A stretch of DNA of 64,000 nt from Fibrobacter sp. UWP2. GTDB taxonomy: Bacteria > Fibrobacterota > Fibrobacteria > Fibrobacterales > Fibrobacteraceae. Position 1 is the stretch's first letter, and each line of letters opens with the position of its first letter. Where the stretch lies: contig NZ_FQYM01000001.1 of NCBI RefSeq assembly GCF_900141705.1, positions 372,001-436,000 on the forward strand, in the 5' to 3' direction. The notes under the pieces are model-generated. The model did not search any database, had not been told where the DNA came from, and saw nothing but the letters and a program-made list of their open reading frames with translations. Both the position numbers and the translations under genes were made by a program. Positions 1 through 64,000 of the stretch are shown here, in pieces.

Positions 1-3000
1 TTCAGCCACCTGGTGAGTATCGAGAACGGGAGCAAGTTCGTCCCAAGTCTCTACGGCTTCCAGGTCAGCTACACCGACTACTACAACGAACGCACCACCA
101 GCGACTTCGCCACCATGGTGCCCTTCACCCTGCAACCCCTGTGGTTTGCCGAGGGTACCGCCCAGTACGAATCGAGCCGCATGGGCTTTGACGCCTGGGA
201 CGCGCACCGCGACATGCTGCTGCGCACCGCCGCCCTGAACGATAGCCTGCTCCCGCTCGAGTACATGCACGACTTTTCAGACAACTCGTTGTTTGCGGAG
301 CTGGGCCCCTACACCCAAGGCTTTGCCTTGGTGCGATACATCGCCAAGCACTATGGAGACAACGCGGTGCCCAAAATTTGGTCCGAGCTGGCCCGCCCGC
401 ACCGCGTCACCCTCGATGCCGCCCTCAAAAAAGTACTACGGGTTGGCGAAAAAGAACTCTACGAAGCATGGAAAAAGGAAATTACCGCCGGCTACAAGGC
501 GCAAAAGGACTCCCTCGGCACACTGGTCCAGGGAACCAAGATTACCGCCGACGCCTTCTGGCAGGATTTTCCCGTGGTCGCGGGCAAGCACCTGTACGGC
601 GTTTCGAACTTTGGCGGGCCCTGGTTTGACGGCTCCGTTTTCAAGATGCCCATCGAAGCCGACACCGTAAACGCAAACAGCGATAAAATGGACTCCGCCG
701 ACAAGAACGATTCCACGGGCACTTCTGTCAAGGTCGGTGATATTTCTATCGAGGGCGCCAACACCGACAGCACCATCGACATTTCGGAATACGCCAAGAG
801 CGGTTTCAAGGCCAAAAAGCCTTGGTTCGACAAGGGCATTGACGTAATCGACTTGCCCGAACGCGGACCGATTCTCGCCTACGTGAGTTACCAGAACCGC
901 GACAAAGACGGCCACGCGCACTTTGACATCGCCGTGAGCGACACCAACAAAAACCAGCTCACCCTCACCTACCTCGCCGACGCCATCTACCCTGCCTTCG
1001 ACAAGCAGGGCTCCACCATCGTGTTCGCCCGCCGCGAGCCCTTCAGCACCCGCTTTGTACTGAGCAAGGTTCCCTTCAACGCCGATTTTTCGGAATACGT
1101 TTCCGAGGACCCCATTGACCTCTACGTTCCCGACAAGACCTTTAGATACTACAACATATACAGTCCCAAGTTCAGCCCCAACGGCAAGCGCATCGCTTTC
1201 GGCTTTTTTGACGACAAACAGCGCGGTATTGCGGTGATTGACGCCGACGGGCAGAACTTCAAAGTCGTGAGCACCAAAGGCTTTGACGAGCGCGACGTGA
1301 ACTGGATCGACGACGACAAGATTGTTTTCGCCAGCAACCGGAACGGCATATTCAACCTGTTCGAAAAGAGCCTGAGCACCGGAGTCGAGCAGCCCCTTAC
1401 CAATGTTTTGGGCGGCGCGTTCACGCCAACAGTCGACAAAGACACGATATACTTTACCCAGTACGACAAGGACGGGTTTTCCCTGTACAAGCTGGGCTAC
1501 AAGGCTCCCGTTCCCGCCACAAGCGACACGACCGTGAGCATCACCACGCGTGACAGCACCATCCAAGTCGCCGACACCACCTGGAGCGTGTGCCCCGACT
1601 CGACCCTCAAAGACAGCACCGCCGATTCTACAGCCCAGTGCGTGCCGACACCGACCGTAGCTACAAGGGACAGCGTCATCCACATTCAAGACACTGTCAG
1701 GACGGTTAACGCCAAGGAGGCCGCCAACGTCATCACCCTCCACAGGAGCCTCCCCGTGCGCGAAAACAAGCCCCTGGAACTCACCGAGCGCGAATTCGCC
1801 GGTGCCGAAAAAGACTACAGGCCCATCCCCACCGTCCCCATGTTCGTTCCCATCTTGAGCTTCAACGAAAACGCCCCGGACCTCACCGTATTTGGCGAAG
1901 GTGAACTCAAAACAAAAGCCGGGCTTGCCGTCATCTTGAGCGACCCGCTCAAAAAGAACGTGGTGCAGCTGGGACTCTTGCTGGAACTGGGCAAGGGAAT
2001 CGACTTCATCAACGGCGACGGGCTCAATCCCGAGCAAGAAAAGGAATTCTTTGCCGCGTGGGAAAACCACAGCACACCCATTGACCTCGGACTCTCTTAC
2101 AGCTACGCGAACTACACCAGCAAAGACACTGTGCGCTACGAGGATGTGCGCGCCCACAACGGCGACAGCCTGGGCATGAGCCACTACGCCATCCCCATGC
2201 AGTCCATCATCGGCACGGCGGGCTACAGCATCTTCAAGAGCATCGACACCTTGCAGGTCGCCCTCGGTTACGACTGGGCCGACTTCAACCTCTACGAAGA
2301 CAGCTTTAGCTGGACCTACCAAAAAAGGATCAGCGCGCTAGTCGCCCTCGGCCTTTACGGCGACCATGAAGGCGAAGAGGGCACCGGCATTAGCGGGCAG
2401 GGCAACGGCCTCTTGCTCTATTACCAGTACGCCAACAGCGACCTCTACCGTCCGGGCACCTTCGCCGAGAGCTTCTACATTACCGAGAGCGGATCCATCA
2501 AGCCCAAGTACAGGAACTTCAACATCAACGAAGTCGGCTTGAACCTTTACGGCAGCATCCAGAGCCCGTTCACCGGGGCTCGCCTCGCCGCAGGCGGCAA
2601 GGTGAGCGGCATTGTGAGCTGGAACACCGACGCCCCCGAAGACACGCTGGACTCGTACTACTACAGCCCGGTGTTCCTTGAAGGCTACCCCTACCTGCGC
2701 AGCAGCGAAGACTACACGCGCGCCGGCACCAAGACCGCCATGGCGGAACTCCACTACCTGTTCCCCATTTACGACGACTGGCGCAAGTCCGCCTGGATCT
2801 TTAGCACACGCGCATTCTACTTTGACGTGTTCGCCCAGGTGGGCGCCGCCTGGAACAGCAAGTGGTTCGACACCGACAAATTCACCGATCACCGTTTCTG
2901 GGACCGTGACGTGGGCATCAGTTTCCGCATGTCGAACAAGATTTTCTACAGCATCCCGCTCGACATCTCGCTCACGTTCGCCCGTGGGCTCAGCCGCATT

Positions 3001-3129
3001 GGCGAGGACGACGAACTGCACGGAGGCTGGAAACTCCACCCCATCGACCTGCCGCTACTCCCCGAGAGCATTTGCCCCACGAGGATCAAGTTCGCCATTG
3101 GCATGGGTTTTGTGAATTCTTGGCAGTAA
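1..3129 (+). CDS. 5'-truncated metalloprotease-like / TolB-propeller / outer-membrane protein
   Basis: The frame is open from base 1, so the gene starts outside the window; the GTG at 13 is not a credible start. The first visible residues, FSHLVS, fit the end of an HExxH zinc motif (H-E-F-S-H), and WFAEGTAQYES about 45 residues on looks like the third-ligand Glu segment of gluzincin (peptidase MA-like) proteases. The middle holds TolB/PD40-type propeller blades (for example SPNGKRIAF near base 1180). A Thr/Ser/Asp-rich linker (about 1510-1700) leads to a C-terminal half rich in alternating aromatic strands, typical of an outer-membrane barrel. It probably acts at the outer membrane; the substrate is unknown. 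Its stop lies 1 base from the stop of the convergent operon on the other strand. The domain reading is mine and needs a profile search. Confidence 0.7.
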   Translation, partial: FSHLVSIENGSKFVPSLYGFQVSYTDYYNERTTSDFATMVPFTLQPLWFAEGTAQYESSRMGFDAWDAHRDMLLRTAALNDSLLPLEYMHDFSDNSLFAELGPYTQGFALVRYIAKHYGDNAVPKIWSELARPHRVTLDAALKKVLRVGEKELYEAWKKEITAGYKAQKDSLGTLVQGTKITADAFWQDFPVVAGKHLYGVSNFGGPWFDGSVFKMPIEADTVNANSDKMDSADKNDSTGTSVKVGDISIEGANTDSTIDISEYAKSGFKAKKPWFDKGIDVIDLPERGPILAYVSYQNRDKDGHAHFDIAVSDTNKNQLTLTYLADAIYPAFDKQGSTIVFARREPFSTRFVLSKVPFNADFSEYVSEDPIDLYVPDKTFRYYNIYSPKFSPNGKRIAFGFFDDKQRGIAVIDADGQNFKVVSTKGFDERDVNWIDDDKIVFASNRNGIFNLFEKSLSTGVEQPLTNVLGGAFTPTVDKDTIYFTQYDKDGFSLYKLGYKAPVPATSDTTVSITTRDSTIQVADTTWSVCPDSTLKDSTADSTAQCVPTPTVATRDSVIHIQDTVRTVNAKEAANVITLHRSLPVRENKPLELTEREFAGAEKDYRPIPTVPMFVPILSFNENAPDLTVFGEGELKTKAGLAVILSDPLKKNVVQLGLLLELGKGIDFINGDGLNPEQEKEFFAAWENHSTPIDLGLSYSYANYTSKDTVRYEDVRAHNGDSLGMSHYAIPMQSIIGTAGYSIFKSIDTLQVALGYDWADFNLYEDSFSWTYQKRISALVALGLYGDHEGEEGTGISGQGNGLLLYYQYANSDLYRPGTFAESFYITESGSIKPKYRNFNINEVGLNLYGSIQSPFTGARLAAGGKVSGIVSWNTDAPEDTLDSYYYSPVFLEGYPYLRSSEDYTRAGTKTAMAELHYLFPIYDDWRKSAWIFSTRAFYFDVFAQVGAAWNSKWFDTDKFTDHRFWDRDVGISFRMSNKIFYSIPLDISLTFARGLSRIGEDDELHGGWKLHPIDLPLLPESICPTRIKFAIGMGFVNSWQ

Positions 3130-3130
3130 G

Positions 3131-3574
3131 CTAGCGCCTTTTTTTGCTGTTGACTTCGCCGGGCAATAACTGTCCCGGGCTGGAGCGCTGTCCGTCCTTG
3201 CCCGTAAAGTTCGGGTTGAACGGTTTCACTAGGTTGTTCTTCTTGATTTCACCCTGGACCTCGGTCAAGTGCGCTTCCCACTCCTGCATGGCGTTGTCCA
3301 AGTCGGCACGAGCTTGCAGCATCATTTCGCGAAGCTGCACCAGTTCCATCATCTGGTCACGCTTCATAATCCAGAGTTCTTCTTCCTCCGGCATGCGCTC
3401 GATGTTAAAGAGCAGGTTCAGGTACTTGTCCTCGGCTTCTTTGTACGCCTTGTAGGTATCCGTGTAAACCATGTGGCGGTCGTCCACCATCGTCTGCTGC
3501 GGAGACGGATGGCTGGTACAGCCCGCAAAAACGAGAGCCGAAAAAAGCAAAGACAAAGGAGCCGAATATCGCAT
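3131..3574 (-). CDS. small coiled-coil lipoprotein
   Basis: 147 aa. An N-terminal signal sequence ends in the lipobox FAGC, so the mature protein should be lipid-anchored in the envelope. The rest is hydrophilic and very rich in Glu, Met, Gln and Leu, with heptad-like spacing (roughly residues 40-115), which suggests a helical or coiled-coil rod; the C-terminus is basic (KKRR). It is the last gene of a four-gene leftward operon (5568 to 3131) with gaps of 18-30 bases. I do not recognise the family. A structural or accessory role in the same envelope complex as its neighbours is inferred only from the operon. Confidence 0.75.
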   Translation of the reverse strand: MRYSAPLSLLFSALVFAGCTSHPSPQQTMVDDRHMVYTDTYKAYKEAEDKYLNLLFNIERMPEEEELWIMKRDQMMELVQLREMMLQARADLDNAMQEWEAHLTEVQGEIKKNNLVKPFNPNFTGKDGQRSSPGQLLPGEVNSKKRR

Positions 3575-3594
3575 ATCGTTAAACTACAAAAATC

Positions 3595-4524
3595 CTACTC
3601 GGCAGGCGTCTCGGCGGCGACTTTCAAGTTGTAAAGGCGCTCAATCGAAATATGGCTTGTGAACTTGACGGTATCCTTGGTAATGGGGTGCACCATCGTA
3701 TGCGTTCCGACCTTGACCTCGCGTTCCTGGCAGGGCACGCCCGTTTCGGGCTCAAGCATGACCTCGTACTGGGTATCGTACTCCGCCTTGAGCCCCATGT
3801 TGTACGCCTTGTACTTTTCGGGAATGATGTTGCTATTCACATGCTGTTCCCAAATGTAGTACGGGAAGCTTTCCTTTTCGTGCAAATAGATGATGTAATC
3901 CAGGCAGTGGCGATGGTCACGGTTCTCGAATCCCTTGGTCACCACGGAGTCTATTTGAATCAAGGCGAAGTTCAAACGGCCCTGATCCTTGAGCATCTGG
4001 GTCACGTTCGCCTTTGTAGGCACATTGCCAATAAGCAGGTGGTCCATCTCCCAGCGGTGCTTTTCCAGGCGCCTGAGATGCGGCTTGTAGTCGGGATTCA
4101 AAAGTTGGGTACGCCAGCGCTCGGGCATGGGGATGTGCGCCACAAGCGTGTCGTAGCCGTCTTCAAGGCCGGTCAGCGAAACGACCTCGCGGTCCACCGC
4201 CTTGGTCTCGACCTCGGCCACACGCCAAGCCAGTTCCGAGGGCATGTAGTTTTTGAGGTAACCGCGGGATTTGTCGATGATGTACTTGCGCTTGACAACT
4301 ATCGTATCGCCAACGGTAGAATAGTTCAAGTCCACATACGCCGCGGTAATGGTCCCCATCTTTTCTTCGCCCTCCATGTCCAGGGTGGCAAAGTAGCTCT
4401 CTGTATAGAGTTCCAAATCCACGGGTGTCACCACCTTGTAGTTCACGGTCACTTCGGACTCTCCGCAAGCCGCAAGCATCAAGGAGGCAAAGCCGGTCAC
4501 AGCCAAAAACTTTTTATACATCAT
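3595..4524 (-). CDS. hypothetical lipoprotein
   Basis: 309 aa with a signal peptide and lipobox LAAC near residue 20. The mature part mixes beta-rich stretches with a charged, aromatic middle (several His, Arg and Trp near residues 135-165). Two ATG codons stand in tandem at the start; either serves. It lies 20 bases upstream of the small coiled-coil lipoprotein gene and 30 bases downstream of another lipoprotein gene, so the three are very likely co-transcribed. No known domain is recognised. The consecutive lipoproteins plus a barrel protein suggest one envelope assembly, but this is inference. Confidence 0.75.
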   Translation of the reverse strand: MMYKKFLAVTGFASLMLAACGESEVTVNYKVVTPVDLELYTESYFATLDMEGEEKMGTITAAYVDLNYSTVGDTIVVKRKYIIDKSRGYLKNYMPSELAWRVAEVETKAVDREVVSLTGLEDGYDTLVAHIPMPERWRTQLLNPDYKPHLRRLEKHRWEMDHLLIGNVPTKANVTQMLKDQGRLNFALIQIDSVVTKGFENRDHRHCLDYIIYLHEKESFPYYIWEQHVNSNIIPEKYKAYNMGLKAEYDTQYEVMLEPETGVPCQEREVKVGTHTMVHPITKDTVKFTSHISIERLYNLKVAAETPAE

Positions 4525-4554
4525 CTGTTTCCCAATAAAACAACTGGGCCAAAA

Positions 4555-5001
4555 TTACTTAATTGTCGTGAGCTGGAGTTCCTTGGCGGCAAGAACCTTG
4601 CCCCCCGTAGAGACTTCGACCACGATGGACCCTGCGTGTTTGTGCTTGGTCATATCGCGGGCAGTCAGGTACTGACCATGCTTGGTGCGGCCCTGCAGCG
4701 TGTAAGAGCTCATCTTGTCGGTCACGCGGGCCTCGTGACTCCAAATTTCGGCGCCCCTGTTTTTGAGGGTTCCCTCATAGAACGACATCTTGAGGGTATT
4801 GAAGTCAAAACCCGTACCGTAGCTGAACTGAATAATCAGCTGGTCCGTGAGGTCGAACGTGCTCGACGTGTCGGCCACAATCTGGGAACCCGGGTTCCAT
4901 TCTCGCCCGCAAACGATCTCGGGAGTCGGATTCGAGCAGCCCGCCAGTAGCGAGACCAGCGAGAGTGCAGTCAAAGCTGCGATTTTTGTCAGTTTTCTCA
5001 T
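4555..5001 (-). CDS. hypothetical lipoprotein
   Basis: 148 aa with a signal peptide and lipobox LAGC near residue 22. The mature domain (about 120 residues) looks all-beta: alternating polar/hydrophobic segments such as DQLIIQFSYGTGF and SIVVEVSTGG resemble an immunoglobulin-like or C2-like sandwich. It is the second gene of the leftward operon, 18 bases after the barrel gene and 30 bases before the next lipoprotein gene. No family is recognised. The N-terminus clearly marks an exported, lipidated protein; the fold is a guess from strand pattern. Confidence 0.75.
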   Translation of the reverse strand: MRKLTKIAALTALSLVSLLAGCSNPTPEIVCGREWNPGSQIVADTSSTFDLTDQLIIQFSYGTGFDFNTLKMSFYEGTLKNRGAEIWSHEARVTDKMSSYTLQGRTKHGQYLTARDMTKHKHAGSIVVEVSTGGKVLAAKELQLTTIK

Positions 5002-5019
5002 TTTACCCTTCCTTGTTAA

Positions 5020-5568
5020 TTAAAACCAGAACCGCAGGCCTATGCGGAAGTAAAAGTCAGGAATCTCCCATTCCACATCACTATCGTCATGGCCTACATA
5101 GTCTTCGTCCCACCACAGGTAGTGGAACTCACCCACAGGGTTCAATTCCAAATAGAGCTGCAGAGGCATCACAGGGAATTCCCACTGGTAGCCGCCCACC
5201 ACGCCAAAGCGGATGGCAAGTCCACCATAATCCCAGCCGCTGTACGACTCGCCCCACCAGCCTAGACCGCCGGCAGGACCGCCATACACGCCCATGCGTC
5301 CAAGTTTACCGGGGACACCGGCAAAATAGTAGTTCCAATAATACCCCACGTAGCCGCCCAGCGAGTTGTCGCCGCTGCTAAAGTAAAAGTGCAGGTAGAT
5401 GTCGACCGTAATCAGGTCGCCCTGACGCAGTTCAAAATCCAGACCAAAACGTTCACCGGGATTGCCGGCTTGCGCCCAGCCACCAATACCCATGCTCTTG
5501 CCCGCGGCCTCGCTTTGGGCAAAGGCGGCAACAAAAGAAAACAACAAAACAGCAATTAACTTTTTCAT
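5020..5568 (-). CDS. small outer-membrane beta-barrel protein
   Basis: 182 aa. A cleavable signal peptide (Lys-Lys N-region, hydrophobic core, cleavage near AFAQ) precedes short amphipathic strands very rich in Gly, Tyr, Trp and Phe, and the protein ends in the terminal Phe (GLRFWF) expected of an outer-membrane barrel recognised by the BAM machinery. The size fits an eight-strand barrel. It is the first gene of the leftward four-gene envelope operon; a GGAGA Shine-Dalgarno lies 7 bases before the ATG. Specific function unknown. Confidence 0.8.
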   Translation of the reverse strand: MKKLIAVLLFSFVAAFAQSEAAGKSMGIGGWAQAGNPGERFGLDFELRQGDLITVDIYLHFYFSSGDNSLGGYVGYYWNYYFAGVPGKLGRMGVYGGPAGGLGWWGESYSGWDYGGLAIRFGVVGGYQWEFPVMPLQLYLELNPVGEFHYLWWDEDYVGHDDSDVEWEIPDFYFRIGLRFWF

Positions 5569-5678
5569 ACGGTCTCCGGTTTCAAGTTAGCAATAAGGCA
5601 TGTAAAATAGGCGAAACAATAAAAAAAAAGCGGTAAAATCCGACCTTCTTTCGCACAAATTTATATGATATGCAAGCT

Positions 5679-6983
5679 TTAGCGCGAAAGCACAAACATC
5701 ATTTCGAGGTGAGGCGTTTGCGGGTAGAACGCGAACCCCTCGGCATGCTTGAGCGCAAAGCCCGCGGCGGCGAACTTGGCGTAATCGCGGGCGAGCGTCA
5801 CAGGGTCGCACGAAACGTAAATCAGGCGGTTCACCGAGGATTCCGCTATGGCGTCGAGGGCTTCTTTCGGGAGGCCCGTGCGCGGCGGGTCCACGATGAG
5901 CGTCGCGGGGATGTTTACCACGTTGCTCGCAAGCCATTCCTCGGCCGGGGCGGAAATCGACTCACACGTATCAGATAAATTAACTTTCGCATGCTGCAGG
6001 CATTTTTCTTCGCGTTCCACGGTCGTGACGCGTTTGAACTTTTCTTGCAAGAGGGCAGCAAAGAAACCTACCCCGCTAAAAAGATCGATAAGCCATTCGT
6101 CGCTCGCTTCACCGCTTGCCAGGCCCTCGTCCACGGCATCGCGCACGGACTGTACCAGCGCGGGCAACAGCGCGAGATTGCTCTGGAAGAACACGCTAGC
6201 GTCACTCTCGATTTTCTTGCCGCAGATTTCGGCGACGCTCGCCGCATTCTCGCTGAACTCGCGGGCAGGCATTCCCTCGTAATAGTACGAGATTTCGCCA
6301 GCGCCGTTATCAAAGAGGTTCACCTCCATCTCGCGGCCGGGGCGGAACTTGCCCGCAAAAATCTCGCGGGCGCGACCCTGCAAAAAATCGTTGAGCGCGG
6401 GAGTCAATACGGGGCAGTTCTTGAACAGCACCACGCTGTTGCTTTCTTGCTTGCGGAACCCGAAACGCACAATCGGCTTGTCGCCGGCCTGGTCGCAAAC
6501 CACGACGACCCGCGCGCGGTTGCGGTAACCCCACGCGGGGCCCGTATGCACCTTGAAATCTTCGGGCAAATCGATGCGGGCGATGCGCCGGAAGTTCTCG
6601 CGCTCGACCTGCGCCAGGTATTCCGCCTGCTTTGCGCTATCCAGGTGCTGCAAACTACACCCGCCGCACTTGCCGTACAGCGGGCAGCGCGCTTCTACGC
6701 GGTCGGGATTTGCACCTTCCAGGAGCTCCACGACATGCCCGCGAGCAAAATCCTTTTTCGTAAACGTCACCGCCACCTTGCAGAATTCGCCAGGCAACGC
6801 GCCCGCGACAAAACACACGCGGCCATCGGGCAGGCGCGCCATCCCCTTGCCGCCCTGCACCATCTTCTCGATGCGGACATCGAACACCTCGCGGGCGGGC
6901 ACGGAATATGCGGGGCGTGCAGACGCAGGGCGCTTGTGGCTCGGTCTGCGAGGCTTGCCAGGTTTGTAGAAATTGCGGGACAT
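5679..6983 (-). CDS. TrmA/RlmD-family tRNA/rRNA uracil-5-methyltransferase
   Basis: 434 aa from the ATG at 6983, preferred over the upstream ATG at 7019 because of the promoter placement. The N-terminus is basic. A TRAM RNA-binding domain (about residues 30-90) precedes the iron-sulfur motif CPLYGKCGGC (Cys 100, 106, 109). The C-terminal Rossmann methyltransferase has DLFSGVGFF for SAM binding, DPPRTGL, and the catalytic segment YVSCDPVTLARD. Members transfer a methyl group from SAM to C5 of a uracil in 23S rRNA or tRNA; which uracil cannot be told from the sequence. It is divergent from the FISUMP lipoprotein gene with only 59 bases between the starts. Confidence 0.9.
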   Translation of the reverse strand: MSRNFYKPGKPRRPSHKRPASARPAYSVPAREVFDVRIEKMVQGGKGMARLPDGRVCFVAGALPGEFCKVAVTFTKKDFARGHVVELLEGANPDRVEARCPLYGKCGGCSLQHLDSAKQAEYLAQVERENFRRIARIDLPEDFKVHTGPAWGYRNRARVVVVCDQAGDKPIVRFGFRKQESNSVVLFKNCPVLTPALNDFLQGRAREIFAGKFRPGREMEVNLFDNGAGEISYYYEGMPAREFSENAASVAEICGKKIESDASVFFQSNLALLPALVQSVRDAVDEGLASGEASDEWLIDLFSGVGFFAALLQEKFKRVTTVEREEKCLQHAKVNLSDTCESISAPAEEWLASNVVNIPATLIVDPPRTGLPKEALDAIAESSVNRLIYVSCDPVTLARDYAKFAAAGFALKHAEGFAFYPQTPHLEMMFVLSR

Positions 6984-6985
6984 CG

Positions 6986-6997
6986 GGCTTAAAGATA
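6986..6997 (-). promoter_or_regulatory. -10 box of the methyltransferase gene (near-leaderless)
   Basis: TATCTT at 6997-6992, six bases, then a predicted +1 two bases before the ATG at 6983. No Shine-Dalgarno. Confidence 0.55.
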
Positions 6998-7029
6998 GAA
7001 AAGACACACCTATCTGCATACAACTTTCT

Positions 7030-7042
7030 TATATTAACAAAC
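7030..7042 (+). promoter_or_regulatory. -10 box of the FISUMP lipoprotein gene (near-leaderless)
   Basis: TATATT at 7030-7035, six bases, then a predicted +1 one base before the ATG at 7043. This choice rejects the upstream in-frame start at 6908. Confidence 0.6.
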
Positions 7043-8170
7043 ATGAAACGCGCTCTCCTCTTTACTCTTGCACTTATTCCTGCGTTCTTTGTTGCCTGCG
7101 ATGATAACGATTCCTCTGCAACAGTCGCCGGCACCGATGCAGAACAATCGCCTAGCAGTTCGTCCATGGACGAAACCGAATCCAGTTCCGCGATATCTTC
7201 GTCCAACAGTGCGCAACCATCAAGTAGCGACATTTCCTCGTCAAGTGAAGCGCAACTGTCAAGCAGCGAAGTCTCTTCGTCAAGCGAATCCCCTAACACA
7301 AGTATAACACCCGCCAGTTCCACAACGGACGTCATCCTGAGCAGTAGCGACAATGCGACTAGTTCGGCTGATTCGGCAGGTTCATCAACCGAATCGATTT
7401 CCTCGAAGTCTTCGTCAAGCAGCGCACAGTTATCGAGCAGTACACAATCGTCGGGCAGCAAAACATCATCGTCCAGCACCGAACCGAGCAGTTCCTCTGA
7501 AACCCTAGTGTCGATAGAGACATGCCCGAATCCGGATATCGAATATGGGACCTTGATCGATCCACGCGATGGCAAGACCTATAGAACCGTCAAGATTGAC
7601 GGGAAAAACTGGATGGCAGAAAACCTGAACTATGCGGACAGCGTAAAAACTCCAAGCCTTCTGACAGGAACCTGGTGCTATAACGAGAATGACACGAACT
7701 GCAATGCCCTAGGGCGTCTTTATACCTGGGGTTCCGCCATAGATTCCGTTGCGCTGGCGACGGAACAATCCCTTGATTGCGGCTATCTAAAAAAATGTCG
7801 TATTCCCGACGAAATCCAAGGAATCTGCCCTCCAGGTTGGCGTCTGCCTAATGAAGGAGACTGGAATAGCCTACTCAAGGCCGCCGGCAATAATAGGGGA
7901 AGTGTCCTTAAGTCGCGGTGTGGTTGGGCTAATGACGGGAATGGAACGGATGATTTTGGCTTTGCAGCATTGCCTGCAGGCGGAGGAACCGGAACCGACC
8001 AGTTCACCGGATTTGGCACCGCCGCACACTTCTGGACTTCATCTGGTGGCGCAGTAGCATCTTCAGCCTCCCAGATAACCTTCTACGAAGATTACAGCAA
8101 TTACGTCTATGTAGGTTCTGGACTTGGCAATAAGAATTCCGTATTTTCTGTCCGCTGTATCCAAGACTAG
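7043..8170 (+). CDS. FISUMP-domain lipoprotein
   Basis: 375 aa. The signal peptide ends in lipobox FVAC near residue 18. A long linker of repeated Ser runs (about residues 25-150) separates the membrane anchor from one FISUMP domain (about residues 165-375). The domain shows its usual landmarks in order: DPRDGKTYRTVKIDGKNWM, AENLNYAD, GRLYTWGSA, CPPGWRLP, DDFGFAALPAGG, HFWTSS and the terminal VRCIQD. FISUMP proteins are a large expanded surface family of Fibrobacter with no proven biochemical role; the motif pattern suggests a C-type-lectin/FGE-like fold (inference). It is followed by a terminator and stands alone as a transcription unit. Confidence 0.88.
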   Translation: MKRALLFTLALIPAFFVACDDNDSSATVAGTDAEQSPSSSSMDETESSSAISSSNSAQPSSSDISSSSEAQLSSSEVSSSSESPNTSITPASSTTDVILSSSDNATSSADSAGSSTESISSKSSSSSAQLSSSTQSSGSKTSSSSTEPSSSSETLVSIETCPNPDIEYGTLIDPRDGKTYRTVKIDGKNWMAENLNYADSVKTPSLLTGTWCYNENDTNCNALGRLYTWGSAIDSVALATEQSLDCGYLKKCRIPDEIQGICPPGWRLPNEGDWNSLLKAAGNNRGSVLKSRCGWANDGNGTDDFGFAALPAGGGTGTDQFTGFGTAAHFWTSSGGAVASSASQITFYEDYSNYVYVGSGLGNKNSVFSVRCIQD

Positions 8171-8200
8171 CTTTTCTGCACTTTATCGGGAAAACAAACT

Positions 8201-8227
8201 CTCCGCATAAGCGGAGGGCGTTTTATT
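8201..8227 (+). terminator. rho-independent terminator
   Basis: CTCCGC-ATAA-GCGGAG followed by GGCGTTTTATTT, downstream of the FISUMP gene and abutting the promoter of mlaE. Confidence 0.65.
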
Positions 8228-8229
8228 TC

Positions 8230-8246
8230 TATCTTTGAGCCCGAAG
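8230..8246 (+). promoter_or_regulatory. -10 box of the mla operon (short leader)
   Basis: TATCTT at 8230-8235, six bases, predicted +1 five bases before the ATG at 8247. Confidence 0.5.
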
Positions 8247-9305
8247 ATGTCGACGATTCTTTTGCCAGAAACCCTTTCGGCAGCCAACAGCAAGGTGCTG
8301 CTGCAGAACTGCAAGAAGCAGCTCTGCACGGGAGCGCTTACCCTGGACGGATCGCAACTCAAGACCATGGACTACAGTGCCGACGCCTTTTTCGCGCTTC
8401 TCGCCGAGCTGGCCGAGAAAACGGGAAACAGGCTCACGCTGGCACACTTCAACGAAGACATCAAGGCGCACCTGAAATCGCTCCGCAAGATGGACCCGCC
8501 CGAAAAGCCCGTCAAGGGCACGAACAACGTCCTCGAGATGCTCGGCGGCCTCGGCTTCACGTTCATCAAGGAATTCGTCGAAGTCCTCATCCTGCTATTC
8601 ATGTCCATCTACTGGACCGTATTCGGGCCGTTCGACAAGGGCAAAATCCATTTTGGCGGAGTCACCAAGCAGATGTTCAAATCGGGCAGCGAAGCCATGG
8701 GAATCTGCTTCTTGTTCGTGGGGCTCATTTGCCTTACGATGGCTTTGCAGAGTTCGGTGATGCTCAACGCCGTCGGTGGCGGTTCGTACCTCGCATCCGG
8801 CCTCGGCTTCCTCATCTTCGCCGAAATCGGCCCGCTCCTCACGACCATCATCCTCGCCGGCCGTTCCGGCAGCGCCATGGCCGCCGAAATCGCAAACATG
8901 AGCGTCTGCGAAGAAGTCAAGGCCATCAAGTCCATGGCCATCCCGCCGGTGCAGTACCTGGTTGTCCCGCGCTTCATCGCCTTGAGCATCACGACACCCA
9001 TCCTCTCGTTCTGCTCGTCCATTGTCGGGTGCCTTGCCGGTTTCCTCATCGCCTACTTCTTCTGCGACATTTCTTTTTCTAACTACATGATGGGCATTCG
9101 CGACGGCATCGCCCCCATCACGTTCCTCAAGAGCAACGTCAAGGCGCTCGTATTCGGCTGGATCGTGACGCTCATCGCCTGCAACAAGGGCCTCAACGCC
9201 CACGGCGGCGCCGAAGCCGTCGGCAAGGCGACTACCGCGAGCGTCGTTTCGGCCATCTGTTCCATCGTCATCGCGGACACGCTGTTCGCCTTCATATTCT
9301 ACTAG
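8247..9305 (+). CDS. mlaE: MlaE-family lipid ABC transporter permease with fused N-terminal STAS-like domain
   Basis: 352 aa from the ATG at 8247; an in-frame TTG at 8235 is less likely. Residues 1-85 resemble a STAS domain (MlaB-like, with a predicted beta strand then DYSADAFFALLAELAE helix). Residues 100-352 are the MlaE/YrbE permease, with several membrane helices and the family signature around FAEIGPLLTTIILAGRSGSA. The protein is the inner-membrane channel of a retrograde/anterograde phospholipid transporter. The next gene starts 8 bases downstream and encodes its ATPase. In Escherichia coli MlaB is a separate protein, so here the regulatory domain appears to be fused; this fusion is known in other phyla. 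Confidence 0.9.
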   Translation: MSTILLPETLSAANSKVLLQNCKKQLCTGALTLDGSQLKTMDYSADAFFALLAELAEKTGNRLTLAHFNEDIKAHLKSLRKMDPPEKPVKGTNNVLEMLGGLGFTFIKEFVEVLILLFMSIYWTVFGPFDKGKIHFGGVTKQMFKSGSEAMGICFLFVGLICLTMALQSSVMLNAVGGGSYLASGLGFLIFAEIGPLLTTIILAGRSGSAMAAEIANMSVCEEVKAIKSMAIPPVQYLVVPRFIALSITTPILSFCSSIVGCLAGFLIAYFFCDISFSNYMMGIRDGIAPITFLKSNVKALVFGWIVTLIACNKGLNAHGGAEAVGKATTASVVSAICSIVIADTLFAFIFY

Positions 9306-9313
9306 GGGTAACC

Positions 9314-10096
9314 ATGGAAGAAATCCTGAAAGTAGATCACCTGAAGGCCAGTTACGGCAACGAGACTATCCTCAAGGACATCTCGTTCGGCGTAAGGAAG
9401 GGCGAAATCCGCATGGTACTCGGAAGTTCGGGTTGCGGCAAGTCGACGCTCCTGAACAATATCCTGAAATTCATCAAGTCGGATTCGGGAACCATCACCT
9501 ACTTCGGCAAGCAGTTCGGCCCCAAGGACGGGCTCGACAGCGAGACCCGCATGCACACGGGCGTACTCTTCCAAAGCGGGGCACTCATCGCCGACTTGAC
9601 TGTCGCCGAGAACGCGATGTTGCCCTTGAAACGCAGCATGCCCTACATGCCCAAGAGCCAGATGGAAGCGATTGTTGCAGACCGCCTGGAAAAGGTGCAC
9701 CTGTTGCACGCTTTCCACAAGTACCCCGGCGAGATTTCCGGCGGCATGAAAAAGCGCGCCGCCCTCGCCCGCGCTATAGCGCTCAAGCCCGAACTGCTCT
9801 TTTGCGACGAGCCTTCTACAGGCCTCGACCCGGTGACGGCACGCTCGCTCGACGAGCTGCTCCTGGAACTGCGCGACACGCTCGGCGTCTCGATGGTCAT
9901 CGTGAGCCACGAACTTGAGAGCATCAAGATTATTTGCGACCGTTTCGTGTACCTGAAAGACGGCTATGTCCTGATGGACGGCACGCTCCAACAAGGCATG
10001 GAGTCCGACGACCCGACGCTCAAGCACTTTTTCAGCCGGCAATGCCCCAAGGAAACGTATTCCACCGGCTTCTACAATTTTGAATTTATTGATTGA
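9314..10096 (+). CDS. mlaF: MlaF-family ATP-binding protein
   Basis: 260 aa ABC ATPase. Walker A GSSGCGKST (residues 37-45), signature ISGGMKKR (about 140-147), Walker B LLFCDEP (about 161-167) and the switch-His segment IVSHEL follow in order. The SGGMKKR signature rather than SGGQxQR is typical of the Mla/Ttg2 ATPases. It couples ATP hydrolysis to lipid movement through MlaE. Translation is tightly linked within the operon, starting 8 bases after mlaE and ending 12 bases before mlaD. Confidence 0.93.
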   Translation: MEEILKVDHLKASYGNETILKDISFGVRKGEIRMVLGSSGCGKSTLLNNILKFIKSDSGTITYFGKQFGPKDGLDSETRMHTGVLFQSGALIADLTVAENAMLPLKRSMPYMPKSQMEAIVADRLEKVHLLHAFHKYPGEISGGMKKRAALARAIALKPELLFCDEPSTGLDPVTARSLDELLLELRDTLGVSMVIVSHELESIKIICDRFVYLKDGYVLMDGTLQQGMESDDPTLKHFFSRQCPKETYSTGFYNFEFID

Positions 10097-10108
10097 GTTG
10101 GAGACACA

Positions 10109-11035
10109 ATGGAAACCACCCGATCCGAAAGAATTAAACTTGGCGCCTTCATGCTGTTTTGCGGCATCATGGTTTGCGTATTCCTCGGCTACGTGCTCAA
10201 GCGCTACCTGAGCGAGCAGTACGACAACTACTACACCATTTTCGACACCGACGTGAACGGTCTCTTTGTAGATGCAAAGGTCAAGCTGAACGGTATCGAC
10301 GTCGGTAGCGTCACGAACATCGTGATTAACGACTCGAACCTGAACCAAGTGGTGGTCTCGTTCAAGGTGCATGAGGGGACCCCTATTAAGCAGGGCACCC
10401 GCGCGGGCATGACGGCAGGCATGAACCTCACCGGCGAAAAACAGCTGGTGCTCTCGGGCGGCAATTTCAACGAGCCGAACGTTCCCGAGGGCGGCCTCGT
10501 GCCGGCGGCCTACTCCACCTTTGACCACATCACGAACCAGGCATCCAACATCGTGGGGCACGTAGATTCGGTTCTCGTAAACATCAACACCATTTTTTCC
10601 GAAGAAAACGCGCAGAACCTGAGCAAGGCCATCCAGAATTTCGAAGCCATGACAAACAACCTCAAGCGCGTCACGCAAAGTATGTCGGGACCCATCGAGA
10701 ACATTTCCAAGTCTGCGGAATCCATGCACAAGGTGATGACGGAAATCGAAGAAGCGAAGATTGCCGCCAAGGCCAGCGAAGACCTGGATATCGTCAAGGA
10801 AAAGCTCGAAGCCATCGACACGAAGAGCCTGAACGACAGCTTGCAGCAAGCCATGGCCGCCATCAGCCAGCTCTCCAAGCGCATGGACCTGATGATCTAC
10901 AACAACCAAGACCAGCTGGGCGAAGTGATGACGGAGCTTGGCTCCGTGCTCGAGAACCTCAACGAATTTAGCCAAAAGATCAAGAACAACCCGTCGGCAC
11001 TCATCCACGGCGAAAGCCAGAGCCGCCGTAAGTAA
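10109..11035 (+). CDS. mlaD: MlaD-like MCE-domain lipid-transport protein
   Basis: 308 aa. One N-terminal membrane helix (residues about 12-30) anchors the protein in the inner membrane. A single MCE domain follows (about residues 38-115, including DVNGLFVDAKVKLNGIDVG). The rest is a long helical tail with heptad repeats (about 130-300). MlaD proteins form hexameric rings that guide phospholipids across the periplasm. The coiled-coil tail is longer than in Escherichia coli MlaD (about 183 aa total) and recalls the long helical segments of the PqiB/YebT or mycobacterial MCE proteins. Third gene of the mla operon. Confidence 0.9.
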   Translation: METTRSERIKLGAFMLFCGIMVCVFLGYVLKRYLSEQYDNYYTIFDTDVNGLFVDAKVKLNGIDVGSVTNIVINDSNLNQVVVSFKVHEGTPIKQGTRAGMTAGMNLTGEKQLVLSGGNFNEPNVPEGGLVPAAYSTFDHITNQASNIVGHVDSVLVNINTIFSEENAQNLSKAIQNFEAMTNNLKRVTQSMSGPIENISKSAESMHKVMTEIEEAKIAAKASEDLDIVKEKLEAIDTKSLNDSLQQAMAAISQLSKRMDLMIYNNQDQLGEVMTELGSVLENLNEFSQKIKNNPSALIHGESQSRRK

Positions 11036-11049
11036 GGGGAAGAGCCATA

Positions 11050-11661
11050 ATGAAGAATATTCGAATTTTTGCCATTGTCGCAACGTTCCTAGCCACCACG
11101 ACGCTTACCGCATGCCTTGGAGGCGGCAAGAGCGAGCCCACCCGTTACTACACGCTCGCTATCGAGAACATCAATATGCCCTCTGCCGGCGACGCCCAGA
11201 ACGCCCCACGCGTCCAAATTCGCAAGTTCACCGTAGAGGCCGCCTACCAGAGGAACAACATTGTCTACCGCGAATCCGCCTACGACTTTATGTTCTACGA
11301 CCTGGACCTGTGGGCAAGCCGCCCCGACAACATGCTGACGCAGCTTGTGACCGAATACGTGAACCAAAGTGGTCTCTTTAAGCCCGCCGAGGCAAAGCCC
11401 ACGATCAAGCCCGACTACGAGATTGTCGGGAACGTGAACGCCATCGAGGAAGTGGACGAAGGCAGCAACCGCTACGTCCACCTCGCCCTGTCGCTTACCT
11501 TCCGCAAGGTCGACGATGCGAACGCCCTGTGGGAAGGCCGATTTGACGAAAAGATTTCCATGAACGGCAGTGAACCGCACCATGTGGCCGAGGCGGCATC
11601 CAAGCTTCTCGCCAAGTACATGGAACGCGCCCTCGGCGAAATCGCTTCGGCAATAAAATAG
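11050..11661 (+). CDS. ABC-type transport auxiliary lipoprotein (PqiC/YmbA-like)
   Basis: 203 aa. Signal peptide with lipobox LTAC near residue 20, then RYYTL, the characteristic first strand of the ABC-type transport auxiliary lipoprotein family (PqiC/YmbA). The protein is predicted to sit in the outer-membrane inner leaflet and receive or dock the MCE tunnel. It is the last gene of the operon, 14 bases after mlaD with a GGGGA Shine-Dalgarno. No MlaC-type soluble carrier or MlaA gene is present in the window, so this lipoprotein may be the outer-membrane partner of the system. Confidence 0.82.
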   Translation: MKNIRIFAIVATFLATTTLTACLGGGKSEPTRYYTLAIENINMPSAGDAQNAPRVQIRKFTVEAAYQRNNIVYRESAYDFMFYDLDLWASRPDNMLTQLVTEYVNQSGLFKPAEAKPTIKPDYEIVGNVNAIEEVDEGSNRYVHLALSLTFRKVDDANALWEGRFDEKISMNGSEPHHVAEAASKLLAKYMERALGEIASAIK

Positions 11662-11693
11662 GGATATTCACAAATTGTGTACCCCTTTTTTTG
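11662..11693 (+). terminator. rho-independent terminator of the mla operon
   Basis: An imperfect hairpin (GGG..TTCACAA / TTGTGTA..CCC) immediately after the stop codon, followed by seven T residues. Confidence 0.6.
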
Positions 11694-11752
11694 TGAAGGG
11701 GCACCCTCTTTTGAAAATTTTGATTAGTTTATAGATGTAAAAGGAGTGTCCT

Positions 11753-12172
11753 ATGGATTTCAACAGACAAGAAACATCTTCGATGGCAAAGCCCTATTTG
11801 TTTGCTGTTAAAATCACATTAGAAAACGTTCCTGCCGGGAAAGAAGACGAATTTGACGAAATCGGGCACCAGTTGTCGGCCCGTTGTAGAAGCATCCGCT
11901 TTTTAAAAGAAAACACCAGCGACGTGTTCACCGTCGTCGAGATCTCGTTTGACGAGTTCGAGGACTTTTTAATGACCACAAGCATCAAGAAAGAATACCT
12001 CAAGAGCTTCAAAATGACCGTGCAGCACTTTTCACACGACATGAAGCCCGTCTACGAAGAAAAGTTCATTGACTGCAAGGCCGTGTACATCGAAGAGTTC
12101 CTCTACGACAAGTCCGACACCTCGCAAGATCACCTCATTAAAACAATCGGCGTCAAGTGCAAGCGCTTCTAA
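11753..12172 (+). CDS. conserved-looking hypothetical cytoplasmic protein
   Basis: 139 aa, no signal peptide or membrane segment. An AAGGAG Shine-Dalgarno 6 bases before the ATG supports the start; a second ATG at residue 11 is possible. The protein is acidic and alternates beta and helix segments (for example LFAVKITLENV, then EDEFDEIGHQLSARCRSI), compatible with a small ferredoxin-like alpha/beta fold. It is a single-gene unit between the mla terminator and a hairpin that overlaps its own stop codon. Not recognised. Confidence 0.7.
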   Translation: MDFNRQETSSMAKPYLFAVKITLENVPAGKEDEFDEIGHQLSARCRSIRFLKENTSDVFTVVEISFDEFEDFLMTTSIKKEYLKSFKMTVQHFSHDMKPVYEEKFIDCKAVYIEEFLYDKSDTSQDHLIKTIGVKCKRF

Positions 12173-12182
12173 CAAGAAGCGC
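12163..12182. terminator. hairpin spanning a stop codon, probable bidirectional terminator
   Basis: A perfect 8-bp stem GCGCTTCT/AGAAGCGC with loop AACA. The TAA stop of the upstream gene (12170-12172) lies at the tip of the stem and loop. It separates two convergent genes. Only a loose T-rich stretch follows. Confidence 0.45.
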
Positions 12183-12196
12183 CACTAGCAGCATCT

Positions 12197-13333
12197 CTAT
12201 TTTTTTAGAATCGGCAAAAGCGAGAGCGCTGCCGAACTGAGCATTGCCGTAAGGGTCGGCCCGATCGGCGATTCACCAGCAAACTGGTACACCATAAAGC
12301 CAACGAACCAGGCCACCAGATTCCAAACCAAAATGACACGCGACGGAGCGCCGCGGCGCACCACGTAATGGGCCACCACAAGTACAGCGGCCATCGGGGC
12401 AAACACCGAGGCAATCAAGTACAAAAAGTCGGTATACCGGTCAATGATACCCGAAATCGCCAACAGAACGCCAATCGCGCAAACGACGACACCCACCAGC
12501 TTGGGGTTTAGCTTGCCGTAAATGGTCTTTGCCGATTCGCCAGCAGAGTAGGCGTCCAAAAAGGTTGTCGTGACCGTAGAGAAAATGACGACCACGACAC
12601 CCACCGCGCCAAGGCCTACGGCGAGAATTGCCGCCGGGAGCGTCGCGACGCCAAGGCTTGCAATCGCCATGCCGATGGCGTACATCCATATGCTCACCAC
12701 CGTATAGACAATCGCCGAGGTCGCCGTCGCCTTCAAGGGCTTCTCGGCATTCTTGGTGTAGTCCGAAATCAGCGGCAGCCACGAAAGCGGCATGGCGGCA
12801 GAGATTTCAAAGACGACCCAGAACGGGAGCGCCTCACCAAGAACCGGAGCCTCTGCAAAAGCCTGGCCAAAAATCTTGAAGCTGAGCACCGCGGTAAGGA
12901 GGGCGAGAAGTCCCATGGCAACAGACGCCACGCGAGAGAAATTCTTGAGACCCACAAAGATCCAGGCGGCCACCAAAACGGCGAGCACCACGCACCACAC
13001 GGCAAACGGGGCATTGCCAAAGAGCGCGCCCACAGCGGTAGAGCCCTGGGCGATCATCACCGCGGTCCAGCCCACAAGCTGGGTCACGTTGAGCACAGCA
13101 AAGAACTTGGCGCCGTATTTGCCGAACACGCCCGCCGTACTTTCCATGGCATTCACACGGGCCTTGGCCCCCATAAAACCGACGGCAAAAAGCATGAGTC
13201 CCCCGAGCAAATGCCCCAGGATCAAAGCCAGCCAGTTGTTCCCTGATTGAATTCCAGCCTCGATTTCTGCCACAGAAACCGCAGCACCAAACCAAATGAC
13301 ACCATTAGCGAAAACGCTAGTTTTCTCGTTCAT
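12197..13333 (-). CDS. cytX: CytX-type hydroxymethylpyrimidine transporter (NCS1 family)
   Basis: 378 aa with about twelve hydrophobic segments and no signal peptide. The N-terminal segment WFGAAVSVAEIEAG matches the conserved first helix of the NCS1 nucleobase transporters, CytX branch, and DAYSAGES recalls the family's later signature. CytX imports the thiamine precursor hydroxymethylpyrimidine. This assignment is reinforced by a TPP riboswitch directly before the gene. The start codon is preceded by GGAGGT, which is part of the riboswitch. It is slightly shorter than many NCS1 members (about 400-450 aa). Confidence 0.88.
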   Translation of the reverse strand: MNEKTSVFANGVIWFGAAVSVAEIEAGIQSGNNWLALILGHLLGGLMLFAVGFMGAKARVNAMESTAGVFGKYGAKFFAVLNVTQLVGWTAVMIAQGSTAVGALFGNAPFAVWCVVLAVLVAAWIFVGLKNFSRVASVAMGLLALLTAVLSFKIFGQAFAEAPVLGEALPFWVVFEISAAMPLSWLPLISDYTKNAEKPLKATATSAIVYTVVSIWMYAIGMAIASLGVATLPAAILAVGLGAVGVVVVIFSTVTTTFLDAYSAGESAKTIYGKLNPKLVGVVVCAIGVLLAISGIIDRYTDFLYLIASVFAPMAAVLVVAHYVVRRGAPSRVILVWNLVAWFVGFMVYQFAGESPIGPTLTAMLSSAALSLLPILKK

Positions 13334-13420
13334 ATTACCTCCGCAGGCATTACCCTGATCAGGATCCCGGGTATTTTCTCAGCCGCTCCGCACTCACGTA
13401 AGCAGCACCCCGAATGAATC
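13329..13420 (-). promoter_or_regulatory. TPP (THI-element) riboswitch controlling cytX
   Basis: Reading leftward, the conserved elements occur in order: CGGGGTGC, a variable P3 hairpin (GCTGCT/AGCGGC), CTGAGA, ACCC, then CCTGATCAGGGTAATGCC and GCGGAGGTA. The P4 3' strand contains the Shine-Dalgarno (GGAGGT), and P1 can be closed by TTCAT (13418-13414) pairing with ATGAA (13333-13329), which includes the AUG start. Ligand binding should therefore hide both the ribosome site and the start codon, giving translational repression by thiamine pyrophosphate. Confidence 0.9.
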
Positions 13421-13534
13421 AGCGCTAAATATAACATTTTTTGCTTTTCCCCTTCCTGGCGCCCTTCCTTTTTTATATATTTATGCATAAAAGCGAATAA
13501 ATGCATAAGGCAAAAAAAAACGGTGGTTCGTGCC

Positions 13535-16500
13535 ATGGAAAAGAAAATGACGCTACGCGAGGCTTTTGAAAGCAAGATGATGCTGCTCGATGGCGGCATG
13601 GGTTCTGTCATTCAGACTTACGGCATCAAGGGCGCGAACAACGACATGCTCTCCATCGAAAAGCCGGAAATCATTCTCGATATCCAGCGCCGCTATGTGG
13701 ATGCAGGCGTGGACTGCCTGACGACGAATACGTTCTCGAGCCAGCGCGTGAGCCAGCATGAATACCACCAGGAACACCGCATTGCCGAAATGAACCGCGC
13801 CGCGGTGAAGATTGCGAAGCAGGCCGCGGCAGAGGCCATGGAAAAGTATGGCCGTCAGGTGTACATCCTCGGCGACGTGGGCCCCACCAGCAAGATGCTC
13901 TCCATGAGCGAAGACGTGAACGACCCCGCGAGCCGTAGCATTACTTTCGACGAGCTGGAAGACGCCTACCTGGAACAGATTCAAGTGCTGGTGGAAGAAG
14001 GCGTCGACGCAATTCTAATCGAAACGATTTTTGATACGCTGAACGCAAAGGCTGCCGCAAGCGCTTTTACCAAAGTGATGGAAAAACGCGACGCCGATGC
14101 AGCCGCTGCAGGGATTGCCGCCGACCTCAAACCTGTGGAAGTCATGTTCTCCATGACGGTGAGCGATGCCTCGGGCCGTACGCTTTCGGGCCAGACGGTG
14201 GAAGCGTTCGCCGTGAGCGTGATGCACATGCATCCGCTTTCCATCGGCCTCAACTGCGGGCTCGGTGCCGACGGTATGGTGCCGTACCTGCGCCGCATGG
14301 GCAAGGTCGCTCCCTGCTACATTTCTTGTCACCCGAATGCGGGTCTCCCGAACCAGTTCGGCGGTTACGATGACACGCCCGAAGACATGGTGCGGCTCAT
14401 GGGCGTTTACCTGGACGACAAGCTGGTGAACATGATTGGCGGTTGCTGCGGTACCACACCGGAACACATCGCCGCCATGCGCAAGATGCTGGATGCCCTG
14501 CCGGCCGATTACGAACGCAGAAAGCCCGCGCCCAAGTACGCCACGAGCCCGCTATTACGCCTCGCGGGTCTCGAGCCGCTGTTCAAGGAACAGGTGCGCC
14601 CCAGCGACGGTGCCGACAGTTGCAACGCCGAAGACTTTGTGAAGGTGGGCGAACGCTGCAACGTAGCTGGCTCCAAGAAGTTCCTGCGTCTCATCAACGA
14701 AAAGAATTACGACGAGGCGCTTGACATTGCACGCAAGCAGGTCGAAGACGGCGCCGACGTGATTGACGTGAATATGGACGATGGCTTGCTCGACGCCACC
14801 GCCGAAATGCAGACCTTCCTGAACCTGATTGCATCGGACCCGGCCGTGAGCCGCGTGCCCATCATGGTGGACTCTTCCCGGTTCGAGGTCATCGAAGCGG
14901 GCCTCAAGTGCATCCAGGGCAAGAGCATCGTGAACTCCATCTCCTTGAAGATGGGCGAACAGGCGTTTATCGAGCACGCGCTTACCATCAAGCGTCTGGG
15001 TGCAGCCGTCATCGTGATGCTCTTCGACGAAGAAGGCCAGGCCACCAACTACGAGCGTCGCGTAAATATTGCCGCTCGCGCTTACGACATCATGGTGAAG
15101 AAGCTCGGCTTCGATCCTTCTGACATCATCTTTGACCCGAACGTGCTGACGGTCGCGACCGGCATGGCCGAACACAACGCCTACGCCATCGACTTTATCC
15201 GTGCTGTCCGCTGGATTATGGACAACCTTCCCGGCGTGCGCATTTCGGGCGGTCTTTCGAACCTCTCGTTCGCCTTCCGTGGCAACAACTACCTGCGCGA
15301 AGCGATGCATACCACCTTCTTGCATTACGCGATTCCGAACGGCATGGGCATGGCCATCATGAACCCCAGCGCGATTATCGATTACAAGACGATTCCGCTG
15401 GAACTCCGTATGGCCATTACTGAGGTGCTTTTGAACACGGAACCGGATGCTAGCGAAGCGTTGATTGAAATAGCAAGCCGCATGACTGCGGCCGCCGCTG
15501 CCGCCAAGGAAGCGGGCACCAAATACGACCCGAAGGCAATTTTCGCCATGAGCACAGGCGCGGGCAGTTCCGACGCGGGTAGTAACAGCGTCGCCGACTC
15601 CGCGCAGGCAAAAACCACGCCCGAAGAACGACTGCAAGAAGCGCTCCTCAAGGGAACTTCCACCACTCTTCAGCCCGACCTGATGGAACTCATCAACCGC
15701 GGCGATAGCCCGGTGGGAATCATCTCCGGTCCGCTCATGGACGGCATGAACGAAGTGGGCCGCCGCTTCGGTGAAGGCAAGATGTTCTTGCCGCAGGTGG
15801 TGAAGACCGCTCGCACCATGAAGAAGGCGGTAGAAATTTTGCAGCCCTACATCGAGGCGGGCAAGGACGCGAACGCTTCGAGCCGCGGAAAAATCGTGAT
15901 TGCGACCGTGAAAGGCGACGTGCACGATATCGGCAAGAACATCGTCTCCGTGATCATGGCCTGTAACGGCTACGAAATGGTGGACCTCGGCGTGATGGTT
16001 CCCGAAGACGTCATCGTGAAAGCGGTCATCGAGAACAAGGCCGACATCTTGAGCCTCTCAGGACTGATTACGCCCTCCCTCGAAGAAATGTGCACCGTGG
16101 CAAAAGCCATGCAGGCCGCGGGCCAGCGCATCCCGATTATCGTCGGCGGCGCAACGACCTCGCCCACGCACACGGCCGTAAAGATTGCCCCGTGCTACGA
16201 AGGCCCCGTATTCCACGTGCGCGATGCCGCCAGTAACCCGGGCCTCGTGCAAAAGCTCTTGGACCCCGCGACCAGCGAGCAGACCATTCAGGAAAACCGC
16301 GAAGAACAGCAGCGCATTCGCGACAAGCAAAACGGCATCCAGACCGAAGCCGCAAGCGCCATGGCCGCCGCCGAAAAGACTCCCGAAGAGCGCCGCTTCC
16401 AGTGCGACTGGAGCAAGTACCAGCCATGCGAACCTCCATTTATGGGCGAAAGCAAGCTCCCGCCGATTCCGCTCGAAAAAGTCATCCCGCTTATCAGCTG

Positions 16501-17200
16501 GGAATACTTCTTCTTCACCTGGAAAGTCAAGGCCGACCAGGAAGAAGCAAAGAAACTCAAGGCCGACGCCGAAGCACTTATCAAGAGTTTCACGAAGCCC
16601 GAGTATGCGCTGCGTGCCGTGCAGGCGTTCTACCCTGCCGCCGGTACGGAAAATTCCATCAGGTTCAACACGGGCCGTACCGGCACCGACTCCGACCTTG
16701 TCGAAGTCGTCACGGCACGCCAGCAGAACCCGGAAGGCACCTGCCTTGCCCTCTGCGACTACGTTGCACCCGCAAACGCGAAAACCGCAAGCATCTTTGC
16801 CGCTCCCGCCGGTAAGGACGCTTTCCGCGACATCGTGGGTGCCTTCGCCGTCACCGTGAGCGACGCCTTCGTGAAGCGCCTCGAAAAGCTCAAGGCCGAA
16901 CAGGGTGGCAGCGACTACGACGTTCTTTTGATGCAGACCGTCGCCGACCGCCTCGCCGAAGCCGGCGCCGAATACCTGAGCCAGGAACTCGCGCGCACCA
17001 AGGGCTGGAAGGGCATCCGCCCGGCCGTCGGCTACCCGGTACTCCCGAACATCAAGGAAATCTTCAACGTCGCGAAGCTCATCGACTTTGGCAGCGTGGG
17101 CATCAGCCTCACCGAGAACGGCGCCATGTACCCGCAGGCCTCCGTGAGCGGCCTCTACATCAGCCACCCCGAAATCGACTACTTCCACGTGAAGGTGTAA
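13535..17200 (+). CDS. metH: cobalamin-dependent methionine synthase
   Basis: 1221 aa from the ATG at 13535 (GTG 13523 is an alternative start). All four modules are visible: the homocysteine-binding barrel (1-310) with zinc ligands in LNCGLGADG and GGCCGTTPEH (about residue 302); the pterin-binding barrel (about 350-650) with VGERCNVAG; the cobalamin cap and Rossmann domain (about 700-890) with GDVHDIGKN (His ligand about residue 795); and the activation domain (about 930-1221) with RPAVGYPVLPN. It transfers the methyl group of 5-methyltetrahydrofolate to homocysteine. A low-complexity insert (about residues 665-700) separates the pterin and B12 modules. Divergent from cytX; no cobalamin or SAM riboswitch was seen in the 200-base gap. 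Confidence 0.96.
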   Translation: MEKKMTLREAFESKMMLLDGGMGSVIQTYGIKGANNDMLSIEKPEIILDIQRRYVDAGVDCLTTNTFSSQRVSQHEYHQEHRIAEMNRAAVKIAKQAAAEAMEKYGRQVYILGDVGPTSKMLSMSEDVNDPASRSITFDELEDAYLEQIQVLVEEGVDAILIETIFDTLNAKAAASAFTKVMEKRDADAAAAGIAADLKPVEVMFSMTVSDASGRTLSGQTVEAFAVSVMHMHPLSIGLNCGLGADGMVPYLRRMGKVAPCYISCHPNAGLPNQFGGYDDTPEDMVRLMGVYLDDKLVNMIGGCCGTTPEHIAAMRKMLDALPADYERRKPAPKYATSPLLRLAGLEPLFKEQVRPSDGADSCNAEDFVKVGERCNVAGSKKFLRLINEKNYDEALDIARKQVEDGADVIDVNMDDGLLDATAEMQTFLNLIASDPAVSRVPIMVDSSRFEVIEAGLKCIQGKSIVNSISLKMGEQAFIEHALTIKRLGAAVIVMLFDEEGQATNYERRVNIAARAYDIMVKKLGFDPSDIIFDPNVLTVATGMAEHNAYAIDFIRAVRWIMDNLPGVRISGGLSNLSFAFRGNNYLREAMHTTFLHYAIPNGMGMAIMNPSAIIDYKTIPLELRMAITEVLLNTEPDASEALIEIASRMTAAAAAAKEAGTKYDPKAIFAMSTGAGSSDAGSNSVADSAQAKTTPEERLQEALLKGTSTTLQPDLMELINRGDSPVGIISGPLMDGMNEVGRRFGEGKMFLPQVVKTARTMKKAVEILQPYIEAGKDANASSRGKIVIATVKGDVHDIGKNIVSVIMACNGYEMVDLGVMVPEDVIVKAVIENKADILSLSGLITPSLEEMCTVAKAMQAAGQRIPIIVGGATTSPTHTAVKIAPCYEGPVFHVRDAASNPGLVQKLLDPATSEQTIQENREEQQRIRDKQNGIQTEAASAMAAAEKTPEERRFQCDWSKYQPCEPPFMGESKLPPIPLEKVIPLISWEYFFFTWKVKADQEEAKKLKADAEALIKSFTKPEYALRAVQAFYPAAGTENSIRFNTGRTGTDSDLVEVVTARQQNPEGTCLALCDYVAPANAKTASIFAAPAGKDAFRDIVGAFAVTVSDAFVKRLEKLKAEQGGSDYDVLLMQTVADRLAEAGAEYLSQELARTKGWKGIRPAVGYPVLPNIKEIFNVAKLIDFGSVGISLTENGAMYPQASVSGLYISHPEIDYFHVKV

Positions 17201-17209
17201 TAGCCAACC

Positions 17210-17227
17210 GCGGCTATCAATAGCCGC
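17210..17227. terminator. intergenic hairpin between metH and the Opp-type ATPase gene
   Basis: GCGGCTAT-CA-ATAGCCGC, a perfect 8-bp stem between two convergent genes. It has no clear T-run, so termination is only likely. Confidence 0.4.
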
Positions 17228-17246
17228 TATTGAACAGTCGTTACAA

Positions 17247-18071
17247 TTAGTCCCGCTTAATCGTCGGCACGCTCGCCAGTAGTTTTTGCGTGTATTCATG
17301 CTGCGGGTTCACGAGGACCTCGTCCGAAATCCCGCGTTCCACCACCTTGCCAAAGTACATCACCAGCACTTCGTCGCTCAAGGCGCGCACCACCTGCATG
17401 TCGTGGCTAATGAACACAATCGAAAGTCCTAGGTCCGTCCGCAAGTCGTCGAGCAAGTGCAGGATCTGCGCCTGCACCGAAACATCCAATGCACTGGTCA
17501 CCTCGTCGCAAAGCAGAACCTTGGGCGAGACCATCAAGCTGCGCGCAATGCACAAACGTTGGCGCTGCCCTCCCGAGAACTCGTGGGGGAACTTGTCCAT
17601 CGCCCCCGACGAGAGCGACACGCGGTCCAAAAGTTCCAAGGCGCGTTTTTGAGCGGTGTCAAACACCACGCCGCGAGCCACCAGCGGCGCCGTCATTATC
17701 TCGGTCACCGTCTGTCGCGGGTTCAGGCTGCTGAACGGGTCCTGGAAAATCATTTGCACCAGGTTCCGCACTCGCTTTACCGAAGCGGCGCTCTTAAAAT
17801 CAACACGTTCGCCAAAAAGGCGGTATTCGCCCTGGTCCGCGGGCACAAGTCCCACCAGCGACTTGACCAGGGTTGACTTGCCGCAACCGGACTCGCCGAC
17901 CACCGCCAAAATTTTACCGGGAGTCAAGGTAAACGAAACGCCGTCGACCGCCGTAAAGTAGTCGGTCACACGCGAAAGTACGCCACCCCGCATGGCAAAG
18001 CGCACCCGCCAGTCGCGCACCTCCAAAGCCGGCGCAGGCTCCACCACGCGCTCTGTGGCAAAACTAGCCAT
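17247..18071 (-). CDS. OppF/DppF-type oligopeptide ABC transporter ATP-binding protein
   Basis: 274 aa. Walker A GESGCGKST (residues 59-67), the Q-loop stretch QMIFQDPFSSLNPR typical of OppF/DppF, signature FSGGQRQR, Walker B VLLCDEV, and switch His ISHD. The SSLNPR motif and the C-terminal NPQHEYTQKLL place it in the peptide/nickel family. It would energise a peptide or metal-complex importer. No permease or binding-protein gene is beside it in this window, since its upstream neighbour is xseB; the remaining subunits must lie elsewhere. Its start overlaps the 3' end of xseB by 8 bases, indicating co-translation. Confidence 0.9.
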   Translation of the reverse strand: MASFATERVVEPAPALEVRDWRVRFAMRGGVLSRVTDYFTAVDGVSFTLTPGKILAVVGESGCGKSTLVKSLVGLVPADQGEYRLFGERVDFKSAASVKRVRNLVQMIFQDPFSSLNPRQTVTEIMTAPLVARGVVFDTAQKRALELLDRVSLSSGAMDKFPHEFSGGQRQRLCIARSLMVSPKVLLCDEVTSALDVSVQAQILHLLDDLRTDLGLSIVFISHDMQVVRALSDEVLVMYFGKVVERGISDEVLVNPQHEYTQKLLASVPTIKRD

Positions 18072-18276
18072 CGACTTCCCCGTCCAGGCTCTTCAAGGCT
18101 TCCTGCACGTTCTTTTCGGTATCGACCAGAATCTTGCGGCACTTCTTTAAAAGTTCCGTGGCCTCTTGCACCTGACCCGCCAATTCGTCAATTTCCATTT
18201 CAGAATTGTCAATGCGTTCCAAAATGGCCTCAAGGCGGTCCATTGCGTTTTTATATTCAAAATTTTCTTGACTCAT
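18064..18276 (-). CDS. xseB: exodeoxyribonuclease VII small subunit
   Basis: 70 aa from the ATG at 18276, the start favoured by promoter spacing and by family length. The helical core FEYKNAMDRLEAILERIDN followed by the second helix LAGQVQEATELLKKC is the two-helix XseB pattern. XseB binds the extended helices of XseA, a nuclease that degrades single-stranded DNA. The large subunit is not encoded in this window. It overlaps the following Opp-type ATPase gene by 8 bases, an odd pairing of a repair subunit with a transporter subunit. Confidence 0.88.
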   Translation of the reverse strand: MSQENFEYKNAMDRLEAILERIDNSEMEIDELAGQVQEATELLKKCRKILVDTEKNVQEALKSLDGEVDG

Positions 18277-18289
18277 ATTCAAGAATATA
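18277..18289 (-). promoter_or_regulatory. -10 box of xseB (near-leaderless)
   Basis: TATATT at 18289-18284, six bases, predicted +1 one base before the ATG at 18276. Confidence 0.6.
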
Positions 18290-18291
18290 GT

Positions 18292-18305
18292 TAGATTTAA
18301 AACAG
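18292..18305 (+). promoter_or_regulatory. -10 box of the tandem-lipoprotein operon (near-leaderless)
   Basis: TAGATT at 18292-18297, six bases, predicted +1 two bases before the ATG at 18306. It is packed back to back with the xseB promoter in a 29-base gap. Confidence 0.5.
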
Positions 18306-19055
18306 ATGAAGCAGAATTCTCTGCATACCGGCATTCGTTTTTACGCAACCTCGGTCACAACCATGGTCGTATTTTGTCTTATGCTGACGGCAACGCTCGT
18401 CGGTTGTCTCGACATCCCCGACGCCCCGGACTCGAACCGCCGCATTGAATACGCCAACGTCTATGTAGTGCAAAAGGGGATTTCGGATTCGACGACCCTC
18501 AAAATACACCCTTCCGACCCAGCGACACTCAAGGTGGACGTATACCCCAGGCAATACAAAAAGGAACTCTCTTTTGAATGGTTCCGCACGGGAATATTTG
18601 CCGATTCCTCGGACCTCAAGAGCGTCGGGACGGGGGACGAGTTCGTCATCGACGAAGAAACCGCACCAATATTCATCCCAAATACTTTACAAATCACCGA
18701 CCAGCAGGGAAACTCCATGACAGTCAAATTCAATGTCATCGTGAACACCCCGCCCAAAATGGACTCCGTCACAACCCCTGCCAACAAGGACACTCTATAC
18801 GGGACCCTCTCGACTTCGTTCCCGTTCACGTGGGGCGCCACCGACCCCGACCTGCGTTACGAAGACTCGCTCTCCTACGTTTTGATTATCGACTCCGTCT
18901 CCTACGACATTGGTTCGCTGACTCAAATCATGCAGTCCGGTTTTAACGAAGGGGCTCACACGTTCCAAGTCCTTGTTTCGGACTCCCACGGAGACTCCGA
19001 CACACTGCCGGTTTGTCATTTTTACGTAGTAGACACCCTGGGAGGCAAAAAATGA
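18306..19055 (+). CDS. envelope lipoprotein 1 of a tandem set
   Basis: 249 aa. An unusually long N-region precedes the hydrophobic core and lipobox LVGC (Cys near residue 34). The mature part is Asp/Ser/Thr-rich and beta-rich. After about residue 140 a fibronectin-like segment begins with NTPPKMDSV and includes FTWGATDPD, a pattern shared with the next two gene products. The downstream gene starts in an ATGA overlap with its stop, so translation is coupled. No known family is recognised; a cell-surface or periplasmic adhesion/assembly role is inferred from the locus. Confidence 0.75.
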   Translation: MKQNSLHTGIRFYATSVTTMVVFCLMLTATLVGCLDIPDAPDSNRRIEYANVYVVQKGISDSTTLKIHPSDPATLKVDVYPRQYKKELSFEWFRTGIFADSSDLKSVGTGDEFVIDEETAPIFIPNTLQITDQQGNSMTVKFNVIVNTPPKMDSVTTPANKDTLYGTLSTSFPFTWGATDPDLRYEDSLSYVLIIDSVSYDIGSLTQIMQSGFNEGAHTFQVLVSDSHGDSDTLPVCHFYVVDTLGGKK

Positions 19056-20599
19056 AGTACTGGTTACTCATTGTCTCCCTGTTCATTTTCGCCTGCACCA
19101 ACAGCGACGACTACCTGTACAACGAGAACGATGTCAACGAAGTCACCATTAGCGCCCAAATGGCACTCGACATTGACTCCATCAGCATCCAGATCAAGGC
19201 AGACACAGTGCAGCTCGGCGATACCATTATTTTTATTGCCGAAGTCAAGCCTTCCAAGTCCATCCGTCTACAGCACTACTACTGGACTTTGGACGGCGAG
19301 CACTTCGCCTCTGAATTCAGCTTCCGCAGGGCGATTACCAAACCAGGGCACCACAAGGTGGCCCTGGTCCTAATAGACTACTTTGGCGACACACTCTCCG
19401 ACACGCTCCAAATATGGGTTACCAAGCCGCCTCTGCTCAACGAAAACGTTTTTATCCCGGCCAATGGTTCGCAGGGGCTCCCCACACAGGGCGGCATTTC
19501 GTTTGCCTGGAACGCCTACGACCCCGACTCCATTTACAAAGTCCACAATCACTTTACGCTTACCGATTTTAGGGGGGACATTTTGGTCGACACCATTGTT
19601 CCTGGGAACGTGTTTACCTACAACGAACCGTTGCAACCACTAAAGCGCTACGATTGGCAAGTCTCCGCCATCAACGAGCTCGGCATGCCATCCAACGACT
19701 CCCTCTCAGGCCACTTCTTTACCCAGGGCGTCCTCGGCGAATCCGGGATAACCGGGAGCGTGCAAATCAAGGAACTCGATCGTTTTTTTTGGTCCTGCCT
19801 TCTTTCTATATACGACACCACCGGGCAGTTGCTCCAAACAGACACCATCAATCACAGGTCCGCACGTATCACCCCCTTCCTGGTTTCTCCGGTCAAGGCA
19901 GGGAACTACCAAATTTCAATATCCCTGTTGAACCACCCTCACTATCAAAGCAACCTCAAAAAAATTTCGCTTCGTGAAAACGAAATCAAGGATATCGGCA
20001 ACATCACGTTGATCGACACCATCAAGCCTTCCATCGATTTGATTGGCGCCCACAACGGCGACACCATCGACTTTGCCGACACCCTCTTTTTTACCTATGA
20101 CTCACTGGAAGACAAATACTCCTACTACCGCGCCGCACAAATTGACGGGCAAACTATTGACATAAAAATCAAAGACAACCAACTGTACACAGTCATCCCC
20201 AGGAGTTTCCAGTCCTTCCGCCATACACTCTTGACCGTAACCGCAAAAGACAGATCCAACAACGAAACCGTCAGGAACTACTATATTAGGCCGTCCTTAA
20301 AATGGTTTGCCTGCAACAGCGACACCACCTTGGGCGACAGCACCGTTTTAAAGATTTTCATAGAAGACCAAAATCCATACGGGTTTGTGCCCGAGGTGTT
20401 CCTCTTTAGCATTTTCAAAGATTCAAACCCCATCGCAGCCGGCTACAATGGCCAAAACAGCTACAGTTTTTTGATTACGAGCGCGCTCTTCCCCGACTCC
20501 GTAAACTACATGCGCACGGGCATACGCTACACCAACGGCATTACGCAATGGTCCGACTGGACCGTATACCGCAAATTTGGGGAGGGTGGCAATGAATAA
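19052..20599 (+). CDS. envelope lipoprotein 2 of a tandem set
   Basis: 515 aa from the ATG at 19052, which overlaps the previous stop (ATGA). Lipobox IFAC near residue 14. The mature region carries several Ig/fibronectin-like modules. One begins with TKPPLLNENVFIPANGS and contains ISFAWNAYDPDS, matching the module in lipoprotein 1; another near residues 215-330 looks like a carboxypeptidase-regulatory-type sandwich (ESGITGSVQIK). Composition is rich in Asp, Ser, Thr and Tyr. The largest of the three, it overlaps the next gene by 8 bases. Function unknown. Confidence 0.75.
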   Translation: MKYWLLIVSLFIFACTNSDDYLYNENDVNEVTISAQMALDIDSISIQIKADTVQLGDTIIFIAEVKPSKSIRLQHYYWTLDGEHFASEFSFRRAITKPGHHKVALVLIDYFGDTLSDTLQIWVTKPPLLNENVFIPANGSQGLPTQGGISFAWNAYDPDSIYKVHNHFTLTDFRGDILVDTIVPGNVFTYNEPLQPLKRYDWQVSAINELGMPSNDSLSGHFFTQGVLGESGITGSVQIKELDRFFWSCLLSIYDTTGQLLQTDTINHRSARITPFLVSPVKAGNYQISISLLNHPHYQSNLKKISLRENEIKDIGNITLIDTIKPSIDLIGAHNGDTIDFADTLFFTYDSLEDKYSYYRAAQIDGQTIDIKIKDNQLYTVIPRSFQSFRHTLLTVTAKDRSNNETVRNYYIRPSLKWFACNSDTTLGDSTVLKIFIEDQNPYGFVPEVFLFSIFKDSNPIAAGYNGQNSYSFLITSALFPDSVNYMRTGIRYTNGITQWSDWTVYRKFGEGGNE

Positions 20600-21983
20600 G
20601 TTACGCCCTCTGTTCCTCTTTGCCACGGCGGCTTTGCTCACGCAAGCCCTTTGCAGTTGCGGCGACGATTCCCGCTTTGAAGCCGGGAGCGTCCCCGTGA
20701 TTGGGCAATACATTTACATGCTCCCCGAAAGGTCTTATGGCGAACCCTACAATTACGGGTTCCCGTCCAAAAGGTATTACCTAGACACAGGGGAAGTCAT
20801 CAAGTTCGCAGCGGCTTATTCCCTAGGCGACGTCTTTATCACCAGTGATGAAGCTGACCTTTACATATTGGGCAAAAACTGGGATGTTGACGGGAACAAC
20901 TTCAACCTTACGTCGTTCCGCTATTCCTTTGAAAAGGCCGGACGGCACCTGGTCATATTGCAATCAACGGATCTCGCCGGCGACACCATCACCGACACCG
21001 CCGAAGTCTACGTAAACACGCCCATCTCGGTCACCATCACCAGTCCCGAGAACGGGAACAACCTCGTGGACCCCCATTCAAAAGAAGGCGTTGACCTCAA
21101 GTGGGTTGTGCAGGGGACAGACGAATGGGAAACCGCGTCCTGCGGCATTTTTGCATCCCTAAACAAGGATGACGTATGGGAATCGCTGCAGGCCACCGGC
21201 GCCTGCAATAAAAACGGGCACATTTCCGGTCCATTGTTCCCACAGGCTTTGGGCGACTCCTCCGTCACCGTCTACTGGGGCATTGCAGCCATCAACTCCA
21301 CCAACGACGGCTTCTCTGAAGAAAAGAAAACCCCCATTTACCATTTCACCACAAAGTTCGTCGGTTCCGATTCCGCCCGCATCACCATCCCCATTTACTA
21401 CGACAACCTGTGGGGTTACGACCGCGTCAACACGCAAATCACCGTTGTGAATTCGTCACAAGACACCATTGGCACCTACAACAGCACACTTGCCGAAACA
21501 AGCTTTGACATTCGCGTACTCCCGCAGTCAGGGTTGCACATTTACCTCGAAGAAACCATGAAAACGGACTTCCAGAGTTCGCCATACTCCAACGAATTCA
21601 CCCGCACCGCCAATATCGAGATGAACGTAACTGCCCCCTCGCTTTACACAACCGACACCGTCGTATTCTACGACAAAACGCCCCCCGTCGTCACTCCGCT
21701 TCAAAACGTTTTTTCGCCAAAGGATATGCTCGCTTTCTACATTTTGGACAACGGCTCCGCAGTCAACCCGTCGCACATCTCGGTAATAACCGATTTCGAC
21801 ACACTTGCCTACACCTTTGAACCGCCTATAGTCACATTTGAAAACCCGTGCGCCGTATCGTGCAATGTCAAGATTATCGCACGAGACTACAGCCGGAACG
21901 AGACCCACAACATTTATTGGCACGTCGACAACAGCGCAGATTCTGCCTCCATAAGCGGTCCTTTTTTAGAGAGGGGGATGTAA
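20592..21983 (+). CDS. envelope lipoprotein 3 of a tandem set
   Basis: 463 aa from the ATG at 20592, preferred to an upstream in-frame start at 20577 because it gives a normal signal peptide with lipobox LCSC. A GGAGGG sequence sits just upstream. The mature part shows the shared module (VNTPISVTITSPENGNN then VDLKWVVQG) and further beta-rich repeats. It abuts the next gene with no intergenic bases. Paralogy with the two preceding lipoproteins is visible by eye but weak, so divergence is old. Confidence 0.75.
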   Translation: MNKLRPLFLFATAALLTQALCSCGDDSRFEAGSVPVIGQYIYMLPERSYGEPYNYGFPSKRYYLDTGEVIKFAAAYSLGDVFITSDEADLYILGKNWDVDGNNFNLTSFRYSFEKAGRHLVILQSTDLAGDTITDTAEVYVNTPISVTITSPENGNNLVDPHSKEGVDLKWVVQGTDEWETASCGIFASLNKDDVWESLQATGACNKNGHISGPLFPQALGDSSVTVYWGIAAINSTNDGFSEEKKTPIYHFTTKFVGSDSARITIPIYYDNLWGYDRVNTQITVVNSSQDTIGTYNSTLAETSFDIRVLPQSGLHIYLEETMKTDFQSSPYSNEFTRTANIEMNVTAPSLYTTDTVVFYDKTPPVVTPLQNVFSPKDMLAFYILDNGSAVNPSHISVITDFDTLAYTFEPPIVTFENPCAVSCNVKIIARDYSRNETHNIYWHVDNSADSASISGPFLERGM

Positions 21984-22631
21984 ATGAACAAGCCAATCAT
22001 TTCCATTCTCGTACTCCTCCTTGGTTTTGCCGCCGCCATGGCGCAAAGCCCTACAGATAGCGTCCAGCTCCAGCCCAAGTACCTGCACATTTCCACCAAT
22101 CCCTCGTATGCCGACGCCTACATCAACAACACCAAGCCGAACCACGCCAGCGAACCCGACTACAAGCTTCCAGGCTTTATCGAAGTGCCCGCAGGCGAAT
22201 CCAGTATCCAGGTCACCTTGTTCCGCCCCGAGTTCGCCGACACCAGCATCAACGTCCAGCTATCGCAAAAAGACACCTCTTTTTTGATTGTAGCGCTCCG
22301 TCCCCATTACGACGAAGCAAAGACCGAAAAACAGTACGGCGAAATTGCGCACCGCGACCGCCGCAAGCTCGGTCACAAACTTTTGCTCACTTCCCTCGCC
22401 CCCTTCTTAATGAGTGGCATCTCGGCAATTGTGTCGTGGTACAACATAGAGCAGGCGAACCGCAAAAAAGACGACATCAAAAAAACGCTTATTAAAGATG
22501 ACGAATATCAAAAATCGCTGGACCAATTCCTCGACTACCGCGAATCGGCGCAAAACGCACGATACCTGGCGCAGTTCGGCCTTGTTCTTGGCGGAATCAT
22601 TTTTACAACCGGTGTAGTATTTTCATTTTAG
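21984..22631 (+). CDS. PEGA-domain envelope protein with C-terminal two-helix tail
   Basis: 215 aa. A signal peptide (cleavage near AMAQ) is followed by a PEGA domain (about residues 28-105: YLHISTNPSYADAYIN, then PAGESSIQVTLFR). PEGA domains are beta-rich modules found in surface-layer and envelope proteins. The C-terminus has two hydrophobic helices (about 132-150 and 190-215) separated by a charged loop of about 40 residues with coiled-coil character. The same tail architecture recurs in the next gene product and in the protein at 57069-58400. It lies directly downstream of three lipoprotein genes. Confidence 0.8.
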   Translation: MNKPIISILVLLLGFAAAMAQSPTDSVQLQPKYLHISTNPSYADAYINNTKPNHASEPDYKLPGFIEVPAGESSIQVTLFRPEFADTSINVQLSQKDTSFLIVALRPHYDEAKTEKQYGEIAHRDRRKLGHKLLLTSLAPFLMSGISAIVSWYNIEQANRKKDDIKKTLIKDDEYQKSLDQFLDYRESAQNARYLAQFGLVLGGIIFTTGVVFSF

Positions 22632-22638
22632 GTGCTAT

Positions 22639-24186
22639 ATGAAAAAACTTCTCGCAATATTAACCTTCCTACTAGCGACTTCCGCCTTCGCCCAAGGGCA
22701 ACAGGGTCCCAAAGTCAATGTGGAATTGGTTTCGGGTACAAAGCAGTCGGCCCAGTTTTTGGGCATCCAAAACGACACCGTCCAGCTGGGCGGCTACATC
22801 AAGAACCAGTTTACCGTAATCCGCCTCCACAAAGACAAGTTCAAGAGCATTGTCGACGAGCAAGGGAACGACCTGCTGCACCCAGCACCGGCAGCAGTCC
22901 CCGCACAAGCCGACACCGCCACCGTGACGGCCGTTGCTGATTCTGCGGCTACGGATTCCACCGACCTCGCGACAGCCGCCGCACCCGCGACACAAACCTG
23001 GAGCGGCAACATATTTGTCTCGTTCGAGGGAACCTACGCCGACACCCTCCTCTCGCAACAACTGACGGCGATCGCCGCAACGCTATTGTACGAGGCCAAC
23101 GAGCAAGTTCAAATCATTAGGCGCAGCGACATCCCCGAATGTCACGACAACATTTGCATACAAAACACTCTGTTGCATGGCGGCGCCAAAAACGTCTACG
23201 TTGGCAAAATGGGCGCAGGCTCCACCCCCGACAGCATCGGGGTCGAACTCTCCAAGGCGACCCTCCACGACGACCTGCCTGAAATCTACATGTCCAAGAT
23301 AAACGTCGCCAAAAATGCCGCCTTGAGCAGCGCTATAGAAAACAACAAAATGAAGGTCCTGCTTATGCAGGCTAAGCCCGAACCCGAAGCCATCCCCGCC
23401 CCAAAGACCAGCTACATATCGGTAGAAACAACCCCCGAGGGCGCCACTGTTTCGCGCCCCGATATCAACGCCATTTGCCGGACACCCTGCACCTTCCCCA
23501 CGCGCGATACAAACAAAATAACGCTCAATGCCTATTGGAACGTGGGTGAACAACTGTGGGGTGCGCAAAGCGTCATTCGTCCCATCCCAGGCGACACAAC
23601 CAAGGTGAACATCAAGCTCAAGCCCATCTCGCCCGAGATCCACGTGATATCCACCCCCTCCGACGCTGAAGTGTTCGCCGGTTCCGCCCCTATTACCAAG
23701 CACAGCGAAACACTCATCAAAACCCCAGGCAAGTTCCACTTGAACGACCCGGGCATGGCAAACATCACGCTCCGTCGCGCCGGTTACAGAGACACCGTTG
23801 TTTCGTTCTATGTGGCTCCAGTCGCCGAGACCCGCCTCAACATCGAGATGGAACGCATTACCAACGTTGACGACATCGCCAAACAAAAGGAATGGGAACA
23901 CGACCGCACCATGCTCCGCGTAGGGCATATTTTAATGGGGACCTCCATAGCCCCGCTTATCATGGGAGCCATATTCGCCTACCTGGGCAGCCAAGACTAT
24001 GACGACGCCGACGAGATCAAGAGCCAGCTCCAAATGCCGGGATCCTCGTACGGAGAGAACTTCCAGAACAAGGTCAAAAAGAACCACGACTTGGTCGATT
24101 CGGGCGATAAAAAAATGATTATCGGCGCATCGCTGGCCGGAGCGAGCGTAATTCTCTTTGGAGTGGGCTTTTTCCTCGCTTTTTAA
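22639..24186 (+). CDS. two-PEGA envelope protein with CsgG-like middle and two-helix tail
   Basis: 515 aa. After a signal peptide (cleavage near AFAQ) comes a small beta domain (NVELVSGTKQSAQFLG), an Ala/Thr linker, then an alpha/beta segment (about 120-250) whose run AIAATLLYEANEQVQIIRRSD resembles the N-terminal part of CsgG/TolB-N-type domains. Two PEGA domains follow (about 255-335 and 340-415). The C-terminus is a two-helix hydrophobic tail with a charged loop, as in the preceding protein. It begins 7 bases after that gene. A scaffold that links envelope layers is a reasonable guess, not established. Confidence 0.78.
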   Translation: MKKLLAILTFLLATSAFAQGQQGPKVNVELVSGTKQSAQFLGIQNDTVQLGGYIKNQFTVIRLHKDKFKSIVDEQGNDLLHPAPAAVPAQADTATVTAVADSAATDSTDLATAAAPATQTWSGNIFVSFEGTYADTLLSQQLTAIAATLLYEANEQVQIIRRSDIPECHDNICIQNTLLHGGAKNVYVGKMGAGSTPDSIGVELSKATLHDDLPEIYMSKINVAKNAALSSAIENNKMKVLLMQAKPEPEAIPAPKTSYISVETTPEGATVSRPDINAICRTPCTFPTRDTNKITLNAYWNVGEQLWGAQSVIRPIPGDTTKVNIKLKPISPEIHVISTPSDAEVFAGSAPITKHSETLIKTPGKFHLNDPGMANITLRRAGYRDTVVSFYVAPVAETRLNIEMERITNVDDIAKQKEWEHDRTMLRVGHILMGTSIAPLIMGAIFAYLGSQDYDDADEIKSQLQMPGSSYGENFQNKVKKNHDLVDSGDKKMIIGASLAGASVILFGVGFFLAF

Positions 24187-24230
24187 CCATATTTTCGACC
24201 CATAGGCCACCCTTTTTTGTAAATAAATCC

Positions 24231-24243
24231 TAAATTTGTAGTG
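24231..24243 (+). promoter_or_regulatory. -10 box of the barrel/repeat protein gene (near-leaderless)
   Basis: TAAATT at 24231-24236, six bases, predicted +1 one base before the ATG at 24244. Confidence 0.5.
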
Positions 24244-25914
24244 ATGCGTAGAATTTTATTTACTTTATTGCTTCTCACGGTGGCGGCCTCCGCTGCCGAC
24301 TTTGAGCGTTCCAATTGGCGAATGCAGTTGTATTTGCAGGCCGAACCTGCAATCCTTGTTTTTGAAGATTCCGACCCCCAGTTCCTAGTCGATAAAGACT
24401 CCAAGAAAGGTCTCGTCACCCGCGAGATCGACGAGGAAATGTTCACGGTACCGCTCTCCATGGGCTTTTTGTGGAGCCCGCTCATCACCCCGTTCTGGAA
24501 GGCCGACATTCCGTTCACCCTTTGGCTGGGTGCCGAACTCAACACCTTTATTTTTAACTTCAATTCTAAGAACTTTGGCGACATTTTGAGCGATGACCGC
24601 TATTACTTTGATGGGGCATCCAACTCTAGCACCTGCAACGACACAGATGGGTGCAAAAGTGACGACCAGACTCTGAGTTTCCGCTCTTACGCCCCGTCTG
24701 TGCTAGCCGGTTTCACCTTCAATATTGGCGGTGACTTCGACCTCAGGGTTTTGGGCGGCTACGGTTTCCAGTTCTTCACCTTCACCAACGACGTTCAGGG
24801 CACCCAGCGTGACGTGACCGAATACGCCCCCACGGCGTTTGTTTCGGGCGCCTTGGAATACCGCATTACCGAAGTATTCCAGGACGTGGACCTCAAGGTC
24901 GCCATCAACGTACGCAAGGAGTTCCTGCCCTACGAAGACTTCAAGGCGACAAACAAGGTCAACGAAAAAACAATCGAAGGGCTCCCGCCTGCATACTCCG
25001 GAATCGAATTCGACAAGATTTCTTACAAGTACCCGGTCCGCGTCGGTCTTGAGTTCTCCCTCGACTTCGGCCGCGAGAGCCGCCGTGACCGCCGCATGCG
25101 CTACAAGCTGCACGACCGCGACGACGTGCTCCGCCAGAACAGCGAAGTCAAGGACACCCTTTCTGACTGGGACTGCATGGCCATCGAGCGCGACTACCGC
25201 TTCTTCCTCGACGAAGACGGCGAACTCCCCGACATGAGCGAAGCCTACACCCGAACCCAGTTCAGCGACGTGCTCGAGAGCTTCCTCGCCTTCTGCCACC
25301 CGGCAGACCTCGCCACCAAGGAAAAGCTCTATGCGACCTTGGATACCGGTAAGGTGCAGTTGAAGGAATACCAGGTCCGCCAAGAGGATTCCCGCTTCGA
25401 CCAGGTCATGGCGTCCAACGACCCCGAAATGCTTGAGATGTACTTGGAGTACTACCCCGACTCTCCGCGTCGTAGCGAGGTCGAAGCCAAAATCAAGACC
25501 CTGAGCGAATACCACAAGTTCCGTGAGATCCAGGCCCAGAACACCTTCAAGGCCTACCTCATCTACTTGAACGACAATCCCGATGGCGCCTTCCGCGACG
25601 AGGCTGAAGCCGGCATCTTTGAACTCGTCAAGAGCGGCAACCGCCTCAAGGACTACGAGATTTACCTGAAGCGCTTCCCCAACGGCAAGTACGTTGAAGA
25701 AGCCAAGGCTGCGCTCAAGGCGGCTAATACGACTGAACCCTCCATGATCGAAGTCCAGACTCCGGAATACGCCGAACCCGAACCGCAGGTCGAGGAACCG
25801 GAGGAAGAACCCGAAGAGGAAGTCGCCCCCAAGAAAAAGAGCCGCAACGCCAAGAAGGCTGCAGCCAAGGCCAAAAAGAAATCTTCTGCCAAAAAGAAAG
25901 GCAAGAAGAAGTAA
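24244..25914 (+). CDS. outer-membrane barrel protein with helical repeats and Lys-rich tail
   Basis: 556 aa. A signal peptide (ASAADF cleavage) is followed by a barrel-like region (about 20-280) with alternating aromatic strands. A helical region (about 380-500) reads like YbgF/TPR-type repeats (EMYLEYYPDSPRRSEVEAKI, then AYLIYLNDNPDGAFRDEAEA). The C-terminus is acidic (EPEPQVEEPEEEPEEE) and then switches to a tail of almost only Lys, Ala and Ser. Such a tail could bind peptidoglycan teichoic-like or nucleic polymers, but this is speculation. It has its own promoter 58 bases after the PEGA operon and may belong to the same envelope assembly. Confidence 0.8.
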   Translation: MRRILFTLLLLTVAASAADFERSNWRMQLYLQAEPAILVFEDSDPQFLVDKDSKKGLVTREIDEEMFTVPLSMGFLWSPLITPFWKADIPFTLWLGAELNTFIFNFNSKNFGDILSDDRYYFDGASNSSTCNDTDGCKSDDQTLSFRSYAPSVLAGFTFNIGGDFDLRVLGGYGFQFFTFTNDVQGTQRDVTEYAPTAFVSGALEYRITEVFQDVDLKVAINVRKEFLPYEDFKATNKVNEKTIEGLPPAYSGIEFDKISYKYPVRVGLEFSLDFGRESRRDRRMRYKLHDRDDVLRQNSEVKDTLSDWDCMAIERDYRFFLDEDGELPDMSEAYTRTQFSDVLESFLAFCHPADLATKEKLYATLDTGKVQLKEYQVRQEDSRFDQVMASNDPEMLEMYLEYYPDSPRRSEVEAKIKTLSEYHKFREIQAQNTFKAYLIYLNDNPDGAFRDEAEAGIFELVKSGNRLKDYEIYLKRFPNGKYVEEAKAALKAANTTEPSMIEVQTPEYAEPEPQVEEPEEEPEEEVAPKKKSRNAKKAAAKAKKKSSAKKKGKKK

Positions 25915-25929
25915 CCTTTCTTTAGTTCA

Positions 25930-26634
25930 ATGAAAGTCAAAACAGTTTTTCTCCTAGTGCTCCTGTTTGCAGGAGCCTCCTTTGCTGGTGACTCCGGCGA
26001 GTCCGCAAGCATCTACACCCAGATTATTGACTGGTACAACAGCAACCTCAACTACTGGACCATCGCGCTGTTGATGGCCATCGAGAGTTCGTTCATCCCC
26101 TTCCCGTCCGAGCTCGTGATTCCGCCGGCGGCCTACCAGGCCATGCAGCCCGGCTCCAGCTTGAACATCGCCTTCATTGTACTCGCCGGCAGCATGGGCG
26201 CCCTCATCGGTGCGTTCATCAACTACTTCCTCGCTAAATTCCTGGGACGCCCCATTATATACAAGTTCGCCGACAGCCGCCTAGGGCACTTTTTGCTCAT
26301 TGACAAGCAGAAGGTCGAAAAGGCCGAGGACTACTTCCGCAAGCACGGCGCCATCTCGACGTTTATCGGCAGGCTCATCACGGTCATTCGCCAGTTGATC
26401 TCGATACCGGCGGGCCTTGCCAACATGAAACTAGTTCCGTTTACTTTATTCACATTCCTGGGCGCAACCATTTGGAACTGCGTGCTCGCCTTTTTGGGCT
26501 ACCTCGCCCACGGCCAAAAGGACCTGATCGAAAAGTACAACTCGGAACTCGCCATTGCTCTGCTTGCAGCGGGAGTACTCTTCATCGGCTACATGGTGTG
26601 GAACGCAGTGAAGCCTAAAAGTCGCAATTCTTGA
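25930..26634 (+). CDS. DedA-family membrane protein
   Basis: 234 aa. The family landmarks are clear: the re-entrant segment LMAIESSFIPFPSELVIPPA (about residues 43-62), a second conserved segment FIGRLITVIRQLISIPAGL with the two Arg residues, and C-terminal helices. DedA proteins are inner-membrane lipid flippases/scramblases (undecaprenyl phosphate recycling in several bacteria). Here an extra N-terminal segment resembles a cleavable signal peptide (GASFAG) before the core. It lies 15 bases after the barrel/repeat gene, probably in the same transcript. Its last 20 bases overlap the end of the convergent gene. Confidence 0.92.
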   Translation: MKVKTVFLLVLLFAGASFAGDSGESASIYTQIIDWYNSNLNYWTIALLMAIESSFIPFPSELVIPPAAYQAMQPGSSLNIAFIVLAGSMGALIGAFINYFLAKFLGRPIIYKFADSRLGHFLLIDKQKVEKAEDYFRKHGAISTFIGRLITVIRQLISIPAGLANMKLVPFTLFTFLGATIWNCVLAFLGYLAHGQKDLIEKYNSELAIALLAAGVLFIGYMVWNAVKPKSRNS

Positions 26635-27226
26635 CGCAGCGGTTCGCTTGGAATTCCGCTTCAAGCACCTTTACGCCCTTTTGGTAGCGGCGGTATGTCC
26701 CGTTGCGAAGCCCGTTCTCGAACGTCATCTCTTCTTTGAGCGCGCCTAGGTCGTCATAGACCTGCGCCTTGCCGTGGATGTGCCCGTTCACGTAAGGGAT
26801 TTTGCGGCGGACCAGTCCACGCTCGTCGTACTCTTCACTCACGCCGTCGAGCACGCCGTTCTTGTAGCTCTCGCGGGACTGTTTTTTTCCGTTCTCGTAA
26901 TAGCTGGTGCTAAAGCCTTCTTCAATGCCGCCCCTGTAACCGATGGTCTGCCACACCTTGCCGCTTTCGTAGTAGCTGCGGAACACGCCGTCCATCTTGC
27001 CGTCTTTGTACGGGACTTCGATGGCGAGTTTGCCGTTGGGGTGGTATGTCCACGAAACGCCCTCGCGAACGTCGGTCCCATGGCGGACCGTGTACAGGCG
27101 GGCCAGGGAGCCGTCGTCAAACATTGTTTTGACCGTATCCAAGGTGGACACAGGGGCCTCGGGCTCCGCAGCAAGCGCGTTGATAAAACCGCAACACGCA
27201 AATAGCACGAAAAAAAGATTTTTCAT
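26615..27226 (-). CDS. secreted MORN-like repeat protein (YwqK type)
   Basis: 203 aa from the ATG at 27226. A signal peptide (INALAAE cleavage) is followed by six to seven MORN-variant repeats (pattern YxxGKxxGxxxxYxxxGxL; for example YKDGKMDGVFRSYYESGK). Databases call such proteins toxin-antitoxin YwqK-family antitoxins, but no toxin gene is nearby and the protein is exported, so an antitoxin role is unlikely. The repeats form beta-hairpin sheets. Its 3' end overlaps the dedA-family gene by 20 bases on the opposite strand. A leaderless-type promoter diverges from that of the radical SAM gene. Confidence 0.82.
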   Translation of the reverse strand: MKNLFFVLFACCGFINALAAEPEAPVSTLDTVKTMFDDGSLARLYTVRHGTDVREGVSWTYHPNGKLAIEVPYKDGKMDGVFRSYYESGKVWQTIGYRGGIEEGFSTSYYENGKKQSRESYKNGVLDGVSEEYDERGLVRRKIPYVNGHIHGKAQVYDDLGALKEEMTFENGLRNGTYRRYQKGVKVLEAEFQANRCVKNCDF

Positions 27227-27240
27227 CGCACTAAAATGTA
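27227..27240 (-). promoter_or_regulatory. -10 box of the MORN-repeat gene (near-leaderless)
   Basis: TACATT at 27240-27235, six bases, predicted +1 two bases before the ATG at 27226. Confidence 0.45.
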
Positions 27241-27261
27241 GCATTATCGCCTTAGATTATG

Positions 27262-27276
27262 TATTTTGTGGGCGAC
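27262..27276 (+). promoter_or_regulatory. -10 box of the radical SAM gene (near-leaderless)
   Basis: TATTTT at 27262-27267, six bases, predicted +1 three bases before the ATG at 27277; this favours that start over the ATG at 27259. Confidence 0.45.
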
Positions 27277-28779
27277 ATGCATGTTACTTTTTTAAATCCG
27301 CCCTTCCACCCGATGTTCAGTCGGGAATCCCGTAGCCCCTGCGTTACCAAGTCCAGCACGCTTTATTGGCCCATGTTTTTGAGTTATGCCGCCGGCGTTT
27401 GCGAAGCCGATGGCAACGAGATTCAACTCATCGACAGCCCCGCCATGGAACTGGACCTCCCGCAGACGCTCGAGGGCATCAAGAAATTTGCACCCGAACT
27501 GGTCATTTGCAGCACGAGCACTCCCAGCATTTTGAACGACCTCAAGGTGGTCAGGGCCATCAAGGAACAGATTGGCTGCAAGGTCGCCATCATGGGCACC
27601 CACGCTACCGCCGAACCGCTCGAATCCATGGAAATGGAACCCGCACTCGATTACGTGGTAATCGGCGAAGCCGACTACACTTGCCGGAACCTGGTGAGGA
27701 GCCTCCGCGGCGACGGGCAGCCCATTGGACAGTTCCCCGGCCTCGCCTACCGCACCGCCGAGGGCAAAGTCGACTTCCAGCCCGAGGGTCCCAAGATCGA
27801 GAACCTCAACGAAATCCCGTGGGTCTCGAAGGTCTACCGCAAGCACCTCTACAGCTGCTACAAAAAGTATTTCTACGGCGCGAACCTGAACCCGCTCATC
27901 GTGATTTTGAGCGGCCGTGGCTGCCCCAACCGCTGCAGCTACTGCGTAATCCCGCAAACGCTCAACGGTCACAAGTTCCGCATGCGCGACCCCAAGGATG
28001 TGGTCGACGAACTGCAGTACATCAAAGAAAATTTCGAGGACCTAGGCGAAGTCTTTTTCGAGGACGACACCTTTACCGCAAACCACGAGCACGTGAAGGA
28101 AATCTGCAACCTGATTCTGGAACGCAAGCTCAAGATCACGTGGAGTTGCAACGCCCGCGCCGACGTTCCGCTCGACCTGCTCAAGCTCATGAAAAAAGCC
28201 GGCGGACGCGAAATGTGCGTGGGCTTTGAAAGCGCAAGCCCCGAAGTTTTGCAGAACATCCACAAGGGCGTCAAGAACACCGACAAGGCGATCGAGTTTA
28301 CCAAGAACGCACGCAAGGCGGGGCTCCTGGTACATGGCTGCTTTATGGTGGGGAACCCGGGTGATACCCCGGCGACGCTCCGTGAGACCCTCAACTATGC
28401 CAAAAAGTTGAACCCCAACACGGCGCAGTTCTACCCCATCATGGCGTACCCCGGCACCGAGGCCTACAAGGAGGCGCTCGCAAGCGGCGCACTCAAGACC
28501 AAGGATTACAACCAGTGGCTGGACAAGGACGGTTTCCACCGCACCACCATCCAGCGTGGCGAACTCACTAGCCAGGCGCTCGTGGACTTTTGCGACAAGG
28601 CCCGCCGCGAGTTCTACCTGCGTCCGAGCTACATTTTGCGCCAGGGCATCATGGCCATCAAGAACCCGCGCGAACGCTACCGCGTGCTCCGCGGATTCGG
28701 CACGCTCGTAAAGCACCTGTTCCGCAAGCACGGAGAGCTCGCGCCTGTGGCACGGCAAGCCCCGACTATCAAGGAATAA
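27277..28779 (+). CDS. B12-binding-domain radical SAM protein
   Basis: 500 aa from the ATG at 27277, whose product begins MHVTFLNPPF, the standard opening of this class; an ATG at 27259 is the alternative. Residues 1-150 form the cobalamin-binding-type Rossmann domain without an evident DxHxxG His motif. The radical SAM cluster motif GCPNRCSYC is at about residue 215, followed by EDDTFTANHEHV and FMVGNPGDTP, typical of the HpnJ/BchE-like class. Such enzymes modify lipids, cofactors or natural products, often by methylation of unactivated carbons. The substrate is not predictable; no terpenoid or pigment genes are near. A strong terminator ends the unit. Confidence 0.88.
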   Translation: MHVTFLNPPFHPMFSRESRSPCVTKSSTLYWPMFLSYAAGVCEADGNEIQLIDSPAMELDLPQTLEGIKKFAPELVICSTSTPSILNDLKVVRAIKEQIGCKVAIMGTHATAEPLESMEMEPALDYVVIGEADYTCRNLVRSLRGDGQPIGQFPGLAYRTAEGKVDFQPEGPKIENLNEIPWVSKVYRKHLYSCYKKYFYGANLNPLIVILSGRGCPNRCSYCVIPQTLNGHKFRMRDPKDVVDELQYIKENFEDLGEVFFEDDTFTANHEHVKEICNLILERKLKITWSCNARADVPLDLLKLMKKAGGREMCVGFESASPEVLQNIHKGVKNTDKAIEFTKNARKAGLLVHGCFMVGNPGDTPATLRETLNYAKKLNPNTAQFYPIMAYPGTEAYKEALASGALKTKDYNQWLDKDGFHRTTIQRGELTSQALVDFCDKARREFYLRPSYILRQGIMAIKNPRERYRVLRGFGTLVKHLFRKHGELAPVARQAPTIKE

Positions 28780-28787
28780 AAAAAATG

Positions 28788-28810
28788 CCTCGGCTTTGCC
28801 GAGGTTTTTT
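28788..28810 (+). terminator. rho-independent terminator
   Basis: CCTCGGC-TTT-GCCGAGG followed by TTTTTT, after the radical SAM gene. Confidence 0.9.
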
Positions 28811-28820
28811 AGGTTCCTGC

Positions 28821-28850
28821 CGTTGCGAGCCCGCAGGGCGCGGCAGTCCA
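28821..28850 (+). repeat. dispersed REP-like repeat, copy A
   Basis: TTGCGAGCC...GCGGCAGTCCA. It matches copy B at 29565-29592 in the same orientation and resembles the widespread intergenic repeat with the core TTGCGAGC...GCAATCC. Confidence 0.6.
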
Positions 28851-28878
28851 TCGCGGTCCAACGTATGGATCTACAATG

Positions 28879-29505
28879 TTATTCGGCGGTTTTCGGCTCG
28901 ATCACCAAGAGCGGAGTGCATTGCAGTATTCCCGTGCCATTTGGCGTCCTAATCGTCAAAGAGGCTTTCTTTATACCAGACGTTGTATAGGTTATCGCGG
29001 GAGTAACCGCGTTTCCCGTCACAGAATAAGCCGATGGGGTCCCCCCTTCAAGCGCCCACTCAAATTTCGACGAGAGCAAATCCATCGGGGTAGTAATGGC
29101 CGGGCCCCTGGAATACTCCCATACAACAGAACCGTTCAACTCAATCACCTCAACCTTCGAGGCACAAGAGCCATACTCGGTATTTTCAGGAATCAATGTA
29201 GCCTCAGAAGAAGACGGGACAACTATCGCAGATATTGGATTCGTCACTGCGCTCGACGAAGACTTTTCGGCAAAGCTCAAATTTACCTCTATCGCGGAGG
29301 TCGAGTCCTCCTCGGACAAATTTGACTTGATTTCTGAATAAGTCTCCGATGAACTCGGTTCGTCGCTTGTCGAAGAAACAATGTCCTTGACAGAAGGTCC
29401 CACCTCTTTTTTGACGGTATAATCAGTAACGCCTGAATCGTCGCACGCCACCAGGGCAAACGTCAAAACAGGCAAAACCGGCAATGTCAGACGGCTCAAT
29501 CGCAC
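28879..29505 (-). CDS. Ser-rich linker lipoprotein
   Basis: 208 aa with a GTG start supported by AAGGAG seven bases upstream. The signal peptide ends in lipobox LVAC (Cys near residue 21). A Ser/Glu/Thr-rich linker (about residues 40-105) resembles those of the FISUMP lipoproteins, but the C-terminal domain (about 110-208) is not FISUMP. It reads as one PKD/Ig-like sandwich (FEWALEGGTPSAYSVTGN, then KKASLTIRTPNGTG). The gene stands alone between two direct copies of a dispersed repeat, suggesting a cassette. Function unknown. Confidence 0.75.
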   Translation of the reverse strand: MRLSRLTLPVLPVLTFALVACDDSGVTDYTVKKEVGPSVKDIVSSTSDEPSSSETYSEIKSNLSEEDSTSAIEVNLSFAEKSSSSAVTNPISAIVVPSSSEATLIPENTEYGSCASKVEVIELNGSVVWEYSRGPAITTPMDLLSSKFEWALEGGTPSAYSVTGNAVTPAITYTTSGIKKASLTIRTPNGTGILQCTPLLVIEPKTAE

Positions 29506-29564
29506 AAGAACTCCTTGTTAAAAAGCTCCTGTGCTTTAATATATATATAAAACACGCATCATGT

Positions 29565-29592
29565 CACTGTGAGCCGAAGGTGCGGCAGTCCA
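29565..29592 (+). repeat. dispersed REP-like repeat, copy B
   Basis: CTGTGAGCC...GTGCGGCAGTCCA, four bases past the argD stop on its downstream side; the direct partner of copy A at 28821. Confidence 0.6.
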
Positions 29593-29595
29593 AAG

Positions 29596-30792
29596 CTACA
29601 GGCTTTCGCAGGCCTTCTCGAGCTTGGCGAGAGCCTCGTCGCATTCGGCGGCGCTCACATTCAGCGGCGGGAGGAGACGCAGCACATTGCCCTTGGCAGA
29701 AAGCACCATGAGCTTTTCGGCGCGTGCAGCAGCGATGATGTTGTTCACCGGCATGGATTCGTCAAGCGCGACACCGAGAATCAGGCCTTCGCCGCGGACT
29801 TCCTTGGCGAAAGCATACTTCTCGACGAGAGCGTTCAGGCCGGCCTTCAGCTGAGCGGAGCGTTCTTCCACATTCTTGAGCAGCCCCGGAATCTGCTTCA
29901 CGACAGCGAGACCAGCAGCGCATGCAATCGGGTTTCCGCCGAAAGTTGTACCGTGGTCACCGGCCTTGAGCTGGTCGGCAATCTTCTGACGCAGCAGCAC
30001 TGCACCGAGCGGAAGACCGCCACCGATGCCCTTGGCAAGCGTTACGAGGTCCGGATTCAAGCCGTACTTTTCGAAACCGAGGAAGGTCCCGAGACGTCCC
30101 ACGCCCGCCTGCACTTCGTCGACAATCACGAGGCAGCCGAATTCCTTCTGCAAGCCGTTGATGGTCTCGACCATCTCCTTCGAAAGCGTCATCACGCCGC
30201 CTTCGGCCGCGAGGCTTTCGAGCATGATAGCGCAAGTGTCCTTGTTGACTTCGGTCTTCAATGCTGCGCAGTCATTCCAAGTCACGTGAACGAAGTCGCC
30301 CGGCATGGAGCCGAAGCCTTCCCTGATAGCCGGCTGGCCTGTCGCAGAAAGCGCTGCATAAGTCCTTCCGTGGAAGCTGTTCACAAAGGTCACGATCTTC
30401 TGCCTGTTCTTTTCGCCCTTCCGGTCGAAGTACTTACGAGCAAACTTGATTGCACCTTCATTAGCTTCGGTACCCGAGTTGCAGAAGAAGGCCTTGTCGA
30501 ACTTGGTGATCTCCAACAGGGCCTTGCCCAGTTCGATCTGCGGGTAGTTCGGGTAGAGGTTGCTGATGTGGTTGAAGTGGTTCATCTGTTCCACCACAGC
30601 ATCCTTGATAGCCTGGTTCTGGTGACCGAGCGCGTTCACGGCGATACCCGCCACGAAGTCCAGGTACTTGTTGCCCTGGTCGTCGTAGAGGTAAGAGCCT
30701 TCGCCCTTCACGAAGTTGATGTCAGCCTTGCCGTAGAGCGGCGCGATAATTTGTTTGTCCTGTTCGAGCAGGTTAGCGCAAGATTGTGCCAT
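29596..30792 (-). CDS. argD: acetylornithine aminotransferase
   Basis: 398 aa fold-type-I PLP enzyme. NSGTEANE (105-112), HGRTYAALSATG (141-152), DEVQAGVGR (225-233), and the Schiff-base Lys 254 in LAKGIGGGLPLGA are all present. It converts N-acetylglutamate semialdehyde to N-acetylornithine in arginine synthesis and can often act on succinyl-diaminopimelate. The usual EPIQGEGG segment reads ESLAAEGG here, keeping the second half only. Its start overlaps the end of argB by 20 bases, so the two are co-translated. Confidence 0.94.
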   Translation of the reverse strand: MAQSCANLLEQDKQIIAPLYGKADINFVKGEGSYLYDDQGNKYLDFVAGIAVNALGHQNQAIKDAVVEQMNHFNHISNLYPNYPQIELGKALLEITKFDKAFFCNSGTEANEGAIKFARKYFDRKGEKNRQKIVTFVNSFHGRTYAALSATGQPAIREGFGSMPGDFVHVTWNDCAALKTEVNKDTCAIMLESLAAEGGVMTLSKEMVETINGLQKEFGCLVIVDEVQAGVGRLGTFLGFEKYGLNPDLVTLAKGIGGGLPLGAVLLRQKIADQLKAGDHGTTFGGNPIACAAGLAVVKQIPGLLKNVEERSAQLKAGLNALVEKYAFAKEVRGEGLILGVALDESMPVNNIIAAARAEKLMVLSAKGNVLRLLPPLNVSAAECDEALAKLEKACESL

Positions 30793-31564
30793 AGTTTAAA
30801 TCTCCATTAATTTGTTTACCAAAGTGTTCCGCGTCCTTCCAACCCACGATGTGGATACTCTTGAGTCCTCGTCGGATCGACTTGAAACTCTCGCGGACTT
30901 TGGGAATCATACCGCCGGAGATGACGCCGGCTTCAATCAGCTTTTCGGCGTCCGCCTCGCTCAGTTCGGGAATCACGTTCTTGTTTTCGTCCATCACGCC
31001 CGGCACGTCGCTCACCAGCACGAACTGGTCGGCTTCGAGCGCCACAGCCAGTTCGCTTGCGGCGGTGTCGGCGTTCACGTTCCAGCTCACGCCGTTACCG
31101 TTAGCGTCGGGACCAATCGAAATCGGGCTCACCACGGGAACAAACCCCGCCCCCCAGAGCGCGGTCACAATGCCCGGGTTCACCTTCTTGATTTCACCCA
31201 CCAAGCCAAGGTCCACCTTGCCCTGCTTTTTTTCGACCTGGAACAGGTTCGCGTCTACGCCCGAAATGCCAACGGCGCCACAGCCGTTGTTCAAGAGCAT
31301 GCGCACAAGCTTCTTGTTCACGTGGCCAGAGAGGGTCATCTCGACCATCTTCATGATGCCGGGAGTCGTCACTCGCAGGCCATCAATGAATGTCGGTTGT
31401 TCCTTGAGCAAGGCGATATTCTCGTTGATATCCTTGCCACCGCCGTGAACCACGGCCACCTGACAGCCACTACCGGGAAGTGTAGAGACTGCCGACACAA
31501 AATCAGCGAGCTTGGCTTCGTCGATTGCCAGGCTGCCACCAATTTTTACAACCACTTTTTTCAT
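30773..31564 (-). CDS. argB: acetylglutamate kinase
   Basis: 263 aa amino-acid kinase. The N-terminal KIGGS phosphate loop, VVHGGGKDI (about 37-45), the arginine-independent SGHVNKKLV region and LVSDVPGVMDE are typical of ArgB. It phosphorylates N-acetylglutamate in arginine synthesis. Relative to the longer, arginine-inhibited hexameric enzymes (about 295 aa with an N-terminal kinked helix), this protein lacks the extra helix and so is likely the dimeric, feedback-insensitive type (inference). First gene of a two-gene argB-argD unit. Confidence 0.94.
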   Translation of the reverse strand: MKKVVVKIGGSLAIDEAKLADFVSAVSTLPGSGCQVAVVHGGGKDINENIALLKEQPTFIDGLRVTTPGIMKMVEMTLSGHVNKKLVRMLLNNGCGAVGISGVDANLFQVEKKQGKVDLGLVGEIKKVNPGIVTALWGAGFVPVVSPISIGPDANGNGVSWNVNADTAASELAVALEADQFVLVSDVPGVMDENKNVIPELSEADAEKLIEAGVISGGMIPKVRESFKSIRRGLKSIHIVGWKDAEHFGKQINGDLNYGTILR

Positions 31565-31722
31565 CGCAAGTGCTGTCCTCTCGATTTGTTCGCCTTAAAA
31601 GACGGTGAATTTCCGCCCGCAAATTTAGAAAAAATCCACCCCATTACAGAATTTTCCCCTTTACAGCACCATTTTTTTATATCTTTAGACTAATCACAAA
31701 CCAAAGACACAAGAGGTAAATT

Positions 31723-31920
31723 ATGGCTATTACAAAAGTTTGGCTCGATGAATCTAACGACGAATGCGTCTCCTGCGGTGCTTGCGAAGCAACTTGCGAT
31801 GCAGTGTTCAGCGTTCCCGAAAAGATGCAGGTCAAGGAAGGTGTCGACTATTCCGCTTACGAAAGCGAAATCAAGGACGCCGCTGACTCTTGCCCGGCCG
31901 GCGTGATCAAGTACGAGTAA
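31723..31920 (+). CDS. small [4Fe-4S] ferredoxin
   Basis: 65 aa. Cluster ligands are Cys 15, 18 and 21 (CVSCGAC) plus Cys 57 (SCPAGVI); Cys 25 is an additional residue at the place where Desulfovibrio gigas-type ferredoxins have one half of a disulfide. It carries low-potential electrons; the partner is unknown. AGAGG seven bases before the ATG gives the start. The stop codon is the first part of a hairpin repeat. It is transcribed divergently from argB. Confidence 0.93.
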   Translation: MAITKVWLDESNDECVSCGACEATCDAVFSVPEKMQVKEGVDYSAYESEIKDAADSCPAGVIKYE

Positions 31921-32009
31921 TGCGTAAGGCGAGTGTCGCAAGAACGAACTCGTTCGTTCTTATGACCGAGCCGAAGCATAGACGCCGTAGTGAAACGAAG
32001 GCGTCCGTA
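31920..32009 (+). repeat. variable-arm hairpin repeat, copy 1
   Basis: 90-base unit. Left flank ATGCGTAAGGCGAGTGTCGC, then hairpin AAGAACGAA-CTCG-TTCGTTCTT (31940-31961), then GAGCCGAAGCATAGACGCCG and a second hairpin GACGCC...GGCGTC. It begins on the ferredoxin stop codon. Confidence 0.75.
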
Positions 32010-32098
32010 ATGCACAAGGCGAGTGATGCAGCAAAATGCTCGCATTTTGCTATATCCGAGCCGAAGCATAGACACCGTAGTGAAACGAGGCGTCCGTA
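32010..32098 (+). repeat. variable-arm hairpin repeat, copy 2
   Basis: In tandem with copy 1 at a 90-base period. Flanks are nearly identical, but the hairpin arms are different: AGCAAAATG-CTCG-CATTTTGCT (32030-32051). The CTCG loop is kept. Confidence 0.75.
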
Positions 32099-32146
32099 AT
32101 CGCCATTAACTTGGGGCGTGTAACGGCGCCCCTTGGCAAAAATTTA

Positions 32147-32175
32147 AGCACCCGAACCTCGGGTGCTGTTTTTTG
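32147..32175. terminator. bidirectional rho-independent terminator
   Basis: AGCACCCGA-ACC-TCGGGTGCT, followed rightward by TGTTTTTT and leftward by TAAATTTTT. It lies between the ferredoxin/repeat region and the convergent LamG lipoprotein gene. A second hairpin GGGGCG/CGCCCC is at 32113-32132. Confidence 0.85.
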
Positions 32176-32204
32176 TACCACGCAAGGGAGAATAATCCAG
32201 GGCG

Positions 32205-33722
32205 CTACTCCGCAAAACTCTTGCCAGCCTCGTAAGCAGCCTTGACCCACTCGGCACTTCGAGCCACCGTCTCGATGCGGACCTCGTCCAGGGCGCCGTT
32301 CCAGGTTTCGGTGTCCACCTCGTTGCCGCCAACGCGCAGCGGCACCGGGCGCGATAGGTCATTGGGCGTAAATTCCTGGGACTCGCCCACCTGTTCGCCG
32401 TTCACGTACATGGTCACGACGCCACCCTGGGAGACCAGCGCCAGGTGCGCCCACTCGCCTATAGGCACAATGGAAGAATCGCCAAAGACAATGGCCTCGG
32501 GGTAGTTGGGCATGCTCTTCATCACGGTGAACACCCCGTGGTTCACCTCGTAATGCCACTGGAACCTCGAGGTGGAATCACTCCAGTAGGCGCGCTGCGA
32601 AACCAGAATCTGGTGTTCACCGTTGGGGCCCATCCACTTGGTCCAAAGCGAGATGGTAAAGTCGCCCACGCAGGGGTCCAGGCTCCCCAGGTCAATGTAC
32701 TGGCCGGGGGCAAGTGTAAGACCGCGACCAAAAAGTCCCGCCGAGTCCGCCGTCGCCGAGGCCTCGGCAGAATCGCTCCCCACGACCTTCACGTCGCCGT
32801 TCATGCGGAGCACCGCCAAGGTTTCGTCTTCTGATTCGACTCCCACCCAGAGCAACGCCTCTTCGCTATCCCAGTACTCCACCTCGTAAGGGGCGGCCTT
32901 GCCAGAGGCCAAAAGTTCCATGTTGGCGCTGTCGATGCCCACCGTCGATATGAGCACCGGGTAAGTGAAGCCCTCGGGCAAGTTTGCCGGGGCAGTTACC
33001 AAAACCGTGTCGGGCGGAACTTCCACACCTTCTTCCATGTGCACCTGAATTCCGCCAAAGCCTTCGTCACGGTAGAACCTGAAGTCCTTGATGCCAAGCC
33101 AGGTGTCGTTGGCCTCAAGAACTTCCAAAGCCGGAAGCGCAATGGTATCGGGGGCGTCGCCCAGCTCAAATTCCAAGCGGGCCTGAGCCGAGTCGTTCTC
33201 CACGTACACCAACGAGATTTCGCCCGGCGGGAGCCCCTCCATGCTAAACGTTCCGTTTTCTTCAAGTTCCGCCTGCAGGCCGCTGCCGACCACGCGCATG
33301 TAGCCGGCCGTTTTGCCCAGCACGCGGCTCGTGAGCGTGCGGCGCTCGCCAATGGTCATGTTCCACTTGGCCGAATCGCCGGCACCCAGACCAAACCCCG
33401 ACATGAGCGCGCAATCCTCGTCGCGCTCGGCGTACAGCACAAACGAGGCGCTACCGGCCACGCGCACTTCAAAGGCGCCTTTCGCGTCGGTCACGGTCTC
33501 CACCGAGTCCTTAATGGAAGTGCGGTCCCAGCTGTCGTAGTACGCCACCACGCGGGCAGCCTCCACGGGCTTGCCGCTGCCGTCCACCACGACACCCGCG
33601 ATGGAGTTCCCAATGTCGGTCACGCCGCCAGCGACATCGTCGGAGGCGGAGTCGCCGCAGGCCACAAGGCAACCGGCGGCGGTAAACCAGAGGGCGGTCC
33701 TGATCAATCCAAACTTCTTCAT
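32205..33722 (-). CDS. LamG-domain lipoprotein with carboxypeptidase-regulatory-like domain
   Basis: 505 aa. Lipobox LVAC (Cys 22). A regulatory-like Ig sandwich (about 38-115: IAGVVVDGSGKPVEAARVVA) and a second beta region (about 120-200) are followed by a central module, then a LamG/concanavalin-type domain (about 340-500) with DFTISLWTKWMG, EWAHLALVSQGG and the closing GALDEVRIETVARS. LamG modules bind glycans or proteins. The ATG overlaps the stop of the upstream TIGR02147-type regulator gene (ATGA), so production is tied to the regulator. Likely surface exposed; ligand unknown. Confidence 0.85.
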   Translation of the reverse strand: MKKFGLIRTALWFTAAGCLVACGDSASDDVAGGVTDIGNSIAGVVVDGSGKPVEAARVVAYYDSWDRTSIKDSVETVTDAKGAFEVRVAGSASFVLYAERDEDCALMSGFGLGAGDSAKWNMTIGERRTLTSRVLGKTAGYMRVVGSGLQAELEENGTFSMEGLPPGEISLVYVENDSAQARLEFELGDAPDTIALPALEVLEANDTWLGIKDFRFYRDEGFGGIQVHMEEGVEVPPDTVLVTAPANLPEGFTYPVLISTVGIDSANMELLASGKAAPYEVEYWDSEEALLWVGVESEDETLAVLRMNGDVKVVGSDSAEASATADSAGLFGRGLTLAPGQYIDLGSLDPCVGDFTISLWTKWMGPNGEHQILVSQRAYWSDSTSRFQWHYEVNHGVFTVMKSMPNYPEAIVFGDSSIVPIGEWAHLALVSQGGVVTMYVNGEQVGESQEFTPNDLSRPVPLRVGGNEVDTETWNGALDEVRIETVARSAEWVKAAYEAGKSFAE

Positions 33723-34567
33723 TTGCCGACCTCCTTCTCCATCTTTTTGCTCATGGGGAACGCGACCAGCATCATCTCGTAAACGCGCTCCACGTTCAAG
33801 TCATTCGCGGCACGCGCAATGATTTTTTTGCGGGCCTCCTCCAAAACTTCTACGGCATACCTGTACGAGTTCTCGCTCATGGCGAGCGTCGTGAACGCGG
33901 CAAAGCGCTCGTGCCTCGGCTTGGACTCCACCGCACCAATGGCGTGCTGCATGTACTCGCGGCGGATCTGGCGCAACGCCATGGGGGCAACGCCCTTGGC
34001 ATCCACCATTTGCGACGTCTCGGCGTAGTGCGAGCTGTCCACCTTACGGATTAGGCCCCAACTCTCAAGGTTTTTGACAGCCTCGCGCGCCTCCTCGGTC
34101 GTAATCTGCGGATCTATTGTGCGGGCGAGCACCGTAAAGTCGCCGTTCCAGCCGCTGTTCACCGCGGCTTCGCGCACCACCGGGTAGTACCACTTAGAAA
34201 AATATTCCTGCTCGCGGTTCGAGAGGTGCGTGAACTCGATCTGCTTGCGAATCTGCAAAATCTGTTCCCAGGCGCTCTCGCGTTCGTCCACCTGGTGCGC
34301 CTGGTTGTACTGGACCAGCGCCTCGAAGTATTCCTTTTGCAGCGGCTCGAAATCCATCGCCTTCGCAATCTTCTCGATGGATTTGGGCGTGAGGTTAAAA
34401 CGCCCGCGGATCACGTTCAGGCAGTACGAGGAACTGCTGAAACCCGCCTTCGCCGCAAAAAAGCGGTGGCTGAAAATCGAACGCATCTTCTTTTGTTCCT
34501 CAAAGTAGTCTTGCAGGAACTTGCGGAAGTCGTCGTAATCGTACAAATGTTCTAAAGCGATGCACAT
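33719..34567 (-). CDS. TIGR02147-type regulator (Fibrobacter paralogous family)
   Basis: 282 aa, cytoplasmic. It opens with YDYDDFRKFLQDYFEEQKK, diagnostic for the family, followed by an HTH-like segment (about residues 28-75: FAAKAGFSSSSYCLNVIRG, then LTPKSIEKIAKAM). The rest is helical with the typical LSNREQEYFSKWYYPVVRE. The family is expanded in Fibrobacter and often sits beside lipoprotein genes; its function is unproven, but the HTH suggests DNA binding. It overlaps the LamG lipoprotein gene by four bases. The predicted transcript start coincides with the A of the ATG. Confidence 0.88.
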   Translation of the reverse strand: MCIALEHLYDYDDFRKFLQDYFEEQKKMRSIFSHRFFAAKAGFSSSSYCLNVIRGRFNLTPKSIEKIAKAMDFEPLQKEYFEALVQYNQAHQVDERESAWEQILQIRKQIEFTHLSNREQEYFSKWYYPVVREAAVNSGWNGDFTVLARTIDPQITTEEAREAVKNLESWGLIRKVDSSHYAETSQMVDAKGVAPMALRQIRREYMQHAIGAVESKPRHERFAAFTTLAMSENSYRYAVEVLEEARKKIIARAANDLNVERVYEMMLVAFPMSKKMEKEVGK

Positions 34568-34579
34568 GACCTTAAAATA
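34568..34579 (-). promoter_or_regulatory. -10 box of the TIGR02147 gene (leaderless)
   Basis: TATTTT at 34579-34574, six bases, then the ATG at 34567 directly at the predicted +1. Confidence 0.5.
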
Positions 34580-34694
34580 AATATTTTTTACACATTTTAC
34601 AACATATTTCTGCTAAATAATCGACTTTTTATGAAAATTAATGGATTTTTACCAAAAATCTGCATTTTTATGAAAGATTTTTATTTACACAATC

Positions 34695-34938
34695 ATGTTC
34701 TTCGCGAAGCTAAACAAAGTCGCCACCCTTGGCGCAGCAGCAACCGAAAAAGAAAAAAGCGCCGGCAACATGTCAAACGGGGAACACAATATGGTCAGGC
34801 ACACCGAGCGTCAAAGTCAACGGCTCTGTTGTCGAAATGGACATCCCAGAACTTTTCTTCTTGAATTCCGAAATGGAATACGAGGCTGCGGACGAAAAGG
34901 ACCGCAGCCACGAAGTCTACACGATTAGCGCCAACTAA
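34695..34938 (+). pseudogene. frameshifted small gene or gene remnant
   Basis: An ATG at 34695 follows a -10-like TATTTA with the spacing seen at other leaderless genes and opens a frame MFFAKLNKVATLG. Strong coding character later lies in the +1 frame (VKVNGSVVEMDIPELFFLN, ending YTISAN at 34938). The frames could be joined at an A-rich tract (34748-34758, GAAAAAGAAAAAAG). The reconstructed product is about 80 aa with no known family. It may be a broken gene, a phase-variable gene, or a frameshifted true gene. The upstream 34568-34694 is AT-rich and non-coding. Confidence 0.4.
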
Positions 34939-34940
34939 AG

Positions 34941-37358
34941 CTAGCGTCCCTTTTTGATGTTCTTCAGGAGGGCGCTCATCTTTTGCGGCTGGGCGGGGGC
35001 CTGCTTTTTGGGAGCAAAACCCGGGCGTTCCTTGCCTGCAATGTGCGCCTTGAGGTCGGCCAAAGTCGCGTGACCCTGTATGCCACCCTGCGGGCGACCT
35101 CCACGGTTGTCACGACCGCCAAAACCGCGACCGCCACCACGAGCGTCGCGACCGCGAGGGCCGCCAACACGCTGACCACGCGGACCGTTTGCTCCGGCAC
35201 CGGCGACGCCGTCGGCAGTCTCCTGCTTCATGGAAAGGCTGATGCGCTTCTGGTTCGCATCAACCGCAACCACGCGCACCTTCACGACGTCACCCACCGT
35301 GAGGACTTCCTTCGCGTCGGTCACATACTTGTCGCTAATTTCAGAAATGTGAACGAGGCCATCCTGGTGAACGCCAATATCCACAAAGGCTCCGAAGTTC
35401 GCCACGTTCGTAACCACGCCTTCCATCCAGCTGCCCGTAACGAGGTCGTTGATGGTCTTGATGCGGTCATCGAACTTCGCGTAACGGAATTCCTTACGCG
35501 GGTCGCGGCTCGGCTTCTGCAGTTCCTTCACGATGTCGTCGAGAGTAGCCTTACCCACTTCGTCGGAAAGGAACTCGTCAATCTTGATGGCCTTCACCGC
35601 TTCGGCATTGCCCACGATATCCTTCACGGGAACGCCGACCTTCTCGGCCATCTGTTCCACGAGGGCGTAGTTTTCGGGGTGAACCGCGGAATCGTCAAGC
35701 GGGTTCTCTGCACCCGGGATGCGCATGAAGCCTGCAGCCTGCTCGAAGGCCTTCGGACCGAAGCCCTTCACCTTCTTCAGGTCGTCGCGGCTAGCGAACG
35801 CGCCGTTCTCTTCGCGGTACTTCACGATAGCCTCGGAAAGCGTGTTGCTGAGGCCCGCCACATGAGAGAGGAGAGGAGCGGAAGCGCTGTTCACGTCGAC
35901 ACCGACCATGTTCACGCAGCTTTCCACCACTTCGTCGAGGCGCTTCTTGAGTTCGCGCTGGTTCACGTCATGCTGGTACTGGCCAACACCGATGGACTGC
36001 GGGTCCACCTTCACGAGTTCGGCCAGCGGGTCCTGCAGGCGGCGGCCAATGGAAATAGCGCCGCGGGTCGTCACGTCTTCCTTCGGGAATTCCTGGATGG
36101 CAATCATGCTTGCGCTGTAAACGGAAGCGCCGGCCTCGCTCACGATAACGCGCGGCGGAACCTTGCCCTTGAACTTGAGGGCCATCTCGCCACAGAAGGC
36201 GTCGGTCTCGCGGCTCGCGGTTCCGTTACCGATGGCGATGAGGTCAATCTTGTACTTGTCGATAAGCTGCATCAGGTACACAGCGGCACCGGCCTTGTCG
36301 TTCCACGGTTCATGCGGCTTGATAATGCCATGATCCATGAACTTGCCGTTTTCGTCGAGCACAGCCACCTTGCAGCCCGTACGGAAACCCGGGTCGAGAG
36401 CGAGCACGGACTTGTGGCCCGCAGGGGCAGCAAGAAGAACGTCCTGCAGGTTCTTGCTGAACACCTTGAAGGCTTCCTCTTCGGCGGCATCCTTCAACAG
36501 CAGGCGCACTTCGCTTTCCATGCTCGGCTGCAGCAGGCGTTCCCAGGCGTCCTGGCACATGGCCTCCAGGTACGGAGTCCAGGTCGTCTCGCCCTTGATA
36601 ATCTGGGTCTTGAGGTAGCCGACCATCTCTTCGTTCGGGACCTCGATAGCGAGGCGAAGCACTTTCTCCTTCTCGCCACGGCGGAGCGCGAGCATGCGGT
36701 GGCTCGGGATCTTGCCCACCGGTTCGCTAAAGTCGTAGTAGTCCTTGAACTTGGTCTCCTGCTTTTCGAAGTCCTTTTTGACCTTCGAGACCATCACGCC
36801 CTTCTTCTCTACGGCAGCGCGCAGGTACTGGCGGAACTCGGCGTTGTCGGCCACTTCTTCGGCCAAAATGTCGGCGGCACCTTTGAGGGCAGCCTTCGGG
36901 TCGGCAAGTCCCTTTTCTTCGGAAAGGTAGATGCGGGCGATTTCTTCGGCAGTGTTGCCGGTGTTCTCTTGTGCCCACATGAGGCGGGCGAGCGGTTCCA
37001 AGCCCAGTTCCTTAGCAATGGTCGCGCGGGTACGCTTCTTGGGCTTGTACGGAGCGTAAATGTCTTCGAGGAGAGTCTTGTCTTTGCAGGCTTCGATCTG
37101 GGCCTTGAGTTCGGGTGTAAGCTTGCCCTGTTCCTCGATGCTCTTGAGCACCGTCTCCTTACGGTCGGCGAGCTCTTGCAAATAGTCGCGACGATGGCTA
37201 ATGTCGCGCAGTTCAATTTCGTTCAGGGTGCCCGTCTGGTCCTTGCGGTAGCGGGCAATAAAGGGCACCGTGCCCCCCTGGTCCATAAGTTCCAAAGCCT
37301 TGGCAACGCGCCAGACTTCCAAGTTCAGTTCTTCGGCAATGATTGCAGAAAAATCCAT
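34941..37358 (-). CDS. tex: Tex-family RNA-binding transcription accessory protein
   Basis: 805 aa. The order of the Tex fold is complete: N-terminal helical domain (VPFIARYRKDQTGTLNEIEL), YqgF-like RNase H domain (LALDPGFRTGCKVAVLDENG, about 320-340), helix-hairpin-helix region (about 490-600), and an S1 RNA-binding domain (about 645-712). The C-terminus adds an Arg/Gly-rich extension (715-760), resembling RGG boxes, and a basic end, which many Tex proteins lack. Tex binds RNA and affects transcription and RNA metabolism. The 5' leader contains hairpins (37388-37404). Confidence 0.93.
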   Translation of the reverse strand: MDFSAIIAEELNLEVWRVAKALELMDQGGTVPFIARYRKDQTGTLNEIELRDISHRRDYLQELADRKETVLKSIEEQGKLTPELKAQIEACKDKTLLEDIYAPYKPKKRTRATIAKELGLEPLARLMWAQENTGNTAEEIARIYLSEEKGLADPKAALKGAADILAEEVADNAEFRQYLRAAVEKKGVMVSKVKKDFEKQETKFKDYYDFSEPVGKIPSHRMLALRRGEKEKVLRLAIEVPNEEMVGYLKTQIIKGETTWTPYLEAMCQDAWERLLQPSMESEVRLLLKDAAEEEAFKVFSKNLQDVLLAAPAGHKSVLALDPGFRTGCKVAVLDENGKFMDHGIIKPHEPWNDKAGAAVYLMQLIDKYKIDLIAIGNGTASRETDAFCGEMALKFKGKVPPRVIVSEAGASVYSASMIAIQEFPKEDVTTRGAISIGRRLQDPLAELVKVDPQSIGVGQYQHDVNQRELKKRLDEVVESCVNMVGVDVNSASAPLLSHVAGLSNTLSEAIVKYREENGAFASRDDLKKVKGFGPKAFEQAAGFMRIPGAENPLDDSAVHPENYALVEQMAEKVGVPVKDIVGNAEAVKAIKIDEFLSDEVGKATLDDIVKELQKPSRDPRKEFRYAKFDDRIKTINDLVTGSWMEGVVTNVANFGAFVDIGVHQDGLVHISEISDKYVTDAKEVLTVGDVVKVRVVAVDANQKRISLSMKQETADGVAGAGANGPRGQRVGGPRGRDARGGGRGFGGRDNRGGRPQGGIQGHATLADLKAHIAGKERPGFAPKKQAPAQPQKMSALLKNIKKGR

Positions 37359-37519
37359 ATTTAGATTCCTACTTCTTAGATTTTAAAGGGTCCGTATCGG
37401 CCCTGGTTTAACAAAAACCCTGTTTTTGACAGAGTAGGTTGAATATAGCAAAAAGCCCGCGTTTCCCAACGTAACCATTTTCAAAAAAAGCGGGAACCAC
37501 AAAAAGCCCCCTTTTAGCC

Positions 37520-37531
37520 TATATTTAGGGC
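37520..37531 (+). promoter_or_regulatory. -10 box of the dehydrogenase-propeller gene (leaderless)
   Basis: TATATT at 37520-37525, six bases, then the ATG at 37532 at the predicted +1; CCCCTTTT lies just upstream of the -10. Confidence 0.6.
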
Positions 37532-39427
37532 ATGAAGACTATGAAACTCGGTATTTTGGGCAGCGGCCACATCGCCGCGAAAATGGCGGAGGCCGTCAAG
37601 GGGCTTGAACAGCAAAACATGGAAGTCGAGGCCTACGCCGTCGGCTCGCGCACACCCGCCAAGGCGCAGGAGTTCGCCGCGAACTACGGTTTCAAAAAGG
37701 CCTACGGCAGCTACCAGGAACTCGCAAGCGACCCCGACGTGGACCTCATCTACATCGCGACTCCACACTCCCACCACTTTGAGTGCGCCAAACTGTGCCT
37801 GGAGCACGGCAAAAACCTGCTCGTGGAGAAAGCCTTTTGCGCCAACACCAAGCAGGCGACGCAACTGGTTTCCCTAGCCCACGACAAGGGCGTGTTCTTG
37901 TGCGAGGCCATGTGGACCCGCTTTTTGCCCGCCCTCAAAACGATCCGCGAGTGGATAGGCTCCGGCAAAATCGGCGAGGTGCAAAGCGTTGAGGCAGACT
38001 TCTCCCTTACCATAAGCCACGTGGAGCGCCTGCGCGAACCCGCCCTCGCCGGCGGCGCACTCCTGGACCTCGGCATTTACAGCCTCACCTTCGCCGATCT
38101 CTTTTTGAACGAATCCGTCGCGGGCATCGCGGGCATGGACGCGCACTGCGTCAAGTTCCACACGGGTGTCGACGCGACCGACTGGGTGAACATCACCTAC
38201 AAGAACGGCAAGAAGGCGTTCTTGAAAGCCTCCATGACCTCGCCCACGCACAATGAGGGCTCCATCTACGGCACCGCGGGCTCCATCTGGGTCAAGAACC
38301 TGAACGACATGGAGGAACTGCGCCTTGTTGACGAGGCGGGCAACGTGGTGGAGACCGTGAAGCCGCCCCGCATTGTGAACTGCTACGAATACGAGGTGCT
38401 CGCTGCGAAGAGCGCCCTCGACCAGGGCAAGCGGGAATGCCCCGAGATGCCGCTCGCAAAGACCATCGAGATGATGGAGCTCATGGACAGCCTCCGCGAC
38501 CGCTTTGGCGTGAGCTACCCCTTCGAGATCTCGCCCGCCGCCACCTGGGACAGAAACGGCAACAAGTCCATTCTGCAGGTTTTTAACGTAGGAACCGGCA
38601 CGGTAGAGACCCTGCACGAGTTCGACTGCGTGATCGAGGCCCCCAACTGGAGCGCCGACGGCACCTTCCTCACCTACAACAGCGAGGGGCGCATTTACAA
38701 GTACGCCCTCGGCACCGGCAGAACCGAGATGGTTCCGAGTCACTACGTGGACAACTGCAACAACGACCACGTGCTCAGCCCCGACGGCGAGGGGGTCTAC
38801 GTGAGCCACCACACCAAAGAAGACGGTCTCTCGCGCATCTACAAGATATTCTTTGACGGGCGCCTGCCCCAGCTGGTGACGCCACTCGCCCCCAGCTACC
38901 TCCACGGAATTACACCCGACGGCAAGACCCTCGCCTACTGTGCCGAACGCAACGGCGAATACGACATTTACACCATGCCGACCGCGGGCGGCAACGAGAC
39001 CCGCCTCACCACGGCAAACGGCCTGAACGACGGCCCCGAATACAGCACCGACGGCAATTACATTTGGTTCAACTCGGTACGCACCGGCCGCATGCAGGCC
39101 TGGTGCATGAAGGCCGACGGGAGCGAGCAGACCCAGATTACCGACGACCCGCATTGGAACACCTGGTTTCCGCATATATCCCCCGACGGCCGCATGGCCG
39201 TCATGGTGGCCTATGCCGAGGGCGATGTGCGGCCAGGCGAGCACGTGCCCAACAAGAACGTGGAACTGCGGCTCATCGAACGCATTGGCAACACCTCCCC
39301 CACAAGCCCCGGCGCCTGGACGCAATCCCGAACCATATTAAAACTGTTCGGAGGCCAGGGTACCATCAACGTGAACTCGTGGGCACCCGACAGCAGCCGT
39401 TTCGCCTTTGTGAGCTACAAAAAGTAA
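37532..39427 (+). CDS. Gfo/Idh/MocA-type oxidoreductase fused to a TolB-like propeller
   Basis: 631 aa, no signal peptide. Residues 1-325 form a Gfo/Idh/MocA NAD(P)-dependent dehydrogenase: the dinucleotide fold LGILGSGHIAAKM (5-17), the VEKAFCAN variant of the EKP segment, and the AGGALLDLGIYSLTFA stretch. Residues about 330-631 form a TolB/PD40-type beta-propeller with blades such as WSADGTFLTYNSEGRIYKY and SPDGRMAVMVAYAEG, similar to the propellers of oligogalacturonate-lyase-like proteins. No stop or frameshift separates the halves. The dehydrogenase half may act on a sugar, and the propeller could bind polymeric substrate. The protein is predicted cytoplasmic, which is unusual for TolB-type propellers. 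Confidence 0.85.
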   Translation: MKTMKLGILGSGHIAAKMAEAVKGLEQQNMEVEAYAVGSRTPAKAQEFAANYGFKKAYGSYQELASDPDVDLIYIATPHSHHFECAKLCLEHGKNLLVEKAFCANTKQATQLVSLAHDKGVFLCEAMWTRFLPALKTIREWIGSGKIGEVQSVEADFSLTISHVERLREPALAGGALLDLGIYSLTFADLFLNESVAGIAGMDAHCVKFHTGVDATDWVNITYKNGKKAFLKASMTSPTHNEGSIYGTAGSIWVKNLNDMEELRLVDEAGNVVETVKPPRIVNCYEYEVLAAKSALDQGKRECPEMPLAKTIEMMELMDSLRDRFGVSYPFEISPAATWDRNGNKSILQVFNVGTGTVETLHEFDCVIEAPNWSADGTFLTYNSEGRIYKYALGTGRTEMVPSHYVDNCNNDHVLSPDGEGVYVSHHTKEDGLSRIYKIFFDGRLPQLVTPLAPSYLHGITPDGKTLAYCAERNGEYDIYTMPTAGGNETRLTTANGLNDGPEYSTDGNYIWFNSVRTGRMQAWCMKADGSEQTQITDDPHWNTWFPHISPDGRMAVMVAYAEGDVRPGEHVPNKNVELRLIERIGNTSPTSPGAWTQSRTILKLFGGQGTINVNSWAPDSSRFAFVSYKK

Positions 39428-39450
39428 ACGCTATCCGCCGTCCATTTTGT

Positions 39451-39465
39451 TATTTTAAATACATT
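39451..39465 (+). promoter_or_regulatory. -10 box of the HIT gene (near-leaderless)
   Basis: TATTTT at 39451-39456, six bases, predicted +1 three bases before the ATG at 39466. Confidence 0.5.
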
Positions 39466-39822
39466 ATGAGCGACAACTGCCTTTTTTGCAAAATCATCAA
39501 GGGAGAAATCCCTTCCAAGAAAATCTACGAAGACGACGACGTGTTCGCCTTCTACGACATCGCCCCGCAGGCGCCCGTGCACTTTTTGGTAGTGCCCAAG
39601 CGCCATATCGCGACCATCATGGACATGAAGCCCGAAGATTGCGAACTCGTGGGCAAAATGCTCTACCGCGCCCAAATTATCGCCAAGGAGCTGGGTCTCG
39701 AGGAATCGGGCGCACGCTTTGTGTTCAACTGCAAGGCCGACGCCGGGCAGACAGTGTTCCACATCCACCTGCACGTGGTTGGCGGACAGCAGATGGGCTG
39801 GCCCCCGTTCCCCGGCAAATAA
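39466..39822 (+). CDS. HIT-family nucleotide-binding protein
   Basis: 118 aa from the ATG at 39466. The histidine triad HIHLHVVGG (His 99, 101, 103) and a zinc-type pair Cys5/Cys8 (CLFC) mark the HinT/PKCI-like branch. These proteins hydrolyse nucleoside phosphoramidates or AMP-lysine adducts. Length is standard (110-120). The ORF continues upstream in the same frame, overlapping the dehydrogenase gene; this is not coding. A variable-arm hairpin repeat lies 9 bases after the stop. Confidence 0.93.
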   Translation: MSDNCLFCKIIKGEIPSKKIYEDDDVFAFYDIAPQAPVHFLVVPKRHIATIMDMKPEDCELVGKMLYRAQIIAKELGLEESGARFVFNCKADAGQTVFHIHLHVVGGQQMGWPPFPGK

Positions 39823-39831
39823 TGTGGACAA

Positions 39832-39885
39832 ATGCGTAGGGCGAGAGTCGCAGCCATGCTTTCATGGATATGACCAAGCCCAGCA
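39832..39885 (+). repeat. variable-arm hairpin repeat, copy 3 (partial)
   Basis: Left flank ATGCGTAGGGCGAGAGTCGC, arms CCATG-CTTT-CATGG (39854-39867), then ATGACCAAGCC. The flanks match copies 1 and 2; the arms differ and the second hairpin is missing. Confidence 0.65.
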
Positions 39886-39894
39886 TTTTATAAA

Positions 39895-40650
39895 ATGATC
39901 AAGACCTGTGCCATAGTCTTGCACCGCTACGCCTACAGCGATTCCAGCTGGATAGTGAAGGCACTCACCGAGGAGTGCGGCATTGTCTCGTTTATTGTGA
40001 AGGGTGGCAAGCGCAAGGAGTCGCCGTTCAAGGGGGCGCTAGACCCGCTCGCCACGAGCGAGGTCGTGTTCCGCCAGAACCCCAATGCCGAGCTGCAGTT
40101 TGTTAAAGAGGCGACCATCATCGGCTGGCACAAGGACCTGCGGCAAGACCTGCTCGCACTCGCCGAGGCGCAAGTCATGGCCGAGATCGTGCTGAGGCAC
40201 GCCCCGCAGGGTGTGCCCCTCCCCGAGGAGTTCAGGTTGCTGGCGCAGGCCCTCGACGAGCTGGATTGCCCGCCCGGCGACACGCCAAGCACGGCGCAAC
40301 CGCGTTCCGGCATTTTTGCGCGCTGGCTTCTGGGAATCTGCGACCTGTGGGGCTACCACCTCGACATCTCGGTGTGCAGCCGCTGCGAAACTCCGCTGGA
40401 CGCGCCCCCCGCCGACTTCCACCCCGAAACCGGCGAAATCATTTGCAGGCACTGCCTGGGAGTCGCTACGCCGCGCAGCCGCAAGGAGACCGCCGAGGGA
40501 CTATGGGACTTGCTGCAGGGCAATGAGCTTAAGCGCAAGCAGTACGTGGAGAACGCTCTCCTCGCCTACTTGCTCCACCACATGGGCTACCTCAAAGAAA
40601 TCAAGTCGCTGCAATTTTTGAACGAGACCCGGAGCCTGCTGGCTACTTAA
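39895..40650 (+). CDS. recO: DNA repair protein RecO
   Basis: 251 aa. An N-terminal OB-like domain (TCAIVLHRYAYSDSSWIVK, then GKRKESPFKGALDPL) leads to a helical domain with the zinc ligands Cys 161, 164, 184 and 187 (CSRC...CRHC). RecO anneals single strands and helps load RecA in the RecFOR pathway. The length matches the family. Its 3' end converges on tcdA with a 56-base gap; a possible tcdA continuation would overlap it by 8 bases. Confidence 0.92.
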   Translation: MIKTCAIVLHRYAYSDSSWIVKALTEECGIVSFIVKGGKRKESPFKGALDPLATSEVVFRQNPNAELQFVKEATIIGWHKDLRQDLLALAEAQVMAEIVLRHAPQGVPLPEEFRLLAQALDELDCPPGDTPSTAQPRSGIFARWLLGICDLWGYHLDISVCSRCETPLDAPPADFHPETGEIICRHCLGVATPRSRKETAEGLWDLLQGNELKRKQYVENALLAYLLHHMGYLKEIKSLQFLNETRSLLAT

Positions 40651-40706
40651 AGACCTCTATGGCACGGAACAACACCTCGCGCATGCAGTCGAGGCAATAG
40701 CCCTCG

Positions 40707-41537
40707 TCAATCGCATGCAAGCGCTTTTTGATAGATGTCCTGCATCACGAGGCCGGCTATGGTAAAGCCGAAAATGGCGGTGGCGTGCGCCATGGTGCCG
40801 TTGATTTGCGCCTTGCTGCTACACCATTCGTGACCGACGAGTTCAGCGTTCTTGAGTTCCGCCTCGCTATGTTCGTTGCGCACCTTGGGACACATGCAGG
40901 CGGCGGTCCCGCACGAGGAGTTCTTGCCGCGGTTCTTCAACAGTTCGTCACTGTAAACGCACTGGATCTTTTTGTATGGCTTGAGTTTTTTGCGCTTGAA
41001 CTTGTCGCGGAGGGCGCGAGCCAGGGGGCAGCCCTTCACTTTCCAGAACTCGGCGACCTTGACGCGCGTGGGGTCCATCTTGAGGGCGGCGCCCATCGAC
41101 GAGATCACGGTGGCGCGGGTCCTGGAGGCGTGCAGTAAAAGCTGCATCTTGTTTTCGAGACTGTCAATGGCGTCTATAATATAGTCAAAGGAGCTGAGTT
41201 CGAACTTTTCGGTGTTCGCCTCCTCGTAAATGTCCTGCAGGGCGACAATGTTTGCGTGCGGGTTGATCTCGAGCAGGCGTTCCTTGAGCACCTCGACCTT
41301 GACCTTGCCCACCGTCTTGGTGGTCGCCATGAGCTGGCGGTTCACGTTGGTGACACACACGCGGTCGGAATCCACGAGCACGAGCTCCCTGATGCCGGAA
41401 CGCACGAGGCTCTCGGCGCACCAGCTGCCAACGCCGCCCAAGCCGAATATGATAACGCGCTTGCCGTAAACAGCCTGCATCACGTCGTCGCCCAAGAGGA
41501 GCGACGTGCGGTTGAATATTCCTTTCTCTATACCCAT
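40707..41537 (-). CDS. tcdA: tRNA threonylcarbamoyladenosine dehydratase (TcdA/CsdL family)
   Basis: 276 aa from the ATG at 41537. The E1/ThiF fold is clear: GLGGVGSWCAESL (32-44) for ATP, DSDRVCVTNVNRQ (56-68), and DYIIDAIDS. TcdA cyclises t6A37 of tRNAs into ct6A. An unusual Cys-rich stretch, NSSCGTAACMCPKV, occurs near residue 215 where the family normally has few cysteines. The stop at 40707 may come from a frameshift: an adjacent frame stays open to 40643 with good codon use, adding about 26 residues (LHAIDEGYCLDCMREVLF). A start at 41549 (TTG) is less likely. Confidence 0.88.
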   Translation of the reverse strand: MGIEKGIFNRTSLLLGDDVMQAVYGKRVIIFGLGGVGSWCAESLVRSGIRELVLVDSDRVCVTNVNRQLMATTKTVGKVKVEVLKERLLEINPHANIVALQDIYEEANTEKFELSSFDYIIDAIDSLENKMQLLLHASRTRATVISSMGAALKMDPTRVKVAEFWKVKGCPLARALRDKFKRKKLKPYKKIQCVYSDELLKNRGKNSSCGTAACMCPKVRNEHSEAELKNAELVGHEWCSSKAQINGTMAHATAIFGFTIAGLVMQDIYQKALACD

Positions 41538-41553
41538 AGGCAAGTGCAAATGT
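41538..41553 (-). promoter_or_regulatory. -10 box of tcdA (short leader)
   Basis: TACATT about five bases plus a six-base spacer ahead of the ATG at 41537. No Shine-Dalgarno. Confidence 0.4.
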
Positions 41554-41605
41554 AGCTAATAGAGCCCCTTTTTTTTATATTTAGGCCCAAAAATGGGAGA
41601 TATTT

Positions 41606-42352
41606 ATGTTGACTCCAGAACAAATCAAGGCTAAAAAGACTACCGGCGAAAAGGTCTCGATGATTACGAGCTACGATTTCGCCTTCGCACGCATGGCGGA
41701 GGCAGCCGGAGTGGATCAAATTTTGGTGGGCGACAGCCTCGCCAACACCATGCTGGGCTACAAGAGCACCCGTGAAATCGGCATGACCGAGATGCTTATC
41801 TTTACAGCAGCCGTCTGCCGTGGCGCCCCGAACACTCACGTTGTCGCCGACATGCCCTACAGAAGCGACAAAGATCCTCAAACAGCTTACGACAACGCCC
41901 GCCGTTTTATGGACGTGGGCGCATCGAGCGTGAAGATTGAAGGCACTCCCGCAGGCGTCATCGAGTTCCTGCGCTCCCACGACATCCCGGTGTGCGCCCA
42001 CCTGGGGCTGCTGCCGCAAACGGCGGAGAACTTCAAGCAGAAGGGCAAAACCGAGGAAGAGGCGGCGGCAATTGAGGCGCAGGCCAAGTTTGTCGACAGC
42101 CTGGACTGTTTCGAGACGGTGCTGGAGCACATCCCCGAAGAACTGGGCACCAGAATCACCCGCGAAGTGGGCTCCGTGACCATCGGCATAGGCGGCGGCA
42201 AGTTCACCGACGGCCACGTGCTGGTGATGCACGACGCACTCGGCATGCACAACGGAAAAATCCCTCCGTTCGCGACGAAGTTCGTGGACATGTACGCGCT
42301 TGGAGTCGAAGGAATCAAAAAATACGTCGACAGTGTGAAGGCAGGATTGTAA
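41606..42352 (+). CDS. panB: 3-methyl-2-oxobutanoate hydroxymethyltransferase
   Basis: 248 aa. MITSYDFAFARMAEAAGVD (near 18-36), the metal-binding VGDSLANTMLGY, MPYRS, and AHLGLLPQ are all PanB signatures. It adds a hydroxymethyl group from 5,10-methylene-tetrahydrofolate to ketoisovalerate, the first committed step of pantothenate synthesis. Slightly shorter than the typical 260-280 aa, missing a little at the C-terminus. The leader has a -10 TATATT (41576-41581) and GGGAGA before the ATG, plus an out-of-frame ATG at 41593. No other pan genes are adjacent. Confidence 0.93.
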   Translation: MLTPEQIKAKKTTGEKVSMITSYDFAFARMAEAAGVDQILVGDSLANTMLGYKSTREIGMTEMLIFTAAVCRGAPNTHVVADMPYRSDKDPQTAYDNARRFMDVGASSVKIEGTPAGVIEFLRSHDIPVCAHLGLLPQTAENFKQKGKTEEEAAAIEAQAKFVDSLDCFETVLEHIPEELGTRITREVGSVTIGIGGGKFTDGHVLVMHDALGMHNGKIPPFATKFVDMYALGVEGIKKYVDSVKAGL

Positions 42353-42388
42353 AATTTTTGACGAAGGTCACACTTCGCGACAAAAATT
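42353..42388. terminator. long hairpin after panB
   Basis: AATTTTTG-A-CGAAG-GTCACA-CTTCG-CGA-CAAAAATT. It begins within the stop region of panB; the T-run is in the 5' arm, so termination rightward is uncertain. Confidence 0.4.
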
Positions 42389-42455
42389 CCTCCCCACATA
42401 AGCCTCACACGCATTTTTTGAAGCTATCTTTTTGACAATCACCAACTTACAATCA

Positions 42456-42487
42456 AAAATCCGGCTACGCTCCGGATTTTTTCTTTT
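42456..42487 (+). terminator. rho-independent terminator
   Basis: AAAATCCGG-CTACGCT-CCGGATTTT followed by TTCTTTTT; about 100 bases after panB. Confidence 0.85.
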
Positions 42488-42651
42488 TGTGCTCGCATTA
42501 CACACTAATTATTCTGCAAGCCTTATTTTATGCGGATTGCGACGCGGTACTACATACAAAGTAACAGTCTACAAGGAAGACTTTTTCAAAGTCATTTTTT
42601 GGCTTTGTCAAGACCTTTAGAAAAAAAAATGAAAAAAATTTTAAAAAAGTG

Positions 42652-42680
42652 TTGATTATTTGTGAAAATAAAGTTATTTT
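42652..42680 (+). promoter_or_regulatory. promoter of the histone-H1-like gene
   Basis: TTGATT at 42652-42657 and TATTTT at 42675-42680 with 17 bases between, giving a leader of about 35 bases with an AAGGAAG ribosome site before the ATG at 42722. Confidence 0.6.
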
Positions 42681-42721
42681 ATAGTCATCAAACACTAAAC
42701 CCTCAAAAAAGGAAGAATAAA

Positions 42722-42982
42722 ATGGCTACAACAAAGAAAACCGTTGCTAAGAAACCCGCTGCCAAGAAGGCTGTTGCCAAGAAGGCTCCGGCTAAGAAGG
42801 CTGCTGCCGCTAAGAAGCCGGCTGCCAAGAAGCCCGCTGCCAAGAAGGCTGCTGCCAAGAAGCCGGCCGCCAAGAAGGCTGTTGCTAAGAAGGCTCCGGC
42901 CAAGAAGGCTGTTGCTAAGAAGGCTCCGGCCAAGAAGGCTGTTGCCAAGAAGGCTCCGGCTAAGAAGGCTGCTAAGAAGTAA
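42722..42982 (+). CDS. histone-H1-like Lys/Ala/Pro-rich DNA-binding protein
   Basis: 86 aa from the ATG at 42722. Composition is almost only Lys, Ala, Pro and Val, in repeats of [10 protein letters not shown] and [10 protein letters not shown], like eukaryotic H1 tails and bacterial Hc1/AlgP-type proteins. It should bind DNA or RNA non-specifically and compact the nucleoid. The DNA is itself repetitive with a 30-base unit, so copy number could change by slippage. It has a strong promoter, Shine-Dalgarno and terminator, which suggests high expression as a single unit. Confidence 0.88.
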
Positions 42983-43007
42983 TTCTTCCCAAAGCTCTCT
43001 TTTGATG

Positions 43008-43040
43008 AAGGACTTGCGCAAGCAAGTCCTTCTTTTTTTT
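43008..43040 (+). terminator. rho-independent terminator of the histone-like gene
   Basis: AAGGACTTGC-GCAA-GCAAGTCCTT, 10-bp stem, then CTTTTTTTT. Its last T is the first base of the next gene's -10 box. Confidence 0.95.
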
Positions 43041-43052
43041 ATTATTGTAGAC
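43040..43052 (+). promoter_or_regulatory. -10 box of the unknown small gene (near-leaderless)
   Basis: TATTAT at 43040-43045, six bases, predicted +1 one base before the ATG at 43053; it abuts the terminator T-run. Confidence 0.5.
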
Positions 43053-43412
43053 ATGATCTCAGAGAAAGACCTTGCCGAACTCGAAAACGTCCCCTACGAG
43101 GAGCGAATCTCGCGCGTTGAGAAGCTCCTCGAAGGCAAAGAGAACCCCCGCGCCTTTGAACTCGGGCTGCTTTTAGCCCTCAAGATGGGTCAGGAGATCC
43201 GCGAAAAGAAGCCGCTGGGCAGCGAATCGGGCGACCTGGTCGCGAGCTGGAGCGGCAAGTACCCGGAATCGGTGGTCGAAGAGGCCATCGCAAGCGCCAA
43301 GGAATTTTTGCTGCACCCCGCCAACCTCGCCGAAAAAATCAAGAGCGGCGTGATGAAGAAGGCCGCCGAAGAGTCGAAACAGGCACAAAGCGAGGCCGAA
43401 GATGCAAAATAA
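43053..43412 (+). CDS. hypothetical protein upstream of Ppx/GppA
   Basis: 119 aa from the ATG at 43053; the same frame is open upstream through the histone-like gene, but that is not coding. Acidic and helical, no signal peptide (ISEKDLAELENVPYEERISR, then FELGLLLALKMGQEI; the end is Ala/Glu/Lys-rich). It overlaps the ppx/gppA-type gene by 11 bases, so both are made together; a partner or regulator of that phosphatase is possible. No family is recognised. Confidence 0.72.
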   Translation: MISEKDLAELENVPYEERISRVEKLLEGKENPRAFELGLLLALKMGQEIREKKPLGSESGDLVASWSGKYPESVVEEAIASAKEFLLHPANLAEKIKSGVMKKAAEESKQAQSEAEDAK

Positions 43413-44304
43413 GCTCCAAGCGACCGTCGACATAGGCAGCCACAGCTGCATTTTGCTGATTGCCGCCTTTGAAGACGGCAAACTGGTGCCCAAGCTGCAA
43501 AAGGTGGAAGTGTGCCGGCTGGGCGAAGACATTTACGAACACGGCGCCATTACAGAGGAACGCATCCGGGAATTGACTACCATCATGACCAAGTTCCGCA
43601 TGGACCTGCACGCCCTGGGAGTCGAACTCAAGGCCGTCGCCGCCACCGAGGCGATGCGCAAGGCCAGCAACCCCGACGCCGTGCTGGACGCGGTCGAAAA
43701 GAGCCTGTGGATGCGCCCGCGCATCATCAGCGGCGAAGAAGAAGGCAAACTCACGTTCCGCTCGGTCAAGGAATGGCACGGCGACGACATCGTGACAATC
43801 GACATTGGCGGCGGTTCCACCGAACTCAGCAACGGAAAGACCTCGTTCTCCATCCCGGTGGGCGCCCTCAAGATGTTCAAGGCAATGGGACCGATCCCCG
43901 GCCCCGAATACAAGAAGTTTGTGAAGGAAACCTTCAAGGAAGTGAGTTTCAAGGGCATGACCAAAAAGCCGGTGTACCTCATTGGCGGCACGGGAACGGC
44001 ACTTGCGATGGTGTTCCTAAACAAGCCGCAGTTCGACTACAAAGCGATTGAAGGGCTCGAGATGAGCATCGCCGACCTCGATGCGGTCACCACGCGCATC
44101 ACAAACCTCTCCAAGGAGCTCCGTGCGATGCTCCCCGGACTCGAGAACGGGCGTCACGAGGTGATTATTTGCGGGCTTTTTTGGCTCAAGTCGCTTTTAG
44201 AGAAGTTGCGCGTAGAGCGTTTCAAGATCTCCACTGCGGGTCTGAGGTTCGGCCTGTTGTACCCACCCGAGGGCGAGTCTAAAACGGAAACCCAAAAAAA
44301 CTAA
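43402..44304 (+). CDS. Ppx/GppA-family phosphatase
   Basis: 300 aa, ASKHA fold. The two phosphate loops are VDIGSHSCILLIA (9-21) and TIDIGGGSTELS (about 133-144), and GGTGTALAM forms the third motif. Family members degrade exopolyphosphate or convert pppGpp to ppGpp. The length (about 300) is that of the short, catalytic-core-only type, lacking the C-terminal HD-like domain of the long forms. The ATG lies within the end of the preceding gene. It ends 3 bases before the convergent rRNA methyltransferase gene. Confidence 0.9.
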   Translation: MQNKLQATVDIGSHSCILLIAAFEDGKLVPKLQKVEVCRLGEDIYEHGAITEERIRELTTIMTKFRMDLHALGVELKAVAATEAMRKASNPDAVLDAVEKSLWMRPRIISGEEEGKLTFRSVKEWHGDDIVTIDIGGGSTELSNGKTSFSIPVGALKMFKAMGPIPGPEYKKFVKETFKEVSFKGMTKKPVYLIGGTGTALAMVFLNKPQFDYKAIEGLEMSIADLDAVTTRITNLSKELRAMLPGLENGRHEVIICGLFWLKSLLEKLRVERFKISTAGLRFGLLYPPEGESKTETQKN

Positions 44305-44307
44305 GGA

Positions 44308-45267
44308 TTACACTTCCACCATCGTCGCGACGAGGCAAGAATCCTTCGTAGCGCCGCTACCCGCAAAATCGATATCCTGCCCGCGCTTCCAAGCAGTGCG
44401 GGCTTCTTTGTGTACCGACCTGACGGCATCAAGCACGTCGCGCGCGAACGAATCGAGCGCGAACTCGCTGTAGTTGGAACTCACCATGAAGAACCCGCCC
44501 GGATTCAAAATCGAGGCGCAGTCCGCCACAAGCGGCATCAAATGTTCGCGCACGTTGAAGTTCATCCCCTTAAAGCGCGCGAAACTCGGCGGGTCGAGAA
44601 CGATTCCGTCGAACTTTAGGCCCTTCTTTTGCGCCCAGCGCACGTATTCGAGCGCATTCCCGCGGAAAAATTCACCGGGGCGCAGGTCGAGCCCGTTCAG
44701 CGCGTAGTTTTCGCGGCCCTTGTCGAGAATCTTGCCGCTGATGTCGGCATTGGTGGCGACCGCGGCACCCCCGAGGCGCGCATGCACCGAGAAACTGCAC
44801 GTGTAGCTGAAGAGGTTCAAAAAGCGCACGTTATTAGACATCGCGCGAAAGCGTTCCTCCACCTCGAGGCGCACGTGCCGCATGTCCAGGAACAACCCCG
44901 GGTTCACCGTGTCGAGCAGGTCCACATGGAATTTCGCGTTCCCCTCGCGTACCGTCCCCGCGGCATCTTCGCGTGACCCGTAGGCAACTTCCATCGGCGC
45001 GTTCTCGAGCGACTTGCCCGAGCGCGAGAGGCGTTCCTTCACCACGACGCATGCGGGATTGAATGTCTCCACCACCGCATCTACGATTGCGCGACGTTCC
45101 CGCAGGAGTTCATCCCCGAAATACTGCACCTGGAAGCGGTCGCCAAAGCGATCGAGCGTGAGTCCCGGGAAACCGTCGGCGGCCCCGTTCACGACGCGGT
45201 ACGCGTCCGTCACATCGAACAGCGGCGCACGTTTTTCAAATGCAGTCCTAAGTAAATTTTTCATCAT
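44308..45267 (-). CDS. RlmI/RlmK-type SAM-dependent rRNA methyltransferase
   Basis: 319 aa. N-terminal TAYRVVNGAADGFPGLTLDR-like segment (DAYRVVNGAADGFPGL) characteristic of the RlmI family, then the methyltransferase fold with LNLFSYTCSFSVHA for SAM, DISGKILDKGRENYALN, and LDPPSFAR as the catalytic N/DPPF-like loop. The PUA domain present at the N-terminus of RlmI is missing, so the protein is about 75 residues shorter. It probably methylates C5 of a cytosine or a related base in 23S rRNA; the target is not certain. Same strand as nrdR, 69 bases downstream. Confidence 0.88.
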   Translation of the reverse strand: MMKNLLRTAFEKRAPLFDVTDAYRVVNGAADGFPGLTLDRFGDRFQVQYFGDELLRERRAIVDAVVETFNPACVVVKERLSRSGKSLENAPMEVAYGSREDAAGTVREGNAKFHVDLLDTVNPGLFLDMRHVRLEVEERFRAMSNNVRFLNLFSYTCSFSVHARLGGAAVATNADISGKILDKGRENYALNGLDLRPGEFFRGNALEYVRWAQKKGLKFDGIVLDPPSFARFKGMNFNVREHLMPLVADCASILNPGGFFMVSSNYSEFALDSFARDVLDAVRSVHKEARTAWKRGQDIDFAGSGATKDSCLVATMVEV

Positions 45268-45336
45268 CTATAACGCATGCCCAAAATTTTCGAAGACTTC
45301 TTTCGTCTGTAGCGAGCATGGCGAGCGTTCTTTCGT

Positions 45337-45783
45337 CTAAGTTTTGTCCAGCGTCTTGATCTGGTCCACGAACTCGCCGACTTCCTTGAATTCTCGGTAG
45401 ATGGACGCGAACCTCACGTAGGCGACAGGGTCCAATTTCTTGAGTTCCTGCATCACGAGGTTCCCGATGGTATCGTAGCCCACCTCGGAATTGTCGTTCA
45501 CCGGCAGGGCGTTTTCCACGCGTGTCGCCAGTTCTTCGATGTCCTCGGTCGAAAGCGGGCGCTTCTTGCAAGAGTTCATGATGCCGCGGATAAGCTTTTC
45601 GCGCTGGAACGGCTGCTTTTCGCCACTCCGCTTGATAACCGTCAACGGCTGGAGTTCGATATACTCGCGGGTAGTGAACCTGCGACCACACGCAAGGCAT
45701 TCACGCCGTCTGCGTATGGCGGTTCCGCTCACGCGGCTATCGACCACCTTGTCGTTGTCTTGCTTGCAAAAAGGACAAATCAT
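45337..45783 (-). CDS. nrdR: transcriptional repressor NrdR
   Basis: 148 aa. An N-terminal zinc ribbon (Cys 3, 6, 29, 32: ICPFC...CLAC) with the basic linker SGTAIRRRRE is followed by an ATP-cone (about 46-140: LTVIKRSGEKQPFQREKL). NrdR senses ATP/dATP and represses ribonucleotide reductase genes. No nrd genes or NrdR-box pairs were noticed here. The A of the ATG is the predicted transcription start. Confidence 0.97.
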   Translation of the reverse strand: MICPFCKQDNDKVVDSRVSGTAIRRRRECLACGRRFTTREYIELQPLTVIKRSGEKQPFQREKLIRGIMNSCKKRPLSTEDIEELATRVENALPVNDNSEVGYDTIGNLVMQELKKLDPVAYVRFASIYREFKEVGEFVDQIKTLDKT

Positions 45784-45795
45784 GGCTAGAATATA
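45784..45795 (-). promoter_or_regulatory. -10 box of nrdR (leaderless)
   Basis: TATATT at 45795-45790, six bases, then the ATG at 45783 at the predicted +1. Confidence 0.6.
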
Positions 45796-45819
45796 GGTTA
45801 TTTCGCCAAAAAAAGCAAA

Positions 45820-46500
45820 CTAATCCTTGATGCAGCGGACGCTGAGCCACGTATCCTTGGGGAATGCGCCCGATTCCACGGATTCCTTCTCGTAATGCAT
45901 CACGAACATGAGCGCCTTCACGTCGTTTTTCTCCGTGGCGGTCCAGAAGAAGGCCCCGTTGTTGCTGAAGCTGCGCACACCGTTCGTGTTGACATGCGAA
46001 ACGGCCGCGGGCAAGGCAGCGAACCCGAAATCGTCCGTACCGACGACATAGTCCTTTTTGTCCTTGTCCCAGTCCCTCGTAGCCTTGAGTTTCGTACCCG
46101 CCGTAGCCGAATCACCAGCGGCAGCAACCAGGTCGTTCCAGTCGTCTTCGCCCGGCAGGCGCCAACTGCGGGGGCACGCGTCCATTGCATCTTCCCAGGC
46201 GTACAGCCGCCCGTACTTTTCGTGGGACTTCCCGTCGTATTCGGGGAAAACTACGCTGGTTTCCGTTTCGTAGTTCAGGTTCTCCGCCATCCATACCCGT
46301 CCGCCGATATTGACCGTGGCGTAAGTCTGGCCATCGCGCAAATCCTTGACCGTTCCCGCGTCGGGATTGTATTCGCTGCCCTTGTCGCCGGAACCGCCAC
46401 CGCCTACAGACGAGGAGCTGTCGTCACCGCAGGCGGTAAACAAGAACGCCAATGCCAAAGTGCAAATCAAAGAAAAACGCTTCATAGTTCCCCAAATCAT
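45820..46500 (-). CDS. FISUMP-domain lipoprotein (short linker)
   Basis: 226 aa from 46500, or 221 aa from the ATG at 46485 whose product begins MKRFSLIC; promoter spacing favours 46500. Lipobox FTAC precedes a short Ser/Gly linker (about residues 24-45). One FISUMP domain follows, with DLRDGQTYATVNIGGRVWM, AENLNYET, YGRLYAWEDAMDACPRSWRL, DDFGFAALPA, AFFWTATE and the final VRCIKD. The linker is much shorter than those of the other FISUMP lipoproteins here, so this domain would lie close to the membrane. Confidence 0.88.
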   Translation of the reverse strand: MIWGTMKRFSLICTLALAFLFTACGDDSSSSVGGGGSGDKGSEYNPDAGTVKDLRDGQTYATVNIGGRVWMAENLNYETETSVVFPEYDGKSHEKYGRLYAWEDAMDACPRSWRLPGEDDWNDLVAAAGDSATAGTKLKATRDWDKDKKDYVVGTDDFGFAALPAAVSHVNTNGVRSFSNNGAFFWTATEKNDVKALMFVMHYEKESVESGAFPKDTWLSVRCIKD

Positions 46501-46514
46501 TTATCGGAAATATA
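46501..46514 (-). promoter_or_regulatory. -10 box of the FISUMP gene (near-leaderless)
   Basis: TATATT at 46514-46509, six bases, predicted +1 two bases before the ATG at 46500. Confidence 0.5.
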
Positions 46515-46565
46515 GGAAACAAAAAGCCGCTCCCGTGCGAGGAGCAAGCTCGTTCTGTGAACGGA

Positions 46566-46589
46566 AAAGGCTCGTATCAACGAGCCTTT
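46566..46589 (-). terminator. terminator hairpin after transketolase
   Basis: AAAGGCTCG-TATCAA-CGAGCCTTT; leftward it continues into TTTCC. Flanking bases (ATGCG...CACTGC) recall the left flank of the variable-arm repeats. Confidence 0.5.
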
Positions 46590-46650
46590 GCAGTGAGAGC
46601 GAGCGCATACCAAAGTAATTTAACGCCCAAATCTAGCGCGAGCGGTCGCT

Positions 46651-48723
46651 TTAATTAGCCTTCTTGAAGTCGGCGACGTTCTGCGCGAACTCGGCGAGGT
46701 ATTCCTTCGCCTTCGCGGCGACGGCCTCGGGCACATAGCCGAATTCCTTCTCTAGCACGCCAGCCGGAGCAGAAGCGCCGAAGCGTTCCAGGCCGCAGGC
46801 CTTGCCGAACCCGCCGACCACGCGGTCGAAGAGAACCGGGAGGCCGCTGGAGAGAGCGAACACCGGAGTCCAGGGCACGAGCACCTGATCGCGGTAAGTT
46901 TTTTCTTGCTTGAGGAAGAGAGCCGGGCTAATCATGGAGACCACGCGCACGGCCTTGCCTTCGGCGCGGAGGAGTTCGGCAGCCTGGTGTTCCAGGAGCA
47001 CGTCGGAACCGTTCGCCACAAGCGTGAGGTCCGGGTTCTTGCCGGCAGCCGTATTGTCGCTCACGATGTAGGCGCCCTTGCGGCAGGCCTTCGCGGCTTC
47101 GTAGCGGTTTTCGCCGGGGAGCGTGTTTACCACCTGGCGGGTAAGGATGAGAGCCGTCGGACTGTCGTTGTTCTCGAAAGCCATTTCCCAGGCGGCGAGA
47201 GTCTCGAATGCGTCTGCCGGACGGAGCACGAGCATTTCGGCCTTGCCGTTTTCCTTCGTGAGGCCTTCGAGCAAGCGGATCTGCGTTTCGTGTTCGATGG
47301 GCTGGTGCGTCGGGCCGTCTTCGCCCACGCGGAAGCTATCGTGCGTGAACACGTACTTGACCGGGAGACCCATGAGGGCAGCCATGCGGATAGCGGGCTT
47401 CATGAAGTCGCTGAACACGAAGAACGTGGCACAAATCGGGAACAGGCCCTTCTGCAACGCGATACCGTTCATGATGGCGCCCATCGTGAGTTCCGCGACG
47501 CCCACCTGCACGAACGCGCCCTTGAAGTCGTTAGCGCGGAAGATGCCCGTCTTGTTGAGGAACGCCTGCGTATTGTCGGAGTTCGAAAGGTCGGCGGAAC
47601 TGCAAATGATGTTGTGGAAGTTTTCGGCGAGGTAGCCGAGAACCGTACCGCTCGTGACGCGGGTAGCGACCCCTTCCTTGATGGGGAGGTTCGAGAGGTT
47701 GAGCACCGGAGCCTTGCCGGAAAGCCATTCATTGAGGGTCGCGGACTTTTCGGCATTCGCCTTGTCCCAAGCGGCCTTGGCCTTCTTCCATTCGGCGACT
47801 TCCTTGCGGAGTTCTTCGGCGCGGGCTTCGAAACCGGCCTTCACATCGTCGAACACCTGGAACGGGTCGTCCGGGTTACCGCCGAGGTTCTTGACCGTAG
47901 CGGTTGTGGAAGCACCGGCAGCGTTGAGCGGCTGCCCGTGCGTAGAAACTTCGCCTTCGTAGCTCTTGCCATCTTCGGCAACGGCGCCCTTCGCCATCGT
48001 GGTGTGGCCGTACACGAGCGTCGGCTTTTCCTTCTCGGCCCAGGCTTCCTTGAATGCCTTGCGGAGTTCGGCGATGTTGGAACCGTCGCATTCGATAACG
48101 CGGAAACCCCATGCCTTGTACTGGCCGACGAAGTCGTGGCTCATCACGTCTTCGGTCTTGCAGCTCAGCTGCACCTGGTTCGCGTCGTAGAAGAAGATGA
48201 GGTTCGAAAGCTTGAGGTGGCCCGCGATGCGGCCCACGCCGTAGGCAATTTCTTCTTCGAGGCCGCCGTCAGAAACGAGGCAGACCGTCTTGTGCTCGAG
48301 GATGGAGCCGAAGCGTTCCACCATGAAGCGTTCGGCGATGGCGGCACCAAGGGCGATGCCGTGGCCAATACCGAGCGGGCCCGAGGAGTTCTCGATGCCG
48401 AGCATCACGTCCAGTTCGGGGTGGCCGGGAGTGCGGCTGCCGAGCTGGCGGAAGTTCTTCACGTCGTCGAGCGTGAGGCGGTTCGTGAGGACGAGCTCGG
48501 AGTACAGGAGCGGGCTCATGTGGCCCGGGTCCATGAAGAAGCGGTCGCGGCCCATCCATTCGGCGTCGTCCGGATCGTAGCGCAAGAATTCCGCGAACAA
48601 CAGCGTGATGGCGTCGGCGGCGCCCATGGCACCACCCGGATGTCCGGACTTCGCCTTCTGCACCATCGCGGCAGAAAGGATTCGGACGTTGTCGGCTGCT
48701 TTCGTAACTAAGGAATCTTGCAC
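46651..48723 (-). CDS. tkt: transketolase
   Basis: 690 aa, GTG start with AGAGG eight bases upstream. The N-terminal part has the transketolase KSGHPGGAMGAADA (25-38) and GPLGIGHGIALGAA. The central pyrimidine half has EDGPTHQPIEH. It moves two-carbon units between sugar phosphates in the pentose phosphate pathway. The thiamine-diphosphate/metal motif, normally GDGCLxEG...N, reads SDGGLEEE (151-158) and then YDANQ: Asp and the following Gly are kept, the first Gly is Ser. A long linker with EWKKAKAAWDKAN joins the halves. Confidence 0.95.
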   Translation of the reverse strand: MQDSLVTKAADNVRILSAAMVQKAKSGHPGGAMGAADAITLLFAEFLRYDPDDAEWMGRDRFFMDPGHMSPLLYSELVLTNRLTLDDVKNFRQLGSRTPGHPELDVMLGIENSSGPLGIGHGIALGAAIAERFMVERFGSILEHKTVCLVSDGGLEEEIAYGVGRIAGHLKLSNLIFFYDANQVQLSCKTEDVMSHDFVGQYKAWGFRVIECDGSNIAELRKAFKEAWAEKEKPTLVYGHTTMAKGAVAEDGKSYEGEVSTHGQPLNAAGASTTATVKNLGGNPDDPFQVFDDVKAGFEARAEELRKEVAEWKKAKAAWDKANAEKSATLNEWLSGKAPVLNLSNLPIKEGVATRVTSGTVLGYLAENFHNIICSSADLSNSDNTQAFLNKTGIFRANDFKGAFVQVGVAELTMGAIMNGIALQKGLFPICATFFVFSDFMKPAIRMAALMGLPVKYVFTHDSFRVGEDGPTHQPIEHETQIRLLEGLTKENGKAEMLVLRPADAFETLAAWEMAFENNDSPTALILTRQVVNTLPGENRYEAAKACRKGAYIVSDNTAAGKNPDLTLVANGSDVLLEHQAAELLRAEGKAVRVVSMISPALFLKQEKTYRDQVLVPWTPVFALSSGLPVLFDRVVGGFGKACGLERFGASAPAGVLEKEFGYVPEAVAAKAKEYLAEFAQNVADFKKAN

Positions 48724-48936
48724 GGTAAAACCTCTTTAGGGTATTGTTATTTACGCGCCAAATTTAGTTTTTTATGGCTATTCTCACAAGGCGGGTTCCG
48801 GCAAAAGAAGATCCCCAAAATCGCAAAAACCGCAAAAAAAACGCACCTAAAATGTTGACGAAAAAGCATTTACGTCAAATTACGGGCGCATTTACAAAAA
48901 GTTTTTATTTGTTTACGTCGTCCTGTTTAGTTCTTT
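48724..48936. other. non-coding interval between two leftward genes
   Basis: 213 bases, A/T-rich, with repeated TTTACG motifs but no strong hairpin. It holds the tkt promoter near 48740-48760; nothing else can be assigned. Confidence 0.5.
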
Positions 48937-51108
48937 TTAATCTTGCACGCAACGGACAGAGAGGGCGTCCTTCTTTTTCAACTGACTCAATTCGCCATCG
49001 GAGAAAACGTAAGCCTTCTCCGTTTCAGCCTCCGAAGAAGACCAGAATGCGGTGCGGGACCCTGCACTACCCATGAAATGATCGGTAGACACCAGCGGGT
49101 CATCGTAATAAACGCCCACAGGAAGAGCCGTAAATCCAAACCTATCACATCCAGACTCCCAAGACGAAAGCCATGATGAACAGATACCCGGCATGTAAGA
49201 ATTATTCCAGCCATTGGAGGATTTTAGCAACCAAGAAGGATCTTCATTTTCAAAAGTTACTTTTAACAGCTCTAACAGCTCTGCCCACTCCGTAGAATCA
49301 GGCAAGTGCCAACCCTCCGGGCATATATCTATAGCGGCGTCCCAGGTGTACAGGCGCCCTCCGACTTTGCAATATTTAAGAGAATCGTTGTAGCACCGGG
49401 AATTTCCAACAAGGCTCGGAGTCTTTGAGCTGTCGGCGTAGTTCAAGTTCTCGGCCATCCACGTTTGATTTCCAATCTCTACCGTCCTGTATGTCTTTTG
49501 ATCGCGATTATCCGTCATGGAGCCATATTCTATATCCGGGTTAAAGCGGGCTTCTTTCGGGATATTCCAATCCCATTCCGTAATATTCACCCAAGCTGAA
49601 TCCTTGCAATAATAGGAGTTCCTTTTATCAATCTTTCCTTTAATTACTTTGTTATCTCCCGCAGCACAGGATTCACCGTAAGTATTCTTTTCAACATCGC
49701 TCGCCTCAACCCAACGGTTACTGTCTGCATGGCAAATGTAACGATACGGAATAGAGTCTTCATAATCCATCACACGAAATAAACTTCCAGGACGGGTTAC
49801 GTAACGGATTTCTCCATCCTTCGCAACGGGAAGCGAATCATCCTTAATCAAACCATCGGCAAGGGCTCCGCACACGCCCAGGCCCAGTTCCTGGCTCCAA
49901 AAATGGCGCACGTATTTTTCAAAATTGGGAATCTCGTTCTGCGAAAGATTCCAACCCTTCACATTCGTTCTCACATCAGCAAGCCGAAAAAAATTTTTGG
50001 GGGGATAACAGGAATTGTCGCCATCGCGAAACCAGCCAAATTCCGACTCCAAAATGGCATCCGCAATCGCAACTCGGCTAGAATCACCATTATTCCCCTT
50101 GCCATCCGTTTCCAAGTCGGCGGCAAACTTGGAGAGATATTCAGAAAATTCACTTGTGGTAAACCTGTTCTGCATAATTATAGAGACAGCGAGCAAGGCC
50201 GCGTCGGCTTCGCTGGAGCCGGCAATGTTCATGTCTTCGGAGTTCTTGAACCCGTCGGAATCTATGTGGAACGCGGCAAAGATTTCCTTTTGCGCCTGCT
50301 TTTTCGCCGTGGCCACACGCTTGCCTTCGTTCTGCACCAGGTAGTACACGCGGTCGTATTCCAGGTGCGTGAGCAGGTTCAAGTTCGCCGTTGTGTGCGT
50401 AGAAAGGTCTGTCAGGGCATTCAAGGAGATTTGCCCGTCCGAGTTCCCGCCCGTCATCTCGTTCTTGTAATAGCCCGTGGCCGAGAGGCTCACATATTGG
50501 GACTTGAGCATGCCGCCACGCAGTTTGAACTCGCCCTTGTCGTTGGCGATGAACCCCGTGTAAGTGATGTTGGACTGGGTAAGCGTACGCCCGTTTTCCA
50601 GGCCGCGCACCGTAACAGGCGTACCCGACAAGAACGGGCCCTTTTGAGAACAGCCCGAAATCGTATTCAGTTCCGTGGGCACACTCTCGGAATCCGAAAC
50701 GGTGGTGTCTATCAGGTCTTTGCCGTCAACGCCGTCAATTCCATCCTTGCCATTTTTTCCATCGGCACCATCGCGACCGTTGAGCACCACGCCCACCGAG
50801 TCGCCGTTGCATATAATCTTCACGCCGCTGCTGTCTTTGAGGGGTTCCGTGGAGCATTTGGAATCTGCTATATAGAGCGTGTCCACCGATCCATTCATCG
50901 AAAGCCACTCCCCTCCCGAGCACATGCGGAGTTGGGCTTCGGATTTGAGCCAAAGCAGTTCGCCTTCGTTATCGCCGTCGCAGTCTCCAAGAGCGTCGGC
51001 ATCGGCTACCATGGCAATAGAGCCACCTTCTACAATGGTGGTCTCGTCGCCGCAGGCCACAAAAATGCCGGTAGCCCCCAATACCAAGGGAAGTGCTCGT
51101 TTAAGCAT
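48937..51108 (-). CDS. large FISUMP-domain lipoprotein with collagen-like segment
   Basis: 723 aa. Signal peptide with lipobox FVAC (Cys near 19), then a beta-rich N-terminal part, then a short Gly-X-Y run (about 110-131: GRDGADGKNGKDGIDGVDG). The middle (about 145-440) starts with SGCSQKGPFLSGTPVTVRGLE, a segment recurrent in Fibrobacter surface proteins, and is helical. The C-terminal FISUMP domain (about 530-723) has NRDQKTYRTVEIGNQTWM, AENLNYADSS, GGRLYTWDAAIDICPEGWHL, DRFGFTALPVG, AFWSSSE and the final VRCVQD. GGAGT before the ATG marks an SD-led start. Surface role likely; activity unknown. Confidence 0.87.
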   Translation of the reverse strand: MLKRALPLVLGATGIFVACGDETTIVEGGSIAMVADADALGDCDGDNEGELLWLKSEAQLRMCSGGEWLSMNGSVDTLYIADSKCSTEPLKDSSGVKIICNGDSVGVVLNGRDGADGKNGKDGIDGVDGKDLIDTTVSDSESVPTELNTISGCSQKGPFLSGTPVTVRGLENGRTLTQSNITYTGFIANDKGEFKLRGGMLKSQYVSLSATGYYKNEMTGGNSDGQISLNALTDLSTHTTANLNLLTHLEYDRVYYLVQNEGKRVATAKKQAQKEIFAAFHIDSDGFKNSEDMNIAGSSEADAALLAVSIIMQNRFTTSEFSEYLSKFAADLETDGKGNNGDSSRVAIADAILESEFGWFRDGDNSCYPPKNFFRLADVRTNVKGWNLSQNEIPNFEKYVRHFWSQELGLGVCGALADGLIKDDSLPVAKDGEIRYVTRPGSLFRVMDYEDSIPYRYICHADSNRWVEASDVEKNTYGESCAAGDNKVIKGKIDKRNSYYCKDSAWVNITEWDWNIPKEARFNPDIEYGSMTDNRDQKTYRTVEIGNQTWMAENLNYADSSKTPSLVGNSRCYNDSLKYCKVGGRLYTWDAAIDICPEGWHLPDSTEWAELLELLKVTFENEDPSWLLKSSNGWNNSYMPGICSSWLSSWESGCDRFGFTALPVGVYYDDPLVSTDHFMGSAGSRTAFWSSSEAETEKAYVFSDGELSQLKKKDALSVRCVQD

Positions 51109-51191
51109 ACAAACTCCGTCTTATGTTTATCTCTCCGTTTTAAAAAGTAAACGATTTGTCTCGGGAAGTCAATAGCCCCAAAGGTCTTTGT

Positions 51192-51204
51192 TATATTTTT
51201 AGCC
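51192..51204 (+). promoter_or_regulatory. -10 box of the GT39-like gene (near-leaderless)
   Basis: TATATT at 51192-51197, six bases, predicted +1 one base before the ATG at 51205. Confidence 0.6.
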
Positions 51205-53802
51205 ATGAAAGAGTACGTATTTCGCCTTTTAAAGAACCTGGCTCACCCGGGCACCATCATCGGCCTTGTGGTGGCTGCAGCCATTCCCTTCCTCGTGTAC
51301 CTCGGCCCCAACGTGGACCACAAAGAGACCATCCGCCAGCTCGACCTGTACCTGCCCCTCCCGCTGTTTTGCGTGCAATTCGTGGCCGCCATCGTCCTCT
51401 TTTGCATGCTGAGCAAGGATTTTCGCGAATGGGTCAAAACAGTACTCCCCGCCAAATCGTTTAGCATTTTGACGCTCGCCTTTGCCGTCGCCGTCTCGAT
51501 TTTCGCTGCCACGCAAATCGAGGCCCGCCACCGCGTGCAAAGCGACGAGAGCGTGTTCATGTCGGTCGCCCAGAACATGTACTACAACCAAGAAAGCGGG
51601 ACCTGCAACCAGGGGCTCTACAACGACGGCAAGCTCGATTGCGTCTCCAAGTCCAACAGTTTCAAGACCAAGGGGCTCGCCTTCCTCTACGTGCTGGGCA
51701 TGCCGCTCTTTGGCTCGGACCTCCACTGGATCTTTAACCTTGAGCTTTTGCTTTTGCCGCTCGCATTCTTGCTTATGTTCCTTGCGATTGCCGCATGGAC
51801 AAGGCAGCCGCTCTTGGCGTTCTTCGCGGCGCTCCTCACAGCACTGCAGCCCACCGTGCTGTTCCAGTTCCGCGCCATGTCGGTGGAACCGCTCTACATT
51901 TTCCTCTCGGCGCTCTCGCTGTTCACCTTCAAGTGGGCTTACGACCGCAACACCGTCAAGCACTGGGCGCTCTTCGCGCTCGTCCTCGCCTTTTTTGCAC
52001 AGACCCGCCAAGAGACTGTGTTCTGCTTTGCCCCGTTCATTCTGTTCGCCCTCCCCAAAATTCTAGACTCCAAGAGCGCCAAGGCACCCACGTTCTTTGT
52101 GACGCTTTCGTTCTTTAGCATGCCGGTGCTCCTCACCATCAGCTACTTCCAGGGGTTCGGCTTCCAGGGCGGCGAGTTCGAGGCGCACGGCCACTTTTTT
52201 GAGGACCTCGCCAAGAACTGGCACGAGATGACACTCCCGCTCAGGGAGAACGGCGAACTCCAGAACCCGTTCCTCACCTATTTTAACTATCTCTTCGCCA
52301 TCGGCGCTATCTACCTGGTGTTCCGTGCCATTTACGACACCAAAAAGGGCGACAAGTTCTACCTGTGGACGCTCGTGTTCCTCGTGCTGTACCACATCCA
52401 AACCTACGTGATATTGGAGAACGTCTCGGGCGACTTCACCATCCAAATCAACCAGCGCTACAGCCTGGTGATGCTCCCTAGCATGGCCTTTGTGGGGGCG
52501 CTCCCCGTCGCGCACGCCATCGAATACTTCGCCGCATCCATCGACAAGAACAAGGTGGCAAAACTCTCGTTCTTGGGAGCCGTCGCCGTCGCCTTGATCT
52601 TTGGCGGTTGGACCTTCCATTACAAAAAAGACTTCAACGACAACGTCATGTACAACCGCAACCACCTGACCATTGAGGAGTATGAGATTTGGCAGTGGTT
52701 GAACGAGCTGCCGCAAAAGAACAGGCTCTTTATTTACGGGCGACCCTGGCACTTTGTGGGTTACGGGGTTTCATCCATCCACTACGACAAGGCCCGCCAA
52801 ATGAGGGATTCCGAGCTGCAACAGCTCATGGACAAGTACGACGAAGTCTACTACATTCGCGGTCTCGACTGCTGGGACAGCCAGACCTACCACAAAAAGG
52901 CGGTGGAACACCGCATCGCCACCACCTGCGACGTGTTCGAGCGCGAGATGGACCTGGTCGGCGTCAAGAACATCCTCATCACCAACAACTACTGGGTGCA
53001 AATCGCCCAGTTCAACGGGCGCAAGAACTACAACCCCAAGAACATCATCGTCGTCGAGGACGTCGCCATCGAGACCGCGGGCGAACCCGAAAAACTCAAC
53101 TTGAGCGAGCTCGACGAGAACACCGACGTGAACAAGATTGTGGTCGACACGCTGCGCTACAAGTACAACCTGAAGGAATCCAACGCCGAGACCACAACCA
53201 ACTGGGAGTTTTTCACCGTGCTGAACGGCAAGTTCCTGAGCCGGGGCGCCTACCAGAACGGCGAATTCGCGCTCGCCATCCCCGCCGACACCTTGCAGCC
53301 GGGCTACAACCAAATCCGCTTTGTGGTGCAAGACACCCTCAAAAGGACCAAGCTCGCCGACATCTCGAAATTCTACTTCAACGCCGACAACGGCGCCATC
53401 CCGCTGGGCGACCTGAACTACGAGAGCCACACGCAGGGCTGGGGAAGCATGCACAAAAACGAGAGCATCGAGGGCAACAAGATGACCATCAACGGGCAGG
53501 TGTTTGAATTTGGCTTCGCCACGCATGCGGCCTCCGAAACAGTTTACGCCCTCGGCGGCAAATACAACAGCTTCCGAGTGTCCGTAGGTTTGGACGACGA
53601 ATCGCTCTGCAGCGAAGGCGTGTACGTCGAGATCCTGGGCGACGGAAAGACCCTCGCGCAAACGCCGGTGTTCCGCAACGGCGAGATCCACACGCTCACC
53701 GCCAGCACCGCGGGCGTGCAAAAGCTTGCGCTCAAAGCCCTGCCCAAGGCCGGCATCGACTGCAGCCACGTGGACTTTGTGAACGGCGCTCTCATTCCCT
53801 AA
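51205..53802 (+). CDS. GT39-like membrane glycosyltransferase with C-terminal NPCBM domain
   Basis: 865 aa. Two N-terminal helices precede a first loop with QIEARHRVQSDESVFMSVAQ, which carries the acidic residues expected of the catalytic first loop of GT-C (GT39/83) enzymes. About ten more helices run to residue 480. A periplasmic part follows. The last 125 residues (about 738-862) match the NPCBM carbohydrate-binding pattern: GWGSMHKNESIEGNKMTING, GFATHAASETVYALGG, and VGLDD. The enzyme should take a sugar from a polyprenyl-phosphate donor and transfer it outside the inner membrane; the NPCBM may hold the acceptor glycan. The GT2 gene 48 bases downstream likely makes the donor. Confidence 0.85.
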   Translation: MKEYVFRLLKNLAHPGTIIGLVVAAAIPFLVYLGPNVDHKETIRQLDLYLPLPLFCVQFVAAIVLFCMLSKDFREWVKTVLPAKSFSILTLAFAVAVSIFAATQIEARHRVQSDESVFMSVAQNMYYNQESGTCNQGLYNDGKLDCVSKSNSFKTKGLAFLYVLGMPLFGSDLHWIFNLELLLLPLAFLLMFLAIAAWTRQPLLAFFAALLTALQPTVLFQFRAMSVEPLYIFLSALSLFTFKWAYDRNTVKHWALFALVLAFFAQTRQETVFCFAPFILFALPKILDSKSAKAPTFFVTLSFFSMPVLLTISYFQGFGFQGGEFEAHGHFFEDLAKNWHEMTLPLRENGELQNPFLTYFNYLFAIGAIYLVFRAIYDTKKGDKFYLWTLVFLVLYHIQTYVILENVSGDFTIQINQRYSLVMLPSMAFVGALPVAHAIEYFAASIDKNKVAKLSFLGAVAVALIFGGWTFHYKKDFNDNVMYNRNHLTIEEYEIWQWLNELPQKNRLFIYGRPWHFVGYGVSSIHYDKARQMRDSELQQLMDKYDEVYYIRGLDCWDSQTYHKKAVEHRIATTCDVFEREMDLVGVKNILITNNYWVQIAQFNGRKNYNPKNIIVVEDVAIETAGEPEKLNLSELDENTDVNKIVVDTLRYKYNLKESNAETTTNWEFFTVLNGKFLSRGAYQNGEFALAIPADTLQPGYNQIRFVVQDTLKRTKLADISKFYFNADNGAIPLGDLNYESHTQGWGSMHKNESIEGNKMTINGQVFEFGFATHAASETVYALGGKYNSFRVSVGLDDESLCSEGVYVEILGDGKTLAQTPVFRNGEIHTLTASTAGVQKLALKALPKAGIDCSHVDFVNGALIP

Positions 53803-53837
53803 GCGGCTACGCCGCAATGTGAAGTATTCTTATTTAC

Positions 53838-53850
53838 TATAATTATCCAT
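53838..53850 (+). promoter_or_regulatory. -10 box of the GT2 gene (near-leaderless)
   Basis: TATAAT at 53838-53843, six bases, predicted +1 one base before the ATG at 53851; perfect consensus. Confidence 0.65.
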
Positions 53851-54765
53851 ATGCTCTTATCCGTAATCATTCCCGTTTTTAACGAAGAAGAAATCGTTGC
53901 CGAAACGTACCGCGTCCTCGAGGAGGAACTCAAGGAATACGAGCACGAACTCATTTTCGTGAACGACGGTTCCAAGGACCGCACCCGCGAAATCGTCGAG
54001 GGCCTGCTTCCGGGCAACCCGAACAACAAGATTATCAACTTCAGCCGTAACTTTGGCCACCAGGCCGCCTTCAGCGCGGGCCTCGACCATGCCACCGGCG
54101 ATGCGGTGGTGATTATCGACGGCGACCTGCAAGACCCGCCGAGCCTCATCCACGAGATGATGGTCAAGTGGCGCGAGGGCTACCAGGTCGTGTACGCGCA
54201 GCGCAACAAGCGCAAGGGCGAAACCATCTTCAAGCGCTTCACCGCGTTCTGCTTCTACCGCCTTATCGGCAAGCTCACGAGCATCGACATTCCGCCCGAT
54301 ACCGGCGACTACCGCCTCATGGACCGCTGCGTGGTGGACCAGCTCAAGAACCTGCCGGAACGCAGCCGCTTTTTGCGCGGGCTCGTGTGCTGGGTAGGCT
54401 TCAAGAAGATTGGCGTCAAGTACGACCGCGCAGAACGCACCGCGGGCACCTCCAAGTACCCGCTCAAGAAGATGATGCGGCTCGCCTTCGACGGCATTAC
54501 CGGATTCAGTTCCGCACCGCTCAAGGTCAGTTTCTACATGGGATTCTTCGCGACCCTCGTCGGCCTCGGCGTGCTCGTGTGGTCCATCCTCGAGAAGTTC
54601 CTCTCCCCCGCCACGACCGTGCCGGGCTGGGCATCGCTCATGACGGCCATCGTGTTCTTTGCCGGCGTGCAACTCATGTCAATCGGGATTCTCGGCGAAT
54701 ACATCGGCCGCATCTACGACGAAGTCAAGCAACGCCCGCTGTACATCGAAGACAAGAACAAGTAA
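53851..54765 (+). CDS. polyprenyl-phosphate glycosyltransferase (GT2, ArnC/GtrB type)
   Basis: 304 aa. GT-A fold with VIIPVFNEEE (5-14), VNDGSKDRT (37-45), the metal motif DGD (90-92) in IIDGDLQDPP, and the second-half motif DTGDYRLMDR. Two C-terminal helices (about 228-250 and 262-285) anchor it in the inner membrane. It transfers a sugar from a nucleotide donor to polyprenyl phosphate. Its position 48 bases after the GT39-like gene, which lies on the same strand, suggests that the two form a donor-synthase/transferase pair, although it has its own promoter. Confidence 0.92.
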   Translation: MLLSVIIPVFNEEEIVAETYRVLEEELKEYEHELIFVNDGSKDRTREIVEGLLPGNPNNKIINFSRNFGHQAAFSAGLDHATGDAVVIIDGDLQDPPSLIHEMMVKWREGYQVVYAQRNKRKGETIFKRFTAFCFYRLIGKLTSIDIPPDTGDYRLMDRCVVDQLKNLPERSRFLRGLVCWVGFKKIGVKYDRAERTAGTSKYPLKKMMRLAFDGITGFSSAPLKVSFYMGFFATLVGLGVLVWSILEKFLSPATTVPGWASLMTAIVFFAGVQLMSIGILGEYIGRIYDEVKQRPLYIEDKNK

Positions 54766-54774
54766 GCATTACAA

Positions 54775-54802
54775 AAAAAACGGCTGCGAGGCCGTTTTTT
54801 TT
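54775..54802 (+). terminator. rho-independent terminator
   Basis: AACGGC-TGCGAG-GCCGTT with an A-run before and TTTTTT after; it can act for both converging genes. Confidence 0.9.
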
Positions 54803-54828
54803 ATTGTATTTCTACAAGGAAATCTGTT

Positions 54829-57057
54829 TTATTCCGCATCCTTCAGGCAGCGGACGGAGACAGCTTCTTCTTCAACGCCATCGGGAAAAGCTGCACTCGG
54901 CAAGCTATAGACAAAATTAACAATGTACGTACAACCAGAGCAACCACTCGTTTTAGACGTCGTCGAGCTCAAAAACCAAGCATTCTGCTCCCTTCCATCA
55001 AACCCCCCAGCAACTCTTCGTCCTCCCGGGAGCGCCGAGAAACCATAGTCATCAGTACCGCGGCTGTCAACATCATCATAATAATAATCATCTTCTTTCC
55101 AATCTGATTTCGACTTAAGATGGATGGCAGCAGAGTCTTTCCCCTCCACCGCATCAAATAATGTTAGCCATTCATCATAGCTCGGCACGTGCCAGCCTCC
55201 GGGGCAAACACCACCTGCCATCTCAAGTGTTTTCCTTATTTTATAAAGACGACCGTACGTTTCACAATACTTATTAGTCGTCTGGGCATTATTTTCACCA
55301 TAGCAATAGCTGTCGTCCGTCTTGTAATTCAGATTCTGCGCCATCCAGGTCTGGTCGCCAATCTTGACCTTTCTGTACGTCTTGCCATCGCGGTTATCAA
55401 CGAAGTAATTTTCATCCAAAATGCAGCGGACGGAAAGAGCATAGTAATTTTTTCCAATCACAGAATATTTGGACATCGATGCAGAATCGACAGTATACTC
55501 CAATTTTAAACCATACGCGGAGTCAGATCCGAATTCTGTTTGACTCCAGAAATGGGCCGCGCCTTCTAAACCATAGTATTCACCATCACCCGAATAATTA
55601 CTCCAATAGCCAGCAGGCAGTGCCGAAAAGCCATACTCATCCGTTCCATCACCATCATTCTTCCAGCCGGAGTTCGTCTTGAGAGCCTTGCCCGCTTGTT
55701 TCGCACTACCACCACCCACAGATGAAATCAACTGTTCCCATTCATCTTTACTTGGCAAACTCCAGCCTTCGGGACAAAGATTTTTCGCATCATCCCACCT
55801 GTAAAGATGACCATATGTTGCGCAATTTTCATGAATGCCGCCAGGGCACAAAATCCCCCCCCCTTTAGCCATATTTTCCGCCATCCAGGTCCGGTTACCG
55901 ATTTCTACCGTCCTGTACGAAAAAGCAAAAGTACTTGGATCGGTCATTTTTCCATAGCTTATTCCTGAAGGAGGAACGTAGCTAGAAGACGGTTCCGCAG
56001 AACTGCTGCTCAATTTCACAGAACTACTGGACGAAGGCTCACCCTTTATGCAACGGACTGAACGACGACTCGCTATAAGATTTCCATCAATAGTTGGATA
56101 AGAGTCATCCCAATACATTCCCACAGACCACGCATCATAGCTGTTTTTCACTTCGCTCGTCCAGAAAGCAGCATCAATCTCTTTGCCCGCATACTTCACG
56201 TCAGATCCTGTATCCGAGCCTCCTGCAGCAAACGCAGAAAAGCCAAATTTATCATCTCCATTGCCATCGCTAGTCCAGCCTGACGTTGCTTTGAGGTGTG
56301 TAGCCGCAGTTGCCTTTCCACCCACCGACTCAAACAAAATGCTCCAATCGGTCGTATCCGGCAAGCGCCAACCTTCGGGGCAAACTTTCATAGCAGCATC
56401 CCACGAATAAAGGCGACCGTACATATCACAGTACTTGCTAGAATCTCTATAACAGGCGCTACCATCCACTTTGGCGTTCATATTTTCAGCCATCCATTCC
56501 TGGTCACCGATTTTGACTGTCCTGTACTTTTGCCCGTTGTAATCCAGCGTGTCGTAATTCGGCCCCGAAGGCGGGGTGTATGGAAGTATTGAAGAAGACG
56601 AAGACTCCACCGAGCTGCTTGATTCCGCAGAACTACTGGGCTGTTCTCCAGAGCTCTGGGTCGGGACGGTTCCAGAAGACAGCGGTTCAGCACCGCTCGA
56701 TGTCGGAACAGTTCCAGAAGACAGCGGTTCGGCACCGCTAGATGCAGGAACAGTGCCAGAAGACAGAGGGTCGGCACCACTCGACACAGATGCAGAAGAC
56801 GCGGGTGTCGTGCCGTGCGAACTCCCAGGATCAACGCCGCTGGACAATTCCGGGTTTTCAATGTCGCCGTATTCCAACGCAGCGAAGTTGTTGTCGAACT
56901 CTTCCTGGTAATCGGTACAGGCCGTAAGGAACGTCATGACAAGCGCCACAAGCGCACCTACAAGACGTATGGATCCTTCGACTCCACGCCTTACGGCGTT
57001 ACGCTCAGGATGACACTTCCCTAATTCCGAATTCCTAATTCCTAATTCCGAATTCAT
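54829..57057 (-). CDS. triple-FISUMP lipoprotein with repeat-derived N-terminus
   Basis: 742 aa. AGGAGG seven bases before the ATG fixes the start. The first 30 residues (NSELGIRNSELG, then CHPERNAVRRGVEGS) are translations of intergenic repeats; the true signal core follows and ends in lipobox LTAC (Cys near 47). A linker with three 14-residue repeats (SSGAEPLSSGTVPT) precedes three complete FISUMP domains (about 165-345, 365-545, 550-740), each ending in VRC(I/L). Ser-rich linkers join them. The three domains are divergent, so the duplication is old. It lies 12 bases after the gene for a two-helix-tail envelope protein. Confidence 0.85.
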   Translation of the reverse strand: MNSELGIRNSELGKCHPERNAVRRGVEGSIRLVGALVALVMTFLTACTDYQEEFDNNFAALEYGDIENPELSSGVDPGSSHGTTPASSASVSSGADPLSSGTVPASSGAEPLSSGTVPTSSGAEPLSSGTVPTQSSGEQPSSSAESSSSVESSSSSILPYTPPSGPNYDTLDYNGQKYRTVKIGDQEWMAENMNAKVDGSACYRDSSKYCDMYGRLYSWDAAMKVCPEGWRLPDTTDWSILFESVGGKATAATHLKATSGWTSDGNGDDKFGFSAFAAGGSDTGSDVKYAGKEIDAAFWTSEVKNSYDAWSVGMYWDDSYPTIDGNLIASRRSVRCIKGEPSSSSSVKLSSSSAEPSSSYVPPSGISYGKMTDPSTFAFSYRTVEIGNRTWMAENMAKGGGILCPGGIHENCATYGHLYRWDDAKNLCPEGWSLPSKDEWEQLISSVGGGSAKQAGKALKTNSGWKNDGDGTDEYGFSALPAGYWSNYSGDGEYYGLEGAAHFWSQTEFGSDSAYGLKLEYTVDSASMSKYSVIGKNYYALSVRCILDENYFVDNRDGKTYRKVKIGDQTWMAQNLNYKTDDSYCYGENNAQTTNKYCETYGRLYKIRKTLEMAGGVCPGGWHVPSYDEWLTLFDAVEGKDSAAIHLKSKSDWKEDDYYYDDVDSRGTDDYGFSALPGGRRVAGGFDGREQNAWFLSSTTSKTSGCSGCTYIVNFVYSLPSAAFPDGVEEEAVSVRCLKDAE
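56663..56788 (-). repeat. three tandem 42-base coding repeats
   Basis: Each unit encodes SSGAEPLSSGTVPT or a close variant. Two copies are nearly identical, the outer one has diverged. It sits in the linker of the triple-FISUMP gene. Confidence 0.8.
56971..57016 (-). repeat. dispersed REP-like repeat inside a coding sequence
   Basis: GTGTCATCCTGAGCG...GGCGTGGAGTCGAAGGATCC; translated as CHPERNAVRRGVEGS, a common outcome of the intergenic CCTGAGCG...GAAGGATCC repeat. Here it is in frame behind a well-placed start. Confidence 0.75.
57021..57055 (-). repeat. five tandem 7-base repeats behind a start codon
   Basis: GAATTCG or GAATTAG, five copies, beginning within the ATG of the triple-FISUMP gene. 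Change in copy number would alter the frame. Confidence 0.8.
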
Positions 57058-57064
57058 GTCGTCC

Positions 57065-57070
57065 CCTCCT
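57065..57070 (-). promoter_or_regulatory. Shine-Dalgarno deciding the triple-FISUMP start
   Basis: AGGAGG, seven bases before the ATG at 57057, overlapping the stop codon of the upstream gene. Confidence 0.8.
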
Positions 57071-58400
57071 AAAAAGCGATACTCAGGCCAAGCCCGATGC
57101 CGCCCAAAATTGCAATGCCAATACCTGCCGCGCGCACCTTCTGGTACTTGCCGATGTCATCATGCCGATTGTTGAATTCTTCCTGCGAAGAAGGCTGCTT
57201 CGTACTTTCGTCCTTCGCCTTCTTGTTGTAGATGACAGCAAGCGTCGAACCTGCGATGAGAGTCGCCGCCGAAATCCCGATAAGCACCCAGTGCGGGCCG
57301 TCCGATTTTTTCGCCTCGGGCAGGCCGTTGTCCACCTTGTCGCCCGCCTGCGGGGCAGTTTCTGCTACCGGAGCAGCGTTGGGCTCCGTTCCCGATGCGG
57401 CCACCACCTCGGACGCAACCGTCTTCGTGTTCATCTTGGGCATCGCCTTGATGGCCGTAGAATCGCGGCCCCAAATCCAGCGGCCCACGAGGTCGTTGCT
57501 CGCCTTCTCGAACTCCACACGGCCCTTGTAGGTGGCCATCTCGCCGTCGCGTCCCTTCGGGAACTGCACGGACTTGTCCTTCATGTCCACCAGCAGGTGC
57601 GCATTCTCCTTGCCCGAAGGAATCTGCGTCACGTTGAAGAGTTCGGCGCCGCTCAGGTAGTACGCGCCCGCCACCGGCCTGTTCAAGTCCAGGTAGAGCG
57701 AAAGGTCGCTCGTATCGAGAACCACCTTCAGGTTCGTCTTCGTGTTTAAAAGCGAGTCGTTCATGTGGTCGAGAGCCTGCACAAAGAGCGGAGCAAACTC
57801 GTCACCCGACTTGCGCAGCACAATGTCACCGCACTTCGAGAGCCAGAGTTCGGTAAAATGCTTCTGCTGGTCCATGCGGCGTCCGTCATAGCGCAGCTTG
57901 AAGTTGTAAGACGCATCGAACGCTCCCGCATGCGAGAGCGGTTCCAGGTCCACGCCGCCCTCGATTTTCAGGAGGTTCTCCTTGGAGGCGATAATGCGGG
58001 AAAAAGCGTCGGTACAAGCGTCAATCTGCTGCGTGCGCTGTTCCAGGTCGTTCGCCATAGTCACCACACCCAGGCGCAGCTCGCCGGTCACTTCCATATA
58101 GCGCGATTCGAATTCGGGGAGTTCCACGGCATAGAAGTGTCCGCACTCCTCGTCGAGCACGTCATTGATGGATACCATGCTACACCGGTCGTTCATTTTC
58201 GCGATGCGGTTCGCACGGGTAATCAAGGAATCCACCTCGGGGTTATCGCTCCCGATGCCCGCCTTCAACTGCTGCAAGTCGGCCTGTATCGCCTGGAATT
58301 CGGAGGCGTCCTTCACAAAGATAGATACCGTCGGGTCGGCAAAGGCCATGCCCGCAAGGCTGGCGCACGTCAACAAAAAAAGAGATAAATAACGTTTCAT
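57069..58400 (-). CDS. exported protein with two-helix C-terminal tail
   Basis: 443 aa. Signal peptide (AGMAFAD cleavage) and a large helical/beta mix; residues about 20-150 have coiled-coil character, and 165-320 are beta-rich. The last 85 residues contain a hydrophobic helix (VLIGISAATLIAGSTLAVIY), a charged loop of about 35 residues, and a final hydrophobic helix ending in AF. The PEGA proteins at 21984-24186 share this tail, suggesting a common membrane or assembly module. SD GGGAGAG and a -10 TATATT (58442-58437) give a leader of about 30 bases. Probably co-transcribed with the triple-FISUMP gene 11 bases downstream. No known family. Confidence 0.75.
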   Translation of the reverse strand: MKRYLSLFLLTCASLAGMAFADPTVSIFVKDASEFQAIQADLQQLKAGIGSDNPEVDSLITRANRIAKMNDRCSMVSINDVLDEECGHFYAVELPEFESRYMEVTGELRLGVVTMANDLEQRTQQIDACTDAFSRIIASKENLLKIEGGVDLEPLSHAGAFDASYNFKLRYDGRRMDQQKHFTELWLSKCGDIVLRKSGDEFAPLFVQALDHMNDSLLNTKTNLKVVLDTSDLSLYLDLNRPVAGAYYLSGAELFNVTQIPSGKENAHLLVDMKDKSVQFPKGRDGEMATYKGRVEFEKASNDLVGRWIWGRDSTAIKAMPKMNTKTVASEVVAASGTEPNAAPVAETAPQAGDKVDNGLPEAKKSDGPHWVLIGISAATLIAGSTLAVIYNKKAKDESTKQPSSQEEFNNRHDDIGKYQKVRAAGIGIAILGGIGLGLSIAF

Positions 58401-58565
58401 GCTCTCTCCCTAATCCCCACACACCAGATATTGCAAAATATAGAAACGTATTGTCAGGTTTTTAACAACTTAGTGAAAGCATTTGAGTAAAATCACATTC
58501 TGGCCTTCGCATTCCGTTTTACAGGCAGAAAAAGCCCCTTCGCAAGCCAGTACGCCCCCTTTTAG

Positions 58566-58578
58566 TATATTTGTCCGT
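58566..58578 (+). promoter_or_regulatory. -10 box of gmk (near-leaderless)
   Basis: TATATT at 58566-58571, six bases, predicted +1 one base before the ATG at 58579; CCCCCTTTT lies just upstream. Confidence 0.6.
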
Positions 58579-59139
58579 ATGAAGAACAAGCTTTTCGTGA
58601 TGAGCGCCGCGAGCGGCGCAGGCAAGACCACCCTCAAGGACAAGGTCATCGGGGAATTCCCCGACATCGTGTATTCCATTTCGGCCACTACGCGGAGTCC
58701 CCGTGAAGGCGAGGTAAACGGCGTACACTACTTCTTCAAGACTAAGGAAGAATTCGAGCAGATGATCAAGGACGATGCGCTGGTGGAATACAACCTAGTG
58801 CACGGCAACTACTACGGCACCCCCAAGTTCTTCGTGGAAGACATGCTCAAGCAGGGCAAGCGCGTGCTGTTTGACCTCGACGTGTTCGGCAAGGTGAACT
58901 TCGACAAGGTCTACCCCGACGCAACGGGCATCCTCATCCTCCCGCCGAGCGAAGAAGAACTAGAACGCAGGCTCCGCGGTCGCGGCACAGACTCCGAAGA
59001 AGTCATCCAAACGCGCCTCCACAACGCCAAAAAAGAGATGGAATTCGCCAAGACCAAGGGCAAGTACGAATACACCATCGTGAACGACGACCTCGAAAAG
59101 GCCGCCGACGAACTGCGTGCTATTTTGAAAAAAGCCTAG
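58579..59139 (+). CDS. gmk: guanylate kinase
   Basis: 186 aa from the ATG at 58579; the frame extends to 58483 but promoter spacing and family length favour 58579. The P-loop SAASGAGKTTL (9-19), the GMP-binding SATTRSPREGEVNGVHYFF (36-54) and the lid EELERRLRGRGTDS are all present. It phosphorylates GMP to GDP. Its last 4 bases overlap the stop of the convergent dehydrogenase gene. Confidence 0.97.
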   Translation: MKNKLFVMSAASGAGKTTLKDKVIGEFPDIVYSISATTRSPREGEVNGVHYFFKTKEEFEQMIKDDALVEYNLVHGNYYGTPKFFVEDMLKQGKRVLFDLDVFGKVNFDKVYPDATGILILPPSEEELERRLRGRGTDSEEVIQTRLHNAKKEMEFAKTKGKYEYTIVNDDLEKAADELRAILKKA

Positions 59140-60326
59140 GACGCACCGCCTTCTGTCGTTGCGTGAGCCGCAATCTTGTAGATGGCGGTTACATCGGCGC
59201 GCTTGAGCGGCAAAAAGCCCCAGCCATCACCCGGGTTCAGTTTATCGACGAGCGTCGGGATGTCCTCCTCCTTCGCGCCAAGTTCCTCAAAGTTGATGGG
59301 CATGCCAATGCTCTTGAGGAACTTGCGGAAGCGGCAAATGCCCTCCTTCGCAGTCGCCTCGGGATTCTCGAAATCCATCTCGACGCCAAACACGCGAGTC
59401 GCCATCTGGGCAAAGCGCATCACGTTGTGGTGCATCACGTATTCCATCCACGCAGGCATAATCACCGCAAGGCCCGCGCCATGGGCGCAGTCGTACATGC
59501 CCGAAAGTTCGTGCTCAATAGCGTGGCTGTTCCAGTCCTGGCTGCGGCCGCACCCAATGATGTCGTTGTGCGCAACCGTGCCCGCCCACATGATGTTCGC
59601 ACGCGCCTCGTAGTTGTTCGGGTCGGCAATCACGCGCGGCCCTTCCTTGAGCATCGTCAAAAGCAAACCTTCGCAAAGGCGGTCGCCCACTTCGACCTCG
59701 GGCGTGTTCGTAAAGTAGCGTTCAAAAATGTGCGCCATGATGTCGGTGATGCCGCAAGCCGTCTGGTAAGCCGGAAGCGTGCAGAGCAGGGCGGGATTCT
59801 CGATGGCAAAACGCGGACGGATGAGGTCCGTGCCAATGTCCCTCTTGAGGCCGCCCTCGACCTTCGTCACAACAGAGGCGCCACTGCCTTCGCTACCCGC
59901 GGCAGCGATTGTCAAGACCACGCCCACCGGGAGGGCTCGCTTGATTTCGGCCTTGCGGCAATAAAAATCCCAAAAGTCGCCGTCGTAGAGGCTCCCCACC
60001 GCAATCGCTTTAGAGCTATCGATTGTGGAGCCGCCGCCCACGGCAAGGATAAAGTCCACGCCCGTCTTTTTCACGAGCTCAATGCCTTCGTAAATCTTGG
60101 TGTCCTTCGGGTTCGGCTGCACGCCGCCCAGTTCAAAGTGCCCAATACCCTCGACGTCAAGGCTCGCTTTCACGCGGTCAATGAGTCCGCTTTTCAAAGC
60201 GGACTTTCCACCGTAGTGGATGAGCACGCGGGTGCCGCCGAATTTTTTCACATACTTGCCGACCTCGTTTTCGCGATCCTTGCCAAAAACAAATTCCGTG
60301 GGGCTGTAAAAGTTGAAAGATTCCAT
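59136..60326 (-). CDS. iron-containing alcohol dehydrogenase (butanol-dehydrogenase type)
   Basis: 396 aa. The nucleotide-binding GGGSTIDSSKA (97-107) and the metal ligands Asp 195, His 199, His 268 and His 282 (CGITDIMAH, SHAIEHELSGMYDCAHG) are in place. It resembles the NADPH-dependent YqhD/BdhA branch, which reduces aldehydes. In a succinate/acetate-fermenting organism it may remove reactive aldehydes. The start has AAGGATG as ribosome site. Single-gene unit. Confidence 0.93.
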   Translation of the reverse strand: MESFNFYSPTEFVFGKDRENEVGKYVKKFGGTRVLIHYGGKSALKSGLIDRVKASLDVEGIGHFELGGVQPNPKDTKIYEGIELVKKTGVDFILAVGGGSTIDSSKAIAVGSLYDGDFWDFYCRKAEIKRALPVGVVLTIAAAGSEGSGASVVTKVEGGLKRDIGTDLIRPRFAIENPALLCTLPAYQTACGITDIMAHIFERYFTNTPEVEVGDRLCEGLLLTMLKEGPRVIADPNNYEARANIMWAGTVAHNDIIGCGRSQDWNSHAIEHELSGMYDCAHGAGLAVIMPAWMEYVMHHNVMRFAQMATRVFGVEMDFENPEATAKEGICRFRKFLKSIGMPINFEELGAKEEDIPTLVDKLNPGDGWGFLPLKRADVTAIYKIAAHATTEGGAS

Positions 60327-60418
60327 TTTTCATCCTTTTTTGGGCGTCGGGCACATGCCCCGCCTTGGGCTATGCAAAAAAAATACAAGAAAAAAGAGCC
60401 AGGCGACCCATTTTGTAC

Positions 60419-60440
60419 TAAAAATCCGTTCACAACGGAA
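60419..60440 (-). terminator. rho-independent terminator of priA
   Basis: Reading leftward: TCCGTT-GTG-AACGGA followed by TTTTTAG, 14 bases after the priA stop. Confidence 0.75.
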
Positions 60441-60453
60441 AACAGGCGGGTTT

Positions 60454-62496
60454 TTAGTCGATTTCGACCTTGATGTCGACCCCAGGGGCCCAAGGCTTGG
60501 GGCTGTTCACCACGGGGTGGAGCAAATGCCGAACCGCCGCGAGGTTCGCAGCCTTAATGTACAGCTTGACCCAATGCACGTTTTGCACCATGCTCACAAA
60601 GGCGTCTACCGGGCCCAGCACCATGAGGGATTTTTCGGCACGGCACAGCGATTCGACACGGGCGACGGCCGCGCGCAAAAGATTCTCGTCGCGGGAGCCA
60701 AACGAGACCTCGACCAGCTTGCAAAACGGCGGGTAGTTGGCGTCGCGGCGGTCGTCCATCTCGTGGGCGGCAAAACCGGCGTAGTCGTGATGCAACGCGA
60801 ACTGCATCACAGGCTCACTCGGGTTGAGCGTCTGGATCACGACCTTACCGCCGCCGCTCACGCGACCAGCACGGCCCGCCGTTTGACTCAGCAACTGGAA
60901 CAGGCGTTCGGTATTGCGAAAATCGGGCATGCCGAGCCCGCTGTCGGCACCCACGACGCCCACCAGGCGCACTCCCGGAAAGTCGTGCCCCTTGGCGACC
61001 ATCTGCGTGCCGAGCAAAATATTGTGTTCGCGGTCGCGAAAACTGTCGAGGATCTTGTCGATGGAGCCCACGTTTTGCGTGGTGTCGCGGTCCATACGCA
61101 CGATTTTTGCCCCAGGGACCCATTCCGTAATTTCTTCTTCAAGCTTTTCAATGGCGCCACCCACAAACTCATACGTGGCGGCACCGCACTTGCCGCACGG
61201 CGTATCGACAGGGTACAGCATGCCGCAATAGTGGCAAAGCAGCGAACGGTACTGCTTATGATAAACCAACGGCACATGGCAATGCCTGCAGTAAAGCGTC
61301 TCGCCGCACTCCGTGCACACGCGGATTTTGGAATAGCCGCGGCGGTTCATCAGCACAATCGCCTGCTCGCCCGAGGCGATGCACGCCACCAGGGATTCGC
61401 GCAGTTCCGGCGACATCAAAATGCCCTTTTGCTGCCGCACCGCCCCCATGTCCACAATCTGCACGTCAGGGAGCGGGGCCGCGGTGGCGCGATGTTCGAG
61501 CCGCAAGTACTTCAGGTTCCTGCTCATCGCATTGTGGAACGTCTCAAGACAGGGGGTCGCACTCCCCAAAACCACGAGCGCCCCGTATTTGTGCGCCAGG
61601 TGGAAGGCAAGTTCCCGCGTGTGGTAACGCGGCGCAGGATCCTGCTGTTTAAAGGAACTGTCGTGTTCCTCGTCCAATATCACAACGTCAAACCGAAACG
61701 GCGCCAAAATCGCACTGCGCGTGCCGAGCACCACCTGCGCCTCGCCCTTGAGCACGGCAACGTAAGCGGCCCGCTTTTTTGGAGCCGAGAGCGCCGAATG
61801 CAGCACATGCACCGGCACCTGCAAAAAATCCTCGAACCGCTTGGAGGTTTGCGGCGTAAGCCCAATCTCGGGGACCAGAATCAAAACGCGAAGCCCGCGC
61901 CTAAGCGCCTCGTAAGCAAGTTCCTGGTACACGCGCGTTTTGCCGGAACCCGTGACGCCGTGTAACAGCGCCCCCCTGAATCCCGTGCCGTCCAAGTCGG
62001 CCACCAGCGAATCCAAGGCCGACTGCTGCTCGCCTGTCAACGGAGGTACTTCGGGTTTAGCCGGTTGCTTGACCCGGGGGAGATCCTCTACCGCGACCGC
62101 ATCCAAATACTTCTCGAAATCCGCCGGCCAAAAAACGTTCAGCGCCTTCATGGGCGTGCTCACGTAATACCGTGCAGTCCACTCGAGCGCCTCCATGTAG
62201 CGTTCGTCAAAAACGTAACCCGAGGCATGTGGGTAGGCACACCGCACGTCAAATTCGGGGCGTTCCACCATTTTAGAGACCACCGCCAGGGCGGGCTTTT
62301 TGCGGGTCGCGAATTGCACCCACACCACGCTCCCGCGGCCGATTTTCACCCCCTCGGGCAAGTCCAGAGGCACCCCGTAGGTATACACCGAGGGCGCCAG
62401 CGGGATGTAAACCTCGCAGAACTCACGAAGTTCCGCCGCCTTGCATTTTAGGCGAATTTGCTCGGGAGCCTCGGTTTTGGGGATGCGTTTTGCCAT
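60454..62496 (-). CDS. priA: primosomal protein N' (replication restart helicase)
   Basis: 680 aa from the ATG at 62496 (MAKRIPK); the upstream ATG at 62550 is rejected because the promoter lies between them. An N-terminal 3'-DNA-binding domain (20-115) precedes a helicase core with Walker A GVTGSGKT (180-187) and DEEH (about 280), the zinc cluster of eight cysteines (CTECGETLYCRHC ... CHYC ... CGKC, about 385-430), and the C-terminal domain. PriA restarts stalled replication forks with 3'-5' helicase activity. Length and order match the family. Confidence 0.96.
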   Translation of the reverse strand: MAKRIPKTEAPEQIRLKCKAAELREFCEVYIPLAPSVYTYGVPLDLPEGVKIGRGSVVWVQFATRKKPALAVVSKMVERPEFDVRCAYPHASGYVFDERYMEALEWTARYYVSTPMKALNVFWPADFEKYLDAVAVEDLPRVKQPAKPEVPPLTGEQQSALDSLVADLDGTGFRGALLHGVTGSGKTRVYQELAYEALRRGLRVLILVPEIGLTPQTSKRFEDFLQVPVHVLHSALSAPKKRAAYVAVLKGEAQVVLGTRSAILAPFRFDVVILDEEHDSSFKQQDPAPRYHTRELAFHLAHKYGALVVLGSATPCLETFHNAMSRNLKYLRLEHRATAAPLPDVQIVDMGAVRQQKGILMSPELRESLVACIASGEQAIVLMNRRGYSKIRVCTECGETLYCRHCHVPLVYHKQYRSLLCHYCGMLYPVDTPCGKCGAATYEFVGGAIEKLEEEITEWVPGAKIVRMDRDTTQNVGSIDKILDSFRDREHNILLGTQMVAKGHDFPGVRLVGVVGADSGLGMPDFRNTERLFQLLSQTAGRAGRVSGGGKVVIQTLNPSEPVMQFALHHDYAGFAAHEMDDRRDANYPPFCKLVEVSFGSRDENLLRAAVARVESLCRAEKSLMVLGPVDAFVSMVQNVHWVKLYIKAANLAAVRHLLHPVVNSPKPWAPGVDIKVEID

Positions 62497-62512
62497 ATCA
62501 GGGGTAAAGATA
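62497..62512 (-). promoter_or_regulatory. -10 box of priA (short leader)
   Basis: TATCTT at 62512-62507, six bases, predicted +1 four bases before the ATG at 62496. Confidence 0.5.
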
Positions 62513-62644
62513 GGTATTCCACACCCATTTTCTGCCCGTATTATTGCCAAAAACCGCTTATTTTTTTACACCGCTTTAAATCTTTTTAGTTAGATTATCA
62601 TATACCGACCCCCACAAAGGGCCGTATAACTAATTGGAGAAATT

Positions 62645-64000
62645 ATGAGCTTATTGGATGCATTTAAACCGAAATGGCAAAATTCCAACCCCGAAAAGCG
62701 CCTCGAGGCCATTGAAGAGTTGGATCCTCGCGAGCAGAGCACTCTGGAACGCATTGCCCTTTCCGATGAAGATAGTGAAGTGAGGACTGCCGCCGTCAAA
62801 AAACTGACCCTGGTCGAATCGCTTCACAGTATTTCGAAAAACGACGCCGAAGCCGGCATCCGCCGCCTCGCCGAAAACCGTTATTTGGAAGAAGCCACCA
62901 AAAAGCTCAAGAACTACCGTGAACCCTCCAACGACGAAGTTCAAGTTTATATCAACGACCTCAAGGACAGCCGCTATGCCGAGGACCTAGTCAAAGCCAT
63001 GCCCAGTTCCGAACTGCGCATGCAGCTGGTCAAAAGCACCGGCAAGGCAAACGTGCTCGCCGTGGCAGCCAACAGGGACCCCAAGGAAGAAATCGCGAAG
63101 ACCGCCGTCGACCGCATTGACTCCGAATCCCTGCTCACCGACATTTCCAAGAACTCCAAGCATTCCAGCATCCGTAAAATTGCAGCCGAAAAGCTCCGCG
63201 CCATGCGCGACGCCGCTGACGGCGGCAAAAAGGCGGCCGCTCTCCTCATTAGCAAACGCGAAGCCCTGATCCAGCAGGCGCACCACCTGGCAGCCCAAAA
63301 GGACCCGCTCGCGGTCAAGACCCAGTTCGAGGACCTCATGGTCGAAGCCTCCGTGCTCGGCATGGGCCCGGCACAAGCCACCCTGGACGAAGTCTACGCC
63401 AGTTTCCAAAAGTTCTGCAACGAGGCCGACGCAGCCCGTATTGCCGCCCAGAAGGCGGAAGCCGAAAAGCAAGCCGTCAAGGCCCACCTTGCCGAGACGC
63501 TCGCTGAACTCGAGAACATTCTGTTCGAGGGCAAGGCGCAGCAGCAAGAGGACCGCGTAAGGGAAATCATCGCCGAATGGGCCGAAAAGAAGTCCATCAT
63601 GGACGCCACCGATGTCAAGCGCTTTAACCAGGCTTTCTTCAAGGTCCAGGACGTCAAGAAAAAAGAGGCCCCCGCCGAAGAAGATTCCGAAGAGGCAAAG
63701 CCCGAGGAAGCCGCCCGTCCTGAACTGCTGGAACGGCTCCAGGCGCTGGCCGACACCGACGCCAACGAGACTACCTCGAAGCATTTGCACGCCATTGTGC
63801 GCGAATGGGAAAAGCTCCCGCTCCTCGAGGGCGAAGACCCCATGCTGCAAAACTACAACAGTCTGCGCAACAAGCTGAGCGAAAAGATCAGCTCCTTCAA
63901 CGACAACGCCCAAAAGATTTTCGAAGAAAAGTCCGCCAAACTCAAGGCGCTCATCGAACGCGTCAAGGGCTTTGACGAAAACGAAGACTTCAAGGAACTG
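62645..64000 (+). CDS. DUF349-domain protein, 3'-truncated
   Basis: 452 codons are visible and the frame is still open at the window end. GGAG 6 bases before the ATG at 62645 fixes the start. The N-terminal 200 residues contain HEAT-like helical pairs (EAIEELDPREQSTLERIA, then SRYAEDLVKAMPSSELRMQL). From about 240 on there are long charged helices of the DUF349 type (WAEKKSI, FNQAFFKVQ; then LHAIVREWEKLP). DUF349 proteins are widespread helical proteins without an agreed function, some linked to the cell envelope or competence. No signal peptide is seen. Confidence 0.85.
   Translation, partial: MSLLDAFKPKWQNSNPEKRLEAIEELDPREQSTLERIALSDEDSEVRTAAVKKLTLVESLHSISKNDAEAGIRRLAENRYLEEATKKLKNYREPSNDEVQVYINDLKDSRYAEDLVKAMPSSELRMQLVKSTGKANVLAVAANRDPKEEIAKTAVDRIDSESLLTDISKNSKHSSIRKIAAEKLRAMRDAADGGKKAAALLISKREALIQQAHHLAAQKDPLAVKTQFEDLMVEASVLGMGPAQATLDEVYASFQKFCNEADAARIAAQKAEAEKQAVKAHLAETLAELENILFEGKAQQQEDRVREIIAEWAEKKSIMDATDVKRFNQAFFKVQDVKKKEAPAEEDSEEAKPEEAARPELLERLQALADTDANETTSKHLHAIVREWEKLPLLEGEDPMLQNYNSLRNKLSEKISSFNDNAQKIFEEKSAKLKALIERVKGFDENEDFKEL

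Follow-up and report, generated by a model that had tools for sequence, protein, structure and literature searches.

Six open reading frames on the forward strand occupy positions 18306-25914 of the window, the whole 64,000-nucleotide stretch that was analysed (contig C1:372001-436000 of the Fibrobacter-genus genome G000), with xseB running divergently on one side and a DedA gene lying downstream. The first three encode predicted lipoproteins. Gene 1 (18306..19055, 249 aa) has one PKD/Ig-like and one Fn3/Ig-like domain, with Cys34 followed by LDIP; gene 2 (19052..20599, 515 aa) has 4-5 beta-sandwich domains and a variable C-terminus, with Cys15 followed by TNSDD; and gene 3 (20592..21983, 463 aa) has about four Ig-like sandwiches, with Cys23 followed by GDD. 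Gene 4 (21984..22631) encodes a signal peptide, one PEGA-type domain and two hydrophobic helices with a C-terminal Phe. Gene 5 (22639..24186) starts with a signal peptide, a Sm-like barrel (aa 25-73), a linker and a putative CsgG/PelC-type domain (122-244), and continues with PEGA1 (257-330), PEGA2 (332-403) and a helical hairpin, again with a C-terminal Phe. Gene 6 (24244..25914), with an outer-membrane barrel, helical repeats and a Lys-rich tail, adjoins this group but lies outside the conserved unit. Genes 1 and 2 overlap by 4 bases and genes 2 and 3 by 8, genes 3 and 4 abut, and a gap of 7 bases separates genes 4 and 5, while the gap between genes 5 and 6 is 57 bases, counted from the gene 6 ATG at 24244.

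The order of genes 1-5 (18306-24186) between xseB and DedA was identical in 33/33 genomes of the genus examined, with usual junctions of -4, -8 or -1, about 0, and +7, the few odd values in this 33-locus comparison reflecting gene starts chosen by script. Genes 1-5 have a median identity to the window of 31-44%, compared with 70% in gene 6 and 62-90% in the neighbouring genes. Divergence is fastest in genes 1-3 (median identity 31-41%), which is what surface proteins would be expected to show. For the family, gene 5 and gene 3 profiles were searched against 168 genomes of the phylum and gene maps were drawn for 15 loci. The five-gene cassette was present in nine genera (g1, g16, g18, g19, g20, g21, g22, g23 and g24), with gene 5 of the g21 copy truncated where the contig stops. 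The order is retained in g16 and g21 even though the surroundings are unrelated, without xseB and DedA as neighbours. A three-gene form was found in g15 and g17, made of two short lipoproteins resembling genes 2 and 3, plus a PEGA protein that is like gene 5 but lacks its N-terminal barrel. A gene 5 paralogue at L023:9839-11446 and the homologue from family f2 (L024) have no lipoprotein neighbour. Judged by sequence, the cassette is near-universal in Fibrobacteraceae. The unity of the five genes is well supported, and it is likely that they act together.

Synteny across relatives was one of two refuting conditions that a preliminary description of this DNA had set for its proposal of one undescribed envelope system of six genes, the other being a clear match to a characterised system. 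It holds for genes 1-5 in the genus as well as in the family, so the proposal stands for these five genes, but not for gene 6. Gene 6 was absent at the locus in 5/33 genus genomes and missing from 19 genus genomes searched genome-wide, 18 of which carry the cassette while the 19th, G111 (65% complete), lacks that too, and in g16 it lies on a different contig, unlinked to the cassette. It was therefore rejected as a member of the unit, and its differing rate of change (70% vs 31-44% identity) further opposes membership. The barrel previously read in gene 6 is borne out by Pfam OMP_b-brl in 12/30 orthologues (best E 3.7e-5), whereas the accompanying YbgF-like repeats were seen by eye and none is scored by Pfam. 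The promoter of its own ascribed to gene 6 was not listed at 24187-24243 by a promoter scan, itself a weak one.

Regulatory genes appear beside some of the family cassettes. In g16 and g21, a regulator-like gene (a TIGR02147/DUF4423 match in g21) and a gene for a one-helix membrane protein precede the cassette, and in g17 an ECF-like sigma gene adjoins it divergently. Such neighbours would suit a signal-transducing complex, with the lipoproteins as sensors of the envelope or a substrate and the hairpin proteins relaying the signal to a regulator. Nevertheless, neither the window nor the genus shows a regulator linked to the cassette, and regulator-lipoprotein pairs are also found away from it (L023), making this explanation quite improbable.

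The lipobox Cys of genes 1-3 was invariant in all aligned orthologues (33-35 each). The three tandem lipoproteins do share a module, as had been proposed, with hhalign E values of 6e-13 for genes 1 and 2, 1e-7 for genes 1 and 3 and 3e-28 for genes 2 and 3, the last match spanning the full length. By these alignments genes 1-3 are paralogues, and they are built of Ig/PKD-like sandwiches. The shared (K/N)(T/P)P...DPD pattern fares less well than the module, since gene 3 does not retain DPD, which is itself a generic Ig/Fn3-like motif. In Pfam, the orthologues weakly matched PKD, bacterial Ig and carboxypeptidase-regulatory-like domains. Gene 3 was modelled by AF2 (pLDDT 89) as a string of about four Ig-like sandwiches; no informative fold match was obtained for it, Foldseek giving only generic Ig tandems (complement, cadherin, S-layer and SGBP-B) at a TM near 0.2. 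Orthologues of gene 2 range from 425 to 651 aa, and the changes in length between species correspond to whole domains.

Export of all six proteins, also claimed before, agrees with the lipobox in genes 1-3 and the signal-peptide-like N-termini of genes 4, 5 and 6. After the lipid Cys, acidic residues were found in 88-97% of orthologues at the main position, which is +3 in genes 1 and 3 and +5/+6 in gene 2. In Bacteroidota, an acidic stretch after the Cys can direct lipoproteins to the surface (PMC5080379), and the stretch in genes 1-3 resembles this signal, although the rule is that of Bacteroidota and may not be that of Fibrobacter. Because of this acidic tether, lipoproteins 1-3 would probably lie on the outer face of the outer membrane.

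The common tail proposed for genes 4 and 5 was confirmed (E 1.7e-22). Both proteins combine a PEGA module with a helical hairpin whose last residue is Phe, and this C-terminal Phe was found in 69/69 orthologues of the two genes. Pfam PF08308 (PEGA) matched 34/35 gene 5 orthologues (best 1e-12), and the PEGA assignment of gene 4 is made solely via homology to gene 5. The signal peptide of gene 5 is without a lipobox in 35/35 orthologues, and its cysteine pairs C168/C173 and C280/C284 are invariant. FSU_1783, a Fibrobacter PEGA protein from a glucose-grown proteome, was considered as gene 4 and rejected as too small, at 20 kDa.

The AF2 model of gene 5 was of moderate confidence (pLDDT 79, pTM 0.42). 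A small Sm-like barrel and a disordered linker come first in it, then an alpha/beta domain, two PEGA sandwiches and helices. Among these parts, Foldseek gave matches to Hfq-like, PelC/TolB/GNA1162 and carboxypeptidase transthyretin-like structures. The PelC dodecamer was among the best neighbours of the alpha/beta domain (122-244), with a probability of 1.00, and at this moderate model confidence the fold agrees with the CsgG/LpoB/TolB-N superfamily. Pfam CsgG gave no match in the 35 gene 5 orthologues. The closest gene 5 homologues outside the order, in G051 and G077, both carry Pfam CsgG and PEGA, with CsgG profile scores of the phylum homologues of 2e-10 and 3e-8. A comparison by hhalign of the gene 5 middle domain, family relatives included, with the CsgG domains of 19 phylum homologues gave an E of 1.5e-5 (control 0.6), vs 0.06 with the poorer profile of only two CsgG homologues. 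A C-x(3-5)-C motif is common to both sets of domains. These comparisons point to a remote relationship, with gene 5 apparently holding a divergent CsgG/PelC-type domain that the preliminary description had overlooked.

CsgG serves curli export and PelC serves Pel export. The PelC and CsgG matches would accordingly also fit an export apparatus: gene 5, together with gene 4, would make a ring through which a secreted protein or polysaccharide passes, and the lipoproteins would serve as its gate or decoration. However, the inspected loci showed no recognisable cargo gene, be it a curli subunit, a polysaccharide synthase or another, and the lipid anchor and pore strands of CsgG are replaced here by PEGA and the hairpin; export is thus rather unlikely. 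Another function comes into view with the G051 homologue, which matches Pfam LpoB (6e-6) besides CsgG (2.7e-8). The CsgG/LpoB-type domain of gene 5 might control a peptidoglycan enzyme or tie the outer membrane to the wall, with the lipoproteins as periplasmic spacers or sensors, and near-universality in the family would be as for a housekeeping function. Against such tethering, no match to the peptidoglycan-binding domains OmpA_C, SPOR or LysM was obtained in genes 1-6 or the orthologue sets scanned, and the rapid divergence and changing domain number of the lipoproteins better fit surface exposure. We consider it unlikely.

The distant homologues also show a recurrent gene neighbourhood. In G051, G077 and G087, a long PKD lipoprotein directly follows the CsgG-type hairpin gene; those of G051 and G087 end in a FISUMP domain by profile, and in G056 a FISUMP lipoprotein partner was recognised by eye. 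The pairing was tested with CsgG-type hairpin proteins from nine genomes of seven families (f4, f5, f6, f8, f9, f10 and f12). In the automatic test, the next gene was a predicted lipoprotein in 15/18 testable cases vs 26/161 other genes, and in 16/18 if L121 is counted by eye; the Fisher p of 1e-8 is indicative only, as the test was chosen after the first cases and includes several per genome. The distant hairpin proteins are mostly PEGA-bearing, their partners are mostly PKD- or FISUMP-type lipoproteins, and in many of the latter the Cys is followed by some variant of NP-x-D-x-x-G-x-x-[WY]-x-x-P. The cassette looks like an enlarged form of an ancestral pair of the phylum, a CsgG-type hairpin protein with a PKD/FISUMP lipoprotein, which had also been overlooked. 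Since the lipoprotein lies downstream in the distant pairs and upstream in Fibrobacteraceae, orthology of the lipoprotein partners is unproven.

In herbivore guts, Fibrobacterota belong to the principal degraders of fibre. A cellulose-adhesion apparatus peculiar to fibre degraders, within the OmpA/TPR/fibro-slime complex, would be in line with the Ig/PKD modules of the lipoproteins and with the surface multi-protein complexes on cellulose reported in a study of Fibrobacter envelope proteomes (PMC6851124). As no carbohydrate-binding module was scored, and as the related pair in distant families means that the core function need not be cellulose-specific, this is hardly a probable explanation.

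Relatives of CsgG and PelC assemble into rings at the outer membrane, the PEGA domain is a sandwich of extracellular or periplasmic location, and tandem Ig/PKD domains make rods. By analogy with these, the reading we favour, if tentatively, is that genes 5 and 4 supply a membrane-anchored CsgG-type platform for the assembly or display of Ig-rod lipoproteins at the outer membrane. Gene 5, aided by its partial paralogue gene 4, would form a membrane-anchored periplasmic platform, its CsgG/PelC-type domain oligomerising like its structural relatives and the PEGA modules acting as spacers or binding arms. Lipoproteins 1-3 would be carried to the outer membrane, probably to its outer face, and stand there as rods of Ig-like domains that the platform may assemble, retain or export. 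The rods could provide the cell with a surface structure peculiar to the family and used in contact or scaffolding. A role in adhesion, secretion or envelope anchoring, as the preliminary description had it, may be inferred.

The membrane in which the hairpins lie bears on this reading. The charge before the first hydrophobic helix is +4.6 in gene 4 and +2.3 in gene 5, and the 44-residue loop is near neutral. Given a cleaved signal peptide and a periplasmic N-terminus, both predicted, this pattern is wrong for an inner-membrane hairpin, as it goes against the positive-inside rule. The hairpins of genes 4 and 5 might instead be inserted in the outer membrane as a ring around the CsgG-type platform, moving or holding the Ig-rod lipoproteins at the surface, and this would explain both the reversed hairpin charge and the invariant C-terminal Phe. 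Such an alpha-helical outer-membrane assembly, of which Wza is an example, is doubtful here; if true, it would be a phylum-specific machine for the display of surface lipoproteins.

That the genes match no known system, as first suggested, was confirmed in so far as Pfam, NCBIfam and PDB gave no sequence match to a characterised apparatus, and a known secretion apparatus was rejected on the same searches. No T9SS C-terminal sorting domain or Por/Spr component of type IX secretion was found in genes 1-6 with Pfam and NCBIfam. Neither cassette nor pair is described in the searched passages of three openly licensed Fibrobacter envelope papers (PMC6851124, PMC4619616 and PMC4704652), whose supplementary tables may mention them, and searches for PEGA with CsgG, TIGR02147, and Fibrobacter with CsgG gave nothing relevant among openly licensed papers.

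The platform reading has one likeness in the CsgG/PelC/LpoB/TolB-N fold, shared through the alpha/beta domain of gene 5 and reached by the phylum homologues with Pfam CsgG. However, gene 5 is without the lipid anchor and adds the Sm-like barrel, two PEGA domains and the helical hairpin, and no curli or Pel genes are near the cassette; CsgA/B subunit and CsgE/F accessory genes were not recognised at the inspected loci. Whereas curli CsgG is lipid-anchored with a beta-barrel pore, gene 5 has a non-lipobox signal peptide and a helical hairpin. Sus-type surface glycan-binding lipoproteins of Bacteroidota, such as SGBP-B, likewise have Ig-like domains in tandem and a lipid anchor with an acidic stretch behind it, but the place of SGBP-B among the gene 3 Foldseek matches is that of a generic Ig tandem, and the cassette is without SusC/SusD, a glycan-binding domain or enzymes. 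The OmpA/TPR/fibro-slime cellulolytic complex is an outer-membrane-associated multi-protein complex of the same genus (PMC6851124); none of its domains was found in genes 1-5, and the separable gene 6 is more reminiscent of it. FISUMP (Fib_succ_major, TIGR02145) is found in the lipoprotein partners of the hairpin genes of G051, G087 and G056 but not in genes 1-3, and the phylum-wide pairing could help to reveal the role of the many FISUMP proteins. To our knowledge, the envelope biology of Fibrobacterota is poorly known and the route of lipoproteins to the surface unsettled, and the cassette bears on whether the phylum owns a lipoprotein display system. It represents known domain types in a previously undescribed arrangement and, carried by nearly the whole family and matched by a two-gene relative across the phylum, is a small, defined target.

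Across the lipoprotein genes (window 18000-22000) the G+C content drops to about 51%, versus 58-61% in the upstream metH/ABC region. In the PEGA proteins encoded by genes 4 and 5 (window 21984-24186), the C-terminal Phe is invariant and the charge pattern of the helical hairpin is reversed. The adjoining gene 6 (window 24244-25914), which encodes a barrel with helical repeats and a Lys-rich tail, is highly conserved where present, yet it is absent from a whole set of genomes of the genus.

Beyond the window, the same contig carries a gene 5 paralogue (L023:9839-11446) that likewise has the PEGA-hairpin tail and ends in Phe. It is retained throughout the genus and is similar to the sole copy in f2, another family of the phylum. 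No lipoprotein gene adjoins the paralogue at this locus, its neighbours being a DUF1007/nickel-permease-like pair, as assigned by eye.

In two other Fibrobacteraceae genera, g16 and g21, a regulator-like gene and a gene for a one-helix membrane protein lie upstream of the cassette (L080:13627-15765 and L087:4288-5752, respectively), and they possibly form a regulatory pair; the regulator-like gene in L087 scores TIGR02147/DUF4423. In one genome of a third genus, g17, a divergent gene judged ECF-sigma-like by eye (L081:9890-10357) adjoins a reduced, three-gene cassette.

Regarding the lipoproteins adjoining CsgG-type hairpin genes, the stretch NP-x-D-x-x-G-x-x-[WY]-x-x-P recurs at the start of the sequence that follows the lipoprotein Cys (in L104, L108, L109, L113, L115, L118 and other loci), where it may serve as a sorting or docking signal.

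Follow-up and report, generated by a model that had tools for sequence, protein, structure and literature searches.

How does the export signal of a lipoprotein gene come to be written in short repeats that otherwise lie between genes, and is that signal translated? The question arises from a 64,000-nt stretch of DNA from Fibrobacter sp. UWP2 (contig NZ_FQYM01000001.1, positions 372,001 to 436,000; hereafter the window), for which an earlier note had proposed that intergenic repeats were recruited as the N-terminus of a lipoprotein and that they might switch the gene on and off. The features of the locus, in window positions, are as follows.

57069..58400, minus strand: open reading frame of an upstream gene (443 aa) whose product has a signal peptide of its own and a hydrophobic C-terminus, the conserved partner used for finding junctions.
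57065..57070, minus strand: Shine-Dalgarno sequence AGGAGG, seen in the sequence, overlapping the upstream stop codon; its spacing to the ATG is also found in repeat-free relatives.
57055..57057, minus strand: start codon ATG of the lipoprotein reading frame, at a position conserved in relatives.
54829..57057, minus strand: open reading frame of a 742-aa lipoprotein with three FISUMP domains (PF09603 and TIGR02145, three stretches each).
57020..57055, minus strand: heptamer family A array, AATTCGG AATTAGG AATTAGG AATTCGG AATTAGG, encoding NSELGIRNSELG; dispersed in 6 of 41 genomes.
56971..57014, minus strand: REP-like palindrome REP1, GTCATCCTGAGC...GGATCC, 44 nt, encoding CHPERNAVRRGVEGS; it has other copies in its own genome and a predicted hairpin.
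56963..57040, minus strand: 78 nt (26 codons) missing from the L096 allele by alignment, with exact edges that depend on the alignment.
56920..56970, minus strand: remainder of the n- and h-regions and the lipobox, IRLVGALVALVMTFLTA, seen in the sequence; the h-region is homologous to that of L096.
56917..56919, minus strand: predicted lipidated Cys47 of the lipobox LTAC, from the sequence.

The TAG stop codon of the upstream gene (57071-57069, minus strand) is overlapped by AGGAGG, and the heptamer array and palindrome that follow the ATG are read open within the 742-aa frame (MNSELGIRNSELGKCHPERNAVRRGVEGSIRLVGALVALVMTFLTAC), as the earlier note had seen in placing the repeats in frame between AGGAGG/ATG and the signal core. 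Behind the hydrophobic core, the sequence and a simple lipobox script show a lipobox (LVGALVALVMTFLTAC), and we take LTAC with Cys47 to be the lipobox of this protein. Its description as a triple-FISUMP protein was borne out by both profile sets, with matches to PF09603 at 1.6e-73 (Pfam) and TIGR02145 at 1.6e-140 (NCBIfam). The upstream protein had no match in either set; homologues of its gene occur in 19 of the 41 genomes searched, its own counted, and the nearest named records (best identity 92%) are MAGs titled Fibrobacter. Its conserved hydrophobic C-terminus recurs, in many copies, before FISUMP lipoproteins. Two further tandem repeats lie in the window: a 42-bp unit in three copies (56660-56784) within the Ser/Pro/Ala linker of the 742-aa lipoprotein, where a multiple of three makes in-frame length change possible, and a 15-bp unit in 14 copies (42758-42973; GCTGCCAAGAAGGCT), Lys/Ala-rich and histone-H1-like by appearance.

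Five 7-base repeats had been counted behind the start codon; the array is there, on the minus strand, but it amounts to 4.7 imperfect copies of AATT[A/C]GG (units C-A-A-C-A; Tandem Repeats Finder: period 7, 92% matches, score 52), its longest perfect stretch spans about 2.6 units, and the range given above, taken from the repeat finder, shares one base with the start codon. The AATTAGG variant reads as TAG in one of the three phases, and both window units in that phase are AATTCGG. The array and palindrome are not chance sequence, because the 100-bp repeat stretch, compared with the 3.23-Mb genome it comes from (G000), is matched 13 times at E<=0.001 (itself included, hence 12 further places) and because AATTCGGAATTAGGAAT occurs nine times in 6 of 41 genomes, against none for the same string written backward. 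Copies in the same genome also stand in frame within two more open reading frames, L003 (about 1501-1550, C17) and L004 (about 1501-1543, C5), which by their motifs resemble tilS and coaBC; the tilS-like frame seemingly holds a second heptamer array, CAC-rich, further along. In several genomes, a small GC palindrome (AACG...CTACA) has copies of another heptamer, B, on its flanks, both in leaders and in intergenic DNA (L176, L184, L159 at about 7590, L206 at about 2044-2081), perhaps as one composite element. A heptamer followed by a palindrome was considered as a general intergenic composite and rejected: around the 58 intergenic palindromes of the sample, only five heptamer matches lay within 60 nt on the 5' side and four on the 3' side, so such a composite does not account for the order heptamer, palindrome, h-region that recurs in several leaders. 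Movement of REP1 by a RAYT was likewise not supported; the RAYT profile PF01797 has no match in G000, is matched in 7 of 25 same-genus genomes (G000 among the 25), and a flanking REP1 pair was found at none of the eight RAYT loci examined.

With the upstream 443-aa gene as anchor, junctions equivalent to that of the window were located and the sequence following the stop codon of this gene was examined. Many of the source genomes are MAGs, with one genome per species. At the closest loci, the Shine-Dalgarno sequence and the position of the ATG are kept while the leader is different each time: MKKIFALILAFLFAAC in UBA7003 (L094), MNSKLNVSALVAVSAVMFLSAC in RUG14609 (L096), MNSKLRFISLVFGLSSLISFSAC in G023 (L030), where a CT-rich heptamer encodes the core, and MLDERRKTRDERMNCHPGVSLWRTIGSMRLISVLAAFSAVMYFSAC in G006 (L032), where another heptamer family precedes a palindrome. 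The earlier note had called for a comparison with relatives that might hold a version without the insert, and such an allele is present in the close relative L096, whose alignment with the window has only one large gap, of 78 columns; the added stretch, put at about 30 residues before, is therefore real and measures about 26 against this allele. L094 also is without the insert, and in another family member L116 and L039 carry two consecutive palindromes that are missing from L109, a difference from L116 that could reflect decay instead of original absence. Inserts are shared by L039 and L116, and likewise by L048 and L112, so these junctions are not independent. Several repeat families follow one another in some leaders (L185, L186), and several recruited inserts hold no heptamer array at all (e.g., L039, L097). 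Signal peptides have a median length of 38 residues with repeats (22 loci) versus 19 without (35 loci). Lipoprotein genes outside the FISUMP pair have REP-made leaders as well (L083 and L144 in G020; L075 in G002; L152 in G006); L144 and L083 are related lipoproteins (GENTTTEKIV...) with different palindrome-made leaders. In a survey of the 800-kb sample and the window, however, most of 79 candidate lipoproteins (some plainly not lipoproteins) were without repeats, and the effect is thus concentrated in the FISUMP pair.

Of 62 distinct junctions collected, 59 were scored, L031, L095, and L177 being dropped because the script found no lipobox motif or the locus was not such a junction. Repeat patterns were matched between the upstream stop codon and the lipobox in 24 of the 59 leaders, compared with 1 of 59 downstream flanks and 0 of 59 upstream flanks of equal length; the regular expressions behind this count were written after some junctions had been seen, and it includes L036 and L094, with one 9-mer match each that is probably due to chance. 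Since part of the patterns derived from the data themselves, a library built with the junctions excluded served as a second measure (1,596 11-mers, each in at least three intergenic segments, from an 800-kb sample of six genomes). The library matched 17 of 59 leaders over 370 nt, versus 4, 7, 2, and 4 of 59 in four sets of flanks (46, 111, 22, and 44 nt), and when the leaders were dinucleotide-shuffled 200 times, 3.6 were matched on average and never more than 9. The leaders differ from three of the flanks at Fisher p values of 0.003, 0.04, and 0.0002, the flank with 7 of 59 differing weakly (p = 0.04). Library coverage was 62.9 nt/kb in leaders, 10-19 nt/kb at ordinary gene starts, and 7.9 nt/kb in gene interiors. 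Hand-made patterns had 7.13 hits/kb in leaders versus 0.49 in intergenic DNA, and on the library measure intergenic DNA, inflated by being the source of the library, had 102.8 covered nt/kb against the 62.9 of leaders; the enrichment that we claim is over coding sequence only (7.9-19.2 nt/kb).

If the repeats are translated, they should preserve the frame from the conserved start to the lipobox cysteine. In a set of 24 junctions, which includes L095, L180, and L187 as additions made by eye and omits L036 and L094, the frame from the conserved start is open to the cysteine in 23, versus 0 and 9 of 24 for the remaining two frames (9/48). With L186, whose frame runs unbroken for about 90 residues up to LLSAC, and L031 added, the start is open and in frame at 24 of 26 curated repeat-bearing junctions; one of the frames tested, that of L184, needs a GTG start. 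A third would be expected were the frame free (binomial 5e-10, a figure that is a guide, the loci being partly related). The exceptions are L098, in whose leader (5318-5460) a degenerate palindrome holds a TAG that stops the conserved start frame and the body is open in another frame, and G015 (L031/L089/L100), in which the heptamers run directly into the mature lipoprotein region (L089 8201-8260), the signal peptide is gone, and the body is open over 847 codons. Because the conserved start is open in frame to the cysteine at 24 of 26 junctions, translation of the repeats as n-regions, and sometimes as h-regions, is very probable. Together with the conserved start codon and the insert-free allele, this count lends good support to the earlier note's proposal of recruitment, which proves more general than it had supposed.

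Net charge before the last 18 residues is positive in 23 of 23 open leaders, and one heptamer family encodes DERRKTRDER, a charged n-region, when read one way and SLVFSLSSFVF, a hydrophobic h-region, when read the other; palindromes encode VILSVAKDL-like or CHPER...EGS-like stretches. In 15 leaders palindromes, of four kinds in all, run forward and in no leader do they run in reverse, whereas intergenic copies lying upstream of genes are split 14 forward to 17 reverse (Fisher p = 0.0002). Heptamer A is forward at eight loci and reverse at none. Heptamer B is forward at five, where it forms charged n-regions, and reverse at four, of which L030, L044, and L175 use it as part of the hydrophobic core and L036 has a single 9-mer match. 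This pattern fits selection for a usable leader; an insertion bias is a possible alternative.

Against this reading it may be argued that the repeats are an untranslated leader, the upstream ATG being idle and the true start lying behind them. G006 (L032/L099) has an in-frame ATG after the palindrome, with AGGA three bases ahead, that would yield a normal signal peptide, and a 2013 survey of REPs, in the portions available, urges the same caution, judging most N-terminal cases of GTAG- and CGTC-family REPs, short palindromes inside ORFs and often at the N-terminus, to be untranslated (PMC3733652). Yet AGGAGG/ATG right behind the upstream stop is retained in repeat-free relatives, the frame is kept far more often than by chance, the codon matching that ATG is ATA in the window and, after GGATCC, ATT in L121 and ATC in L185, and the downstream GTG and ATG starts of the window leave no basic n-region; we hold an untranslated leader to be quite improbable. 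The palindrome might instead be kept as an RNA element, its hairpin near the start stabilizing the upstream message or damping translation of the lipoprotein. REPs between operon genes act on mRNA, the window palindrome (GTCATCC...GGATCC) has a predicted hairpin of -14.8 kcal/mol (z -1.9), the lipoprotein start region folds better than shuffled versions of it (z -2.3; 5 of 200 folded equally well), and palindromes take one orientation only. These z-scores are modest, though, element-free alleles exist (L094, L096), and the same place is filled by different families, by heptamers that form no hairpin, and by h-region recruits such as the reversed heptamer B of L030, L044, and L175, all of which make this account unlikely.

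Slippage of the heptamer array as an on/off switch, the control that the earlier note had envisaged, has arithmetic in its favor: seven is not a multiple of three, either shifted frame stops inside the palindrome, and two relatives (L031/L100 and L098) have open bodies with the conserved start out of frame. Both of these are off for other reasons, however, one by deletion of the signal peptide and one by the TAG. The array is short and imperfect where a phase-variable switch would have a long, near-perfect one, no pair among the loci compared (one genome per species) differs by one unit, and several recruited inserts are without heptamers. Phase variation is arithmetically possible and not supported, and we consider it highly improbable. 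A further account has the leaders as scars, FISUMP genes having been swapped in behind a constant start through illegitimate recombination between short repeats, with intergenic DNA carried along. The array of G015 running directly into a mature region, the many FISUMP copies per genome, and the chained families of L185 and L186 speak for it, while the bodies at L029-L033 keep their syntenic partner and their DYQ.[EQ]F start whatever the leader, which looks like local insertion; recombination is a doubtful explanation that nonetheless carries some weight.

We return to recruitment by insertion and survival as the simplest account and the probable explanation: judging by sequence comparison, dispersed repeats have likely entered the 5' ends of FISUMP lipoprotein genes many times, and copies that keep the frame and stay basic have likely survived since the signal peptide is cleaved. 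The n-region of a signal peptide may vary in length, has basic charge as its one requirement, and is lost from the protein by cleavage. Non-autonomous Fibrobacter repeats, both heptamer arrays and REP-like palindromes, would repeatedly enter the first codons of these genes. Coupling to the upstream gene would keep the start codon in place, and an element landing behind it would therefore be translated in vivo. Copies competent for export would be those with the frame kept, no stop, and a basic n-region. Signal peptidase II would then cut off the added residues, leaving the mature lipoprotein unchanged and the insertion nearly neutral, so that the signal peptide may be a safe place for repeats inside a protein-coding gene, and some leaders may by now be largely repeat-made in the n-region and occasionally the h-region.

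Comparable events are known. In the portions of the sources available, Rickettsia RPEs are non-autonomous palindromic repeats found in frame in many genes of a tolerant host (PMC10969869, PMC2229807). The Fibrobacter repeats resemble them in these respects, being dispersed elsewhere in the genome and inserted in frame in a gene that exists without the insert (L096); in contrast, RPEs are about 150 bp long and, as far as those portions describe them, scattered over unrelated genes, whereas the Fibrobacter elements are short heptamers and 40-nt palindromes that cluster in signal peptides of a single lipoprotein family, with the palindromes in one orientation. By this analogy, we liken the insertions to RPEs as the same kind of event and do not file them as an RPE family. 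An RU-2 element forms part of the signal peptide of Yersinia YPO1552, with YPO2495 a weaker case, and the available part of that account describes a single locus, unlike Fibrobacter, with no recurrent independent recruitment and no tandem heptamers (PMC2759123). The Fibrobacter case differs from GTAG and CGTC REPs, as far as their survey was accessible, in that the upstream gene ties the start codon to one place and translation is supported by the frame test; we do not assign REP1 to either family. Tandem heptamers dispersed near start codons or ORF ends are described, in the accessible text, as TAACTGA in Beggiatoaceae and also in Xanthomonas and Nostoc (PMC4679880, PMC4692102); there they are mostly outside ORFs and differ in unit sequence, whereas those of Fibrobacter lie behind a start codon and are very probably translated. 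FISUMP domains are listed among the targets of diversity-generating retroelements (PMC4159848, in part), and the F. succinogenes S85 envelope proteome, in the portion available, includes a FISUMP protein for which no signal peptide was predicted (PMC4619616). A literature search, with most subscription journals outside its scope, gave, among the matches listed, no report of recurrent repeat-made lipoprotein leaders, and none of Fibrobacter with a heptanucleotide repeat, and nothing relevant to the repeat string or its encoded peptide appeared among the matches listed. The precedents are thus the Rickettsia RPEs and the Yersinia signal-peptide repeat, and what is new is recurrence across one lipoprotein family.

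In Fibrobacter of the rumen and gut, short repeats that are normally intergenic are found again and again, very probably translated, inside the export signals of a family of surface lipoproteins, apparently because a segment that is later cleaved can accept extra residues. For annotators, the caution is that such starts should not be trimmed as spurious. A more tentative thought is that the dispersed repeats might act as a working kit for signal peptides, from which a fast-evolving surface family keeps remaking its leaders, tuning or switching the display that faces phages, host, and fibre. The locus marks a low-cost site for non-coding repeats to turn coding, a piece of protein that gets cut off, and the natural series of signal peptides from 22 to about 90 residues, with matched insert-free alleles, offers a test of n-region tolerance and of the origin of new secretion signals in non-coding DNA.
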